Positions 1 through 64,000 of a stretch of DNA of 64,000 nucleotides are shown here, one piece after another (positions within the stretch are counted from its first letter, which is position 1; each line of letters begins with the position of its first letter). Made by a program: the position numbers and the translations under genes. Location of the stretch: the NCBI RefSeq assembly GCF_900230195.1, contig NZ_OCNE01000015.1, positions 1 through 64,000 of the forward strand. Reading direction: 5' to 3'. Source of the stretch: Streptomyces zhaozhouensis (GTDB lineage Bacteria > Actinomycetota > Actinomycetes > Streptomycetales > Streptomycetaceae). The notes under the pieces were generated by a model. It ran no database searches, had not been told where the DNA came from, and was given only the letters and a program-made list of their open reading frames with translations.

Positions 1-72
1 GGGTTGATAGGCCGGAGATGGAAGCCTAGTGATAGGTGGAGTTGACCGGTACTAATAGGCCGAGGGCTTGTC
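1..72 (+). rRNA. 23S ribosomal RNA, 3' end (partial)
   Basis: The first bases match the conserved 3' tail of bacterial 23S rRNA, including the block around GACCGGTACTAATAGGCCGA at about 43-62, which forms the terminal part of domain VI. The gene enters the window from the left and only its last ~72 nt are present. The end is placed by comparison with the typical actinobacterial terminus (GAGGGCTTG followed by a short tail) and may be off by a few bases. It is followed after about 60 nt by the 5S rRNA, so this is the distal end of an rrn operon. Confidence 0.93.
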
Positions 73-134
73 CATAGATGCTCGCGTCCACTGTGTTTTT
101 TCTGGCTGGCTGCCGAAGGAATGTCCCTCAGGGT

Positions 135-254
135 GTTCCGGTGGTCATGGCGGAGAGGAAACGCCCGGTTACATTCCGAACCCGGAAGCTAAGCTCTTCA
201 GCGCCGATGGTACTGCATGGGGGACCGTGTGGGAGAGTAGGACGCCGCCGGACA
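135..254 (+). rRNA. rrf: 5S ribosomal RNA
   Basis: About 120 nt with the hallmark 5S segments: the conserved central stretch CATTCCGAACCCGGAAGCTA at about 172-191, the GCCGATGGTACTGC loop, and the GGGAGAGTAGGACGCCGCC 3' side. Bases about 137-144 pair with about 245-252 to form helix I. It lies directly downstream of 23S and 4 nt upstream of a tRNA gene, so it is part of the rrn transcript. Confidence 0.95.
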
Positions 255-258
255 TATC

Positions 259-331
259 GCCCCAATAGCTCAGTCGGCAGAGCGTCTCCATGGTAAGGAG
301 AAGGTCAACGGTTCGATTCCGTTTTGGGGCT
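259..331 (+). tRNA. tRNA-Thr (anticodon GGT)
   Basis: A complete 73-nt cloverleaf. Acceptor GCCCCAA (259-265) pairs with TTGGGGC (324-330); the anticodon stem TCTCC/GGAGA encloses the loop ATGGTAA, giving anticodon GGT (threonine, codons ACC/ACU); the T loop GTTCGATTC is present. The 3' CCA is not encoded. It begins only 4 nt after the 5S gene, so it is almost certainly processed from the rRNA precursor. Confidence 0.95.
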
Positions 332-344
332 CATAGCGTTCAGA

Positions 345-373
345 GAAAACCCTCGCCATTCGGCGGGGGTTTT
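345..373 (+). terminator. rho-independent terminator of the rrn-tRNA transcript
   Basis: An A-rich arm (AAAACCCTCGCC) and a complementary arm ending in TTTT (GGCGGGGGTTTT) enclose a 4-5 nt loop. The U-tract is unusual for this GC-rich genome and makes this a classic intrinsic terminator 14 nt after tRNA-Thr. Confidence 0.85.
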
Positions 374-409
374 CGCGTGGGCCATGGAGACCCACGGCAC
401 CTCACATAC

Positions 410-443
410 GAAAGGGCCGAACCATACGTGGTTCGGCCCTTTC
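410..443. terminator. bidirectional hairpin between rrn and osaC
   Basis: GAAAGGGCCGAACC at 410-423 is the inverse complement of GGTTCGGCCCTTTC at 430-443, with a 6-nt loop. The perfect stem has A-rich and T-rich ends, so it can terminate on both strands: read-through from the rRNA side and the 3' end of osaC, whose stop codon is at 455-457. Confidence 0.75.
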
Positions 444-454
444 CTGTTTTCGGA

Positions 455-3064
455 CTACTCGGGGATACGCAGCGTCAGAATGGCCATGTCGTCCGACGGG
501 GCGTCCGAGGCGAAGCGTTCCACCGCGCGCAGCACCCGCGCGGCGACGGCGCCGGCGGTGAGCCCGGTGCAGTTGCTCAGCACGTCGGCCAGGCCGTCGT
601 CGCCCAACATCCGGGTGCCCTCCCGCCGTTCGGTGACGCCGTCCGTGACGCAGAGCAGCACGTCGCCCGGGTCCAGCGTCGCCGTCTGCTCGAAGAGCTC
701 CAGGTCGTCCATCACGCCGAGCAGCGGCTGGGGGCTCGCGGCCGACTCCACCGTGCCGTCGGGAGACAGCCGCATCGGCAACGGGTGGCCGGCACAGACC
801 ATCTTCAGCAGCGCGCCGCCCGAGGGCTGCGGCCACAACTCCCCGTACAGCAGCGTGAGAAAGCGCGCCCGCGGGCCCTCCTCCAGGATCGCCGCGTTGA
901 GCCGCTCCAGCACCGCGGGGCCGCCGAGGCCCTCGCGAGCCAGCAGCCGCAGCGCGTGCCGCGCCAGCCCCGTCACGGCCGCGGCCTCCGGGCCCGTTCC
1001 GCACACGTCGCCGATGGCGAAGCCGTAGACGCCCTCGCGGATCGGGAACAGGTCGTAGAAGTCGCCGCCCACCTCGTTGCCCTCCCCGGCGGCGCGGTAG
1101 ATGACCTCCACCTCGACGTTGTCGATCGCCGGCAACTCCGGGGGCAGCAGGCTGCGTTGCAGGGACTGGCTGATCGCCGTCCGCTCGCTGTAGAGCCTGG
1201 CGTTGTCCAGCGCCAGGGCGGCCCGGCGCGAGAGGTCCTCGGCCAGCTCCAGGATGTCCTGACGGAACCGCTCGTCCGTCGGCTTGCCGAGGGCCAGCAG
1301 CCCGATCACCCGGTTCCGCGCGACCAGCGGCAGCACCACCGTCTCACCGCCGACGGCCTGCGCCGTCGTGAGGCTGGTGCCCGGTGTCTCCGAGGGAGAG
1401 CGCCCACCGAGCGCGAGGCTGCGCAGCGAGGTGCGCAGGGCGGTGTTGCGCGCTGCGTCGGAGGGCGCGTTCCAGGGGCGCACGCCCAGCGCGAGATCCG
1501 GCGCGGGCGCCTCGACGCGCTCCAACAGGGCCTTGATGCCGTCGATCCGCTCCTCGTCCTCGTGCAGCACGTAGGAGAGCACGGGCTCCGAGCCCGGCTC
1601 GGGGATCGTGTAGACGGCGCACCAGGTGGCCAGAGTGGGGACGGTCATCTGGGCCATCAGCGCCAGCGTCTGGTTGCGGTCCAGCGTGCCGGCGAGCAGC
1701 TCGGACGCCTCGACGAGGAAGGCGAGCGAGCCCCTGCGCAGCCGTTCCAGCTCGGTGAGCCTGGCGGACTCGACGGCCAGGGCGATGCGGTCGGCGGCGA
1801 ACTGGAGACGGAGCGCCTCCTCGTTGCTGAACCGCTCGGGGGTCTCGGAGGCGACGCCCAGGGAGCCGGTGAGCCGGCCCTCGACCTTCAGCGGGACGGT
1901 CACCACCGCGTGCATCCCCGTGCCGGACAGCAGCGGCACGGCACCCGGGGTGTGCGCCAGGTCCGGGTGGACCGAGGGCATCCTGGCGGAGCCGTATCGC
2001 CCGCTGCCGGTCTCCACGGGCACGCGGGCGAAGCGCTGGCGTGCCGAGGGCAGCCCGGTGGTCGCGCGGACCTCCAGCTCGGTCTCGTCGTCCGTGGCGA
2101 GCAGCAGGAACGCGGCGTCGCCGTCGAGCATGTCCCGGGCGCGTTCCACGGTCCGCTGGAGCAGGCCGTCCAGGTCGTCCGGCGGGGGAGAGCCGATGAG
2201 GGCGTCGAGCGAGTCGCCGGTGCGGTCGCGCGACTCGCCTCCGTTGCCGCCGTGCGACGGCAGCCGCACCGGGCTCTGGAGGATGGCGCGCTCGTGGTCG
2301 CGGACGATCAGGCAGACCGTGGAGGGCTCGCCGTGGGCGTCGCGGATGCGCAGGTGGCAGGCGTAGACGGGGACGGTGCGGCCCTGGGAGTCGCGGACGC
2401 CGTAGCTGCCCTCCCAGCGGGAGAGCAGCAGGGCCTCGGCGATGCCGGTGCCGGTGCCGGGGGTCTGCGGCCAGGCGGCGAGGTCGGCGAGCGGCTTGCC
2501 GACGACCTGCTCGGCCGTGTAGCCGAAGAGCTGCTGAGCGTCGTCGTTCCAGCTGGTGATGGCGTCGACGCGGTCGACCTCGACGACGGCGACGCGGACC
2601 CTGGCGTCGGTCTCCGGCAGCAGGTCGGCGGGGAGGATGGGGCCGGCGGTGCGGGTGCCGACGGCGACGGTCTGCTGGGCGAGGCGGAACCACACGCACT
2701 TGTCGGTGGTCGTGTAGTCGACGCCCCAGCGGTCGGCCAGCGCGGCGCAGAGCATCAGGCCGCGGCCGCCCTCGCTGTTGAGGTCGACGCGGCCCCGGGA
2801 AACCTCGGCGAGCGGCAGCTCGCGCTCCGGATGGCGGTCGACGACCTCGACGCGGACGCCCTGCTCGTCCCGCAGGCAGCGGACCTCGGCGGAGGTGCCG
2901 GCGTGCACCACCGCGTTGGTGACCAGTTCGCTGGTGAGGACGACGGCGTCCTCGATGAGCTCGGCGAGGCCCCAACCCTGGAGGGTGTCGCGGACGAAGC
3001 CCCGCGCGGTCGCGACCGAGCGTCCTACCGGCTCGAAGGTGGCCGCAGCGCGCGCGGTGATCAC
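455..3064 (-). CDS. osaC: OsaC-type multidomain SpoIIE phosphatase / anti-sigma kinase
   Basis: 869 aa. Domains in order: an N-terminal RsbW-like GHKL ATPase (about 1-130; N-box ELVTNAVVHA and GGRGLML), a PAS domain (about 155-260, WNDDAQQLFGYTAEQV), two GAF domains (about 290-440 and 450-620) and a C-terminal PP2C/SpoIIE phosphatase (about 650-869; GGDFYDLF, IGDVCGTG, DDMAILTL). This architecture and the position divergent from osaA match S. coelicolor OsaC, reported to modulate the stress sigma factor SigB after osmotic shock. A kinase plus a phosphatase in one chain fits a partner-switching module acting on an anti-sigma factor antagonist. The start is the GTG at 3062-3064, preceded by GGGGGAG. 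The reading frame stays open far upstream through osaA, but that extension is GC-driven antisense. Function is by family and synteny; no membrane segment is seen. Confidence 0.88.
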   Translation of the reverse strand: MITARAAATFEPVGRSVATARGFVRDTLQGWGLAELIEDAVVLTSELVTNAVVHAGTSAEVRCLRDEQGVRVEVVDRHPERELPLAEVSRGRVDLNSEGGRGLMLCAALADRWGVDYTTTDKCVWFRLAQQTVAVGTRTAGPILPADLLPETDARVRVAVVEVDRVDAITSWNDDAQQLFGYTAEQVVGKPLADLAAWPQTPGTGTGIAEALLLSRWEGSYGVRDSQGRTVPVYACHLRIRDAHGEPSTVCLIVRDHERAILQSPVRLPSHGGNGGESRDRTGDSLDALIGSPPPDDLDGLLQRTVERARDMLDGDAAFLLLATDDETELEVRATTGLPSARQRFARVPVETGSGRYGSARMPSVHPDLAHTPGAVPLLSGTGMHAVVTVPLKVEGRLTGSLGVASETPERFSNEEALRLQFAADRIALAVESARLTELERLRRGSLAFLVEASELLAGTLDRNQTLALMAQMTVPTLATWCAVYTIPEPGSEPVLSYVLHEDEERIDGIKALLERVEAPAPDLALGVRPWNAPSDAARNTALRTSLRSLALGGRSPSETPGTSLTTAQAVGGETVVLPLVARNRVIGLLALGKPTDERFRQDILELAEDLSRRAALALDNARLYSERTAISQSLQRSLLPPELPAIDNVEVEVIYRAAGEGNEVGGDFYDLFPIREGVYGFAIGDVCGTGPEAAAVTGLARHALRLLAREGLGGPAVLERLNAAILEEGPRARFLTLLYGELWPQPSGGALLKMVCAGHPLPMRLSPDGTVESAASPQPLLGVMDDLELFEQTATLDPGDVLLCVTDGVTERREGTRMLGDDGLADVLSNCTGLTAGAVAARVLRAVERFASDAPSDDMAILTLRIPE

Positions 3065-3301
3065 GTCACTCCCCCAATGGTCGTTCTCGGCACACTCGGG
3101 TGCCGTGGGCTGCTCGGGTGCCCAGGTTACTGACGTCCGGCGGCTCGGCGGACGGTGCGTCCACCGAATTCCCCCTGACCGGCAAATCGGTGGTATGCGA
3201 TGCTGCCGAACTGTTATCGCCCGGTCCTTCCGGAGTGAAACACTGGGAGGGCCCGATGTGCAGTGCAGGGCGAGATGATCGACCCCCGTGGGAGGGACAC
3301 A
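3065..3301. promoter_or_regulatory. divergent osaC / osaA intergenic region
   Basis: 237 bp between two head-to-head start codons, so both promoters must lie here. The only clear elements are the ribosome binding sites: GGGGGAG (minus strand) for osaC and GGAGGG at 3291-3296 for osaA. I looked for a SigB-type promoter (GNNT then GGGTA) on both strands and saw no convincing match. Confidence 0.5.
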
Positions 3302-6300
3302 GTGGTGTCTGACGGAGCAGTGTCGCGAGGCCAGCGGCGAGGCCGGGCGGTGAAGCCCCGGCCGGGTGCCACCGTCGAGGTGGATGCCGCGGCGCTGAAC
3401 CGACTGCTCTCGGCTCTGGAGTCGATGCGGGACGGTCATCTGCGCAAGCGCCTGACGGTCGCCGGCGAGGGCCCGATGGCCGAGATCGCCGCCGTCTACA
3501 ACGAGGTCGCCGACCGCGGGCTCCAGCTCACCGGGCAGCTGACGCGGGTGCGTCGGGTGGTCGGCCGGGAGGGGAAGCTCTCGGAGCGGATGGAGACGGG
3601 GCTGTGCGAGGGCGCCTGGGCCAAGGCGATCGACGACGCCAACGACCTGGTCGAGGACCTGGGGCGGCCGGTCTCCGAGGTGGGCCGGGTGTTGACGGCG
3701 GTGGCCGAGGGCGACCTGGGACAGCGGATGGATCTGCGCGCCCAGTCGGACTCGGGGGTCGGCCGCCCGCTGCGGGGCGAGTTCCTGAAGGTGGGGCGGA
3801 CGGTCAACGGGCTGGTCGACCAGCTGTCGGAGTTCACCGACGAGGTGACGCGGGTCGCCAGCGAGGTGGGCACCGAGGGCAAGCTGGGGGGCCAGGCCCG
3901 GGTGCCGGGGGTCTCCGGCACGTGGAAGGACCTGACCGAGTCCGTCAACACGATGGCGTCGCGGCTGACCGCGCAGGTGCGGGACATCTCGGTGGTGACC
4001 AAGGCGGTGGCCGACGGTGACCTGGGGCGCAAGGTCACGGTCCATGTGGCCGGCGAGATGCTGGAGTTGAAGAACACCGTCAACACGATGGTCGACCAGC
4101 TGTCCTCGTTCCAGTCCGAGGTGACGCGGGTGGCCCGCGAGGTGGGCACCGAGGGGCAGCTGGGCGGCCAGGCGCGGGTGGACGGGGTCTCGGGGGTCTG
4201 GAAGGACCTGACGGACTCGGTGAACCTGATGGCGGGGAACCTCACCGACCAGGTCCGGGAGATCGCCCGGGTGACGACCGCGGTGGCCGACGGCGACCTG
4301 GCGCAGCGGGTGATGGTGAACGCGCGGGGCGAGGTGGCCCAGCTCGCGGAGACCATCAACGGGATGACGGAGACGCTGCGCGGCTTCGCCGACGAGGTGA
4401 CGGCGGCGGCCGTGCAGATCGGCACGCAGGGCACGCTGGGCAGCCAGGCGAAGGTGCCGGGTGTCTCGGGGCGTTGGAAGGACCTGACCGACTCGGTCAA
4501 CATGGCGTTCCGCAACCTCACGGATCAGGTGCGGGACATCGCTCAGGTGACGACGGCGGTGGCGAACGGTGATCTGTCGCAGAAGGTGACGGTGGATGTC
4601 TCCGGCGAGATGCTGGAGCTGAAGAACACCGTGAACACGATGGTCGACCAGCTGTCGTCGTTCCAGTCGCAGGTCACGCGGGTGGCGCGGGAGATCGGCG
4701 ACGAGGGCGCCCTGGGCGGGCAGGCGTCGGTGCTGGGGGTGGCGGGGGCCTGGAAGGACCTGACGGACTCCGTCAACACGGCGTTCCGGAATCTCACCGG
4801 TCAGGTCCGCAACATCGCTCAGGTGACGACGGCGGTGGCGAACGGTGATCTGTCGCAGAAGGTGACGGTGGATGTCTCCGGCGAGATGCTGGAGCTGAAG
4901 AACACCGTGAACCGGATGGTGGACCAGCTCTCCTCGTTCGCCGAGCAGGTGACACGGGTCTCCACCGAGGTGGGTATCGAGGGCAGGCTGGGTGGTCAGG
5001 CCCAGGTGGACGGGGTGTCGGGGACGTGGAAGGACCTGACGAACTCGGTCAACCAGATGGCCGACAACCTGACGGACCAGGTGCGGAACATCGCGCAGGT
5101 GACCACCGCCGTGGCGCGGGGTGACCTGTCGCAGAAGATCGAGGTGGACGCCAGGGGCGAGATCCTCGAACTGAAGAACACGGTCAACCGCATGGTGGAC
5201 CAGTTGTCGCTCTTCGCCGACCAGGTCACCAGGGTCTCGCGGGACGTGGGCACGGAGGGCAGGCTCGGCGGCCAGGCCCAGGTGCCGGGCGTGGCCGGTG
5301 TGTGGCGCGACCTGACCGACTCCGTCAACGGGATGGCGTCGAACCTGACCGACCAGGTGCGGAACATCGCCGGGGTCGCGACGGCGGTCGCCCGCGGTGA
5401 CCTGTCGCAGAAGATCACCGTGGACGCCCAGGGGGAGATCCTGGAGCTCAAGGACACGCTGAACACGATGGTCGATCAGTTGTCGTCCTTCGCCGAGCAG
5501 GTCACGCGGGTGGCCGTCGAGGTCGGCACCGAGGGCCGGCTGGGCGGCCAGGCGCGGGTGGACGGCGTCGCGGGCGCCTGGAAGGACCTGACGCAGTCCG
5601 TCAACAGCATGGCCAACAACCTGACGTCGCAGGTCCGGAACATCGCGGAGGTGACCACCGCGGTCGCGCGGGGTGACCTGACGAAGAAGATCACGGTGGA
5701 CGCCAGGGGCGAGATCCTGGAGCTGGTAACCACCGTCAACACCATGGTGGACCAGTTGTCCTCGTTCGCGGAGCAGGTCTCGCGGGTGGCTCGCGAGGTG
5801 GGCACCGAGGGGCAGTTGGGCGGCCAGGCGCAGGTGCGCGGGGTGTCGGGGACGTGGAAGGACCTGACCAACAACGTGAACCTGATGGCCCGCAACCTGA
5901 CCAGTCAGGTGCGGAACATCTCCGAGGTCGCGACGGCGGTGGCCAACGGCGACCTGTCCAAGAAGGTCACCGTGCAGGCGAGCGGCGAGGTCGCGCAGCT
6001 CGCCGACACGGTCAACCGGATGGTGACGACGCTGTCGTCGTTCGCCGCCGAGGTGACCAGGGTGGCACGCGAGGTGGGCACGGACGGCCGGCTCGGCGGG
6101 CAGGCGAAGGTGCCCGGGGTCTCCGGCACGTGGAAGGACCTGACGGAGTCGGTCAACTCGATGGCGTCCAACCTGACCGGTCAGGTGCGCAACATCACGC
6201 AGGTCACCACGGCGATCGCCAAGGGAGACCTGACCAGGAAGATCGACATCGACGCCCGGGGCGAGATCCTGGAGTTGAAGGACACCCTCAACACGATGGT

Positions 6301-8866
6301 GGAGCAGCTGTCGGTCTTCGCCGACCAGGTGACCAAGGTGGCCCGCGAGGTGGGTACCGAGGGCCAGCTGGGTGGTCAGGCGCGGGTGCCGGGGGTGGCC
6401 GGTACCTGGAAGGACCTGACCGACTCGGTGAACGAGATGGCGGGCAATCTGACCCGTCAGGTGCGCGGTATCGCCCGGGTCGCGACGTTCGTGACCAGGG
6501 GCGATCACAGCGTGCGGATCGACACCGACGCGGCCGGCGAGATCCTGGTGGTCCAGGAGAACGTCAACACGATGATCAGCAACCTGCGCGAGGCCACGCT
6601 GGCCAACAAGGAGCAGGACTGGCTGAAGAGCAACCTGGCCCGGATCTCGGCGCTGATGCAGGGCCGGCGGGATCTGAAGGACGTGGCGCGGCTGATCATG
6701 AGCGAGCTGGCGCCGGCGGTCACGGCGCAGCACGGGGCGTTCTTCCTGGCCGTTCCCGCCGACGGGGACCGGGACGTGGTCGCGGGTCCGGGCGAGGGCG
6801 GCGACTACGAGCTGCGGATGATCGGGTCCTACGGGTACGCGGCGGGCAGCCAGGCGATGTCCTTCCGGCCGGGGGAGTCGCTGATCGGGACGGCGGCGGA
6901 GGAGCGTCGTCCCATCGAGGTCGGGCCGACCCCGCCCGGTTATCTGAAGATCTCTTCGGGGCTGGGCGAGGCGCCGCCGGTGAACGGGATCGTGCTGCCG
7001 GTGCTCTTCGAGAGCCGGGTGCTGGGCGTGCTGGAGCTGGCGTCGTTCAAGCCGTTCACGCAGATCGAGCGCGACTTCCTGAGCCAGATGGCCGAGATGA
7101 TCGCGACGAGCGTCAACACGATCAGCGTCAACACCAGGACCGAGATGCTGCTGGAGCAGTCGCAGGAGCTGGCGGAGCAGCTCCAGGAGCGCTCGGGCGA
7201 GCTGGAACGGCAGCGGAAGGCGCTTCAGGAGTCCAACGCGGAGCTGAAGCACAAGGCGGACCTGCTCGCGGAGACCAACCGCAACATCGAGGTGAAGAAC
7301 TCGGAGATCGAGGAGGCCAGGCGCGGGCTCCAGGAGCGTGCCGAGCAGTTGGCCGTCTCGATGCGGTACAAGTCGGAGTTCCTGGCGAACATGTCGCACG
7401 AGCTGCGCACCCCGCTGAACTCGCTGCTGATCCTGGCCAAGCTGCTGGCGGACAACGCGGAGGGCAACCTGTCGCCGAAGCAGGTGGAGTTCGCCGAGAC
7501 GATCCACGGCGCGGGCTCTGATCTGTTGCAGCTGATCAACGACATCCTGGACCTGTCGAAGGTCGAGGCGGGCAAGATGGACGTCAGCCCGACCAGGATC
7601 GCGCTGGTGCAGCTGGTGGACTACATCGAGGCGTCGTTCCGGCCGCTGACGGCGGAGAAGAGCCTGGAGTTCTCGGTGCGGGTCTCGCCCGAGCTGCCGT
7701 CCACGCTGAACACGGACGAGCAGCGGCTGCTCCAGGTGCTGCGGAACCTGCTGTCGAACGCGGTGAAGTTCACCGAGACCGGTGCGGTGGAGCTGGTGAT
7801 CAGGCCGGCGGGCGGCGAGGTGCCGGACTCGATCAGGGAGCAGATGCTGGAGAACGGCTCGGTGCTTTCGGCGGACGCGCAGCTGATCGCGTTCGCGGTC
7901 TCGGACACCGGGATCGGTATCGCGGCCAGCAAGATGCGGGTGATCTTCGAGGCGTTCAAGCAGGCGGACGGCACGACGAGCCGCAAGTACGGGGGCACGG
8001 GGCTCGGGCTGTCGATCAGCCGGGAGATCGCGCGGCTGCTCGGCGGCGAGATCCACGCGGCGAGCGAGCCGGGGCGGGGGTCGACGTTCACGCTCTTCCT
8101 GCCGCTCCAGCCGGCGGAGCTGCCGCCGCCCGGCTACGGGCAGTTGACGCCGGGGCAGGGGGGCGCGGAGGGGGCGCGGGCGCTGCCGCCGCGGCCGAAG
8201 AACCGCATCAAGGCGCTGCTGGCGGCGCCCGAGGAGGAGGCGGAGGCGGAGGACGGGGCGGAAGGCGCGCTTCCCGTCGTGCCCGGCGCGGTCGGTGACG
8301 CGGAGGCGCAGCGCCGGCGGGCGTCGGCGGCCGCGGAGGAGGCGGCGGAGTCGCTGACCAGGCGCCACCGTGGCCGGGACCGGCAGGAGTCCGGTGGGGC
8401 GGCCGAGGCGGAGCCGGCGGCGGAGGTGACCGGCGAGGTGGTGCCGGCCTCGGCGGAACCGAGGGACTACCGCAGGGAGTTCCAGGGCCGGAAGGTGCTG
8501 ATCGTCGACGACGACGTGCGGAACGTCTTCGCGCTGACCAGCGTGCTGGAGGGCAGCGGCATCGTGGTGCTCTACGCCGAGAACGGGCGGGAGGGCATCG
8601 AGGTCCTGGAGTCCAACGAGGACGTGATGCTGGTCCTGATGGACATCATGATGCCGGAGATGGACGGCTACGCCACGACCGAGGCGATCCGCAAGATGCC
8701 GCAGTTCGCCAAGCTGCCGATCATCGCGCTGACGGCGAAGGCGATGAAGGGCGACCTGGAGAAGACCATCCAGGCGGGGGCCTCGGCGCACGTGACGAAG
8801 CCGGTGGATGTCGCGGAGCTGTTCTCGGTGATGGCAGAGTGGGTCGACAACGGCGGCGGGGAATGA
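3302..8866 (+). CDS. osaA: OsaA-type poly-HAMP hybrid sensor histidine kinase
   Basis: 1854 aa with no transmembrane segment or signal peptide, so predicted cytoplasmic. Residues about 30-1090 are a tandem array of 12 HAMP-like units of about 92 aa, each with a core such as [16 protein letters not shown] and ending in a WKDLTDSVN motif. Then come a GAF domain (about 1113-1270), a coiled coil (about 1280-1355), HisKA with H-box MSHELRTP (phospho-His H1366), a HATPase ([18 protein letters not shown]) and a C-terminal receiver with phospho-Asp D1781 ([12 protein letters not shown]). This is the layout of group III (Nik1-like) osmosensing hybrid kinases and of S. coelicolor OsaA. The partner response regulator osaB follows. 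The start is the GTG at 3302 with GGAGGG 5 nt upstream; the adjacent GTG at 3305 is equally possible. The protein is a phosphorelay sensor for osmotic or cell-integrity stress by family. Confidence 0.9.
4536..4912 (+). repeat. perfect 101-bp direct repeat inside the osaA HAMP array
   Basis: Bases 4536-4636 and 4812-4912 are identical; the offset is 276 bp, exactly one 92-codon HAMP unit (units 5 and 6). Other units are similar in protein but diverged in DNA, so this pair looks recently homogenised or duplicated. Confidence 0.9.
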
Positions 8867-9251
8867 TCTGTCACGCTCATCCCGGATGTGGAACCATCCG
8901 GGGTGAGCAACCGTTTTCCCGTTGCGCGCAGTTCAGTTCGCAGGGGCTTTCGGGGGCGTGCTATCGTGACGCAGCGCGATGCACCAATCACCCGTTGGTC
9001 TGAGCGTTGAGTGCTGGACGGGCGAACGAGTTACTGCCGGTACGGTCGAGGTCGCAGCCGGAGCGTTGTCAGCCTCTCGTGTGAGTCGCGGGGGTTCCCG
9101 ACGTTGTCGCACGTTTGGGGCGACAACCGGGGTCTGCTGGCAGTGGCGCCAGCGGTGATGTCAACATGTCCGGCACAGGACCGGACGGCGTGAGGGTGCC
9201 GTCCACGACGGCGGCGCCTCCGGGGCGCCGCAGGGGCGAGGAGGACGGGCC
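8867..9251 (+). promoter_or_regulatory. osaA-osaB intergenic region with hairpin and probable osaB promoter
   Basis: 385 bp without a credible gene. Just after osaA, CCCGGATG (8881-8888) and CATCCGGG (8895-8902) form an 8-bp stem with a 6-nt loop, which may attenuate or end the osaA transcript. Further down are two possible -10 hexamers, TATCGT at about 8962 and TACGGT at 9041-9046, without a clear -35. A G-rich ribosome binding site (about 9237-9244) precedes osaB. The length suggests osaB has its own promoter. Confidence 0.45.
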
Positions 9252-9929
9252 ATGGTGCAGAAGGCCAAGATCCTCCTGGTCGATGACCGGCCCGAGAATC
9301 TGCTTGCGCTGGAGGCGATCCTTTCAGCGCTCGATCAGACACTGGTCCGGGCGTCGTCAGGGGAGGAAGCGCTCAAGGCGCTGCTCACAGAGGACTTCGC
9401 GGTCATCCTGCTGGATGTCCAGATGCCGGGGATGGACGGCTTCGAGACCGCGGCCCACATCAAGCGCCGTGAGCGCACCCGCGACATTCCCATCATCTTT
9501 CTCACGGCGATCAACCACGGTCCCCACCACACGTTCCGGGGCTACGCGGCGGGTGCCGTCGACTACATCTCGAAGCCGTTCGACCCGTGGGTGCTGCGTG
9601 CCAAGGTCTCGGTCTTCGTCGATCTCCACATGAAGAACGTGCAGCTCCACGAGCAGGCCGTGCTGCTGCGCCGGGAGTTGGACGCCGGTCAGGCGCAGGG
9701 CGAGGGCGACCGGGGCGCGGGCGGGCTGCTGCCGGAGCTGTCCGCGCGGTTGGCGGCCGCCGAGGAGCAGGCGGAGGCGCTGTCCAAGGAGTTGGCCGAG
9801 TCGGGCGGTGGCGCCGCGGTCTCCACGGCCGCCCATCTGGAGCGCAAGCTGTTCGGGTTGCGGCGGGCGCTGGACGCGTTGCAGCCGGGGTCGGCCGAAC
9901 CCAAGTCGGTGGAGTCCCATCAGGGTTGA
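9252..9929 (+). CDS. osaB: OsaB-type orphan-class response regulator
   Basis: 225 aa. Residues about 5-125 form a complete receiver: acidic pair DD at 11-12, phospho-Asp D55 in ILLDVQMPGMDG, conserved Thr (LTAI) and Lys (SKPFDP). Residues about 135-225 contain two helical, coiled-coil-like stretches rather than a DNA-binding domain. This matches OsaB of S. coelicolor, a regulator required for osmoadaptation and aerial growth, and the gene sits after osaA as expected. With no DNA-binding domain it probably acts by protein contact. The start ATG at 9252 follows a GAGGAGG-like site. A hairpin at 9980-10002 ends the unit. Confidence 0.9.
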   Translation: MVQKAKILLVDDRPENLLALEAILSALDQTLVRASSGEEALKALLTEDFAVILLDVQMPGMDGFETAAHIKRRERTRDIPIIFLTAINHGPHHTFRGYAAGAVDYISKPFDPWVLRAKVSVFVDLHMKNVQLHEQAVLLRRELDAGQAQGEGDRGAGGLLPELSARLAAAEEQAEALSKELAESGGGAAVSTAAHLERKLFGLRRALDALQPGSAEPKSVESHQG

Positions 9930-9979
9930 CAGGCTGTCGGCCGGTCGCGGCCGGCCGTCCGCCGGGGTCGGTGGGCGTT

Positions 9980-10002
9980 CGGGGCACGTGTTCCGTGCCC
10001 CG
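9980..10002 (+). terminator. osaB terminator hairpin
   Basis: CGGGGCACG and CGTGCCCCG form a perfect 9-bp stem with a 5-nt loop, 51 nt after the osaB stop. It has no U-tract, as is usual for actinobacterial terminators. It ends just upstream of the ftsK -10 element. Confidence 0.65.
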
Positions 10003-10017
10003 GCTGCCAGACCCCGG

Positions 10018-10023
10018 TAGCCT
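10018..10023 (+). promoter_or_regulatory. -10 hexamer of a probable leaderless ftsK promoter
   Basis: TAGCCT begins 13 nt before the ATG at 10031, the spacing expected if transcription starts at or next to the start codon. There is no Shine-Dalgarno sequence before the ATG. No clear -35 is visible. Confidence 0.5.
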
Positions 10024-10030
10024 CACCCCC

Positions 10031-12730
10031 ATGGCCCCATCCACCTCCGGCAAGGGTTCCGCCGGCGCGCGCGGTGCCCGGAAGCCGGCGCCCGCCAAGA
10101 AGGCGCCGGCGAAGAAGTCCGCCGCCAAGAAGGCGTCGGCGAAGAAGCCGCCCCCGAAGCCGGCGCCGCCCAGGAACCTCGCGATGCGCGTCGTGCGCGG
10201 TGTGTGGCTCGGGCTGGCGCGCCCGCTGGGCCGTGTGCTGCGCGGCATAGGGCGCGGCGCCAAGGGCCTGGACCCCGCGCACCGCAAGGACGGCGTGGCG
10301 CTGCTGCTGCTGGGCCTGGCGCTGGTCGCGGCGGCCGGCACCTGGTCCAACCTCCAGGGGCCCGTCGGCGACCTGGTCACCATGCTGATCACCGGGGCGC
10401 TCGGCCGGCTCGACCTGGTCTTCCCCGTGCTGCTGGGCTTCGTCGCCGTGCGGCTGTTCATCCACCCCGAGCGGGAGGAGGCCAACGGCCGGATCGTCAT
10501 CGGCCTGACGGCGCTGCTCATCGGCGTGCTGGGCTTGGTCCACGTCTTCACCGGTGCCCCGGGGCGCAGCGAGGGCGCCCAGGCGTTGCGGGACACGGGA
10601 GGCCACATCGGATGGGCCGCCTCCCGGCCGTTGATCCTGGCGATGGGCGAGCCGCTGGCGATGGCCCTGTTGACGCTGTTGACGGTCTTCGGGCTGCTGG
10701 TGGTCACGGCGACGCCGGTCAACGCGATCCCCCGCAGGCTGGGGCAGGGGCTGACGAGGCTCGGGGTGTGGGAGCCCTCGGGTCGGTCCTCGCACGACGG
10801 GATCGACGACCGGCCGGTGGAGCGCGCCCCGCGCGGGCGGCGGCGGGGGGACCCGGACGAGTGGGACGACGCGCCGGAGCCGGACGAGACGGACTGGTCG
10901 GTGGGGCAGGGCGCGCCCGCGTCGGGCCTCAGCGGGGCGCACGCCGAGAAGCGCGCGCTGGAGTCGCGCCGCAAGCGCCGGGGTGCACGCCGCTCCGGCT
11001 CCGACCCGCTGGAGGTGGCTGCGGAGGCCGCCGCGGCGCTGGACGGCGCGGTGCTGCACGGGGTGCCGCCTTCGCCCTCGGTCGCGGACATCAGCAGCCG
11101 GATCTCGGCCGGGGAGCGTCGCAAGGCGACGGGGGCGACGCCCCCGGACGCCGGGGAGTCGGCCGCGCACGGGGCGACGGGCGGGGTGCCCGACCTGACC
11201 AAGCCGGCGCCCGACCCCGCCGAGCCCCTGCCGCCGCGCGCCGAGCAGCTCCAACTGGCGGGCGACATCAGCTACTCGCTGCCCTCCGTCGAGCTGCTGA
11301 GCAGGGGCGGCCCCGGCCGGACCCGCAGCGCGGCCAACGACGCGGTGGTGGAGTCGTTGAGCACGGTCTTCACCGAGTTCAAGGTCGACGCCCGGGTCAC
11401 CGGCTTCACGCGGGGGCCGACGGTCACCCGTTACGAGGTCTCGCTGGGCCCCGCCGTCAAGGTGGAGAAGATCACCGCGCTGACCAAGAACATCGCGTAC
11501 GCGGTGGCCAGCCCGGACGTGCGCATCATCAGCCCGATCCCGGGGAAGTCGGCCGTCGGCATCGAGATCCCCAACAGCGACCGCGAGATGGTCAACCTCG
11601 GGGACGTGCTGCGCACCACCGACGCCATGGGGGACGGGCGCCCGCTGCTGGTCGGGCTCGGCAAGGACGTCGAGGGCGGCTATGTGACGGCCGACCTGGC
11701 ACGGATGCCGCACATGCTGGTCGCCGGCGCCACCGGTTCCGGCAAGTCGTCCTGCGTCAACTGCCTGATCACCTCGATCATGATGCGGTCGACGCCGGAG
11801 GAGGTGCGGCTGGTCCTGGTCGACCCCAAGCGGGTGGAGCTGACCGCGTACGAGGGGATCCCGCACCTGATCACCCCGATCATCACCAACCCGAAGCGGG
11901 CCGCCGAGGCGCTCCAGTGGGTGGTGCGCGAGATGGACCTGCGGTACGACGACCTGGCGGCGTACGGGTACCGCCACATCGACGACTTCAACGCGGCGGT
12001 GCGCGCCGGGAAGGTGAAGGTCCCGGAGGGCAGCGAGCGCGAACTGGCGCCGTACCCGTACCTGTTGGTGATCGTCGACGAGCTGGCCGACCTGATGATG
12101 GTGGCGCCGCGCGACGTCGAGGACGCCATCGTGCGCATCACCCAGCTCGCCAGGGCCGCGGGCATCCACCTGGTGCTGGCGACCCAGCGGCCGAGCGTGG
12201 ACGTGGTCACCGGTCTGATCAAGGCCAACGTGCCCTCCCGGCTGGCGTTCGCGACCTCCTCGCTGGCGGACAGCCGGGTCATCCTCGACCAGCAGGGCGC
12301 GGAGAAGCTGATCGGCAAGGGCGACGCGCTCTTCCTGCCGATGGGGGCGAACAAGCCGACGCGGATGCAGGGCGCCTTCGTCACGGAGGAGGAGGTCGCC
12401 CAGGTCGTCGAGCACTGCAAGGCGCAGATGGCGCCGACCTTCCGCGAGGACGTGACGACGGGGACCAAGCAGAAGAAGCAGATCGACGAGGAGATCGGCG
12501 ACGACCTCGACCTGCTGTGCCAGGCCGCCGAGCTGGTGGTCTCGACGCAGTTCGGCTCGACGTCCATGCTCCAGCGCAAGCTGCGGGTGGGTTTCGCCAA
12601 GGCCGGCCGGCTGATGGACCTGATGGAGTCGCGCGGCGTGGTCGGGCCGAGCGAGGGTTCGAAGGCGCGGGACGTGCTCATCAAGCCGGACGAACTCGAT
12701 GGTGTGCTCGCGCTGATTCGTGGGGAGTAG
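10031..12730 (+). CDS. ftsK: FtsK/SpoIIIE DNA translocase
   Basis: 899 aa. Pumps chromosomal DNA through closing septa during division and sporulation, as an ATP-driven hexamer at the membrane. The N-terminus is a basic Lys/Ala/Pro-rich tail (about 1-60), followed by four hydrophobic segments (about 85-240), an acidic/Arg-rich linker (about 250-410), and the motor: Walker A GATGSGKSS with K572, Walker B LLVIVDELADLMM, and the conserved ATQRPSVDVVTGLIKAN. The last ~70 residues are the gamma winged helix that reads KOPS/SRS-type polar sequences. The length is normal for the Streptomyces family. The start lacks a ribosome binding site and is probably leaderless. It heads the conserved ftsK-rodZ-like-rimO-pgsA-cinA-clgR cluster. 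Confidence 0.97.
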   Translation: MAPSTSGKGSAGARGARKPAPAKKAPAKKSAAKKASAKKPPPKPAPPRNLAMRVVRGVWLGLARPLGRVLRGIGRGAKGLDPAHRKDGVALLLLGLALVAAAGTWSNLQGPVGDLVTMLITGALGRLDLVFPVLLGFVAVRLFIHPEREEANGRIVIGLTALLIGVLGLVHVFTGAPGRSEGAQALRDTGGHIGWAASRPLILAMGEPLAMALLTLLTVFGLLVVTATPVNAIPRRLGQGLTRLGVWEPSGRSSHDGIDDRPVERAPRGRRRGDPDEWDDAPEPDETDWSVGQGAPASGLSGAHAEKRALESRRKRRGARRSGSDPLEVAAEAAAALDGAVLHGVPPSPSVADISSRISAGERRKATGATPPDAGESAAHGATGGVPDLTKPAPDPAEPLPPRAEQLQLAGDISYSLPSVELLSRGGPGRTRSAANDAVVESLSTVFTEFKVDARVTGFTRGPTVTRYEVSLGPAVKVEKITALTKNIAYAVASPDVRIISPIPGKSAVGIEIPNSDREMVNLGDVLRTTDAMGDGRPLLVGLGKDVEGGYVTADLARMPHMLVAGATGSGKSSCVNCLITSIMMRSTPEEVRLVLVDPKRVELTAYEGIPHLITPIITNPKRAAEALQWVVREMDLRYDDLAAYGYRHIDDFNAAVRAGKVKVPEGSERELAPYPYLLVIVDELADLMMVAPRDVEDAIVRITQLARAAGIHLVLATQRPSVDVVTGLIKANVPSRLAFATSSLADSRVILDQQGAEKLIGKGDALFLPMGANKPTRMQGAFVTEEEVAQVVEHCKAQMAPTFREDVTTGTKQKKQIDEEIGDDLDLLCQAAELVVSTQFGSTSMLQRKLRVGFAKAGRLMDLMESRGVVGPSEGSKARDVLIKPDELDGVLALIRGE

Positions 12731-12763
12731 CAGCTTAGGGGCCGACTTCACGGAGGGCACCCA

Positions 12764-12797
12764 CCCGGGCCCGCCCCCCGTGGGGGAGCGGCCGGGG
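12764..12797 (+). terminator. ftsK terminator hairpin
   Basis: A GC-only interrupted stem: CCCGGGCCCGCCCCCC on the left folds onto GGGGGAGCGGCCGGGG on the right, with very few loop bases, 33 nt after the ftsK stop. Confidence 0.5.
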
Positions 12798-12907
12798 GAC
12801 GCCATCCCGTTGGCGGACAGAATGCGCCCGCCCGGTTGCCCGTTCCTTTTCGGACCCCCCTAGACTGATAAGCACAGCACGTGGCTTCACGCTCGAAAGG
12901 CGCCCCC

Positions 12908-13723
12908 GTGTCCAACGGCAACGAGAAAGCCAAGGACCGGCCTTCCGTCGGTCGTACCCTCCAGCAGGCGCGCATCGACGCGAAGCTGACCGTGGACGAG
13001 GTCAGTTCGGCCACCCGGGTGCGCGTTCCGATCGTGCGGGCCATCGAGGCGGACGACTTCTCGCGCTGCGGTGGCGACGTCTACGCGCGCGGGCACGTCA
13101 GGACCCTGGCGCGGGCGGTCGGCCTGGAGCCGGCGGAGCTGATCGAGCTGTACAACGCGCAGCACGGCCACCACGACGAGTCGCTGCCCAGCGGGCCGCT
13201 CTTCGAGGCCGAGCGCATCCGTCCCGAGCCGCGCCGTCCCAACTGGACGGCGGCGATGGTCGCGGCCATAGTCGTCGTGATCGGCTTCGTGGGCTTCACC
13301 TTCTTCTCCGCGGGCGACGACGAGGAGGGCGGCGGCGGATCGGTCGCGGAGCGCACCGAGACGCCGGGCGCGGACTCCCCGGGCGGCGACGGCCCCGAGC
13401 GCCAGGGCGCCGACCCGACCGAGCCCGAGGCCCCCACCGAGTCCGCCGTGGCCGGCGTGCCGGCGGACAAGGTGACGGTCCGGGTCACCATGGAGGGCAC
13501 CAGCTGGATCTCGGTCAAGGACAGCAGCGGCGGCGTCCTCTTCGAGGGCAACCTGGAGGACGGCGCCTCCGAGACCTTCACCGACGACGAGCAGATCGAC
13601 CTGGTGCTGGGCAACGCGGGCGCCGTCAAGCTGCACGTGAACGGCAGCGAGATCGAGGACGTTTTCGAGCCAGGGCAGGTCCAGCGCCTCAGCTACACCG
13701 TGGGGGACCCGGAGGAGGGCTGA
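12908..13723 (+). CDS. RodZ-like helix-turn-helix membrane protein
   Basis: 271 aa. Residues about 15-85 form an HTH_25 domain typical of RodZ (GRTLQQARIDAKLTVDEV, then a second helix pair). One membrane segment follows at about 115-133 (MVAAIVVVIGFVGFTFFSA), then an acidic Gly/Pro/Glu-rich linker (about 135-190) and a C-terminal DUF4115 beta domain outside the membrane (about 190-271). In rod-shaped bacteria RodZ links MreB to the cell wall machinery; in actinomycetes the role of this homologue is less clear. The start is the GTG at 12908 with GAAAGG 7 nt upstream; an in-frame GTG at 12881 would add nine residues. It lies between ftsK and rimO. Confidence 0.85.
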   Translation: MSNGNEKAKDRPSVGRTLQQARIDAKLTVDEVSSATRVRVPIVRAIEADDFSRCGGDVYARGHVRTLARAVGLEPAELIELYNAQHGHHDESLPSGPLFEAERIRPEPRRPNWTAAMVAAIVVVIGFVGFTFFSAGDDEEGGGGSVAERTETPGADSPGGDGPERQGADPTEPEAPTESAVAGVPADKVTVRVTMEGTSWISVKDSSGGVLFEGNLEDGASETFTDDEQIDLVLGNAGAVKLHVNGSEIEDVFEPGQVQRLSYTVGDPEEG

Positions 13724-13753
13724 CCGGGCGGCCCGCGACGGGCGGGCCGCCGG
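13724..13753 (+). terminator. terminator hairpin after the RodZ-like gene
   Basis: CCGGGCGGCCCGC and GCGGGCCGCCGG fold into a strong GC stem with a 4-5 nt loop, starting right at the stop codon. rimO therefore needs its own promoter; TAGGCT at 13762-13767, 13 nt before the rimO ATG, fits a leaderless start. Confidence 0.7.
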
Positions 13754-13761
13754 GAACGAAG

Positions 13762-13767
13762 TAGGCT
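13762..13767 (+). promoter_or_regulatory. -10 hexamer of a probable leaderless rimO promoter
   Basis: TAGGCT lies 13 nt before the ATG at 13775. No Shine-Dalgarno sequence is present, and a terminator hairpin lies just upstream. Confidence 0.6.
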
Positions 13768-13774
13768 TGTTGGC

Positions 13775-15286
13775 ATGTCCGAACGCCGCACCGTTGCCCT
13801 CGTCACCCTTGGATGCGCCCGTAACGAGGTGGACTCCGAAGAGCTGGCCGGCCGGCTGGCCGCCGACGGGTGGGACCTGGTGGACGACGCGGCCGACGCC
13901 GAGGTCGCCGTGGTCAACACCTGCGGCTTCGTCGACGCCGCCAAGAAGGACTCCGTCGACGCCCTGCTGGAGGCCAACGAGCTGAAGGACGGCGGCGGCC
14001 GCACCCAGGCCGTCGTCGCGGTCGGCTGCATGGCGGAGCGCTACGGCAAGGAGCTGGCCGAGGCGCTGCCCGAGGCGGACGGCGTGCTCGGCTTCGACGA
14101 CTACGCGGACATCTCCGAACGGCTCAACACGATCCTCTCCGGCGGCACGCACGCCCCGCACGTGCCGCGCGACCGGCGCAAGCTGCTGCCGATCAGCCCG
14201 GCCGAGCGGCAGGGCACCGAGGTGGCGCTGCCCGGCCACGGCGCGATCAGCGACCTGCCCGACGGCCTCGCCCCGGCCTCCGGGCCGCGCGCCCCGCTGC
14301 GGCGCCGGCTGGACACCAGCCCGGTGGCCTCCGTGAAGCTCGCCTCCGGCTGCGATCGCCGCTGCTCGTTCTGCGCCATCCCGTCCTTCCGCGGCTCCTT
14401 CATCTCCCGCCGCCCCTCCGACGTGCTCAACGAGGCGCGCTGGCTGGCCGGGGAGGGGGTGCGGGAGATCATGCTGGTCTCCGAGAACAACACCTCCTAC
14501 GGCAAGGACCTGGGAGACATCCGGCTGCTGGAGACGCTGCTGCCCGAGCTGGCCGAGGTGGACGGGCTGGAGCGGATCAGGGTGAGCTACCTCCAGCCGG
14601 CCGAGATGCGGCCCGGGCTGATCGACGTGCTGACCGGGACGGAGAAGGTCGCGCCCTACTTCGACCTGTCGTTCCAGCACTCGGCGCCCGGGGTGCTGCG
14701 TGCGATGCGCAGGTTCGGCGACACCGACCGCTTCCTGGAGCTGCTCGCCACCATCCGGGACAAGGCGCCGCACGCCGGCGTGCGCTCCAACTTCATCGTC
14801 GGCTTCCCCGGCGAGTCCGAGGCCGACCTCGCCGAGCTGGAACGCTTCCTCACCGGCGCGCGGCTGGACGCCATAGGCGTCTTCGGGTACTCGGACGAGG
14901 ACGGTACCGAGGCGGCCGGGTACGAGGACAAGCTGGCGCCCGAGGTGGTCGCGGAGCGGCTGGCCAGGGTCTCCGGGCTGGCCGACGAGCTGATCGCGCA
15001 GCGCGCCGAGGAGCGGCTGGGCGAGGAGGCGCTCGTGCTGGTCGAGTCGGTGGGCGTCGACGAGGAGACCGATGTCACGGGCGCGCCCGGCGAGGTGGTG
15101 GCCGTGGGGCGCGGCGCGCACCAGGCGCCCGAGACTGACGGCCAGGTGCTGCTCGTCGGCAAGGGCGACGAGTCGCCGGCCGTCGGGGACCTGGTCCCCG
15201 CCAGGGTCGTGGGATCGCAGGGAGTCGACCTGTTCGCCGAGATCGCGCCGGTGTCCGACCCCGGCGTCGCGGAGGCGGGAAGGTGA
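13775..15286 (+). CDS. rimO: ribosomal protein uS12 methylthiotransferase RimO
   Basis: 503 aa. Radical-SAM enzyme that adds a methylthio group to the conserved aspartate of ribosomal protein S12. The N-terminal MTTase domain carries cysteines at [16 protein letters not shown] and VGCMAERYG (second Fe-S cluster). The radical SAM motif is [11 protein letters not shown] (CxxxCxxC). The C-terminal ~70 residues form a TRAM-like domain (about 425-495). The region between the MTTase and SAM domains (about 125-185) is longer than in E. coli, as in other actinobacteria. Its stop overlaps the GTG of pgsA by four bases, so the two are translationally coupled. Confidence 0.96.
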
Positions 15287-15921
15287 CATCCACGCCGGCC
15301 TCGGCCGCCGGGGGCGGCAGGACGGCTGATCGCGCGCGTGCCGCCGCGCCCGGTCTGTGGAACATCGCCAACATCCTGACCATGGTCCGGCTGCTGCTGG
15401 TCCCGGGCTTCGTCCTGCTGATGTTCGCCGGCGGCGGGCACGACCCGGCCTGGCGTTCGCTGGCATGGGCGGCGTTCTCGATCGCCATGATCACCGACCT
15501 GTTCGACGGCGAGCTCGCCAGGCGCCACAACCTGGTGACGGACTTCGGCAAGATCGCGGACCCGATCGCCGACAAGGCGATCATGGGGGCCGCGTTGGTC
15601 TGCCTCTCGCTCCTCGGCGACCTGCCGTGGTGGGTGACGGCGACCATACTGGTCCGGGAGTTGGGGATCACCCTGATGCGGTTCTGGGTGATCCGGCACG
15701 GGGTGATTCCGGCCAGCCGGGGTGGGAAGCTCAAGACGCTGACCCAGGGCATCGCCGTCGGGATGTACATACTGGCGCTGACCGGCCCGCTGGCCACCCT
15801 GCGCTGGTGGGTGATGGCGCTGGCGGTCGTGTTGACGGTGGCGACGGGGCTGGACTACGTCCGGCAGGCGGTGGTCCTGCGACGTCGGGGGCTGGCGAGG
15901 GAGCGGACCGATGGGCGGTAA
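15283..15921 (+). CDS. pgsA: CDP-diacylglycerol--glycerol-3-phosphate 3-phosphatidyltransferase
   Basis: 212 aa integral membrane enzyme of phosphatidylglycerol synthesis. It contains the CDP-alcohol phosphatidyltransferase signature D-x2-DG-x2-AR-x8-G-x3-D-x3-D in [20 protein letters not shown] followed by ADPIADK (about residues 67-93). Four to five hydrophobic segments are visible (about 33-50, 55-70, 105-125, 155-175, 180-200). The first 25 residues are Ala/Gly/Arg-rich and may be dispensable. The GTG start overlaps the rimO stop in a GTGA arrangement, and the end overlaps the cinA start by 11 nt, so rimO-pgsA-cinA form one operon. Confidence 0.93.
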
Positions 15922-16489
15922 TGGCGGAAAGGCGGCGGAGGAAGCGCCCCTGGTGTCACAGGTGCTGGGCATACTGGTGGGACGCGGCCAGACGCTCGCC
16001 GTCGCCGAGTCGCTGACCGGCGGGCTGGTGGCGGCCACGCTGACCGACGTCCCCGGGGCCTCCCGGGCGTTCCGGGGTTCGGTCACGGCCTACGCCTCCG
16101 AGGTCAAGCGTGAGGTGCTGGGTGTCAGCGGCGCGCTGCTCGACGAGCGGGGCGCGGTGGACGCGGAGGTCGCCCGCCAGCTCGCGGTGGGCGTCCGGCG
16201 GCTGCTGGGCGCGGACTGGGGCGTGGCGACCACCGGGGTCGCGGGGCCCGAGCCGCAGGACGGGGCGCCGGTGGGCACGGTGCACGTCGCGGTTTCGGCG
16301 CCGGGGAAGGGGGGAGTCGTGGCTCAGCGGTTGAGTCTCCGCGGTGATCGGGCCGCGATCCGCGCGGAGAGCGCGCGGGCCGTGCTCGCGTTGCTGCGGA
16401 ACGAGCTGCTGCACGCGGACTTCCGAGCGGACCGGGACCCGGGCCGGGATACGGAACAGAACGGAGAGGATGGATGTTTGCAGCCCTGA
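15911..16489 (+). CDS. cinA: CinA C-terminal family nicotinamide-nucleotide amidohydrolase
   Basis: 192 aa. Corresponds to the stand-alone C-terminal domain of CinA (PncC type), which deamidates NMN in pyridine nucleotide recycling. Conserved blocks are [20 protein letters not shown] (about residues 31-50), VTAYASEVK and [13 protein letters not shown]. The N-terminal molybdopterin-binding domain of full-length CinA is absent, as is common in actinobacteria. The ATG lies inside the 3' end of pgsA. A short hairpin at 16505-16522 follows the stop. Confidence 0.92.
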
Positions 16490-16504
16490 GTGAACAAGAC
16501 ATCG

Positions 16505-16522
16505 CTCCCCGCGCGGGGGGAG
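16505..16522 (+). terminator. short hairpin after cinA
   Basis: CTCCCC and GGGGAG pair around a GCGC loop with two extra G residues. A likely clgR -10 (TACGGT at 16533-16538) follows directly. Confidence 0.4.
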
Positions 16523-16584
16523 TCCGAAGCGGTACGGTGGGGCATGAAGCTAGCGAGGCCAACGGTCCGAGGAGGGAGCCACCG

Positions 16585-16962
16585 ATGATCCTGCTCCGTC
16601 GCCTGTTGGGTGACGTGCTGCGTCGGCAGCGCCAACATCAGGGCCGCACCCTGCGCGAAGTGTCCTCTTCCGCCCGCGTCTCCCTCGGGTACCTCTCCGA
16701 GGTGGAGCGGGGACAGAAGGAGGCTTCCTCCGAGCTGCTGGCCGCCATCTGTGACGCCCTGGAGCTGCGGATGTCGGAGCTGATGCGTGAGGTCAGCGAC
16801 GAGCTGTCCCTCGCCGAGCTGGCCCAGTCCGCCGCGAGTGACACGGTGCCCCCGATGCGTCCGATGCTCAACCCGGTGCGTGTGTCCCCCGTCACCCACC
16901 GTCCCGAAGACCGCGTCACGATCAAGGCTCCGGCCGAGGCCGTCGACGTGGTCGCCGCCTGA
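16585..16962 (+). CDS. clgR: ClgR-type XRE-family protease-gene activator
   Basis: 125 aa. An XRE helix-turn-helix fills residues about 5-68, with the block [20 protein letters not shown] that is nearly invariant in actinobacterial ClgR. ClgR activates clp, lon and other proteostasis genes; the order pgsA-cinA-clgR is shared with Corynebacterium, and in Mycobacterium clgR also lies next to a pgsA gene. The protein ends DVVAA; for Streptomyces ClgR a C-terminal Ala-Ala has been reported as the signal for degradation by ClpP1P2, giving a feedback loop, and it is present here. The ATG follows GGAGGGAG. A nested palindrome (16964-16995) right after the stop is the likely terminator. Assignment rests on family and synteny. 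Confidence 0.85.
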
Positions 16963-16963
16963 T

Positions 16964-16995
16964 CAGGCGGCACGCCTCCGGCCGGAGTGCGCCTG
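16964..16995. terminator. nested palindrome after clgR
   Basis: CTCCGGCCGGAG (16976-16987) is a perfect 12-bp palindrome flanked by CAGGCG (16964-16969) and CGCCTG (16990-16995). It lies between convergent clgR and lhr and can fold on either strand. Confidence 0.6.
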
Positions 16996-17032
16996 GCGCG
17001 CCCGGCCGTTCGCGCGTGGAGGGACTGAGCGG

Positions 17033-17064
17033 CACGCCCCCACGCCCCCACGCCCCCACGCCCT
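17033..17064. repeat. four tandem 8-bp repeats (CACGCCCC)
   Basis: Four back-to-back copies of CACGCCCC; the last has a T at its final position, which is the first base of the reverse-complement stop codon of the helicase gene. A simple slippage tract in the convergent clgR/lhr gap. Confidence 0.85.
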
Positions 17065-20000
17065 CAGGGGCGCAGCCGCAGGCCGCGCGGCGTCGCGTGG
17101 AAGCCCGCGCCCTCCAGCAGGCCCACCCACGAGGGATCCGTGAGCGCCGGCCGGCCGTTGACCCGCTCCACGGTGAGCGTCCCCAGGGCACCCGCGCGCA
17201 CGGCCTGGGCCAGGGCCTCGGTCGCCGGGCGCAGCGCCCCCTCGGCCCACTCCTCGCCGCCCGCCTCGCCCTCGCCGGCCGGCCAGGCCAGCAGGGTGCG
17301 GCCGCCGCGCTCCACGTAGAGCGTGAGGACGCCGTCGACAAGGACCACCAGCGCCCCCGCCTTGCGGCCCGGCTTGTGCCGGGCGCCCTCCGGCGCCTCG
17401 GGCCAGGGCAGGGCGGCGCCGTAGGCGTTCGCCGGGTCGGCGGCGGCCAGCAGCGTCACGCGGGGGGCGCCACCGTCGGCGGGGCGCTCGGCGGCGGAAC
17501 CGACGGCGCGCAGCCGGTCCACCGCGCCGTCCATCGCGAACTGGGCGGCGCCCAGACCCTCCACCACATAGCCGCGTCTTGCCTGGCCGTTCTCCTCGAA
17601 GACGGACAACACCCGGTAGACGGCGGAGAATCCGCCGGCGACGCCCTCCGTCATCACGGCGCCCCTGGTGACCACGCCGTGCCGGTCGAGCAGGGTGCGG
17701 GCCAGCGCGTGGGCGCGGACCGTGGGGTCGGCCACCGGCTCGGGCAGCAGGGACCAGCGGCCGGCGACCGTGGGCGGGCCGTTGCGCGAGGCCGCCGGGC
17801 GGGCGGCGCCGCCGGAGCCTACGGCGAGCGCGCCGTAGCGGCCGCGCGGGGTGGTGCGGCGGGCGCGGTGCGCCGTGGAGCCGGCCGTGCGGCCGGAGCC
17901 GAGCAGGGCGCGCAACGGGCCGAGGGTGTCGTTGGTCAGCCGGCCCGACCAGGTCAACTCCCAAACGGCCTCGGCCAGCGCGCCCTCGCCGGCCTCGACA
18001 CCGGCCGCAGCCACCTGGTCGGCGATCTGCCGGAAGAACAGTCCGTAGCCGCCGGCGAGGGCGTCCAGCACGGCGCGGTGCGTCTCGCCCAGCTCCAGCG
18101 GGAGCGGGGGCGGCAGCAGCAGCGGCGCCGCGTCGGCGGGGAACAGCGAAATCCAGCCGTCCTTGCCGGGCAGTGCGCCGGCGCCGGCCCACACCACCTC
18201 CCCGGAGGCCGTCAACTCGTCGAGCAGCCGCGGCGCGTAGCCCGAGACGCGGGCCGGCAACACCAGGCGCTCCAGCGCCGAGGCCGGCACCGCGGCGCCC
18301 TGCAACTGCTCGACGGCGCGCGAGAGACCGTCCACGCCCCGCAGCTCGCCCCGGCCGACGGCCGGGCCCACGTGCTGCCAGCGGGGGAGGAACGCCGCGA
18401 GCGCGCGGGGGGCGACCGGCTCCACCTCCTGGCGCAGGGCGGCCAGCGAGCGTCGGCGCAGCCGCCGCAGCACCGTCGGATCGCACCACTCCTGCCCGCT
18501 GGCGCCGGGGCGGAACTCGCCCTGCACCAGGCGTCCCTCGGCCGCCAGCCGGTGCAGTGCGCCGTCCGCCACGGCGGTGCCGAGACCGAACCTGGCCGCG
18601 ACCCGGGCCGAGGTGAAGGGGCCGTGGGTGCGGGCGTGACGGGCCAGCAGGTCGCCCAGCGGGTCGGCGACCGGCTCGGTGAACGCCTCGGGGACGCCCA
18701 CCGGCAGGGCGGTGCCCAGGGCGTCCCGCAGCCGGCCGGCGTCCTCGACAGCCGCCCAGTGCGCGGTGCCGGCGATCCGCACCGACAGGGCCCTGCGGGC
18801 CGCGCCCAGCTCGGCCGCCCACTCGGGGCGCGCGCCGCGCTCGGCCAACTCCTCCTCCGTCAGCGGGCCCAGCACCCGCAGCAGGTCGGCGACGCCCTCC
18901 GCGTCCCTGACCCGGCGCTCCTCCGTCAGCCAGCCCAGCTCCCGCTCCAGCTCCGCCAGCACCTCGGGGTCGAGCAGCTCCCGCAGCTCCGCCCTGCCCA
19001 GCAGCTCCGCGAGCAGCCGGGAGTCCAACGACAGGGCGGCGGCACGGCGTTCGGCCAGCGGGGAGTCGCCCTCGTAGAGGTACTGGGCGACGTAGCCGAA
19101 GAGCAGCGAGCGGGCGAAGGGGGAGGGGTCCCTGGTGGTGACCTCGACCAGCCGGACGCGGCGGCCCTCGATGTCCCGCATCAGCTCGGCGAGCCCGGGC
19201 ACGTCGAAGACGTCCTGGAGGCACTCCCTGACCGCCTCAAGCACGATCGGGAACGAACCGAACTCGCTGGCCACCGAGAGGAGTTGGGAAGCGCGCTGGC
19301 GCTGCTGCCACAGCGGGGTGCGGCGGCCCGGGTCGCGCCGGGGCAGCAGCAGGGCGCGGGCGGCGCACTCGCGGAACCGGGCGGCGAAGAGCGCGGAACC
19401 GCCCACCTGCTCGGTGACCACCTCGTCCACCTCGCCCGGCGGGAAGAGCACGTCACCGGCGCCGACCGGGGCCTGTCCGTCGTCCAGGGCGGCGTCCAGC
19501 GGGCCCGGGGCGTCCGCCTCCTCCAGGGCGAACGGGTCGGCGTCCGGCAGTCGCAGCACGATCCCGTCGTCGGCGTGCAGCACCTGCGCGTCCATGCCGA
19601 ACCGCTCGGTCAGCCGGGCGCCCAGCGCCAGCGCCCAGGGCGCGTGCACCTGCGCGCCGAAGGGGGAGTGCACCACCACGCGCCAGTCGCCCAGCTCGTC
19701 GCGGAAGCGCTCCACCACGATGGTGCGGTCGTCGGGGACGTGGCCGCAGGCCTCGCGCTGCTCGGTGAGATAGGCGAGGACGTTGTCCACCGCCCACGCG
19801 TCCAGCCCGGCCTCCGCCAGACGCCGCCGCGCCGCCTCCTCGTCCAGCGCGCCGATCTCCCGCAGGAAGGCGCCCAGCGCGCGGCCCAGCTCCAGCGGTC
19901 TGCCCAGCTGGTCGCCCTTCCAGAAGGGCAGCCGGCCGGGGACGCCGGGCGCGGGGGAGACCAGCACCCGGTCCCTGGTGATGTCCTCGATCCGCCAGGA

Positions 20001-21770
20001 GGTGGTGCCGAGGGTGAAGATGTCGCCGACCCGGGACTCGTAGACCATCTCCTCGTCCAGCTCGCCGACCCGGCCGCCGCCGCGCCGCGGGTCGGAGCCG
20101 ACGAGGAAGACCCCGAAGAGCCCCCGGTCCGGGATGGTGCCGCCGGAGGTGACGGCGAGGCGCTGCGCGCCGGGCCGGCCGCTGACGGTGCCGGCCACCC
20201 GGTCCCACACCAGACGGGGCCGCAACTCGGCGAAGGCGTCCGACGGGTAGCGCCCGGCCAGCATGTCCAGAACCGACTGGTACGCCGACTCGGGCAGCGC
20301 GGCGAACGGGGCCGCCCGGCGGACCAGGGCCAGCAGCTCCTCCACGTCCCAGGTGTCCATGGCGGTGATCGCCACGATCTGCTGGGCCAGCACGTCCAGC
20401 GGGTTCGCCGGGATCCGCAGCGCCTCGATCGCGCCCTGCCGCATCCGCTCGGTGACCACCGCCGACTGCACCAGGTCGCCCCGGTACTTGGGGAAGACGA
20501 CCCCGGCGGAGACCGCGCCCACCTGGTGGCCGGCGCGGCCCACCCGCTGGAGCCCGGAGGCGACCGACGGGGGCGACTCGACCTGGACGACGAGGTCGAC
20601 CGAGCCCATGTCGATCCCCAACTCCAGGCTGGAGGTGGCGACCACGGCCGGCAGCCGGCCGGCCTTGAGGTCCTCCTCGATCCCGGCGCGCTGCTCCTTG
20701 GCCACCGAGCCGTGGTGCGCCCTCGCCAGCGCCGCGGGCGCGCCGGAGCCGGCGCCCGAGCCGCCCATCAGCTCGGCGGGCCCGTGGTCGGCCGGCAGGC
20801 TCTCCCCGGTGGCGCGCTCGTGGGCGATCTCGTTCATCCGGTTGCACAGGCGCTCGGCGAGGCGGCGGGAGTTGACAAAGACGATCGTCGAGCGGTGGGC
20901 CTGGACCAGGTCGACGATCCGCTCCTCGACCGAGGGCCAGATGGAGGGGCGGTCCTCCCCCGCCCCGGCGTCGGGCACCGGGGAGCCGCCCAACTCACCG
21001 AGGTCGGGCACCGGAACGACCACCGACAGCTGGAACTCCTTGCCCGAGGGCGGCTGCACGACCGTGGCCCTGCGCCGCGGGGACAGGAAGCGTGCCACCT
21101 CGTCCACCGGGCGGACCGTCGCCGAGAGGCCGATCCGCCGCGCCGGGCGGGCCAGCAGGGCGTCCAGCCGCTCCAGCGTCAGCGCCAGGTGGGCGCCGCG
21201 CTTGGTGCCGGCGACCGCGTGCACCTCGTCGAGGATCACCGTCTCGACGCCGGCGAGTGCCTCTCTGGCCGAGGAGGTCAGCACGAGGAAGAGCGACTCG
21301 GGGGTGGTGATCAGGATGTCCGGCGGGCGCCTGGCCATGGCCCTGCGGTCCGCCGCCGGGGTGTCGCCGGTGCGGATGCCGACGCGGATGTCGGGCTCGG
21401 GCAGACCGAGGCGGACCGACTCCTGGCGGATGCCGGTGAGGGGGGAGCGGAGGTTGCGCTCCACGTCGACGGCGAGGGCCTTGAGCGGGGAGACGTAGAG
21501 CACCCGGCACCGCCGCAGCGGCTCGGCCGGCGGCGGCTCGGCGGCCAGCCGGTCGAGGGAGGCGAGGAAGGCGGCCAGGGTCTTCCCCGAGCCGGTCGGC
21601 GCGACCACCAGGGCGTCGGACTCCTCGGCGATCGCCCGCCAGGCACCCTCCTGTGCGGCCGTGGGCGCCTGGAAGGCGTGCCGGAACCAGGCCCCGGTGG
21701 CCGGGGAGAAGCCGTCGAGCACCGACTCGGCGCCCGGTGCGCCGCCGGCGTTGTGCTTGCTACCGCTCAT
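17064..21770 (-). CDS. lhr: Lhr-type large DEAD/DEAH helicase
   Basis: 1568 aa, the length of mycobacterial Lhr (about 1500). The N-terminal ~850 residues form the Lhr core: Walker A APTGSGKT (about residue 55), DEVH box ILDEVHAV, SAT motif GLSATVRP, motif VI QRVGRAGHQ, then winged-helix and beta-barrel parts. The remaining ~700 residues are the Lhr C-terminal domain with several predicted winged helices. Mycobacterial Lhr is an ATP-driven 3'-5' ssDNA translocase that unwinds RNA:DNA hybrids and is linked to repair. The start is taken at the ATG at 21768-21770 (MSGSKH); an ATG three codons upstream (21779) is possible. It is monocistronic on the minus strand, convergent with clgR. Confidence 0.93.
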   Translation of the reverse strand: MSGSKHNAGGAPGAESVLDGFSPATGAWFRHAFQAPTAAQEGAWRAIAEESDALVVAPTGSGKTLAAFLASLDRLAAEPPPAEPLRRCRVLYVSPLKALAVDVERNLRSPLTGIRQESVRLGLPEPDIRVGIRTGDTPAADRRAMARRPPDILITTPESLFLVLTSSAREALAGVETVILDEVHAVAGTKRGAHLALTLERLDALLARPARRIGLSATVRPVDEVARFLSPRRRATVVQPPSGKEFQLSVVVPVPDLGELGGSPVPDAGAGEDRPSIWPSVEERIVDLVQAHRSTIVFVNSRRLAERLCNRMNEIAHERATGESLPADHGPAELMGGSGAGSGAPAALARAHHGSVAKEQRAGIEEDLKAGRLPAVVATSSLELGIDMGSVDLVVQVESPPSVASGLQRVGRAGHQVGAVSAGVVFPKYRGDLVQSAVVTERMRQGAIEALRIPANPLDVLAQQIVAITAMDTWDVEELLALVRRAAPFAALPESAYQSVLDMLAGRYPSDAFAELRPRLVWDRVAGTVSGRPGAQRLAVTSGGTIPDRGLFGVFLVGSDPRRGGGRVGELDEEMVYESRVGDIFTLGTTSWRIEDITRDRVLVSPAPGVPGRLPFWKGDQLGRPLELGRALGAFLREIGALDEEAARRRLAEAGLDAWAVDNVLAYLTEQREACGHVPDDRTIVVERFRDELGDWRVVVHSPFGAQVHAPWALALGARLTERFGMDAQVLHADDGIVLRLPDADPFALEEADAPGPLDAALDDGQAPVGAGDVLFPPGEVDEVVTEQVGGSALFAARFRECAARALLLPRRDPGRRTPLWQQRQRASQLLSVASEFGSFPIVLEAVRECLQDVFDVPGLAELMRDIEGRRVRLVEVTTRDPSPFARSLLFGYVAQYLYEGDSPLAERRAAALSLDSRLLAELLGRAELRELLDPEVLAELERELGWLTEERRVRDAEGVADLLRVLGPLTEEELAERGARPEWAAELGAARRALSVRIAGTAHWAAVEDAGRLRDALGTALPVGVPEAFTEPVADPLGDLLARHARTHGPFTSARVAARFGLGTAVADGALHRLAAEGRLVQGEFRPGASGQEWCDPTVLRRLRRRSLAALRQEVEPVAPRALAAFLPRWQHVGPAVGRGELRGVDGLSRAVEQLQGAAVPASALERLVLPARVSGYAPRLLDELTASGEVVWAGAGALPGKDGWISLFPADAAPLLLPPPLPLELGETHRAVLDALAGGYGLFFRQIADQVAAAGVEAGEGALAEAVWELTWSGRLTNDTLGPLRALLGSGRTAGSTAHRARRTTPRGRYGALAVGSGGAARPAASRNGPPTVAGRWSLLPEPVADPTVRAHALARTLLDRHGVVTRGAVMTEGVAGGFSAVYRVLSVFEENGQARRGYVVEGLGAAQFAMDGAVDRLRAVGSAAERPADGGAPRVTLLAAADPANAYGAALPWPEAPEGARHKPGRKAGALVVLVDGVLTLYVERGGRTLLAWPAGEGEAGGEEWAEGALRPATEALAQAVRAGALGTLTVERVNGRPALTDPSWVGLLEGAGFHATPRGLRLRP

Positions 21771-21893
21771 GGCCCCCATCGTGCACCCCGCCACTGACAG
21801 TGACGCGTAGCGGCCGTGCCGGGGGGAGCGGGAAGCGCCCCACCGACACGCGGGTCCGCCCCCGCAGAGGCATGTCAGCGTCCGGAAATGAAC

Positions 21894-21908
21894 AAGATTG
21901 ATCTTCAA
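21894..21908. promoter_or_regulatory. AT-rich overlapping palindromes upstream of azlC
   Basis: AAGAT-TG-ATCTT (21894-21905) overlaps TTGA-TCT-TCAA (21898-21908). AT-rich palindromes are rare in this GC-rich DNA and these lie 25-39 bp before the azlC start. AzlCD exporters are commonly controlled by Lrp/AsnC-type regulators, so this is a candidate operator; no regulator gene is adjacent. Confidence 0.45.
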
Positions 21909-21932
21909 TTGACCGCTTACGGTTTCTTCGTG

Positions 21933-22700
21933 ATGGAAAAGTCAACCGAGTCAACCGATCTCAGCGAGCGACCGACCGGGGAAGCGCGCGCCGCGACGCT
22001 GCGCGACTCCCTCGGCGTCGGGTTCGCGGTGGGCCTCTCCGGCTTCGCCTTCGGCGTCACGGCCGTCTCCGGCGGGCTCAGCGTCGCCCAGGCGTGCGTG
22101 CTCAGCCTGCTGGTCTTCACCGGCGCCTCCCAGTTCGCGCTGGTGGGCGCGTTGGCCGGCGGCGGGAACCCGTACACGGCCGCCGCCGGCGCGTTCTTCC
22201 TCGGGGTGCGCAACTGCTTCTACGGCCTGCGGCTCTCCTCCGTGCTGAGCCCGTCCCGCCGGACGCGCCCGCTGGTCGCGCACTGGGTGATCGACGAGAC
22301 CACGGCCGTCACCCTCGCCCAGCCGAACGCGCCGCTGGCCAGGCTCGGGTTCGCGGTCAGCGGCACCACGCTCTTCGTCTGCTGGAACCTGACCACGCTG
22401 CTGGGCGCGTTGGGCGCCGGCTCGATCGGCGACCCCGACGCCTGGGGGCTGGACGCCGCCTCGCCCGCCGTCTTCCTGGCGCTGCTGGCGCCGATGCTCC
22501 GCTCCACCGCGGAGCGGGCCACCGCCGTCCTCGCCGTGCTGCTCGGGCTGGCCTGCCTGCCGCTGCTGCCGACCGGGGTCCCGGTGCTGGTGGCGGCGCT
22601 CGCCGCTCCGCTGGTGCTGCTGTTCGCCGGGCGGCGCGGCCGGGACACCGTCGCGGAGCCGACCGACGTCGGCGGGAGCGAGGAGGGGAGGGTTCCGTGA
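21933..22700 (+). CDS. azlC: AzlC-family branched-chain amino acid exporter, large subunit
   Basis: 255 aa. The AzlC/YgaZ signature region is clear (residues about 25-90: LRDSLGVGFAVGLSGFAFGV, FTGASQFALVG and FFLGVRNCFYGLRLS) with about seven hydrophobic segments up to residue 240. With the small AzlD subunit it exports branched-chain amino acids or analogues. The start is uncertain: ATG 21933 lacks a good ribosome binding site, a GTG lies just before it at 21930, and an in-frame ATG at 21888 would add 15 residues. The stop overlaps the azlD GTG by four bases (GTGA). Confidence 0.9.
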   Translation: MEKSTESTDLSERPTGEARAATLRDSLGVGFAVGLSGFAFGVTAVSGGLSVAQACVLSLLVFTGASQFALVGALAGGGNPYTAAAGAFFLGVRNCFYGLRLSSVLSPSRRTRPLVAHWVIDETTAVTLAQPNAPLARLGFAVSGTTLFVCWNLTTLLGALGAGSIGDPDAWGLDAASPAVFLALLAPMLRSTAERATAVLAVLLGLACLPLLPTGVPVLVAALAAPLVLLFAGRRGRDTVAEPTDVGGSEEGRVP

Positions 22701-23008
22701 CCACCTGGATCGCCATCGGGCTGACCGCGGTCGGCTGCTACCTGGCCAAGCTGCTCGGCCTCCTGGTGCCGCCTGGCCCCATGGAACGTCCCCTCGTGCG
22801 CCGGCTCGCCGCGCTGCTCCCGGTGGCGCTGCTGGCCGCGTTGACCGCGCTCCAGACGCTCGACGGGGGAGACGGCGCGGTGGTCGTCGACGCCAGGCTG
22901 GCGGGGCTGACGGCGGCCGGGGCCGCGCTGCTGCTGCGCGCGCCCTTCCTGCTGGTGGTCGGATCCGCCGTGCTGGTCACCGCGGGGTTCCGGGCGCTGG
23001 GCGGCTGA
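22697..23008 (+). CDS. azlD: AzlD-family branched-chain amino acid exporter, small subunit
   Basis: 103 aa with three to four hydrophobic segments (about 3-24, 35-56, 60-80, 82-100) and the typical AzlD loop PPGPMERPLVRRLAALLPVA. The small partner of AzlC, coupled by a GTGA overlap. A GGAGGGGAGGG-like tract just upstream serves as its ribosome binding site inside the azlC 3' end. Confidence 0.9.
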   Translation: MTTWIAIGLTAVGCYLAKLLGLLVPPGPMERPLVRRLAALLPVALLAALTALQTLDGGDGAVVVDARLAGLTAAGAALLLRAPFLLVVGSAVLVTAGFRALGG

Positions 23009-23059
23009 GCGCGCCGCGCCCGCCCGTGTGCGGGGGAACGGTCCGGGGATACTGGCCCC

Positions 23060-23254
23060 ATGCGGTTGACGGACTTCTGGGGACGGATGGCGGAGCACTT
23101 CGGCGAGACCTACGCGGACTCCTTCGCCAGGGATCACGTGATGGCCGAGTTGGGCGGCCGCACCGTCCACGAGGCGCTGGAGGCGGGTTGGGACGCCAAG
23201 GACGTTTGGCGTGCGGTGTGCGTGGCGAACGAGGTACCTCGCCACCTGCGTTGA
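23060..23254 (+). CDS. DUF3046 small protein
   Basis: 64 aa: a complete DUF3046 protein (MRLTDFWGRMAEHFGETYAD ... DVWRAVCVANEVPRHLR). The family is confined to actinobacteria and is usually found upstream of recA, as here; its function is unknown. The gene has no Shine-Dalgarno sequence; GATACT at 23048-23053 lies 12 nt before the ATG, suggesting a leaderless transcript. Confidence 0.88.
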   Translation: MRLTDFWGRMAEHFGETYADSFARDHVMAELGGRTVHEALEAGWDAKDVWRAVCVANEVPRHLR

Positions 23255-23300
23255 TGGCGTTGACCTGCGATTTTCCCAACCGGGTGACGAGGGGCGCCGC

Positions 23301-23330
23301 TTGACACAAAAATCGAACAGCTATTCTTAT
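23301..23330 (+). promoter_or_regulatory. recA promoter with SOS box
   Basis: TTGACA (23301-23306) is a consensus -35. CGAAC-AGCT-ATTCT (23314-23327) matches the actinobacterial LexA box CGAACnnnnGTTCG in its left half and partly in its right half, and resembles the known Streptomyces recA box (GAAC-N4-ATTC). It lies between the -35 and the -10, which is either TATTCT (23322-23327) or TCTTAT (23325-23330), so bound LexA would block RNA polymerase. A leader of about 115 nt precedes recA. Confidence 0.8.
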
Positions 23331-23449
23331 GAGGGTTGCGGAAACGGCGTCCCGGTCGCTGCGAGCCCTGTGCACGCGTCGATTGTCAGTGGCGGGCGCT
23401 AGCGTCCGTGGTTGTGAAGCGATCGAATCAGACGGACCGGGTGGCACCC

Positions 23450-24604
23450 ATGGCAGGTACGGACCGCGAGAAGGCGCTCGACGCCGCACTCGCACAGATT
23501 GAGCGGCAGTTCGGCAAGGGCGCGGTGATGCGGCTGGGCGAGCGGCCCGAGGAGCCGATCGAGATCATCCCCACCGGCTCCACGGCGCTGGATGTGGCCC
23601 TGGGCGTCGGCGGGTTGCCCCGCGGCCGGGTGGTCGAGGTCTACGGGCCGGAGTCCTCCGGCAAGACCACGCTCACCCTCCACGCGGTGGCGAACGCGCA
23701 GAAGGCCGGCGGCACCGTCGCCTTCGTGGACGCCGAGCACGCCCTCGATCCCGAGTACGCCAAGCGGCTCGGCGTCGACGTGGACCAGCTGATCCTCTCC
23801 CAGCCGGACAACGGCGAACAGGCCCTGGAGATCACGGACATGCTGATCCGCTCCGGTGCCCTCGACCTGATCGTCATCGACTCGGTGGCCGCCCTGGTGC
23901 CCAGGGCGGAGATCGAGGGCGAGATGGGCGACTCCCACGTCGGCCTCCAGGCCCGGCTGATGAGCCAGGCCCTGCGGAAGATCACGGGCGCGCTCAACCA
24001 GGCCAAGACCACGGCGATCTTCATCAACCAGCTCCGGGAGAAGGTCGGCGTGATGTTCGGCTCCCCCGAGACGACCTCGGGTGGCCGGGCGCTGAAGTTC
24101 TACGCCTCGGTGCGGTTGGACATCCGGCGCATCGAGACCCTCAAGGACGGCACCGACGCGGTGGGCAACCGCACGCGCGTCAAGGTCGTGAAGAACAAGG
24201 TGGCGCCGCCGTTCAAGCAGGCCGAGTTCGACATCCTCTACGGCACGGGCATCAGCCGTGAGGGCGGCCTGATCGACATGGGCGTGGAGCACGGCTTCAT
24301 CCGCAAGTCCGGCGCCTGGTACACCTACGGCGGCGACCAGCTGGGCCAGGGCAAGGAGAACGCGCGGAACTTCCTGCGGGACAACCCGGACCTGGCCAAC
24401 GAGGTCGAGAAGAAGATCAAGGAGAAGCTGGGCATCGGCCCGAAGCCCCCGACGCCCGAGGGCGGCGAGCCCGCCAAGGACGGCGCGGCCAAGGACGGGG
24501 CCGAGCCGGCCGCCGGTCCGCCGGCGCAGGCCACGGCCGCCGCCAAGTCGGCCGCCTCGGCCAAGGCGCCCAAGGCCGCCAAGGCCGTCGCCGCCAAGGG
24601 CTGA
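23450..24604 (+). CDS. recA: recombinase RecA
   Basis: 384 aa. Strand-exchange ATPase of homologous recombination and co-protease for LexA. Walker [10 protein letters not shown], Walker [21 protein letters not shown], loop L2 [19 protein letters not shown] and the DNA-binding C-terminal lobe are all present. The final ~45 residues (after about 340) form an Ala/Lys/Pro-rich tail typical of Streptomyces RecA and absent from E. coli. The ATG at 23450 is chosen because homologues begin [14 protein letters not shown]. recX starts three nt after the stop. Confidence 0.98.
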
Positions 24605-24607
24605 CGG

Positions 24608-25228
24608 ATGACCCGGCGCAGCGACTGGCCCGACCCCTCGCCGGTGAGCGCGGAAGGTCCGGCCGCGGAGGCCCCTCCCCGTTCGGGGGAGGGCCGCGTG
24701 GCCGGGCCCCCGGGCGGCGGCGATCCCGTGGCGCGGGCGCGCGGCATCTGCCTGGCGCTGCTGGCCGGGACGCCGCGCACCCGGCGGCAGTTGGCGGACG
24801 CGTTGCGGCGCAGGGAGATCCCGGAGGAGGCCGCCGCGGAGGTGCTCGACCGCTTCGAGGAGGTCGGGATGATCGACGACGCCCTCTTCGCCGAGGCATG
24901 GGTGGAGTCCCGCCACCACGGGCGGGGGCTGGCCCGCCGGGCGCTGGCCCGGGAGCTGCGCACCAAGGGAGTGGCCCCCGCGGTGGTCGACGAGGCGGTC
25001 TCCCGGCTGGAGCCGGAGGACGAGGAGGAGACGGCCAGGGCCCTGGTCGCCCGGCGCCTCCCCGCCACGCGCGGCCTGCCGACGCCCAAGCGGATGCGTC
25101 GCCTGGTGGGGATGCTGGCCCGCAAGGGTTACCCGGAGGGCCTGGCGCTGCGGGTGGTCCGCGAGGCGCTGGAGCGGGAGGGCCAGTCCACGGAGGAGTG
25201 GGAGGACCATGTGCCCGATATCCCCTGA
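24608..25228 (+). CDS. recX: RecA regulatory protein RecX
   Basis: 206 aa. RecX binds RecA filaments and limits their activity; it is normally co-transcribed with recA, and here follows after 3 nt. The first ~45 residues are low-complexity (Pro/Ala/Gly). From about 45 the RecX three-helix modules are visible: ARGICLALLAGTPRTRRQLA, DDALFAEAWVESRHHGRGLA (a family signature with RAL.REL following) and RRLVGMLARKGYPEGLALRV. The length is typical for Streptomyces. Confidence 0.95.
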   Translation: MTRRSDWPDPSPVSAEGPAAEAPPRSGEGRVAGPPGGGDPVARARGICLALLAGTPRTRRQLADALRRREIPEEAAAEVLDRFEEVGMIDDALFAEAWVESRHHGRGLARRALARELRTKGVAPAVVDEAVSRLEPEDEEETARALVARRLPATRGLPTPKRMRRLVGMLARKGYPEGLALRVVREALEREGQSTEEWEDHVPDIP

Positions 25229-25475
25229 GACTTCCCGCCCACCGCGGACGCCCAGAACGCCTTGGGGAGCCGGAGCGTTCCGGGCCTCGCGGGGCTGAGG
25301 GCGGGCCGGCCGATGCCCGACGCCGTGGCCGCCGCCCGGTGGCGCGGTCGCCGGCGACGCGGTGACGGTCCATGGCGCACGGCGCCCCGCGGTGCCGTGT
25401 CCTGCTGTGCCGTTGTCCCCCGGGGCCCGTCGGGCGTCCCGCTCCCGCGCCTCCTCCGGTCCGCACCTGCTCCGC

Positions 25476-27086
25476 TCAGCGACCGCCGGTGGGCTCGGCC
25501 GGGGTGATGGCCGTCGTTCCGCGCAGGTGGCGGACGGCCTCGCGGAGGGCGCCCGTGTGGGCGCCGGGCAGCCAGGCGGCGAGATGGCCGTCCGGGCGCA
25601 CCAGCAGCACGGTGTGCGCGCCCGCGCCCGGGTACTCCTCGGTGACCAGCAACTCGGCCGGTACGTCGAGGGTTTCGGCGAACGCCGCCAGCTCGGGCAT
25701 CAGCCCCGCCGACAGCCAGTGCCTGGCGTCCCAGACCCGGGCGCCCGGCGCGGTGAGCACCAGCAGCAGCGGCCCGCCCAGCCGGTCGCGCAGCCGCGCC
25801 CGCGCCCCGTCCAGCGCGGTCACCGGCACGTCGCCGACCGGCGCGCCCACCCGGGGCGTCCCGGTGCCGTCCGCCGTGCCCCGTCTCGTCGTCGCGCCGC
25901 CGTAGACGGGCGCCTCGCCCAGCGTGCCCCGCCCCAGGTGTCCGTCGCTCAGCAGCGCCAGCCGCCCCCGGCCGCGCCCCGGCAGCCGGCCGGCGAGTCC
26001 GCCGCGTCCCCGTACCAGCGGCAGCGCCTGGTCGACGCCCCGCAGCCGGCGTCCCACGGCGCCCCGGCGCTCCTGCTGGTAGCCGTCAAGCAGCGCGTCG
26101 TTGGCCCCGAGATGGCTGGCTATGGCGAGCCGCCACGCCAGGTTCTCGGCGTCCCGCAGCCCCTCCGTCACCTGCTGGGTGCCCAGAGCCCCCAGCAGAT
26201 GCGCGGCGTCCCCCGCGAGGAAGGCCCGGTCCACCCGCCAGGCGCGGGCCAGCCGTTGGTGGCAGACGTGCACCCCGGTGTCCAGCAGCTGGTAGGCGGG
26301 GGTGCCCTCGCCTCGTGCGGCGGACTCGCCTCCCGCGTCGCCCGCCGCCAGCTCCGCCAGTGTGTCCTCGACGCGGCTGAGCAGGGCCTCGGGCGTCACC
26401 AGCCCCTCGTCGGGCGGCAACGGCCAGTCGAGCCGCCAGCGTTCCTCGGTGAGCGGGCGCAGCGTCACCTCGCCCGTCCGGGCGCCCCGGTGCAACGCGG
26501 CCTCGCCTGGCCGGGGGAGCGGGGCGCGCAGCGCGGCGACGGCGTAGCGTTCCACCGCGGTGCGGCCGGGGAACGGCACGCCCAGCAGCTTGCGCACGGT
26601 CGAGCGCGCCCCGTCGCAGCCGACGAGGAAGCCGCCGCGCCACTGCCTGGCCTCCTCGCGGCGCCCGTCCGTGGGCCGGAGCACGCTGTGCGCCAGCACG
26701 TCGGCGCCGCGCTGTTCGAAGTCGGTGAGCCGGTGACCACGGGCCAGCCGCACCAGTTCGTGGCGCGCGACCGCGTCCCGCAGCGTCGCCTCCAGCACGT
26801 GCTGCGGCAGGTGGCGGGGAGCCTGGTCCGCCCCGAAGGTGAGGTGCTCGGCGGTGCGCCCCCGTCGCACGGTGCGCCAGCCGCTCCAGACGGCGCTCTC
26901 CCGGTGGGCCCCCGGCAGCGCCGCCCACCGCGCCACGTCGGGCGCCAGCACCACGCTCCTGGCCGGGCGGGCGGCGGGCGGACCGTCGGAACCGTCCAAC
27001 ACGACGGACGGCACGTCGTGCCCGGCCAGGGCAAGCGCCAGCGCGAGCCCCGTAGGGCCCGCGCCGACGATGATCACGGGCAGCAC
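25476..27086 (-). CDS. FAD-dependent aromatic-ring monooxygenase-like protein
   Basis: 536 aa if started at the GTG at 27084-27086 (VLPVIIVGAGPTG). Group A flavoprotein hydroxylase of the PheA/TfdB family: dinucleotide-binding GAGPTGLALALALAGHDVPS at the N-terminus, the ribityl-binding FLAGDAAHLLGALGTQQVTE at about 310-330, and a C-terminal thioredoxin-like domain (about 420-536). Such enzymes hydroxylate phenols or polyketide intermediates using NAD(P)H and oxygen. In the second motif the usual GDAAH-x3-P has LGALGTQ, a small deviation. No polyketide or aromatic-degradation genes are adjacent, so the substrate is unknown. The frame is open further upstream and the start is the least certain part. 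Confidence 0.82.
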   Translation of the reverse strand: MLPVIIVGAGPTGLALALALAGHDVPSVVLDGSDGPPAARPARSVVLAPDVARWAALPGAHRESAVWSGWRTVRRGRTAEHLTFGADQAPRHLPQHVLEATLRDAVARHELVRLARGHRLTDFEQRGADVLAHSVLRPTDGRREEARQWRGGFLVGCDGARSTVRKLLGVPFPGRTAVERYAVAALRAPLPRPGEAALHRGARTGEVTLRPLTEERWRLDWPLPPDEGLVTPEALLSRVEDTLAELAAGDAGGESAARGEGTPAYQLLDTGVHVCHQRLARAWRVDRAFLAGDAAHLLGALGTQQVTEGLRDAENLAWRLAIASHLGANDALLDGYQQERRGAVGRRLRGVDQALPLVRGRGGLAGRLPGRGRGRLALLSDGHLGRGTLGEAPVYGGATTRRGTADGTGTPRVGAPVGDVPVTALDGARARLRDRLGGPLLLVLTAPGARVWDARHWLSAGLMPELAAFAETLDVPAELLVTEEYPGAGAHTVLLVRPDGHLAAWLPGAHTGALREAVRHLRGTTAITPAEPTGGR

Positions 27087-27153
27087 AGCACGTATGGAAC
27101 CCAGCGCCGTCGCTACCGTCAAGTCGGCCCTGGTTCGGGCCGGTTGCGCACCA

Positions 27154-28203
27154 CTAGGAAACGTGGCCCGGATCGTCCGGTTCTCGCCCACCGGACCCGC
27201 CGGTTCGGCCGGTGCGGTCGGTTTCGCCGTCCCCGCCGGTCGCCGCGCCGCCCTGCGCCGCCGGGAGGTCGGCCCCGTCGGGAAGCCCGGCGCCCTTGTC
27301 GAGCGTCGGAGCCGCGATGCCGGCGCCGCCGGCCTGCGTCTCCTCGGCCAGGTCGGACGAGAGCACCGCGCCGGTGCCGCGCCGTCCCTGGCGGATGCGG
27401 GCCTCAAGCCAGCCCGCGAGGTAGGTGAGCAGGAAGTTCACCGCGATGAAGATCGCGGCGGCCACGGTGTAGGCGGCGATGGTGTTGCTGTAGTTGCCGG
27501 CCACCAGACGGGTGTTGCTGATAAGTTCGCCGTAGCCGAGCAGGGCGCCGCCCAGCGCGGTGTCCTTGACGATGACCACCAGCTGGCTGACGATCGCCGG
27601 CAGCATCGCCGTGACCGCCTGCGGCAGGAGCACATGGACCATGGTCTGGCCCTTGCGCATCCCGATCGCGTTCGCCGCGTCGGTCTGGCCGCGCGGCAGG
27701 GACAGCACGCCGGCCCGCACGATCTCGGCCAACACGGACGCGTTGTAGAGCACCAGGCCGGTGATCACCGCGTACATCGGCCGCATCTCGCGGTCGATGG
27801 TGGACCACTCGGCGTACGCCTGGTTGGCGAACACCATCAGGATCAGCACCGGGATGGCCCGGAAGAACTCGACCACCACGTCGGCGGGACGCCTGATCCA
27901 CCAGTGGTCGGACATCCGGGCGATGCCGAGCAGGGCACCCAGCGGCAGCGCGATCACCAGGGAGAGCGCGGCCGCGGTCATGGTCTCCTGGAGACCGGGC
28001 AGCAGATAGGTGGTCCACACCCGGGAGTCGGTGAAGAACGGGTCCCACTTCTCCGCGGCCAGCTGGTTCTTGTCGCTCAGCTCCGACAGGATCCAGTAGG
28101 CCAGTGCGGCCAGCGCGGCGACGAAGCCGACGGTGATGAGGATGTTGCGCTGTTTCGCGCGCGGTCCCGGCGCGTCATAGAGAACGGATGCTGCCTTGCT
28201 CAT
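27154..28203 (-). CDS. gluD: glutamate ABC transporter permease GluD
   Basis: 349 aa, HisM/GltK-type polar amino acid permease. Segments at about 20-42, 70-95, 105-125, 140-160, 195-220 and 240-262, with the EAA loop around GMRKGQTMVHVLLPQA. Beyond residue ~275 lies an unusually long hydrophilic tail of ~75 residues rich in Gly, Asp and Thr, on the cytoplasmic side by the family topology. It overlaps gluC by 4 nt (ATGA). Belongs to gluABCD, the glutamate uptake operon described in Corynebacterium and S. coelicolor. Confidence 0.92.
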   Translation of the reverse strand: MSKAASVLYDAPGPRAKQRNILITVGFVAALAALAYWILSELSDKNQLAAEKWDPFFTDSRVWTTYLLPGLQETMTAAALSLVIALPLGALLGIARMSDHWWIRRPADVVVEFFRAIPVLILMVFANQAYAEWSTIDREMRPMYAVITGLVLYNASVLAEIVRAGVLSLPRGQTDAANAIGMRKGQTMVHVLLPQAVTAMLPAIVSQLVVIVKDTALGGALLGYGELISNTRLVAGNYSNTIAAYTVAAAIFIAVNFLLTYLAGWLEARIRQGRRGTGAVLSSDLAEETQAGGAGIAAPTLDKGAGLPDGADLPAAQGGAATGGDGETDRTGRTGGSGGREPDDPGHVS

Positions 28204-28871
28204 CGCTTCACCGCCACTCGCTTGCTCACCCAGCCGAGAAGCAGACCGGTCGGGAGGGTGAGGACAATGAATCCAAAGGCGAACACGGCGGCGATCGGGA
28301 TGAGTTGGGCTTCTCGTTCGATCATGTCGCGCATCAGCAGGGCAGCTTCGGCGACGCCGATGGTCGCGGCCACTGTGGTGTTCTTGGTAAGGGCGATCAG
28401 CACGTTCGCCAGCGGGGCGACCACCGCGCGGAACGCCTGGGGCAGCACCACGAGGCGCAGCACCTGGCTGAAGCTGAGCCCGAGTGCCCTCGCCGCCTCG
28501 GCCTGGCCCACCGGCACGGTGTTGATGCCGGAGCGCAGGGCCTCACAGACGAAGGTGGAGGTGTAGATGATGAAGCCGAGGACGGCAAGCCGGAACGCGA
28601 TGTTCTCGGAGCCGCTCGCCCCCATGGACACCCCCATCGTGAAATAGAGGCCCTGGGAGCAGGCGACGATGACCAGCGTAAGGGGCGTGTTCCGCAGCAG
28701 GTTCACGTAGGCCGTGCCGAAGGCCCGCATGATCGGCACGGGGCTGACCCGCATCGCGGCCAACAACGTGCCCCAGATCAGTGATCCGATCGCGGAGTAA
28801 ACGGTGAGCTGCACCGTGGTCCAGAACGCCCCGAAGAGGTCGTACTGCTCGAGATCAAGGAAATCGAACAC
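28200..28871 (-). CDS. gluC: glutamate ABC transporter permease GluC
   Basis: 223 aa inner-membrane permease with five hydrophobic segments (about 15-40, 55-75, 85-105, 150-170, 185-208) and the EAA loop region ALGLSFSQVLRLVVLPQAFR. It pairs with GluD to form the channel served by GluA and GluB. The start ATG (28869-28871) begins the MFDFLDLEQYDLF N-terminus typical of GluC. A strong hairpin lies between gluB and gluC (28909-28939). Confidence 0.93.
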   Translation of the reverse strand: MFDFLDLEQYDLFGAFWTTVQLTVYSAIGSLIWGTLLAAMRVSPVPIMRAFGTAYVNLLRNTPLTLVIVACSQGLYFTMGVSMGASGSENIAFRLAVLGFIIYTSTFVCEALRSGINTVPVGQAEAARALGLSFSQVLRLVVLPQAFRAVVAPLANVLIALTKNTTVAATIGVAEAALLMRDMIEREAQLIPIAAVFAFGFIVLTLPTGLLLGWVSKRVAVKR

Positions 28872-28908
28872 GGAATCTCTCAGTCTCGCCTAGAGGATGG
28901 GAATAGGT

Positions 28909-28939
28909 GTGGCGTGCCGCCGCAGCGACGGCACGCCAC
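28909..28939 (-). terminator. intra-operon hairpin between gluB and gluC
   Basis: GTGGCGTGCCG (28909-28919) and CGGCACGCCAC (28929-28939) form a perfect 11-bp stem with a 9-nt loop directly after the gluB stop. Within an operon such a structure usually protects or partly terminates the mRNA after the binding-protein gene, giving more GluB than permease. Confidence 0.75.
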
Positions 28940-28954
28940 CGCGTTACCGGAGGT

Positions 28955-29764
28955 TCAGCTGGTCTCGGTGATCTCCGGAGCCGGCTCCACCTCGTAGTTG
29001 GCGGGACCGAAGTGCTCGTCGACGGCTGCCTGCCAGTCCCCGTCCTCGACCATCTTGGTGATCGCCGCGTTGATGTCGTCCCGCCGCTCGGTCTCACCCT
29101 TGGGGACGCCCACGCCGTAGTACTCGTCGCTCAGCGAGAGGCCGGCCAGGGCGAACTTGCCCTGGTTCTGCTCCTGCGCGGCGTAGCCGGCGAGGATGGA
29201 GTCGTCCGTGGTCAGCGCGTCCACGGTGCCGTTCTCCAGGCCGGTCAGGCACTCGGAGTAGGTGCCGAGCTCCTCAAGGCCGGCGCCCGGGTACTGCTCG
29301 GCCAGGTTGGCGGCCGAGGTCGAGCCGCCGACGGAGCAGAGCGTCAGGTCGGCGATGCCCTCCTCGTTGGGAACGGTCTCGCCGTCGCGGATCAGCAGGT
29401 CCTGGTGGGCGACGAAGTAGGGGCCGGCGAAGTCCACCTGCTCCTTGCGCTCGTCGGTGATCGAGTAGCTGGCCACGATGAAGTCGACGTCGCCCCGGTC
29501 CAGCATCGTCTCGCGGTCACCGCTGGGGGACTCGACGAAGTCGATCTGGTCCGGCTCGTACCCCAGCTCGCCGGCGATATAGGTCGCCACGTCGACGTCG
29601 AAGCCGACGAAGTCGCCGTCGGGGGTCTTGAGGCCAAGGCCCGGCTGGTCGTACTTGATGCCGACGCTGATCGTGTCGTCGTCACCGCCGCCGCCGCAGG
29701 CGGTGGCGGCGAGGGAGAGGGCGAGCACGCCGGCGGCGAGGGCACTGGCCTTGCGAAGTCTCAT
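28955..29764 (-). CDS. gluB: glutamate-binding lipoprotein GluB
   Basis: 269 aa, extracellular solute-binding protein family 3. Signal peptide with lipobox LAATAC, acylated Cys23 followed by a Gly/Asp run, so anchored to the outer face of the membrane. The SBP signature is GFDVDVATYIAGELGY and the core is complete (DFIVASYSITDERK, VTTDDS-like ALTTDDSILAGYA). It delivers glutamate to GluCD. It lies between gluA and gluC; a 69-nt gap separates it from gluA. Confidence 0.94.
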   Translation of the reverse strand: MRLRKASALAAGVLALSLAATACGGGGDDDTISVGIKYDQPGLGLKTPDGDFVGFDVDVATYIAGELGYEPDQIDFVESPSGDRETMLDRGDVDFIVASYSITDERKEQVDFAGPYFVAHQDLLIRDGETVPNEEGIADLTLCSVGGSTSAANLAEQYPGAGLEELGTYSECLTGLENGTVDALTTDDSILAGYAAQEQNQGKFALAGLSLSDEYYGVGVPKGETERRDDINAAITKMVEDGDWQAAVDEHFGPANYEVEPAPEITETS

Positions 29765-29833
29765 GGTGCGTGTTCCTTACGGTCGAGGAGGGTGCGTCAT
29801 GTCAGTGGGGGTGGGGGCGCCTCTCGGGCGGTC

Positions 29834-30619
<786 letters not shown>

Positions 30620-30919
30620 CGTGGAGTTGCTCCATCCTCGTCGGTTGCAGGGACCCTAGCCAGCTGTACAACGCAGCGTCAGCAGATCTGAGCGGAAATT
30701 GAGCATAACGATCGCGTTGCTTCCCTCTACGGGCAGTAACCGCCTGTGAACTTGTGCTCCGCGTGCGGTGACGTTGTTTCTCCGAGACGTCCCCGGGGGG
30801 CGTTCTCCTGCTTCAATCGTTCTCGTAGCACCGCTTCGGGATCGCCTCCCGGGGCAGGTGTGCGGCGGAGCGGCCGGGTCGACGGCCGGGAGGAACGGAA
30901 CGGGGAAGGGAGTACGGGG
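30620..30919. promoter_or_regulatory. gluA / gluR divergent control region
   Basis: 300 bp between divergent starts. For gluA (minus strand) a good promoter is visible: -10 TAGGGT (complement of 30653-30658), -35 CTGACG (complement of 30677-30682), spacer 18 nt. The segment 30683-30780 is relatively AT-rich and likely holds the GluR target; in S. coelicolor GluR was reported to bind this interval. For gluR a GGAAGGGAG ribosome binding site lies at 30904-30912. I could not define an operator repeat with certainty. Confidence 0.7.
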
Positions 30920-31606
30920 GTGCGCCTGCTGTTGGTCGAGGACGACGAACACGTCGCCGCCGCCCTGGTGGCGGTGCTGAACCGGCACGGCTTCACCGCC
31001 GTGCGCGTCCGCACCGGTGAGGAGGCGCTCGCCGAGCTGCGGGTCGGGGGCTTCGGCGTCGTCCTGCTCGACCTGGGCCTGCCCGACGTGGACGGCTTCG
31101 AGGTCTGCGGTCGCATCCGCCGCCTCACCTCGACCCCGGTGATCATGGTGACCGCCAGGTCGGACGTGCGGTCCCGCATCCACGGGCTGAATCTGGGCGC
31201 GGACGACTACGTGGTCAAGCCCTACGACACGGGCGAGCTGCTGGCCCGCATCCACGCGGTGAGCCGGCGCACGGTGGAGGAGCCGGCCGCCCCCGAGGAG
31301 GAGCCGGCCGAGGTGCTGACGCTGGGGCCGATGGTGGTGGAGCTGGCGACCCGCAGGGTCGAGGTGGACGGCGAACGGGTGGTGCTGACCCGCAAGGAGT
31401 TCGACCTGCTGGCGCTGCTGGCCCAGCGGCCCGGGGTGGTCTTCCGGCGGGAGCAGATCATCAGCGACGTGTGGCAGACCAGCTGGGAGGGGACCGGGCG
31501 CACCCTGGAGGTGCACATCGCCTCGCTGCGTTCCAAGCTGCGCCGGCCGGGGCTGGTGGAGACGGTCAGGGGGGTCGGCTACCGGCTGGCGCTGCCCGGG
31601 CTCTGA
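30920..31606 (+). CDS. gluR: response regulator GluR (OmpR family)
   Basis: 228 aa. Receiver domain (about 1-115) with acidic residues EDDE near the N-terminus, phospho-Asp D51 in LLDLGLPDVDG and KPYD; OmpR/PhoB winged-helix DNA-binding domain (about 130-226) with LTRKEFDLLALLAQRPGVVF and VGYRLA. In S. coelicolor the equivalent pair GluR-GluK senses extracellular glutamate and activates gluABCD. The position, divergent from gluA and followed by gluK, supports the same role. GTG start with GGAAGGGAG upstream. Confidence 0.9.
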   Translation: MRLLLVEDDEHVAAALVAVLNRHGFTAVRVRTGEEALAELRVGGFGVVLLDLGLPDVDGFEVCGRIRRLTSTPVIMVTARSDVRSRIHGLNLGADDYVVKPYDTGELLARIHAVSRRTVEEPAAPEEEPAEVLTLGPMVVELATRRVEVDGERVVLTRKEFDLLALLAQRPGVVFRREQIISDVWQTSWEGTGRTLEVHIASLRSKLRRPGLVETVRGVGYRLALPGL

Positions 31607-31696
31607 ACGGGCGGCCCCGGGAGGGTGGCTGCTCGCCGGCGGCTGCCGTGCGACGGCAAGGCGACGGTTTGATGGTTCTGCGACAGGGATACTTCG

Positions 31697-33148
31697 GTGC
31701 GTGCTCGGCTGCTTCCGCTTTTGATCGTGTTGTTGATGGGGGTGCTGCTCGCGCTGGGCGTTCCGCTGGCGGCGAGCCAGGCGAGAAGTGAGCAGCAGCG
31801 GGTGGTGGTCGACCGCATCGACGACACCGCGCGCTTCGCGTCGCTCGCGCAGTTCGTCTCGGGGCCGCCGGACGGCACCCACCGGGAGTCGCTGAACGCG
31901 CTCACCGAGGAGCTGGGCCGTTACCAGGAGGTGTACGGCATCAGCGCCGGCGTCTTCGACCGCGACGCCGAGGCGGTGGCGGCCGCGCCCGGCGGGTGGG
32001 GGGTGCCGGGCGGAAGGGAAGGCCCCGAGTTCGCCGAGGCGCTGGCCGGGCGGCGCAGCCAGGGGCCCTCGCAGGTGTGGCCGTGGGACGAGGACCGCAC
32101 GCTGGTGGTGGCCTCGCCGGTGATCCGGGACGGTGACGTGATCGCCGTGGTGGTGACCGAGTCGCCGACGGGCCCGCTGCGCTCCCGCATCCTCTCCGGT
32201 TGGCTGGGGATCCTGCTGGGGGAGGCGGCGGCGCTGCTGCTCGCGGTGGTGGCGGCGTTCCAGCTGACCCGGTGGGTGCTGCGCCCGGTGCGGGTGCTGG
32301 ACCGGGCGACGCACCACATCGCCACCGGGCGGCTCACGGCGCGGGTGGCGCCGGCCGGCGGTCCGCCCGAGCTGCGGCGGCTCGCGGTCTCGTTCAACGA
32401 GATGGCCGATCACGTGGAGGACGTGCTGGAGCAGCAGCGGGCCTTCGTTGCCGACGCCTCCCACCAACTGCGCAACCCGCTCTCCGCGCTGCTGCTCCGC
32501 ATCGACCTGCTCGGGCTCGAACTGCCTGAGGGGAACAGGGAGTTCGCCTCCGTGCGAGCCGAGGGCAAGCGGCTCGCCCAGGTGCTGGACGGGCTGCTGG
32601 ACCTGGCCCTGGCCGAGCACACCACGGCCGACCCCCGGGTGGTCGACGTCGCCGCCCTGCTCGCCGAGCGGGCCGGGGCCTGGCGGCTGGTCGCCGACCG
32701 GGGCGGGGTGGAGCTGCGGCTGGCCGGCCCCGCGGCGGTGACCGGGTGGGCCGACCCGGTCGGGCTCTCCAGCGCCTTGGACGCGGTGGTCGACAACGCG
32801 CTGAAGTTCACGCCCGAGGGCGGGGTGGTGGAGCTGTCCGTGACGTCCGAGGGCGACAGCGTCGTCATCGAGGTCGCGGACAGCGGCCCCGGGGTCGCCG
32901 AGGACGAGCTGGAACGGGTGGGCTCCCGCTTCTGGCGCAGCCACCGTCACCAGAACATCTCGGGCTCCGGACTCGGTCTGTCCATCGTCGGTGCCCTGCT
33001 GGCGGCCGGCGGGGCGGAGATCGCCTACGCCCACAACCGGCCGACGGGGCTGCGGGTGATCGTGACGGTGCCCCGGCACCAGCCGGAGCCCGCCACGCTC
33101 CCCGCCTCCTATGTCTCGCTCAAGCCCGGCGGGCCAGGCGCAGCGTGA
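31697..33148 (+). CDS. gluK: sensor histidine kinase GluK
   Basis: 483 aa. Two membrane segments (about 5-25 and 170-195) enclose an extracytoplasmic sensor of ~145 residues; then HAMP (about 195-245), HisKA with phospho-His H256 in DASHQLRNPLSALLLRIDLL, and a HATPase (VVDNALKFTPEGG, DSGPGV, GSGLGLSIV). Cognate kinase of GluR. The start is the GTG at 31697; there are 90 nt between the genes. The last 29 bp overlap, on the opposite strand, the 3' end of the mannosidase gene. Confidence 0.9.
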   Translation: MRARLLPLLIVLLMGVLLALGVPLAASQARSEQQRVVVDRIDDTARFASLAQFVSGPPDGTHRESLNALTEELGRYQEVYGISAGVFDRDAEAVAAAPGGWGVPGGREGPEFAEALAGRRSQGPSQVWPWDEDRTLVVASPVIRDGDVIAVVVTESPTGPLRSRILSGWLGILLGEAAALLLAVVAAFQLTRWVLRPVRVLDRATHHIATGRLTARVAPAGGPPELRRLAVSFNEMADHVEDVLEQQRAFVADASHQLRNPLSALLLRIDLLGLELPEGNREFASVRAEGKRLAQVLDGLLDLALAEHTTADPRVVDVAALLAERAGAWRLVADRGGVELRLAGPAAVTGWADPVGLSSALDAVVDNALKFTPEGGVVELSVTSEGDSVVIEVADSGPGVAEDELERVGSRFWRSHRHQNISGSGLGLSIVGALLAAGGAEIAYAHNRPTGLRVIVTVPRHQPEPATLPASYVSLKPGGPGAA

Positions 33149-36100
33149 GGATCTGGAAGGGGCGCAACGCGATCGGCACGCGCCCCTCCTTCACCTCAAG
33201 TGCCGGCTCGTCCGCCAGCGGACGTTCCAGCAGGTCGGTGATCTCGACGCCGGTCACCGGGGTGTCGACGCGCAGCTCGCCGGCGGCCCGCCGGCCGCCG
33301 GACTCGTAGAGCCGCACCACCAGGTCGCCACCGCGGTCGTCGGCCAGCTTCACCGCCGAGACCACGATGCTCCCGGCGCCCGCCGACTCGACCATCCCGA
33401 CCAGCGGCGCCACCTCGGCGTCGCCCGGCACCGCGCGCTCCGGCAGGTTGATCCGGTGGCCCTCGCGCACCGCGTCGCCCAGCCCGGCGCCCGGCACAAG
33501 ACCGAAGCGCAGCCGGTGCTCGCCCTGGTCGGTCTCCGGGTCCGGGTAGCGCGGGGCGCGCAGCAGCGACAGCCGCACCGTGGTCGTCTGCCCGCCGTCC
33601 TCGCGCACGTCCCTGGTCACGTCGTGCCCGTAGGTCGAGTCGTTGACCACGGCGACCCCGTATCCCGGCTCGCCCACGTGCACCCAGCGGTGCGCGCAGA
33701 TCTCGAACTTGGCCGCCTCCCACGAGGTGTTGGTGTGGGTGGGGCGGAAGACGTGCCCGAACTGCGTCTCGGACGCCGACTGGTCGGCCTTCACATCCAG
33801 GGGGAAGGCCGCCTTCAACACCTTCTCGCTCTCCCGCCAGTCCACGGTGGTGTCGAACTCCACCGAGCGCGCGCCGGGGCGCAACACGATCAGCTGCACC
33901 ACCCGGGACGCGCCGAACGCGCGGGTGACGCGCACCGTCGCCGCCCCCTCGTCCGCGCCGTCGGCGGCGTCGACGCGTTCCAGCGACTCGACCTCCACCA
34001 GGTCACGCACCCGGTTGCGGTAGAACTCGTCCAGGTCCCAGGCGTCCCAGGCGTTCGGGAAGTCGGGGTGCAACTGGAGCAGGTTGCCCGCCCGGCCGGG
34101 GGCCACCGCTTCCCGGCCGCTGTCCCGGTCCACCGCGGAGACCACGAGACCCCGGCCGTCGACCTCGACCCGCAGCAGCCCGTTGTCCAGCGTGAAACCG
34201 CCGTCGGACCGCTCCCCGACCTCGACGGCCGAGGCGCCGCCCACCGGCCTCGGGCGCGCGCCGCCGCCCGGCACCCCGGCGCGCTCGTGCGGCGCCGCGT
34301 TGAAGACCACGGTCCCCGCGCCCCCGCCGGCAAGCGCCCGCTGGGCCGTGTCCACCAGCGCCAGCAGCTCCTCGCGCAGCCGCGCGTAGGTCTCCCTCGC
34401 CTCCCGGTGCACCCAGGCGATCGAGGAACCCGGCAGGATGTCGTGGAACTGGTGCAGCAGCACCGTCTTCCAGATCCGGTCCAACTCCTCGTAGGGATAG
34501 GCGTACCCGGGCACCCGCACCGCCGCCGTGGTCGCCCACAGCTCGGCCTCCCGCAGCAGCGACTCGCTGTGCCGGTTGCCCTGCTTGGTCTTGGCCTGCG
34601 AGGTGTAGGTGCCCCGGTGCAGCTCCAGGTACAGCTCGCCGACCCAGACCGGCGCGTCCGGGTACTCCTCACGCGCCTTGGCGAAGAACGCGGCCGGCGG
34701 CTCGATCTCGACCCGGGGCGAACCCTCCAGGTCGCGCACCCGCCGCGCCCGGCCCAGCATCTCGCGGGTGGGCCCGCCCCCGCCGTCGCCGAAGCCGAAC
34801 GGCACCAGGGAACGGCTGCCGCGCCCCTTCTCCCGGTAGTTGCGCGCGGCGTGCGCGAGCTCGCCGCCCGAGAGGTCGGAGTTGTAGGTGTCCACCGGCG
34901 GGAAGTGGGTGAAGACCCGGGTCCCGTCGATGCCCTCCCACCAGAAGGTGTGGTGCGGGAACGGGTTGGTCCGGCTCCAGGAGATCTTCTGGGTCAGGAA
35001 CCACTTCGAGCCCGAGAGCCTGACCAGCTGCGGAAGGGCGGCGGTGTAGCCGAAGGAGTCGGGCAGCCAGACCTCCTCGGTCTCGATCCCGAACTCGTCC
35101 AGGAAGAAGCGCTTCCCGTGGACGAACTGCCGCGCCATGGCCTCGCCGCCGACCATGTTGGTGTCGGACTCCACCCACATGCCGCCGACCGGCACGAAGC
35201 CGCCCTCGGCGATCCGCCGCCGCACCCGCTCGAACAGCTCGGGGCGGTGCTCCTTGACCCAGGCGAGCTGCTGCGCCTGGGACATCGCGAAGACCAGCTC
35301 GTCGGAGTCCTCCAGCAGCGCCACCACGTTGGCGGTGGTGCGGGAGACCTTCCGCACGGTCTCGCGCAGCGGCCACAGCCAGGCGGAGTCGATGTGCGCG
35401 TGCCCCACGGCGCTCAGCCGGTGCGCGGAAGCGTGCGCCGGCGCGGAGAGCACCTCCGCGAGCTGGGCGCGCGCCTCCGGCGCGCTGCCCGCGACATCGG
35501 CGAGGTCCACGGCGTCCAGCGCGTTCTCCACCGCGCGCACCAGTCCGTAACGGCGGGCGTCGTCCCCGGCCAGCTCGGTCATCAGCGAGCCGATGACCTC
35601 CAGGTCCCGCACCAGCTCCCACACCTCGGCCTCGAAGACGGCCAGCTCGGCGCGGACGATCCGGTACAGCGGCTCGTCGTCGACGGTCAGCCGGTCGCCC
35701 AGCCCGGTCGGGCGGGCCTCGACCAGGATCGGGTTGGCCGCGGCCTCGACCAGCAGCGAGACCTCCTCGCCACCCTCCGCCGCGCGCGCCACCGCCACCC
35801 AGTCGTTGTGCGGGTGCAGCCCCTTGACCGCGGTGCCGTCCGGGAGATGCACCAGGCCCTCGCACTGGAAACCGGGAAGCTGCCGGTCGAATCCCAGGTC
35901 GACCCTGGCCTCGACCCGCAGCCCCGCCCACTCAGCCGGCACCCGGCCGGTCAGCCGGAACCAGCTGGTGCCCCACGCCGGCCCCCACCGCTCGCCGACC
36001 CGCGCCGGCCGGTAGGCGGCGGCCAGCGCCTCGGCCACCGGGACGGGCTCTCCGGGGGCGTCCCAGCGTTCCAGTTCCAACGGCACCGCGGCGCCGTACA

Positions 36101-36170
36101 CCGCCGGCCTGATCCGCTCGTCGAGCACCCGGCGCAGCCGCTGCTCGACAAGATCACGGTCGTCGTGCAT
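33120..36170 (-). CDS. glycoside hydrolase family 38 alpha-mannosidase
   Basis: 1016 aa, normal for bacterial/class II alpha-mannosidases. The catalytic GH38 domain starts at about 250 with the zinc-binding VGHAHIDSAWLWPLRE motif; the nucleophile aspartate lies in MWVESDTNMVGGEAMARQFV (about 340-360). Three-helix-bundle and beta-sandwich domains follow to the C-terminus. No signal peptide, so it probably acts in the cytoplasm on imported manno-oligosaccharides. The ATG at 36168-36170 has a GAAGGAG site upstream. It overlaps gluK tail to tail by 29 bp. No sugar transporter adjoins it. Confidence 0.92.
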   Translation of the reverse strand: MHDDRDLVEQRLRRVLDERIRPAVYGAAVPLELERWDAPGEPVPVAEALAAAYRPARVGERWGPAWGTSWFRLTGRVPAEWAGLRVEARVDLGFDRQLPGFQCEGLVHLPDGTAVKGLHPHNDWVAVARAAEGGEEVSLLVEAAANPILVEARPTGLGDRLTVDDEPLYRIVRAELAVFEAEVWELVRDLEVIGSLMTELAGDDARRYGLVRAVENALDAVDLADVAGSAPEARAQLAEVLSAPAHASAHRLSAVGHAHIDSAWLWPLRETVRKVSRTTANVVALLEDSDELVFAMSQAQQLAWVKEHRPELFERVRRRIAEGGFVPVGGMWVESDTNMVGGEAMARQFVHGKRFFLDEFGIETEEVWLPDSFGYTAALPQLVRLSGSKWFLTQKISWSRTNPFPHHTFWWEGIDGTRVFTHFPPVDTYNSDLSGGELAHAARNYREKGRGSRSLVPFGFGDGGGGPTREMLGRARRVRDLEGSPRVEIEPPAAFFAKAREEYPDAPVWVGELYLELHRGTYTSQAKTKQGNRHSESLLREAELWATTAAVRVPGYAYPYEELDRIWKTVLLHQFHDILPGSSIAWVHREARETYARLREELLALVDTAQRALAGGGAGTVVFNAAPHERAGVPGGGARPRPVGGASAVEVGERSDGGFTLDNGLLRVEVDGRGLVVSAVDRDSGREAVAPGRAGNLLQLHPDFPNAWDAWDLDEFYRNRVRDLVEVESLERVDAADGADEGAATVRVTRAFGASRVVQLIVLRPGARSVEFDTTVDWRESEKVLKAAFPLDVKADQSASETQFGHVFRPTHTNTSWEAAKFEICAHRWVHVGEPGYGVAVVNDSTYGHDVTRDVREDGGQTTTVRLSLLRAPRYPDPETDQGEHRLRFGLVPGAGLGDAVREGHRINLPERAVPGDAEVAPLVGMVESAGAGSIVVSAVKLADDRGGDLVVRLYESGGRRAAGELRVDTPVTGVEITDLLERPLADEPALEVKEGRVPIALRPFQILTLRLARRA

Positions 36171-36324
36171 GAAGGTGACTCCTTCGCCGTTCTGAAGCCG
36201 TTCTGAAGTGCGGTTCCCCGGTAAGTGCTGAACCAGCAAGAACAGAATCAAACGGAAAAGAGCGGAAAGAAAGGGGCCGGAACCGGCGCCGATCGGCCCC
36301 GCACCGCAAGCCGGGGCGACAGCC

Positions 36325-36362
36325 CAGGACTTGACGGAACGAGCTCAGGACTTGACGGAACG
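36325..36362. repeat. 17-bp direct repeat over a stop codon
   Basis: CAGGACTTGACGGAACG occurs at 36325-36341 and 36346-36362 (period 21 bp). The right copy contains the last codons and stop of the TAXI gene (minus strand); the left copy lies beyond the stop. It looks like a tandem slippage duplication of a gene end. Confidence 0.9.
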
Positions 36363-37376
36363 GTAGTACTCCCGCGCCCCCGGGTGGAGGTCGAGCGGCT
36401 GCGTGTAGATCGCCGTCCGCAGGTCCACGCGCTGCGCCGCGTGCACCACGTCCGCGATGCTGTCCCGCCCGTTGATCACCGAGCGGGTGATCTCCTCGAC
36501 CAGCCGGTCGTCCGCGTCCTCCGTGGTGACCAGCAGGTTGGCCACCGCCAACGTGTCGATGCCCTCGGAGCCCGGGATCTTCTCGTACGCGTCCGGCGGC
36601 ATCACCGCCGCCCGGTAGTGGGCCGTCGCGCCGCCCGCCTCCTCGCGCCCGGTCAGCTCCGGCAGCAGGTCGCCCAGCGGCACGATCCGGATGGCCGTGC
36701 GCCCGGACAACTGCTCGACGGCGGAGGTCGGCAGCCCGCCCGACCAGAAGAAGGCGTCCAGACGCCCCGCCTCCAGCATCGTCGGCATGTTGTCGATGCC
36801 CTTCCTGACCGCCGTCAGGTCGCGCTCCATGTCGAGACCGGCCGCCGCCAGCAGCTCCCTGGTCACCAACTGCACGCCCGACTGGTCCTCGCCGACGCCT
36901 ACCCGCAGCCCCGCGAGGTCCGAAGTCCGCTCCACCGGGGAGTCCTCCGGCACCACCAGGTGCATGTAGTCGTCGTAAAGCCGCGCGCAGGCCCGCAGCC
37001 GCTCGGCGCCCTCGCCGCCCCGCTGCTGGTAGTCCGCGATCGAGTCGGCGGTGGCGATGGCGAAGTCCGCCTCCCCGGCCAGCAGGCGTTCGATGTTCTC
37101 CACCGAGCCCTCGCTGCTCCGCAGCTCCACGTCGAGTCCCGGCACGTCGTTCGCCAACTGACCGTGCAGCAGGTCCCCGTACCGCGAGTAGACGCCCTTG
37201 GCCACGCCGGTGCTCAACGTCACCGTGCCGGAGGGCTTCCCGTCCCCCTCGACCAGCGGGCCCGCCCACACGGCGAGCAGCGCCAGCGTCAGGCCCACAC
37301 CCGCCGCGACCAGCAGCCGCCGGCCGCGCGCCCAGCGCGGCACCGTCCGCCGCCCTACGGGTCCTCCGGAAGCCAC
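36345..37376 (-). CDS. TAXI-family solute-binding protein
   Basis: 343 aa. One N-terminal hydrophobic segment (about 20-42) acts as signal anchor or uncleaved signal peptide; no lipobox. The rest is a TAXI (TRAP-associated extracytoplasmic immunogenic) binding fold: TLSTGVAKGVYSRYGDLLHG near 55-75, SSEGSVENIERLLAGEADFA, LRVGVGEDQSGVQLVTRELL. TAXI proteins normally feed a fused TRAP permease with glutamate or organic acids, but no permease gene is in reach. The GTG start at 37374-37376 has only a weak ribosome binding site. The gene is divergent from miaB. Confidence 0.85.
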   Translation of the reverse strand: MASGGPVGRRTVPRWARGRRLLVAAGVGLTLALLAVWAGPLVEGDGKPSGTVTLSTGVAKGVYSRYGDLLHGQLANDVPGLDVELRSSEGSVENIERLLAGEADFAIATADSIADYQQRGGEGAERLRACARLYDDYMHLVVPEDSPVERTSDLAGLRVGVGEDQSGVQLVTRELLAAAGLDMERDLTAVRKGIDNMPTMLEAGRLDAFFWSGGLPTSAVEQLSGRTAIRIVPLGDLLPELTGREEAGGATAHYRAAVMPPDAYEKIPGSEGIDTLAVANLLVTTEDADDRLVEEITRSVINGRDSIADVVHAAQRVDLRTAIYTQPLDLHPGAREYYRSVKS

Positions 37377-37456
37377 CCGAGCAAACTATCAGCGGACCGT
37401 AGACTTGGCAGCGGCCAGCTTGCCGCCCTCTGATCGATGTGGATTGAGTCCTTCCC

Positions 37457-38965
37457 ATGCCAACTCCCGCCACGGCCCAGACGCGCACCTACCAGGTCCG
37501 GACGTTCGGTTGCCAGATGAACGTCCATGACTCGGAACGCATGGCCGGGCTCCTGGAGGACGCCGGCTACGTGCCGGCGGGGGAGCACGACGACGTCGCC
37601 GACATCGTGGTCTTCAACACCTGCGCCGTCCGGGAGAACGCGGACAACCGCCTCTACGGCAACCTGGGCCAGCTCGCGCCGAAGAAGGCCGCCCGCCCCG
37701 GGATGCAGATCGCCGTCGGCGGCTGCCTGGCCCAGAAGGACCGGGACACCATCACCCGCCGCGCCCCCTGGGTCGACGTCGTCTTCGGCACGCACAACGT
37801 CGGCAGCCTGCCCGTGCTGCTGGAGCGCGCCAGAGTCGAGCGCGAGGCCCAGGTGGAGATCGCCGAGTCGCTCGAGGCGTTCCCCTCCACCCTCCCCACC
37901 CGCCGGGACAGCGCCTACGCGGCCTGGGTCGCGATCTCCGTCGGCTGCAACAACACCTGCACCTTCTGCATCGTGCCCGCGCTGCGCGGCAAGGAGAAGG
38001 ACCGGCGCCCGGGGGACATCCTCGCCGAGGTGGAGGCGCTGGTCGCCGAGGGCGTCATCGAGATCACCCTGCTCGGCCAGAACGTCAACGCCTACGGCTC
38101 CGACATCGGCGACCGCCAGGCGTTCTCCAAGCTGCTGCGCGCCTGTGGCTCGGTCGAGGGGCTGGAGCGGGTCCGCTTCACCTCGCCGCACCCCAGGGAC
38201 TTCACCGACGACGTGATCGAGGCGATGGCGACCACGCCCCACGTGATGCCGCAGCTGCACATGCCGCTCCAGTCCGGCTCCTCCCGGGTGCTGAAGGCGA
38301 TGCGCCGCTCCTACCGCCAGGACCGGTACCTGAGCATCGTCGAGAAGGTCAGGCGGTCCATCCCGGAGGCCGCCCTCACCACGGACATCATCGTGGGCTT
38401 CCCCGGCGAGACCGAGGAGGACTTCCAGGAGACCCTGCACGTGGTGCGGGAGGCGCGCTTCGCCCAGGCGTTCACCTTCCAGTACTCGAAGCGGCCCGGC
38501 ACCCCGGCCGCCGAGATGCCCGGGCAGATCCCCAAGGAGGTCGTCCAGGAGCGGTACGAGCGGCTGGTCGCCCTCCAGGAGGAGATCTCCTGGGCGGAGA
38601 ACAAGCGCCAGGTGGGCAGGACCGTCGAGGTACTGGTCGCGGAGGGCGAGGGCCGCAAGGACGGCGCGACCCACCGGCTCTCCGGCCGCGCCCCGGACAA
38701 CCGGCTGGTCCACTTCACCCGCCCGGAACAGCCCGTGCGCCCCGGCGACCTGGTCACCGTCGAGGTCACCTACGCGGCCCCGCACCACCTGCTGGCCGAG
38801 GGAGCCGCCCTCCAGGTCCGGCGCAGCCGGGCCGGCGACGCCTGGGAACGGCGCAACGCCCAGCCCGAGCCGGCCGGTTCCGGCGGCGTGCTGCTCGGTC
38901 TGCCGACGGTCGGAGCGCCGCCCCAGCCGGCGGAGCCGGTCGGCGGCTGCGGCATCGGCCACTAG
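37457..38965 (+). CDS. miaB: tRNA (ms2i6A37) methylthiotransferase MiaB
   Basis: 502 aa. Radical-SAM enzyme adding a methylthio group to i6A37 of tRNAs reading UNN codons. First cluster cysteines in [22 protein letters not shown] and [11 protein letters not shown] cluster in [15 protein letters not shown] domain at about 385-455. Gln/Ser/Gly-rich extension to 502 ends in GGCGIGH, longer than E. coli MiaB, as in other streptomycetes. Works after MiaA, encoded 850 bp downstream. The ATG is at 37457, 80 bp from the divergent TAXI gene. Confidence 0.96.
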
Positions 38966-38999
38966 GCCACCGGGCCACCGGCCACTAGGCCACCGGGCC
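38957..38999. repeat. 20-bp direct repeat over the miaB stop
   Basis: GGCCACTAGGCCACCGGGCC occurs at 38957-38976 and 38980-38999 (period 23 bp). The first copy carries the miaB stop codon TAG (38963-38965), the second lies in the intergenic region. Same style of event as at 36325-36362. Confidence 0.9.
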
Positions 39000-39045
39000 C
39001 GCCGCCCAGGCCGGCTCCGCACCGGCGGGAAGCGCCGGCAGGCCG

Positions 39046-39051
39046 TAGGCT
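39046..39051 (+). promoter_or_regulatory. -10 hexamer of a probable leaderless promoter
   Basis: TAGGCT starts 13 nt before the ATG at 39059; no Shine-Dalgarno sequence precedes the gene. Confidence 0.55.
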
Positions 39052-39058
39052 TCCGATC

Positions 39059-39766
39059 ATGCTCGTCGCCGCCGCGGTCTGCCCCTGCCCGCCCCTGCTC
39101 GTCCCCGAGATCGCCTCCGGCGCCGCCGGGGAGCTGGACGGCGCCCGTGCCGCCTGCTACGACGCCGTCGCGGTGCTGGCCGCCGCGCGCCCCGACCGGT
39201 TGCTGGTGGTCGGGCCGGCCGCCCCCGCTGAGAGCGGGGAGTTCGCCGCCGGCAGCCGGGGGTCGCTGCGCGGCTTCGGGGTCGCGCTCGACGTGACCCT
39301 GGGCGCGGGCGAGCCCGGCGCGCGCCCCCTGCCGCCCTCGCTCACCGTCGGCGCCTGGCTGCTGGAACGCACCCGCTGGGACGCGGCGCCCGTCGCCGCC
39401 CGCGCCCTGCCCGAGGACGCCAAGGCCGCCGACTGCCTGGAGGCCGGCCGCCGACTGGGCGCGGAAGAGGGGCGGTTGGCCCTGCTGGTGCTGGGCGACG
39501 GCAGCGCCTGCCGGACCGCGAAGGCGCCCGGCGCCTTCGACGACCGCGCCGAACCGTTCGACCGCGCCGTGGCCGACGCCCTCGCCCGCGCGGACACCGC
39601 GGCCCTGGCCGATCTGGACCCGGTCCTGGCCCGCCAACTGCACGTCGCCGGCCGCCCCGCCTGGCAGCTGCTCGCCGGCGCCGCCGAGGGCGCCGACCTC
39701 GACGGCCGGCTCCTGCACGACGAGGCGCCCTACGGGGTGGCCTACCTCGTCGCCACCTGGACCTGA
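39059..39766 (+). CDS. class III extradiol dioxygenase subunit B-like protein
   Basis: 235 aa. The overall pattern (N-terminal VCPCPPLLVPEIASGAAGELD, then alpha/beta segments VLAAARPDRLLVVGPA, GAWLLERTRWDAAPV, LLVLGDGSACR) matches the LigB/MEMO-like fold. In true extradiol enzymes the N-terminal motif carries an iron-ligand histidine (PHPP-type); here the position reads PCPP, and few histidines remain in the protein, so catalysis as a dioxygenase is doubtful. Conserved in Streptomyces next to miaA, 53 nt upstream of it. Function unknown. Confidence 0.8.
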   Translation: MLVAAAVCPCPPLLVPEIASGAAGELDGARAACYDAVAVLAAARPDRLLVVGPAAPAESGEFAAGSRGSLRGFGVALDVTLGAGEPGARPLPPSLTVGAWLLERTRWDAAPVAARALPEDAKAADCLEAGRRLGAEEGRLALLVLGDGSACRTAKAPGAFDDRAEPFDRAVADALARADTAALADLDPVLARQLHVAGRPAWQLLAGAAEGADLDGRLLHDEAPYGVAYLVATWT

Positions 39767-39819
39767 GCGGGCCGCTCCCACCCGGCGGGCGCCCGTCGGC
39801 GTTCTGGGAGACTGGGCGC

Positions 39820-40767
39820 GTGCACGCCACCCCTCCCTCGCCCCGCGTCATCGCCGTCGTCGGACCCACCGCGGCCGGCAAGTCCGACCTCGCCGTGGCG
39901 CTGGCCGGACGGCTCGGGGGCGAGGTGATCAACGCCGACTCCATGCAGCTCTACCGGGGCATGGACATCGGAACGGCCAAGCTCACCCCGGCCGAGCGCG
40001 GCGGCGTGCCGCACCACCTCCTCGACGTCTGGGACGTCACGGTCACCGCGAGCGTCGCCGAGTACCAGCGCCTGGCCAGGGCGGAGATCGACCGGCTGCT
40101 GCCGCTCGGCCGCACCCCCGTGGTGGTCGGCGGCTCGGGCCTCTACGTGCGGGGCGCGCTGGACGAGCTGTCCTTCCCCGGCACCGACCCCGGTGCCCGC
40201 GCCGTGCTGGAGGAGGAGCTGGCGCGGGTCGGCAGCGGTGCCCTGCACGCCAGACTCGCCGAGCTGGACCCGCCGGCCGCCGAGGCGATCCTGCCCAGCA
40301 ACGGCCGCCGCGTCGTGCGCGCCCTGGAGATCATCGAGATCACCGGCCGCCCGTTCACCGCCCAGCTGCCCGCCCCCGACGAGGACCGCGCCCACTACCC
40401 GACGCTGTACCTCGGGGTCAGGGTGCCGAGGTCCGAGCTGGACGAGCGGATCGCGACGCGCGTCGACCGGATGTGGGCCGCCGGCCTCGTCGACGAGGTG
40501 TGCCGCCTGGAAGCCGTCGGGCTCCGCGCGGGGCGCACCGCCTCCCGCGCCCTCGGCTACCAGCAGGTGCTGGCCGCCCTCGACGGTACCTACGACGAGA
40601 CCACCGCCCGGGAGGAGACGACGCGGGCCACCCGCCGCTTCGCCCGCAGGCAGGACCGGTGGTTCCGCAGGGACCCCAGGATCCACTGGCTGGACGCGGG
40701 CGCCGGGGCGGGGGAGACGCTGGAGGACCGCGCGTGGGAGTGGGTCGAGCGGACGGTCACCGGCTGA
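39820..40767 (+). CDS. miaA: tRNA dimethylallyltransferase MiaA
   Basis: 315 aa. Transfers the dimethylallyl group to A37 of UNN-reading tRNAs, the step before MiaB. P-loop GPTAAGKSD at residues about 15-23, DSMQLYRGMDIGTAK, PHHLLDVWDV, VVGGSGLYVRG and the C-terminal TRRFARRQDRWFRRD are all canonical. GTG start at 39820; GAGACT at 39808-39813 may be a -10 placing the transcript start at the codon. Length as usual. Confidence 0.96.
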   Translation: MHATPPSPRVIAVVGPTAAGKSDLAVALAGRLGGEVINADSMQLYRGMDIGTAKLTPAERGGVPHHLLDVWDVTVTASVAEYQRLARAEIDRLLPLGRTPVVVGGSGLYVRGALDELSFPGTDPGARAVLEEELARVGSGALHARLAELDPPAAEAILPSNGRRVVRALEIIEITGRPFTAQLPAPDEDRAHYPTLYLGVRVPRSELDERIATRVDRMWAAGLVDEVCRLEAVGLRAGRTASRALGYQQVLAALDGTYDETTAREETTRATRRFARRQDRWFRRDPRIHWLDAGAGAGETLEDRAWEWVERTVTG

Positions 40768-41093
40768 AGACCCCTCCGCCCGACCGGAGCTGAGGGGCCG
40801 TGGCCACCTCGGGAGACGACCCGCCGCGCCACGTGCGTTCGTGGTCGGGCAACGGCGCCCCGCGGCGGCGGCCGGGGTGTGCGGCACCTGTGCGACGGAG
40901 TGTGCGGCACCCGTGCGACGCGATGATCATGCGGGCCCGAGCGGCCTCTCCCGCGCCCCGTCGAACGGGCGGTCACATCCTGATCACGTGATGGCATCGG
41001 GACGCTCCCAGGGCCCGGGAGCGGACGTCGAGCGTGCCATCATCGAGCGCGATGCTACGACCGGGAACCGTGGAGTTGGGAGGGCGCGTGGCG
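40768..41093. other. intergenic region miaA to membrane protein, with a direct repeat
   Basis: 326 bp without a credible gene. CCCCTC (40771-40776) and GAGGGG (about 40792-40797) with an inner CTCCG/CGGAG pair may terminate miaA. A 21-bp direct repeat with one mismatch (GTGTGCGGCACC-Y-GTGCGACG) occurs at 40877-40897 and 40900-40920, period 23 bp. A GGGAGGG ribosome binding site (about 41078-41084) precedes the next gene. Confidence 0.6.
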
Positions 41094-41648
41094 ATGGAGG
41101 CCAGCCCTCGCGAGACCAGCGGCACCACCGAACGGGCAAACGATTCCGCGCCGTCCGTCACCCCCTCGGTGCCGCGACCGGCCGAGGCGCTCGGGCCGGA
41201 GTTCGACGGCTCGGACGACGACGAGGGACTGCGCGGCAACGCCCCGCTCCCCGACGAGGCGCTGCCCCACGACGACGACTCCCTGGGCCCCGAGGACGAG
41301 GCCGAGCGGGCCGAGTCCTACGGCGAGCTGCGGCCGCCGCGCAGGCTGCGCCTCACGCTGATCGCGCCCATCGTGCTGCTGAGCCTGCTCGGCTCGCTGA
41401 TGTTCGCCTTCCCGCTCGCCTTCGCCTTCGACGAGGCCGGAGCCGTGGTCGCGATGCTCGGTCTGCTGATCGGCTCCTCGGCGGCCGGCTGGGGCATGAT
41501 GGCCGCCCGCCGCGTCGGCTACACCTGGCCCGGCGTCCCGCCGCGCGGTTCGGGCCGCCGCCCGGACTGGCGGCTGCTGGTGCTCTACGCCCTGGCGCTC
41601 TCCGCCGCCCTCGCCCTGGCCTTCTGGCGGGTGGCCGGCCTGCGGTGA
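41094..41648 (+). CDS. hypothetical membrane protein with acidic N-terminus
   Basis: 184 aa. Residues about 1-80 are hydrophilic and acidic (DGSDDDEGLRG, HDDDSLGPEDEAER). Three hydrophobic segments follow at about 87-115, 118-140 and 160-180. I do not recognise a named family. It sits between miaA and dapF and reads towards dapF, 25 nt upstream of it. ATG 41094 is chosen for its spacing to the G-rich ribosome binding site; a GTG at 41088 is too close to it. Confidence 0.7.
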   Translation: MEASPRETSGTTERANDSAPSVTPSVPRPAEALGPEFDGSDDDEGLRGNAPLPDEALPHDDDSLGPEDEAERAESYGELRPPRRLRLTLIAPIVLLSLLGSLMFAFPLAFAFDEAGAVVAMLGLLIGSSAAGWGMMAARRVGYTWPGVPPRGSGRRPDWRLLVLYALALSAALALAFWRVAGLR

Positions 41649-41661
41649 TCCGCCCCGCGAC

Positions 41662-41667
41662 TACGAT
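41662..41667 (+). promoter_or_regulatory. -10 hexamer of a probable leaderless dapF promoter
   Basis: TACGAT begins 12 nt before the GTG at 41674; no ribosome binding site lies between. Confidence 0.55.
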
Positions 41668-41673
41668 CGACGG

Positions 41674-42570
41674 GTGGGTACCCCAGCGCGGCGCGTGCCG
41701 TTCCTCAAGGGACACGGCACCGAGAACGACTTCGTCATCATCCCCGACCACGACGGCCGGCTCGACCTGACGGCCGGCGACGTCGCCCGGCTCTGCGACC
41801 GCCGCGCGGGCGTCGGCGCCGACGGCGTGCTGCGCGCGGTGCGCGCGGCCGTTCACCCCGAGGCGGCCCAGGAGGCCGACGGGGCCCAGTGGTTCATGGA
41901 CTACCGCAACGCCGACGGCAGCGTCGCCGAGATGTGCGGCAACGGGCTGCGCGTCTTCGCCCGCTATCTGCGCCACGCCGGGCTGGTGCGGGGCCCCGAG
42001 GTCACCGTCGTCACCCGGGCCGGCCTGCGCCGGGCGCGGTTCGACGAGCGGGACCCCGAGCGCGGGCCGGTCACCGTGACGATGGGCGCCGCCCACCTCC
42101 CGGACGGTGCGGCGGCCTCGGTGACCGTCGCCGTCGGGGCCCGCGACTGGCCGGCCCACCACGTGGACATGGGCAACCCGCACGCGGTCGCCTTCGTCGA
42201 CGACCTCGCCCACGCCGGGCCCCTGCGCGAAGCGCCGGTGGTGCGCCCGGCCGCGGCCTACCCGCAGGGCACCAACGTGGAGTTCGTGGTGGACCGGGGG
42301 GAGCGTCATGTGGCGCTGCGCGTCCACGAGCGCGGCTCGGGGGAGACCCGCTCCTGCGGCACCGGGGCCTGCGCCGTGATGGTGGCCGCCGCCCGCAGGG
42401 ACGGCCGCGACCCGGCCGTGGACGGTCGGCCGGTGACCTACGCGGTGGACGTGCCGGGCGGTCGGCTGGAGATCACGGAGGCCGTCGACGGCACCGTGAG
42501 CATGACCGGGCCAGCCGTGATCGTGGCCGAGGGCACGCTTGCCCCGGGGCTGTTGACGAGCGAGGACTGA
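41674..42570 (+). CDS. dapF: diaminopimelate epimerase
   Basis: 298 aa. Interconverts LL- and meso-diaminopimelate for lysine and peptidoglycan synthesis. Streptomyces walls contain LL-DAP, so the enzyme mainly serves lysine. The two catalytic cysteines are in EMCGNGLRVF and RSCGTGACAVM; the N-terminal KGHGTENDF and MGNPHAVAFVDD blocks are canonical. GTG start, probably leaderless. A perfect 10-bp hairpin at 42581-42607 ends the gene. Confidence 0.96.
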   Translation: MGTPARRVPFLKGHGTENDFVIIPDHDGRLDLTAGDVARLCDRRAGVGADGVLRAVRAAVHPEAAQEADGAQWFMDYRNADGSVAEMCGNGLRVFARYLRHAGLVRGPEVTVVTRAGLRRARFDERDPERGPVTVTMGAAHLPDGAAASVTVAVGARDWPAHHVDMGNPHAVAFVDDLAHAGPLREAPVVRPAAAYPQGTNVEFVVDRGERHVALRVHERGSGETRSCGTGACAVMVAAARRDGRDPAVDGRPVTYAVDVPGGRLEITEAVDGTVSMTGPAVIVAEGTLAPGLLTSED

Positions 42571-42580
42571 TGTTCGCCTG

Positions 42581-42607
42581 CCCGGGGCGCGTTCGAGGCG
42601 CCCCGGG
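42581..42607 (+). terminator. dapF terminator
   Basis: CCCGGGGCGC (42581-42590) and GCGCCCCGGG (42598-42607) form a perfect 10-bp stem with a 7-nt loop, 10 nt after the dapF stop. Confidence 0.75.
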
Positions 42608-42847
42608 GCGCGCCTCCAGGCGACGAAACGTCATTCCTCAGCCTCTGAGCGGCCTCTTTCGGACAGCTTCGCCAGAACATACGTCACCTGAATGGGTGAT
42701 CCCCGGCGATCGGGACCTCCCGCGGTCCGCCACGCGTGGTGGGCTCGGTAGCATCAAGCACCGGCGCCGCTGCGGGACTGTCCCGGGTCACGGGACCACC
42801 GGACATGAGCCGCGGTCCGGTCCACCCGACCGCGGAGGTGCCCCCAC

Positions 42848-44962
42848 ATGACGGCAGAGGCGACCACCCCGAGCGGCACGACGCCCACACGCCGGGGTCA
42901 CCGCCGCGTGAAGCTCCGTCAGCTCGGCCGCGCGGCGGTCTTCGGCTCGGACCGCCACTCGCTCCCCGACGCCATCGAGCATCTGGCCAAGGCGCACCGG
43001 GGCCACCACCCCGGCGCCGACGTCGGTCTGCTGCGCCGCGCCTACCAGATCGCCGAGGAGGCCCACCGCGGCCAGACCCGCAAGAGCGGCGAGCCCTACA
43101 TCACCCACCCCCTGGCCGTCACCCTGATCCTCGCCGAACTGGGCGCGGAGACCACCACGTTGACGGCCTCCCTGCTGCACGACACCGTCGAGGACACCGA
43201 GGTGACGCTGGAGCAGGTGCGGGCCGACTTCGGGGACGAGGTCGGCCATCTGGTGGACGGGGTCACCAAGCTGGAGAAGGTCGAGTACGGCGCCGCCGCC
43301 GAGTCCGAGACGTTCCGCAAGATGCTGGTGGCCACCGGCAGCGACGTCCGGGTGATGTCCATCAAGCTCGCCGACCGGCTGCACAACATGCGCACCCTCG
43401 GCGTGATGCGGCCCGAGAAGCAGGCGCGGATCGCGCGGGTGACCAGGGACGTGCTGATCCCGCTGGCCGAGCGGCTCGGCGTGCACACGGTCAAGACGGA
43501 GCTGGAGGACCTGGTCTTCGCCGTCCTCCACCCCGAGGAGCACCGCGAGGCCAGGGAGCTGGTGCTCGCCCACCACGGGCGGCCGGACCCGCTGACCGAG
43601 GCCGCCTCGCTGGTGCGCGGCGTCCTGCGGGAGGCCGGCATCGCCGCCGAGGTCCAGATCCGGCCGCGCCACCTCTTCTCCGTGCACCGCGCCCGGCTCA
43701 AACGCGGGGAGCTGGGCGCCTGGGACTACGGGCGGCTGCTGATCCTCGTCGGGGAGAACGCCGACTGCTACGCGGTCCTCGGGGAGCTGCACACCTGTCT
43801 CACCCCGGTGGTCTCCGAGTTCAAGGACTTCGTCGCCGCCCCCAAGTTCAACCTGTACCAGTCCCTGCACACCGCCTTCGCCACCCCGGCGGGCGACGTC
43901 GCCGAGGTGCTGGTCCGCACCCACGCCATGCACCGCGTCGCGGAGAACGGCGTGATCGCCCTCGGCGACCCGCACCGCTCCGCCGAGGCGGAGGCGGGCC
44001 CCGAGGAGCCGGAGCGCGCGGGCGACCCGACGCGCCCCGGCTGGCTCTCCCGGCTGCTGAAGTGGCAGGAGCAGGCGACCGACTCCGACACCTTCTGGAC
44101 CGAGCTGCGCGAGGAGCTGGCCAGGGACCGGGAGATCACCGTCTTCGCCGGCGCCCCCGAGGACGGTCCGCTCCAACTGCCGGTCGGCGCGACCTGCGTG
44201 GACGCGGCCTATGCCCGGCACGGCGCGGCGGCCCACTCCTGCATGGGGGCCCGGGTCAACGGCCGGCTGGCGAACCTGCGCACCGTGCTGCGCGACGGCG
44301 ACACCGTTCAGCTGCTGCTCGCCGGCGACGGGGGCTCGGGCCCCTCGCCCGAGTGGCTGGAGCACGCGACGACCCCCGCGGCCCGGGTCGCGATCCGTTC
44401 CTGGCTGAAGACCGGGGGCGCGCGACCGGAGAGCGAGCGTGGCGAGGAGGCCAGGCCCCCCGCGCCCGAGCCGGAGCCGCCGGCGCACGACGGCGCGCCG
44501 GCGGGCGAGGAGGAGGCGGCGCTCGTGCCGGGCGCGCCCCGCGCGCAGGTGCGCTTGGCGCGCTGCTGCACGCCCGTTCCGCCGGACGCCGCCTGCGGCT
44601 TCGCGGTGCGGGGCGGCGCCGTGACCGTGCATCGGCAGGAGTGCCCGACGGCCGTGGAGATGGTCGACGGCGGGCGCGCGGCGCTGGCGGTCCGCTGGCG
44701 GTCCGCCTCGGGCGGCTGCCGGGTCACCCTCCAGGCGGAGGCGCTGGGGCGGCCCGAGCTGCTGGCCGACCTCACCGAGGCCCTGGCGCTGCACGGCGCG
44801 GCCGTGGTGCACGCCGAGGTGGAGCCGCCGCGACAGCAGCGGGTCCGCCACACCTACACGCTGCGGCTCCCCGACGCGTCGGGGCTGCCGAGGTTGATGC
44901 GGGCCATGCGCCGGGTACCCGGCGTGTATGACGTCTCGCGCGCGGTCCGGCTGCACCCGTGA
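42848..44962 (+). CDS. rshA: RelA/SpoT homologue RshA
   Basis: 704 aa. The N-terminal HD hydrolase is intact (ITHP, LLHDTVEDTE, IKLADRLHNMRTL). The synthetase domain (about 230-370) is diverged: the acidic residues expected for catalysis remain (WDYGRLLILV; EVLVRT) with YQSLHT, but the GRFKDYIA motif is SEFKDFVA and the AAHW block is lost. TGS (about 430-490), a Cys-containing RIS module (RCCTPVP ... VHRQECP) and an ACT domain (about 620-700) follow. This is the second long RSH of Streptomyces, studied as rshA beside relA. Whether it makes (p)ppGpp here cannot be settled from sequence; hydrolase activity is likelier. GGAGGT precedes the ATG; TAGCAT at 42749-42754 may be a -10. Confidence 0.9.
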   Translation: MTAEATTPSGTTPTRRGHRRVKLRQLGRAAVFGSDRHSLPDAIEHLAKAHRGHHPGADVGLLRRAYQIAEEAHRGQTRKSGEPYITHPLAVTLILAELGAETTTLTASLLHDTVEDTEVTLEQVRADFGDEVGHLVDGVTKLEKVEYGAAAESETFRKMLVATGSDVRVMSIKLADRLHNMRTLGVMRPEKQARIARVTRDVLIPLAERLGVHTVKTELEDLVFAVLHPEEHREARELVLAHHGRPDPLTEAASLVRGVLREAGIAAEVQIRPRHLFSVHRARLKRGELGAWDYGRLLILVGENADCYAVLGELHTCLTPVVSEFKDFVAAPKFNLYQSLHTAFATPAGDVAEVLVRTHAMHRVAENGVIALGDPHRSAEAEAGPEEPERAGDPTRPGWLSRLLKWQEQATDSDTFWTELREELARDREITVFAGAPEDGPLQLPVGATCVDAAYARHGAAAHSCMGARVNGRLANLRTVLRDGDTVQLLLAGDGGSGPSPEWLEHATTPAARVAIRSWLKTGGARPESERGEEARPPAPEPEPPAHDGAPAGEEEAALVPGAPRAQVRLARCCTPVPPDAACGFAVRGGAVTVHRQECPTAVEMVDGGRAALAVRWRSASGGCRVTLQAEALGRPELLADLTEALALHGAAVVHAEVEPPRQQRVRHTYTLRLPDASGLPRLMRAMRRVPGVYDVSRAVRLHP

Positions 44963-44995
44963 GCCGGGGCTCCGGCCACGGCCGGGGCCCCTGGC
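44963..44995 (+). terminator. rshA terminator hairpin
   Basis: GCCGGGG-CT-CCGGCC folds onto GGCCGG-GG-CCCC-T-GGC right after the stop codon. More GC-rich inverted repeats follow up to 45120, before hflX. Confidence 0.5.
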
Positions 44996-45210
44996 CGGGC
45001 GCGGGCCGGGCGTCGGGCCGTTAATCCGGTGCCCCGGGGCCACCGCCGTGCCACCATGGCGGAGGAGCCCCGGCGCGCCCGGGGCGGCGGCCGGGAATCA
45101 TCCCGGCGGCCCGGGCGTTCCCCGAGCAGGCCCAGTTCCCCAGCCCCTGCGGCGGCCCTCCTCGTGGCGGCCCCACCGGGCGGCTGACCCAGTCGAACCT
45201 AAGGATCGCA

Positions 45211-46689
45211 TTGACCTTCTCTTCCCTTCCTCAGGACACCCAGCGCCACTCCACGGCGAACCGCCGGGCCGACGCCCTGATGGATGAGGACGTCGCCTGG
45301 AACGAAATCTCCGATGACCGGGACGGCGAGCAGTTCGAGCGGGAGGAGCGCGCCGCGCTGCGGCGGGTCGCCGGCCTCTCGACCGAGCTGGAGGACGTCA
45401 CCGAGGTCGAGTACCGCCAACTGCGCCTGGAGCGCGTGGTGCTGGTCGGTGTCTGGACCTCGGGTACCGCCCAGGACGCGGACAACTCGCTGGCCGAGCT
45501 GGCCGCGCTCGCCGAGACGGCGGGCGCCATGGTGCTCGACGGCGTGATCCAGCGCCGCGACCGGCCGGACCCGGCCACCTACATCGGCTCGGGCAAGGCC
45601 CAGGAGCTGCGCGACCTGGTCGTCGAGACGGCGGCCGACACCGTGGTCTGCGACGGCGAGCTGAGTCCGGGGCAGTTGATCCACCTGGAGGACGTCGTCA
45701 AGGTCAAGGTGGTCGACCGCACCGCCCTGATCCTCGACATCTTCGCCCAGCACGCCAAGTCCCGTGAGGGCAAGGCGCAGGTGGCCCTGGCCCAGATGCA
45801 GTACATGCTGCCCCGGCTGCGCGGCTGGGGTCAGTCGCTCTCCCGGCAGATGGGCGGCGGCGGTGGCGGCGGGATGGCGACCCGCGGCCCCGGTGAGACC
45901 AAGATCGAGACGGACCGGCGGCGCATCCGCGAGAAGATGGCGAAGATGCGTCGGGAGATCGCCCAGATGAAGGTCGGGCGTGACGTCAAGCGGCGCGAGC
46001 GCAACCGCCGCGAGGTCCCCTCGGTCGCCATCGCCGGCTACACCAACGCGGGGAAGTCCTCCCTGCTCAACCGCCTCACGGGGGCCGGTGTCCTGGTGGA
46101 GAACGCGCTGTTCGCCACGCTCGACCCGACGGTCCGCAAGGCCGAGACGCCGGGCGGGCGTTCCTACACCCTGGCCGACACGGTGGGCTTCGTGCGCCAT
46201 CTGCCGCACCACCTGGTCGAGGCGTTCCGGTCGACGATGGAGGAGGTCGGCGACGCGGACCTGATCCTGCACGTCGTGGACGGTTCGCACCCGGCGCCGG
46301 AGGAGCAGTTGGCCGCCGTCCGAGAGGTGATCAACGATGTCGGCGCGCGGGACGTGCCGGAGATCGTCGTGGTCAACAAGGCGGACATCGCCGATGAGGT
46401 GATCCTCCAGCGGCTGCTGCGCACCGAGCGCCAGGCGATCGCCGTCTCCGCCCACAGCGGCCTGGGGATGGAGGAGCTGCTCGCCCTCATCGAGGAGCGG
46501 CTGCCGCATCCCTCGGTGGAGTTGGAGGCGCTGGTGCCCTACACCGAGGGCGCCCTGGTCTCCCGGGTGCACGAGGAGGGCGAGGTGCTCTCCGAGGAGC
46601 ACACCGGCGAGGGCACCCTGCTGAAGGCGAGGGTGCACCCGGAGCTGGGCGCCCTGCTGGAGCGGTTCACCCTCGCCACCAGGTCCTGA
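45211..46689 (+). CDS. hflX: GTPase HflX
   Basis: 492 aa. Ribosome-associated GTPase that splits stalled or stressed 70S ribosomes. N-terminal HflX domain (about 60-200; [24 protein letters not shown]), a coiled linker with the glycine run GGGGGGG, then the G domain: G1 [10 protein letters not shown]3 [11 protein letters not shown]4 NKAD. The start is a TTG at 45211 with AAGGAT 5 nt upstream; this fits homologues that begin with a similar acidic/Arg N-terminus. A 23-bp perfect hairpin (46715-46764) terminates the gene. Confidence 0.94.
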
Positions 46690-46714
46690 CCAGCGGGACC
46701 TCCCAGCGCGACCG

Positions 46715-46764
46715 GCCGGAGGGCCCCGACCCGCGAGACGCCTCGCGGGTCGGGGCCCTCCGGC
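46715..46764. terminator. hflX terminator, perfect 23-bp stem
   Basis: Bases 46715-46737 are the exact inverse complement of 46742-46764, with a 4-nt ACGC loop. This is the longest perfect hairpin noticed in the window; no U-tract follows. Confidence 0.85.
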
Positions 46765-46904
46765 TTCGCGCGTGCGGGGCCCGACACCCCCGGCGGGCCG
46801 TCGCGAGGCCGCGCGTAGGCTGACGTGGTCCACGGAACGGTGGGCCCTGTCCGGGAACACCTCCGCGCACAGTGCTTGTTGTATGGTATGGAAACTGCCC
46901 TTGA

Positions 46905-46920
46905 CCTGCGAAAACGCAGG
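46905..46920 (+). other. small hairpin in the panD leader
   Basis: CCTGCG-AAAA-CGCAGG, a 6-bp stem 29 nt before the panD start, after an AT-richer stretch (TTGTTGTATGGTATGG at about 46877-46892) that probably holds the promoter. Confidence 0.4.
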
Positions 46921-46948
46921 CAGGGAGCCGAGCTCCTGGAGTACCGCG

Positions 46949-47371
46949 ATGCTGCGAACCATGTTCAAGTCGAAGATCCACCGAGCCACGGTGACGGAGG
47001 CCGACCTGCACTACGTGGGTTCGGTGACCATAGACGCCGACCTGATGGACGCCGCCGACCTGCTCCCCGGCGAGCAGGTGCACATCGTCGACATCGACAA
47101 CGGCAACCGCCTGGAGACCTATGTCATCGAGGGCCGTCGCGGCTCCGGCGTCATCGGGATCAACGGCGCGGCCGCGCACCTGGTCAAGCCCGGTGACCTG
47201 GTGATCCTGATCAGCTACGCCCAGGTCGACGACGCCGAGGCCCGCGCGCTGCGTCCCTCCGTCGTCCATGTCGACGCCGACAACCGCGTGGTCGCCCTCG
47301 GCGCCGACCCCTCCGAGCCGGTTCCCGGCGGTGACACCCGCCGCGGCCCGCTCTCCACCGCCCGCGCCTGA
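46949..47371 (+). CDS. panD: aspartate 1-decarboxylase
   Basis: 140 aa. Pyruvoyl enzyme that makes beta-alanine for pantothenate and CoA. The proenzyme self-cleaves at Gly24-Ser25 in [10 protein letters not shown], giving the pyruvoyl group on the large chain; that motif is intact. Core blocks [30 protein letters not shown] and [10 protein letters not shown] are canonical. The C-terminal ~22 residues past the usual core (after VDADNRVV) are polar and variable. ATG at 46949 with CTGGAG upstream. No panB or panC nearby. Confidence 0.95.
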
Positions 47372-47372
47372 G

Positions 47373-47402
47373 CCGGGTGCGGGGCGGTCGCCCCGCACCC
47401 GG
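47373..47402 (+). terminator. panD terminator
   Basis: CCGGGTGCGGGGCG (47373-47386) pairs with CGCCCCGCACCCGG (47389-47402) starting at the panD stop; effective stem 13 bp with a 4-nt loop. Confidence 0.75.
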
Positions 47403-47408
47403 AACGCC

Positions 47409-47444
47409 GAGGGGCCGGCGGCGCCATCGCGTCGCCGGCCCCTC
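47409..47444. terminator. bidirectional hairpin between panD and the peptidase gene
   Basis: GAGGGGCCGGCG (47409-47420) and CGCCGGCCCCTC (47433-47444) form a perfect 12-bp stem with a 12-nt loop; it lies just past the stop of the minus-strand peptidase gene (47463). Confidence 0.65.
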
Positions 47445-47462
47445 CCGCGGTGTCCCGCGTGA

Positions 47463-48677
47463 TCAGCCCTCGTAACCGCTGACGCTGTCGAAGACCTCCT
47501 GGGCCTCCACGTCGAGGCGCGGTCCCGCGAGCCAGGTGCTCTCCAGCGGGCCGATCGAGTTGACCGAGACCAGCTCGGCCTCGCCGTCGTCGCCCGCGCG
47601 CAGCCACGGGCCGCCGGACGAGCCACCGGTCATGGTGCAGCCCGCCCAGTACAGAACGGGCATCGTCGGGTCGATCGTCAGCCGGCCCGGGGTGTCGGTG
47701 CACCGGTACATCAGCGCGCCGTCGTAGGGCTCGGCGGCCGGGAAGCCGTAGAGCGTGGTGTCACCGAGGCCCGAGACGGCGGGGGCGTCGAAGTTGATGT
47801 CGACGGCGGAGCCGACCGTCTCCTCCAGCGAACGGCCGCTGCCGTCCTCGGGCTCCACCGACATGATCGCGAAGTCGCCGTGCGCGCCCTCGCCGCCGGT
47901 GGTGGTGCCGTTCTCCAGCCAGTACTGGGTGGTCGAGACGTAGGTGGCCCAGTAGATGCCGTACGGGTGGACGGAGCCCGCGTTGGCCTCGTTCTCCGCC
48001 TCCATCGCCGACAGGCCGTCGTTGTTGTAGGCCGGGACGAAGCTCAGGTTCCGGTACCAGCCGCCGCCCACGCCCGCGTGGACGCAGTGGCCGGCGGTGG
48101 CCACCAGGTTGGACTGGCCCGGGCGGGCCGGGTCCTTGACCACGGTGCCGGAGCAGACCATCGGGCCCTCGGGGCTGTCGAAGAAGACCTTGCCTATCGG
48201 CGCGCCGTTCTCCGTGTAGGGCGTCGGCACGGCCTCCGCCTCGATGGGCGTCGGCTCCAGGTCGGTGACGCCGCGGTCGTCCATCGGGTCGTCCGCGTCG
48301 GGCGCGTTGGCGTCCTCGTCGATCTGACCGTCGTCGATCGACTGGTCGGGGTCCTCCGCCTCGCCCATCCGGTCGGTGTCCCACAGACCCTCGATGATCG
48401 GGTTGACGAAGTCGCCGATCTCGCGCAGCCAGGTGTCCTGGTCCCAGTCCTCCCAGCCACCCTCGACCCAGCGGTCCACGTCGAACTCGAAGGGCAGGTT
48501 GTCGAGCACGTCCTGGAGCTCGTCTCCCCCCTCGGACGGCGTCTCCTCACTGGGCTGCGCGTTGTCGCCCGAGTCGTCGTCATTGCACGCGGTGGCGGTC
48601 AACGCGAGGCACACGGCCATTCCCGTCGTCGCCAGCGCGATGCGGCGACGCGATGCCCGTCGGCGTATCGGTGACAT
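47463..48677 (-). CDS. trypsin-like serine peptidase lipoprotein
   Basis: 404 aa. Signal peptide with lipobox LTATAC and acylated Cys31. Residues about 32-150 are a strongly acidic, Asp/Glu-rich spacer with tryptophans (WVEGGWEDWDQD). The chymotrypsin-fold domain (about 155-400) has the full catalytic triad: H197 (ATAGHC), D268 (GDFAIM) and S354 (GGSSGGPW). Cysteines at C174/C198 and near C325/C346 could form disulfides. By sequence a surface-anchored protease; its substrate is unknown. It is divergent from the siderophore block, with 280 bp between. Confidence 0.85.
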   Translation of the reverse strand: MSPIRRRASRRRIALATTGMAVCLALTATACNDDDSGDNAQPSEETPSEGGDELQDVLDNLPFEFDVDRWVEGGWEDWDQDTWLREIGDFVNPIIEGLWDTDRMGEAEDPDQSIDDGQIDEDANAPDADDPMDDRGVTDLEPTPIEAEAVPTPYTENGAPIGKVFFDSPEGPMVCSGTVVKDPARPGQSNLVATAGHCVHAGVGGGWYRNLSFVPAYNNDGLSAMEAENEANAGSVHPYGIYWATYVSTTQYWLENGTTTGGEGAHGDFAIMSVEPEDGSGRSLEETVGSAVDINFDAPAVSGLGDTTLYGFPAAEPYDGALMYRCTDTPGRLTIDPTMPVLYWAGCTMTGGSSGGPWLRAGDDGEAELVSVNSIGPLESTWLAGPRLDVEAQEVFDSVSGYEG

Positions 48678-48957
48678 GGGTCAATCCCCCTGAAGCAGTG
48701 GTTCTTCGCATGGGCTAGGCAGACTCGCCTGACGGGTCAGGCGCCCCCCAACTATGCCGGTGTCCATCTTGACGGCGATGACCGGGTCCCCGGTTCCCCA
48801 CGGTCGCCAGGGGACTTTCGGACAAGAAATCCGATGACCGCCCGTGATCCGGGAGGCACTCGGTCGTTACTACGAATGGTGGTACGTCACCGCACTCCGA
48901 CCAACTGCCCGACGGGGCTCAAGAATTCACACGAAGGAGGGAGGCGCGTCCGCTCGG
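48678..48957. promoter_or_regulatory. divergent region between peptidase and siderophore genes, with palindrome
   Basis: 280 bp. GCCTGAC-GG-GTCAGGC (48727-48742) is a perfect 7-bp-arm palindrome, preceded by CTAGGC. The DmdR1/IdeR iron box (TTAGGTTAGGCTAACCTAA type) would be expected upstream of siderophore genes; I find no 19-bp match, only CTAGG-N8-CCTGA at 48715-48732, one base short. TTGACG at 48769-48774 could be a -35. A strong AAGGAGGGAGG ribosome binding site lies at about 48934-48944. Confidence 0.5.
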
Positions 48958-50985
48958 TTGACCCGGGTGTCGCCGCGCCGCACCCCGATGAACGCACGCC
49001 CCCGCCCCGACCATGGCGCACAGCAGGAGGCGGCCTCCTCGGTTTCCCCCGTCCCCCCGATCTCCTCCGTTCCGCAGGGCCCCGCGTCCTCCGCCGGGCT
49101 CGTCGAGCACTCCGTGCCCCGCCAGACCCGCCACGCGCCGGACGACCTCCCCCGTCGCTCCTCCACCTCCCACGGCTTCCCCGTCGAGCACGCCGGAGCG
49201 CCGGGCGAACGGCCGGACGACGTCGATCCGCTCACGCACCCGGACCCGGAGGTCGCGGCCGACGCCGCCGCGTGCGAGGGGCTGTTGCGCTGCTGGATCA
49301 GGGAGACGGGGGTGGCCCGGCCGGCGGGCGGCGTGCTCGCCCTGCCGCTGCCGGCCTCGGGCGCCGCGCTGCGCGTCCCGGTGCGCCACTGGTCGGCGAC
49401 GGGGTGGCACCGTTTCGGGGTGCCCGAGTTGGCGACGGCTCCGGTCGGCGCCCCGCCGCTGGACGCGGTGACGCTGGCCGCGCTGCTCGGCCGCGAGGCG
49501 GCGAGCGCGGCCGGCGGACGGGTGGACGGGGAGACCGCGGCGCTCGTCGGGCGGGTCGCCGACTCCCAGCGCAGGACGGCGCTCTTCCTCGCGCACCGCA
49601 GGGCCGAGCCCGGCCCGGCGCGGCACGGGCACGCCTTCCTCGACGCCGAGCAGTCGGTGCTCCTCGGGCACCCGCTCCACCCCAACCCCAAGAGCCTGGA
49701 GGGCATCGCCGGCCGGGAGGCCGCCCGTTGCTCGCCCGAGCTGCGCGGTTCTTTCCGGCTGCACTGGCTGGCCGTCGACCGCGCGGTGCTCGCCACCGAC
49801 TCCGCCTGGCGCGAGGAGGGAGGCGAGGTCCCCGCCGAGACCCTGGCCGCCAGGGCGGCCGGCGCGCCCCTGCCCCTGCCGCCCGGCACGGTCCCGCTGC
49901 CGCTCCACCCCTGGCAGGCCAGGGACGTGGCGCACCGCCCCGCCGTCGCCGAGCTGTTCGCCGAAGGGCTCCTCCACGATCTGGGCGAGCACGGCCCCCC
50001 GTGGCACCCGACCTCCTCGGTCCGCACGGTGCTGCGCCCCGGCGCAGAGGTGATGCTGAAGCTCTCCCTCGGCCTGTGGATCACCAACTCCCGCCGGGAG
50101 AACCTCCGCAAGGAGCTGCACCGGGGCGTCGAGGCGCACCGCCTCCTGGAGGGCGGCCTCGCCGCCGAGCTGCGCGCCGCCTGCGGTCCCGGCTTCGACA
50201 TCGTCAGGGACCCGGCCTGGCTCGCCGTCGACGACCTGGCGGGGCGGCCGATCCCGGGGATGGACACGCTGCTGCGGCAGAGCCCGTTCGGCCCCGAGGA
50301 CGACGTGCTCTGCCTGGCCGCGCTCACCGCGCAGCGCCCCTGGCCGGGCCGGTCGGGCGCGTTCTCCTCGCGCCTCGCCGAGGTGGTGCGTCGGTTGGCC
50401 GAGAGCACGGGCGCCGGCCGGGCGGCGGTCGCCGAGGAGTGGCTGGGGCGGTATCTGCGCGCGGTGGTGCGTCCGGTGCTCTGGCTCGACGCGCACGCCG
50501 GCGTCGCGCTGGAGGCCCACCAGCAGAACACGCTGGTCCTGCTCGACGCCGAGGGGTGGCCGGTCGGCGGCCGGTACCGGGACAACCAGGGCTACTACTT
50601 CCGTGACTCCCACCGGGCCGCGCTCCGGCGGAGGTCGCCGGGGCTGGGGGAGCGCTCCGACACCTTCGTGCCGGACGCCGTGACCGACGAGCGCTTCGCC
50701 TACTACCTGGGGATCAACAACATCCTGGGCCTGGTCGGCGCCCTGGGCGCGCAGGGGCTCGCCGAGGAGACGGCGCTGCTCGCGGTCGTCCGGGCCTTCC
50801 TCGCCGAGGAGGCGGGGCGTGCGGACGGCCCGGTCTCGCCGCTGGTCTCCCACCTGTTGACGGCCGGCACCCTGCGCTGCAAGGCCAACCTGCTGACCCG
50901 CCTGCGCGGCATGGACGAGCTGACCGGCCCGGTCGACGGCCAGTCGGTCTACGTCGCGCTGGCCAACCCCCTGGCCCCCCGCTGA
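48958..50985 (+). CDS. IucA/IucC-family NIS siderophore synthetase
   Basis: 675 aa from a TTG 13 nt after a strong AAGGAGGGAGG; GTG 48967 and ATG 48988 are in-frame alternatives. Residues about 1-90 are disordered (Pro/Ser/Arg). The NIS synthetase core follows: EQSVLLGHPLHPNPKSLEGI (ATP-binding HP-x-HP-x-x-K), VPLPLHPWQARDV, TSSVRTVL, KLSLGLWITNSRR, and a FhuF-like C-terminal part with HQQNTLVLLDAEG and YRDNQGYYFRDS. Such enzymes condense a carboxylate (citrate, succinate or an amino-diacid) with a polyamine or amino alcohol. First gene of a synthetase-acyltransferase-synthetase set resembling the rhbC-rhbD-rhbF part of rhizobactin-type clusters. Confidence 0.88.
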   Translation: MTRVSPRRTPMNARPRPDHGAQQEAASSVSPVPPISSVPQGPASSAGLVEHSVPRQTRHAPDDLPRRSSTSHGFPVEHAGAPGERPDDVDPLTHPDPEVAADAAACEGLLRCWIRETGVARPAGGVLALPLPASGAALRVPVRHWSATGWHRFGVPELATAPVGAPPLDAVTLAALLGREAASAAGGRVDGETAALVGRVADSQRRTALFLAHRRAEPGPARHGHAFLDAEQSVLLGHPLHPNPKSLEGIAGREAARCSPELRGSFRLHWLAVDRAVLATDSAWREEGGEVPAETLAARAAGAPLPLPPGTVPLPLHPWQARDVAHRPAVAELFAEGLLHDLGEHGPPWHPTSSVRTVLRPGAEVMLKLSLGLWITNSRRENLRKELHRGVEAHRLLEGGLAAELRAACGPGFDIVRDPAWLAVDDLAGRPIPGMDTLLRQSPFGPEDDVLCLAALTAQRPWPGRSGAFSSRLAEVVRRLAESTGAGRAAVAEEWLGRYLRAVVRPVLWLDAHAGVALEAHQQNTLVLLDAEGWPVGGRYRDNQGYYFRDSHRAALRRRSPGLGERSDTFVPDAVTDERFAYYLGINNILGLVGALGAQGLAEETALLAVVRAFLAEEAGRADGPVSPLVSHLLTAGTLRCKANLLTRLRGMDELTGPVDGQSVYVALANPLAPR

Positions 50986-51002
50986 GCCCCACACCGCCGC
51001 AG

Positions 51003-51072
51003 CGACCGAGAACGAGAACGACCGAGAACGACCGAGCACGACCGAGCGAGAACGAGAACGAGCACGACCGAC
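51003..51072 (+). repeat. GAACGA/CGACCGAG repeat tract in the siderophore mRNA leader
   Basis: About 70 bp made almost only of the elements GAACGA, GAGCACGA and CGACCGAG in irregular tandem, immediately before the acyltransferase gene. Purine-rich and nearly free of T on the + strand, unlike any other stretch of the window. Confidence 0.85.
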
Positions 51073-51122
51073 GCGGAGCACAGCGGACCGAGAACCGCGT
51101 AGCAACGGAGAGGAGACGGAGC

Positions 51123-51725
51123 GTGACCACCCCTTCGACGTCGCCCCCCGAGGGGTCGCCGACGGCGCCGGTCGAGCCGTTGGCGGGGCTCGCCGACTGG
51201 CCACCGCGCCCGACGGTCGCCGGCTCCTTCCGACTGCGGCCCGTGGACCCGGAACGCGATCTCCCGCTGCTCACCGGCTGGATGAACGACCCGGCCGTGG
51301 ACGCCTTCTGGCAGCTGGCCGGGCCGGCCGAGCGGACCGCCGAGCAGGTGCGCCGGCAGTTGGTGCCCGGCGGCCACAGCCTGCCCTGCCTGGGGCTGCT
51401 GGACGGCCGGGCGATGAGCTACTGGGAGATCTACCGCGCCGATCTCGACCCGCTCGCCGCCCACTATCCGGCCCTGCTCCACGACATGGGCGTCCATCTC
51501 GCGATCGGCCCCCCGGAGGACCGGGGGCGGGGCCTCGGCTCGGTGCTGCTGCGCGCGGTGGCGGACGCGGTGCTGGAGCACGCCCCCCGCGCCCCCCGGG
51601 TGGTCGCCGAGCCCGACGTGCGGAACGTGGCCTCCCTGGCCGCCTTCCGCGCGGCCGGCTTCCGCAAGACGGCGGAGCTGCGACTGCCGGACAAGCGTGC
51701 CGCCCTGCTGGTCAGGCGGCGCTGA
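51123..51725 (+). CDS. siderophore-type GNAT N-acyltransferase
   Basis: 200 aa. Matches the Acetyltransf_8 / IucB-RhbD group: FRLRPVDPERDLPLLTGWMN near 36-55, YWEIYRADLDPLAAHYPALLHDMGVHLAIG in the middle, acetyl-CoA loop DRGRGLGSVLLRAV (about 138-151) and RVVAEPDVRNVASLAAFRAAGF near the end. It would acylate an N-hydroxylated polyamine or lysine before condensation. GTG start with GGAGACGGAG just upstream. It lies between the two NIS synthetases. Confidence 0.88.
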   Translation: MTTPSTSPPEGSPTAPVEPLAGLADWPPRPTVAGSFRLRPVDPERDLPLLTGWMNDPAVDAFWQLAGPAERTAEQVRRQLVPGGHSLPCLGLLDGRAMSYWEIYRADLDPLAAHYPALLHDMGVHLAIGPPEDRGRGLGSVLLRAVADAVLEHAPRAPRVVAEPDVRNVASLAAFRAAGFRKTAELRLPDKRAALLVRRR

Positions 51726-51840
51726 GGGCCGGTCGGCAGCCCGCGTCGCCTCCCCGGCACGGGCCCGACCGGCCCCACCTCGCCCGCACCACCGCACCAC
51801 TCGATCACCGGCCTCGCCGGCCTCACCAAGGGAGCGACCG

Positions 51841-53691
51841 TTGTCCATACCGAGCACAGCCCCGATCCCCGGACCGGATACCGGCCCGAGTTCCGGATTC
51901 CCCCCGGGCTCCGCCGCCGACCCCGCCGGGCCGCCCTCCGACCCCGAGCGGTCCGAGAGCGGACGCTGGCGCCGCGCGTCGCGCGAGCTGTTCGCCAAGA
52001 TGCTGGCCGAGTTCGCCTACGAGGGCATCATCACCCCGTACGCCGAGCACGGACAGCCGGGCGGCTACGAGCTGCCCGTCAATGAGGAGTTGACCTACCG
52101 GTTCCGCGCCCGGCGCGGGGCCTACGGCCACTGGCGAATCGATCCTTCCTCGATCACCCCGGACGCCGACCCCCTGGAGTTCGTCGCCGCGGCGCACGAC
52201 CGGGTGCTGGGGCTCTCCGGCGACACCACCGGCCATCTGATCCGTGAACTGACCGCCACCCTCGGCGCCGACGCCGCCCTCGCCGCCGAGCAACTGCCCG
52301 TCGAGCGGTTGGTGGAGCTGGACCACGCGGGCCTGGAGGGACGGCAGACCGGGCACCCCTGGCTGGTCGCCAACAAGGGGCGGCTGGGCTTCTCCGCCAG
52401 CGACACCCGCCGCTGGGCCCCCGAGGCGCGTACCCCGAGCGCCCTGCCCTGGCTGGCCGTGCACCGTTCGCTGGCCACCTACCGGGGGACGGGGGTGGTG
52501 GCCGACGAGGACGCGCTCTACGCCCAGGAGCTCTCCGAGACCACCCGCGAGAGCTTCGCCCGCGTCCTGACCGAGCGGGGGCTGCGGCCCGAGGAGTACC
52601 TGTGGCTGCCGATCCACCCCTGGCAGTGGGACGAGAGCATAGCCACGCTCTACGCGCCGCAGATCGCTGCCGGGCTGCTCGTCCCGCTGCCGAGCGACGG
52701 CGACCTGCGGCTGCCGCAGCAGTCGATCCGCACGTTCCTCAACGTCAGCCGCCCGCACGCGCGTTCGGTCAAGCTGCCGCTGTCCATCCTGAACACCTTG
52801 GTGTGGCGCGGGCTGCCCACCGAGCGCACCCTGGCCGCCCCGGCCGTCACCGCCTGGGTGCTCGGGCTGCGGGACGCGGACCCGTTCCTCGCCGAGGAGA
52901 CCCGGGTGATCCTGCTGGGGGAGACCGCCTCGGTGACCGTGGAGCATCCGCTCTACGATCGGCTGGCCGGCGTTCCCTATCAGTACCGGGAGCTTCTTGG
53001 CTGTATCTGGCGGGAGCCGATCGACTCCTTTCTGGAACCGCACGAACGCGCCCGGACCCTCGCCTCCCTGCTCAGCACCGACGGGCGGGGGCACTCGTTC
53101 ACGGCCGAGCTGGTGCGCCGCTCCGGCCTCGAGCCGCGGGAGTGGCTGCGTCGCCTCTTCGCCGTGCTGCTCCCGCCGCTGCTGCACTTCCTGTACCGCT
53201 ACGGCACGGTCTTCTCGCCGCACGGGGAGAACGCGCTGGTGGTCTTCGACGAGCGGGACATCCCGGTGCGGCTGGCGGTCAAGGACTTCGTCGACGACGT
53301 CAACCTGAGCGCGGAGCCGCTGCCCGAGTTCGAGGGAATGCCGATCGAGGTGCGGGAGGTGCTGCTGACCGAGCAGCCCTCGTTCCTCACCCAGTTCATC
53401 CACTCGGGGCTGTTCGTCGGCGTCTTCCGCTTCCTGGCGCCCCTGTGCGAGGAGCGGCTGCGGGTGCCGGAGGTCGACTTCTGGGCGCTCGTGCGGGCCG
53501 AGATCCTCGCCTACCAGCACCGTTTCCCCGAGCTCAAACACCGGTTCGAGACCTTCGACCTGCTGGTCCCGAGGATCCAGCGCCTCTGCCTCAACCGCAA
53601 CCGCCTCCAGCTCGACGGCTACCGCGACAGGTCGAGCCGGCCGCACGCCGCCGTGCTGGGCACCGTCGCCAACCCGCTCAATCCTGGCTGA
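51841..53691 (+). CDS. second IucA/IucC-family NIS siderophore synthetase
   Basis: 616 aa from the TTG at 51841 (AAGGGAG 6 nt upstream). A Ser/Pro-rich lead of ~45 residues precedes the synthetase: TGHPWLVANKGRLGFSASD (ATP-binding block), WLPIHPWQWDESI, QQSIRTFLNVS, KLPLSILNTLVWRG, and the C-terminal HGENALVVFDERDIPVRLAV and KDFVDDVNLS. The HPW-ANKGR form is that of the DesD/AlcC-like (type C) synthetases, which join monocarboxylated units and can macrocyclise. It probably carries out the last condensation. Decarboxylase, N-hydroxylase and export genes are not in the block. Confidence 0.9.
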   Translation: MSIPSTAPIPGPDTGPSSGFPPGSAADPAGPPSDPERSESGRWRRASRELFAKMLAEFAYEGIITPYAEHGQPGGYELPVNEELTYRFRARRGAYGHWRIDPSSITPDADPLEFVAAAHDRVLGLSGDTTGHLIRELTATLGADAALAAEQLPVERLVELDHAGLEGRQTGHPWLVANKGRLGFSASDTRRWAPEARTPSALPWLAVHRSLATYRGTGVVADEDALYAQELSETTRESFARVLTERGLRPEEYLWLPIHPWQWDESIATLYAPQIAAGLLVPLPSDGDLRLPQQSIRTFLNVSRPHARSVKLPLSILNTLVWRGLPTERTLAAPAVTAWVLGLRDADPFLAEETRVILLGETASVTVEHPLYDRLAGVPYQYRELLGCIWREPIDSFLEPHERARTLASLLSTDGRGHSFTAELVRRSGLEPREWLRRLFAVLLPPLLHFLYRYGTVFSPHGENALVVFDERDIPVRLAVKDFVDDVNLSAEPLPEFEGMPIEVREVLLTEQPSFLTQFIHSGLFVGVFRFLAPLCEERLRVPEVDFWALVRAEILAYQHRFPELKHRFETFDLLVPRIQRLCLNRNRLQLDGYRDRSSRPHAAVLGTVANPLNPG

Positions 53692-53746
53692 GGGACGACC
53701 CGTGGCCGGCGCGTTGTCAGTGGGCCCGCGTAGGGTGTGGGGCCCT

Positions 53747-55756
53747 ATGACTGGCACATCGGGGAAGCCCTCCCTCACCGAGCTGTTGCACGCCGCCGTC
53801 GTCGCCGTGGGCGGCTCAGAACGGCCTGGTCAGGTGGCCATGGCCCAGGCCGTGGCCGGCGCGGTCGAGGACGGTTCGCACCTGCTGATCCAGGCCGGCA
53901 CCGGCACCGGCAAGTCGCTGGGGTACCTGGTGCCGGCCATCGCGGGCGGCGACCGGGTGGTCGTCGCCACGGCCACCCTGGCGCTCCAGCGGCAGCTGAT
54001 CGAGCGGGACCTGCCGCGCACGGTCGAGGCCCTGCGGCCGCTGCTGCGGCGGCGGCCCGAGTACGCCACGCTCAAGGGCCGGTCCAACTACCTGTGTCTG
54101 CACAGGCTGCACGAGGGCGTGCCCAGCGACGACGAGCAGGGCCTCTTCGACCCGCTGGAGGCCGCCCAGGCGATGGGCGGCCCGACCAGCCGGCTCGGCA
54201 AGGACCTGCTGAGGCTGCGGGACTGGGCGGACGAGACGGAGTCGGGGGACCGGGACGACCTCTCTCCCGGCGTCTCGGACCGTGCCTGGTCGCAGGTCTC
54301 GGTCTCCTCCCGAGAGTGCCTGGGTGCGAGCAGGTGCGTCTACGGCATGGAGTGCTTCGCCGAGGCGGCCAGGGAGCGGGCCAAGGTCGCCGAGGTGATC
54401 GTCACCAACCACGCGCTGCTGGCCATCGACGCGATCGAGGGCGCCCCGGTGCTCCCGGGGCACGAGGTGCTGATCGTGGACGAGGCGCACGAGTTGGTCT
54501 CGCGGGTGACGGGGGTCGCCACCGGAGAGCTGACCCCCGGCGGGGTGAACCGCGCGGTCCGCCGGGCGGCCAAGCTGGTGGACGAGAAGGTGGCCGACCA
54601 GCTCCAGACGGCGGCGGAGAGCTTCGAGCGGCTGATGGAGCTGGCCCTGCCCGGGCGCCTGGAGTCGCTGCCCGAGGACCTGGGCTACGCGGTGGCGGCG
54701 CTGCGGGACGCGTCGCGCGCGGTGATCACGGCGCTCGGGGCCACCAAGGACTCCTCGGTGGCGGACGAGGACGCGGTGCGCAAGCAGGCGCTCGCCTCGG
54801 CGGAGAGCGTGCAGTCGGTCGCCGAACGGCTCTGTCAGGGCTCGGAGTTCGACGTCATCTGGTGCGAACGACACGACCGCTTCGGCGCCTCGCTGCGGGT
54901 GGCGCCGCTGTCGGTCTCGGGGCTGCTGCGGGAGAAGCTCTTCACCGACCGCTCGGTGGTGCTGACCTCGGCCACGCTCAAGCTCGGCGGCGACTTCAAC
55001 GGGGTGGGCGCCTCCCTGGGACTGGCGCCCGAGGGGGAGCGCGGCGAGGAGCTGCCGGTCTGGCAGGGCCTCGACGTGGGCTCGCCGTTCGACTACCGCA
55101 AGCAGGGCATCCTCTACGTCGCCAAGCACCTCTCGCCGCCGGGACGTGAGGGCAGCAGGAGCGACATGCTCGACGAGCTGGCCGAGCTGGTGGAGGCCGC
55201 GGGCGGGAGGACGCTCGGGCTCTTCTCCTCGATGCGCGGCGCGCAGGCCGCCGCCCAGGAGCTGCGCGGCCGGCTGGACCTGCCGATTCTGCTCCAGGGG
55301 GAGGAGACCCTGGGCGAGCTGATCAAGGCTTTCGCCGAGGACCCGCGGACGTGTCTTTTCGGGACGCTCTCGCTCTGGCAGGGCGTCGACGTGCCGGGGC
55401 CGAGCTGTCAGTTGGTCGTGATGGACAGGGTGCCCTTCCCCCGGCCGGACGATCCGCTGGTCAGCGCCCGTCAGAAGGCGGTGGAGGAGAAGGGGGGGAA
55501 CGGCTTCATGGCGGTGGCCGCGACGCACGCCGCGCTGCTGATGGCGCAGGGGGCCGGGCGGCTGGTGCGCTCCAGCGGGGACAAGGGGGTCGTCGCCGTC
55601 CTGGATCCCCGGTTGGAGAAGGCCAGGTACGGGAGCTTTCTGCGGGCCTCGATGCCCGACTTCTGGTACACGACGGACCGGAACCAGGTGCGCCGCTCCC
55701 TGGCGGCGATCGACGCGGCAGCGCGGGACGCCGCCGCGTCGGCGAACGGCACCTGA
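53747..55756 (+). CDS. dinG: DinG-family ATP-dependent DNA helicase
   Basis: 669 aa. XPD-like 5'-3' helicase associated with repair. Walker A QAGTGTGKSLGYLVP at about residues 47-61, ATATLALQRQLI, the DEAH box VDEAHE, and C-terminal motifs LGLFSSMRGAQAAA, FGTLSLWQGVDVPG and QGAGRLVRSSGDKG. Cysteines (YLCLHR; CLGASRCVYGMEC) suggest the XPD-type Fe-S cluster. The ATG at 53747 lacks a ribosome binding site; TAGGGT at 53731-53736 may be a -10 giving a near-leaderless transcript. It is convergent with lexA. No LexA box is visible upstream. Confidence 0.93.
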   Translation: MTGTSGKPSLTELLHAAVVAVGGSERPGQVAMAQAVAGAVEDGSHLLIQAGTGTGKSLGYLVPAIAGGDRVVVATATLALQRQLIERDLPRTVEALRPLLRRRPEYATLKGRSNYLCLHRLHEGVPSDDEQGLFDPLEAAQAMGGPTSRLGKDLLRLRDWADETESGDRDDLSPGVSDRAWSQVSVSSRECLGASRCVYGMECFAEAARERAKVAEVIVTNHALLAIDAIEGAPVLPGHEVLIVDEAHELVSRVTGVATGELTPGGVNRAVRRAAKLVDEKVADQLQTAAESFERLMELALPGRLESLPEDLGYAVAALRDASRAVITALGATKDSSVADEDAVRKQALASAESVQSVAERLCQGSEFDVIWCERHDRFGASLRVAPLSVSGLLREKLFTDRSVVLTSATLKLGGDFNGVGASLGLAPEGERGEELPVWQGLDVGSPFDYRKQGILYVAKHLSPPGREGSRSDMLDELAELVEAAGGRTLGLFSSMRGAQAAAQELRGRLDLPILLQGEETLGELIKAFAEDPRTCLFGTLSLWQGVDVPGPSCQLVVMDRVPFPRPDDPLVSARQKAVEEKGGNGFMAVAATHAALLMAQGAGRLVRSSGDKGVVAVLDPRLEKARYGSFLRASMPDFWYTTDRNQVRRSLAAIDAAARDAAASANGT

Positions 55757-55817
55757 GGGTGGGCCTCTCAGGGAAGCCTGGCGTGAGCGGCCGGCTCAGG
55801 GGAGCCTGCCGCGGAGT

Positions 55818-63372: not shown

Positions 63373-64000
63373 ATGGCCTACCAACCGCCGACCCATCGCG
63401 TCGAACGCTCGATCCGCGCCACGACCGGCGCCCGCCTCGTCGCCGGTGTCGACGAGGTGGGCCGGGGAGCGTGGGCCGGGCCGGTCACCGTCTGCGCCGC
63501 CGTCACCGGCCTGCGTCGGCCGCCGGAGGGACTGACCGACTCCAAGCTGCTGACGCCCGTCAGGCGCACGGCACTTGCCGAGGTCCTGCGCGAGTGGGTC
63601 ACCCAGCACGCGCTGGGGCACGCCTCCCCGCGCGAGATCGACCAACTCGGCATGACGGCCGCCCTGCGGCTGGCGGCGACCCGGGCCCTGGAGGCGCTGC
63701 CGGAGCGACCGGACGCGGTCATCCTGGACGGCAAGCACGACTACCTCGGGACGCCGTGGCGGGTGCGCACGGTGATCAAGGGCGATCAGTCGTGTGTCTC
63801 CGTGGCGGCCGCGTCGGTGATCGCGAAGGTGCACCGCGACGCTCTGGTCGCCGAACTCGCGGACACCCACCCGACCTACGGCTTCGAGACCAACGCCGGC
63901 TACCCCTCGCCCACGCACCGGGCGGCCCTCGCCGAGCTGGGGCCGACCGAACACCACCGGCTCTCCTGGGCCTACCTGGACGCACTTCCGCGCTGGCGTC
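63373..64000 (+). CDS. rnhB: ribonuclease HII (partial, runs off the window)
   Basis: At least 209 aa are visible, ending in DALPRWR without a stop. Removes RNA from RNA-DNA hybrids, including single ribonucleotides. The RNase HII core is intact: [16 protein letters not shown] with the DE pair, [16 protein letters not shown] (third Asp), and [21 protein letters not shown]. The start is taken at ATG 63373 ([13 protein letters not shown]), matching homologues; a GTG at 63361 is possible. Confidence 0.95.

Follow-up and report, generated by a model that had tools for sequence, protein, structure and literature searches.

Genes of the block and its surroundings

The block comprises two synthetase genes placed around one acyltransferase gene in a 64-kb stretch of DNA, the whole of which is referred to here as the window. 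The block and its flanking features are:

47463-48677, minus strand: putative secreted trypsin-like protease, the divergent left neighbour, with a lipoprotein-like signal and TAGHC and GGSSGGPW motifs
48843-48868, plus strand: ECF-sigma-like promoter motif upstream of the block, CGTG[AT]TC-N13-GTCGTT (CGTGATCCGGGAGGCACTCGGTCGTT at 48843)
48958-50985, plus strand: SYN1, type-A-like (RhbC/IucA-like) IucA/IucC-FhuF synthetase, PF04183 and PF06276
51123-51725, plus strand: GNAT, siderophore N-acyltransferase (RhbD-like), Acetyltransf_8 at 5.1e-47 (Pfam)
51841-53691, plus strand: SYN2, type-C-like (RhbF/DesD/IucC-like) IucA/IucC-FhuF synthetase, PF04183 and PF06276
53747-55756, plus strand: DinG/YoaA-type helicase, the right neighbour, matched by DinG-family models and, at a score under the model's cut-off, by NCBIfam YoaA (455 bits)

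The original prediction described two IucA/IucC synthetases of different subtype around one GNAT in the order rhbC-rhbD-rhbF, and the Pfam and PDB matches agree. SYN1, which starts at TTG 48958 or ATG 48988 and ends at 50985, contains IucA_IucC (2.5e-57) and FhuF (5.4e-36) domains (Pfam), and its closest solved structure is the aerobactin synthase IucA (4.7e-55). SYN2, whose start codon near 51841 is approximate, contains the same two domains (2.7e-72 and 9.7e-40) and matches DesD (1.9e-98) and then IucC (7.7e-92) in the PDB. The top PDB match of the GNAT is the mycobactin acyltransferase MbtK (3.8e-40), and its sequence places it in the hydroxamate acyltransferase family. The block has the core of an rhb-like NIS pathway, a hydroxamate-type GNAT flanked by type-A-like and type-C-like synthetases, without amine-making genes of its own.

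All three genes are intact and under purifying selection. They contain no internal stops, and the SYN1 motifs kept across 10 relatives include GHPxHPxPKS, PTSSxRT, ITNSRREN, EAHQQN and RDNQGYY. The dN/dS ratio is 0.17 for SYN1 (against S. sedi), 0.25 for the GNAT and 0.17 for SYN2, within a range of 0.11-0.25 across the genes of the block and of the decarboxylase (DC) and N-monooxygenase (NMO) pair at pepN-pyk that is described below.

The neighbours are the secreted-type protease and dinG that had been predicted. Pfam and NCBIfam searches with the protease protein gave no match, and its identity is called from motifs in the translation. A protease is the left-hand neighbour in nearly all relatives, and a DinG/YoaA-type helicase lies to the right of nearly all blocks compared, with the conserved gene order hflX–protease–[block]–dinG–lexA–nrdR–nrdJ; the position seen in the window is kept in most of 80 named loci. 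The interval from hflX to dinG in the window holds no aminotransferase (AT), no decarboxylase of such kind and no N-hydroxylase, as the original prediction had noted, and the pathway is therefore not encoded by a single rhb-like operon. Absent uptake genes had also been counted as a sign of incompleteness; complete operons at the same locus in relatives lack them as well, which means that this absence does not point to reduction.

Complete operons and split blocks in Streptomycetaceae

In other genera of the Streptomycetaceae the same locus carries a full operon, AT-DC-SYN1-GNAT-NMO-SYN2 (L049, L056, L058 and L059), which by its predicted enzymes is rhizobactin/schizokinen-like. The original prediction had named full blocks of this sort in relatives as a finding that would refute it, and their shared synteny with the window makes the block half of a split pathway, not a novel minimal cluster. 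The rhizobactin 1021 operon rhbABCDEF and schizokinen-type operons share the same six enzyme classes with these complete versions. The Streptomyces arrangement differs from the rhizobactin 1021 operon in having DC and NMO elsewhere on the chromosome and no iron box; the window block also lacks the AT, and the locus lacks uptake genes.

Members of Streptomyces and of close genera have DC and NMO outside the block, side by side between pepN and pyk; of 20 named genomes, most showed the order pepN-DC-NMO-pyk when searched by synteny. Among 39 family genomes, the pyk pair occurs in 20 of the 23 with an NMO-less block and in none of the 16 with an in-block NMO (Fisher 2.6e-8, not corrected for descent). 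The dinG tree supports a single origin of the pyk pair, so this complementarity is largely one inherited event; since the trees show one split, the distribution counts are non-independent events, and an independent-contrast test on the dinG tree had two usable pairs only. A survey of 150 Streptomyces genomes found SYN1 in 140, together with the pyk-pair NMO in 129 and without it in 11; four genomes have the NMO only and six have neither (Fisher 1.4e-4). At least three of the SYN1-only genomes contain another SYN1-NMO cluster. The four NMO-only genomes are fragmented assemblies of 320 to 1300 contigs.

Block content differs among lineages in AT, SYN2, DC and NMO. Most Streptomyces have the block's own AT, which the window genome has lost. 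SYN2 is missing beside the GNAT in several genomes of the genus, and the chemistry may therefore vary. In S. mutomycini NRRL B-65393, which has an AT-SYN1-GNAT-SYN2 block, no pyk pair was found; schizokinen has been tentatively reported for another strain of this species. Such variation from lineage to lineage would be expected if the block were the decaying remnant of a formerly complete operon. This reading is contradicted by the selection and conservation data (uninterrupted frames, conserved motifs, dN/dS of 0.17-0.25, SYN1 in nearly all of the sampled Streptomyces and a promoter motif kept in most named blocks) and is considered highly improbable; the genes do not look like the inactive remnants with degraded active sites that the original prediction had allowed for.

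S. coelicolor SCO5799-SCO5801 has long been listed as a three-gene orphan cluster under the label "siderophore synthetase", and the window block resembles it as a three-gene cluster of siderophore-synthetase type. We take SCO5799-SCO5801 to lie within hflX-dinG-lexA-nrdR-nrdJ surroundings and to be AT-SYN1-GNAT without SYN2; the window block, SYN1-GNAT-SYN2, has no AT. The block appears to be the counterpart of SCO5799-SCO5801.

Candidate amine genes elsewhere in the genome

The genome search proposed earlier for unlinked decarboxylase and N-monooxygenase genes located a pair at pepN-pyk, and the following loci are relevant to the amine supply:

C16:185123-188036: DC-NMO pair between pyk and pepN
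C16:185123-186550: NMO_16, N-monooxygenase of the pair
C16:186537-188036: DC_16, decarboxylase of the pair
C22:469267-471668: desCD

A DAB-type decarboxylase and a diamine N-monooxygenase of the rhb-like family are thus present in the genome, unlinked to the block. In the DC and NMO trees the pyk-pair enzymes form one clade beside the in-block enzymes and apart from DesA/DesB. The best solved relative of DC_16 is 2qma (219 bits), with the desferrioxamine decarboxylase 5o5c at 189 bits; the entry 2qma is named diaminobutyrate transaminase/decarboxylase. The corresponding genes of S. coelicolor may be SCO2016/SCO2017. Conserved across the genus and of the same enzyme clade as the in-block DC and NMO, the C16 pair is the likely source of the amine. 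The earlier suggestion that the amine comes from another cluster is most likely correct in placing it elsewhere in the genome; its example, the desferrioxamine genes, gives way to this dedicated pair.

Supply by desferrioxamine enzymes was the first hypothesis and was rejected for this genome, as neither DC-NMO pair falls in the DesA/DesB clade and canonical DesA/DesB were not found in the window genome. In its general form, DesA/DesB would provide N-hydroxycadaverine and the block product would be an arthrobactin-like bis-cadaverine citrate. Many Streptomyces carry desABCD, and arthrobactin was detected in S. katsurahamanus, which has no known gene cluster for it, beside unassigned siderophore-like clusters (PMC6856088). 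The block is nevertheless tracked by the pyk pair and not by desAB, and S. halstedii (G053) has block and pyk pair without a canonical desAB match, which together with the window genome makes this route a poor candidate. The desABCD enzymes share classes with the present system, SYN2 being related to DesD and DC/NMO to DesA/DesB, but the block and pair enzymes fall in separate clades, and desABCD is controlled by an iron box and uses one type-C synthetase and no citrate. A desABCD arrangement, in which DesD would be the only synthetase, does not describe the block either, since it has two synthetases and desCD lies elsewhere.

Two PF00282 decarboxylases, each adjoining an NMO, are all that the genome encodes, and its third IucA_IucC gene is desD at C22:470277. 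A second, rhb-like DC-NMO pair, on C22, has been found so far only in the close relatives of the window genome (S. sedi, S. harbinensis and SBT349), a lineage that, like the window genome, also lost the block AT. This coincidence would fit supply of the window block by the C22 pair. The C22 decarboxylase is, however, nearest to 5o5c (275 vs 230 bits), and the C22 pair and desC of the split desCD locus have iron boxes where the block has none. As both carry iron boxes and canonical desAB is absent, desCD and the C22 pair probably form a split desferrioxamine pathway. The C16 pair occurs too in Streptomyces with ordinary desABCD and is therefore not the des pair; supply from C22 is accordingly regarded as unlikely.

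No dedicated DAB aminotransferase was found in the genome, where two proteins exceed the TIGR00709 cut-off, EctB of an ectoine operon and an enzyme of an NRPS cluster. They were considered as a relocated block AT; at 38% (EctB) and 44% (NRPS-cluster enzyme) to the block AT, neither is shown to be the moved gene.

Proposed product and promoter

Taken together, a pathway of rhizobactin/schizokinen type, inherited vertically and split in two, is probable, with assembly encoded by the block and the amine genes at pepN-pyk. An aminotransferase, the block's own in most Streptomyces and probably EctB in the window genome, would form L-2,4-diaminobutyrate. Judging by homology, DC_16 would convert this to 1,3-diaminopropane and NMO_16 would hydroxylate the diamine. 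The window GNAT would acylate the hydroxylamine, after which SYN1 would join one acylated unit to citrate and SYN2 the second, giving a bis-hydroxamate citrate. The product is likely schizokinen or a close relative. The scheme resembles aerobactin iucABCD in using type-A-like and type-C-like synthetases on citrate with one acyltransferase and one N-hydroxylase, but the aerobactin pathway hydroxylates lysine itself and the window pathway implies a decarboxylated diamine. Streptomyces has been reported as a schizokinen source (PMC11865988, PMC13136089), and schizokinen credited to the block alone in this genus probably requires the second locus.

Mining tools seek linked genes and will take a pathway whose genes lie at two conserved loci for an incomplete orphan. 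The split would explain SCO5799-5801, and block and pepN-pyk pair together allow a product to be predicted for a cluster that most sampled Streptomyces carry.

Neither a consensus iron box nor a Zur-like box turned up anywhere in the window when as many as three mismatches were allowed. The spacing of a weak palindrome near 48718 (AGGC-N6-GCCT) is wrong for an iron box, and this candidate was set aside. In the family sample the iron-box threshold was reached in 0/20 genomes with the pyk pair vs 10/16 with an in-block NMO, and 8 of 10 des loci examined have an iron box. The ECF-like motif, with one mismatch allowed, lies upstream of 69/76 named Streptomyces blocks vs 1/797 background upstream regions. 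Split blocks lack an iron box but retain a conserved ECF-sigma-like promoter motif, which we take to resemble a sigma-BldN promoter.

Loss of the iron box, and the existence of SYN1-only and NMO-only genomes, would also suit a non-hydroxamate citrate conjugate made without a hydroxylated amine, with the pyk pair acting elsewhere. Against this stand the family of the GNAT, the DC and NMO within the relatives' operons and the six of 150 genomes without both SYN1 and NMO, and such a product seems improbable. The split hydroxamate pathway would instead be a case of a siderophore-type pathway apparently gone from iron control. It is tentatively suggested, at clearly less than even odds, that a genus-wide Streptomyces pathway split over two fixed loci has been freed from iron repression and uses an ECF-sigma-type promoter instead; if so, the citrate hydroxamate would have a role in development, envelope stress or other metal handling, and not in classical iron starvation. 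No exact promoter motif common to the block and the pyk pair was found. The pyk-pair promoter is perhaps of a similar class, with CGTT in its -10-like part, and its motif differs from that of the block.

The synthetase block at the hflX-dinG locus

On contig C14 of the 6.5 Mb genome, three co-directional genes lie between a divergent, putative trypsin-like protease on one side and a DinG-type helicase on the other.

48958-50985, +: SYN1, type-A-like synthetase (IucA_IucC and FhuF)
51123-51725, +: GNAT, acetyltransferase (Acetyltransf_8)
about 51841-53691, +: SYN2, type-C-like synthetase (IucA_IucC and FhuF)

Among solved structures SYN1 is closest to IucA and SYN2 to DesD and IucC, and GNAT best matches the mycobactin acyltransferase MbtK. 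The closest named genome for SYN1 is Streptomyces sedi (92%), and the SYN1 family motifs are kept across 10 relatives. Against S. sedi, dN/dS is 0.17 for SYN1, 0.25 for GNAT and 0.17 for SYN2, with values of 0.05-0.10 for genes neighbouring the block and 0.11-0.22 for the remaining siderophore genes; all three look like functional genes. A PanD-like (aspartate 1-decarboxylase-like) gene lies at 46949-47371, between hflX and the protease. S. sedi, SBT349, S. harbinensis, S. barkulensis and S. radiopugnans have it at the same position, and the block aminotransferase is missing from each of them, as it is from the window.

The order hflX, protease (minus strand), block, dinG, lexA, nrdR, nrdJ is kept across Streptomycetaceae, and gene content between hflX and dinG differs between lineages.

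Gene content at the hflX-dinG locus (AT, aminotransferase; DC, decarboxylase; NMO, N-monooxygenase; L, individual loci; G, genomes)
AT-DC-SYN1-GNAT-NMO-SYN2 (complete): several genera (L049, L056, L058, L059; also G004, G020, G031, G038)
AT-DC-SYN1-GNAT-NMO: one further genus (L079, L333-L335)
SYN1-GNAT-NMO-SYN2: L045, L048, L357
AT-SYN1-GNAT-SYN2: majority of Streptomyces (about 50 of 80 named loci)
AT-SYN1-GNAT: other Streptomyces loci
SYN1-GNAT-SYN2 (window form): S. sedi, SBT349, S. harbinensis, S. gossypii, JJ36, 150FB

Genes of relatives were called with a simple codon-usage caller, which overlooked the NMO in G004, G020, G031 and G038; a Pfam search located it there, after GNAT and before SYN2. 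This varied content, complete operon included, indicates that the window block is a reduced state of an rhb-like operon. The original prediction of a stripped-down three-gene cluster thus describes the block correctly, but the block is not a standalone system, since complete operons occupy the orthologous locus in relatives. In G012, SYN2 alone is left at hflX-dinG and AT-DC-NMO-SYN1-GNAT stand together at an unrelated locus (the two loci being L070:6771-8462 and L080:4175-11359); in this genome the pathway is divided in another way.

The orphan genes SCO5799-5801 of S. coelicolor are a putative counterpart of the block. These genes are listed as a putative siderophore-synthetase cluster (PMC3224560, PMC7324645).

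Two unlinked decarboxylase-monooxygenase pairs

A search for unlinked decarboxylase and N-monooxygenase genes, as originally proposed, was productive: genome profile searches picked out exactly two decarboxylases with PF00282 and two strong N-monooxygenase hits with PF13434, arranged as two DC-NMO pairs.

C16:185123-188036: DC-NMO, adjoining pyk and pepN (pyk pair)
C22:413476-416369 (L042:7477-10370): DC-NMO (C22 pair)
C22:469267-471668 (L041:9268-11669): desC-desD, alone, without desAB

Across Streptomyces the pyk pair keeps the same setting (pepN-DC-NMO-pyk-ANTAR regulator-liv genes), with identity of about 60-71% outside S. sedi. The closest PDB entry to its decarboxylase is named a diaminobutyrate transaminase/decarboxylase, and that to the C22 decarboxylase is a desferrioxamine decarboxylase. 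In trees, the DC and NMO of the pyk locus, joined by a few copies that have moved elsewhere, form single clades beside the in-block enzymes and far from DesA/DesB.

Good iron boxes (TTAGGTCAGGCTAACCTCA and TTAGGTTAGGCACACCTAA) lie upstream of desC and the C22 pair, the latter box being retained in S. sedi, S. harbinensis and SBT349, so far the only other genomes in which a C22-type pair has been seen. Most simply, the C22 pair would stand in for desAB and, with desCD, yield desferrioxamine, likely a second split siderophore pathway in this genome; the pyk pair would then remain for the window block. A GntR gene accompanies the C22 pair.

Joint distribution of the block and the pyk pair

In a family sample of 41 genomes, 39 have SYN1 at hflX. 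The pyk pair occurs in 0 of the 16 with an in-block NMO and in 20 of the 23 without one (two of these 20 pairs on short contigs or with incomplete context); the other three form one genus, and two of these have AT-DC-NMO elsewhere. Fisher's test gives p = 2.6e-8 over the 39 genomes with descent ignored; on the dinG tree the pyk pair can be explained by one change and the in-block NMO by two. These events are therefore not independent and amount to a single split. Among 150 genomes of the genus, counting an NMO as pyk-type if its match was stronger than 1e-200, SYN1 is present in 140 and the NMO in 133 (both 129, SYN1 only 11, NMO only 4, neither 6; Fisher 1.4e-4, descent ignored). The pair was searched for but not found in some block-bearing strains, including the S. 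mutomycini draft, and SYN2 and AT vary from strain to strain. No paper connecting the two loci was found in the open-access literature searched, and any claim of novelty is limited likewise.

A second cluster of DC-SYN1-NMO-SYN2 type is scattered in some genomes (L054:3640-13315, L254-L257), including ones without the pyk pair; AT accompanies it in some, and L054 additionally has MFS and ABC uptake genes.

Regulation and proposed product

An iron box precedes the first gene in 10/16 blocks with in-block NMO, in 0/20 blocks of genomes carrying the pyk pair, and in 2/76 named Streptomyces blocks versus 37/797 background regions; upstream of the pyk-locus DC it was seen in 1/28. The motif CGTG[AT]TC-N13-GTCGTT (window 48843-48868), which may resemble sigma-BldN promoters, lies upstream of 69/76 named Streptomyces blocks versus 1/797 background regions, a conservation that indicates constraint only relative to background of the same genomes, as relatives share descent. 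Since it also precedes several complete operons bearing iron boxes, the ancestral operon probably already had the ECF-like promoter and probably lost its iron box at the split.

Judging from enzyme families, an AT activity, in this genome probably EctB of the ectoine operon, would provide 2,4-diaminobutyrate, which the pyk-pair decarboxylase would convert to 1,3-diaminopropane and its NMO to N-hydroxy-1,3-diaminopropane. The window GNAT would then acylate this product, and SYN1 and SYN2 would form two amide bonds to citrate, giving schizokinen or a close relative. LC-MS studies report schizokinen from S. anulatus RLA103, S. mutomycini SL02 and Streptomyces sp. SL03, where it was credited to single clusters (PMC11865988, PMC13136089). 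A diaminobutyrate aminotransferase is also found at C45:179491-180720 (L092), immediately after a large NRPS gene and close to the contig end; this NRPS cluster probably incorporates diaminobutyrate.
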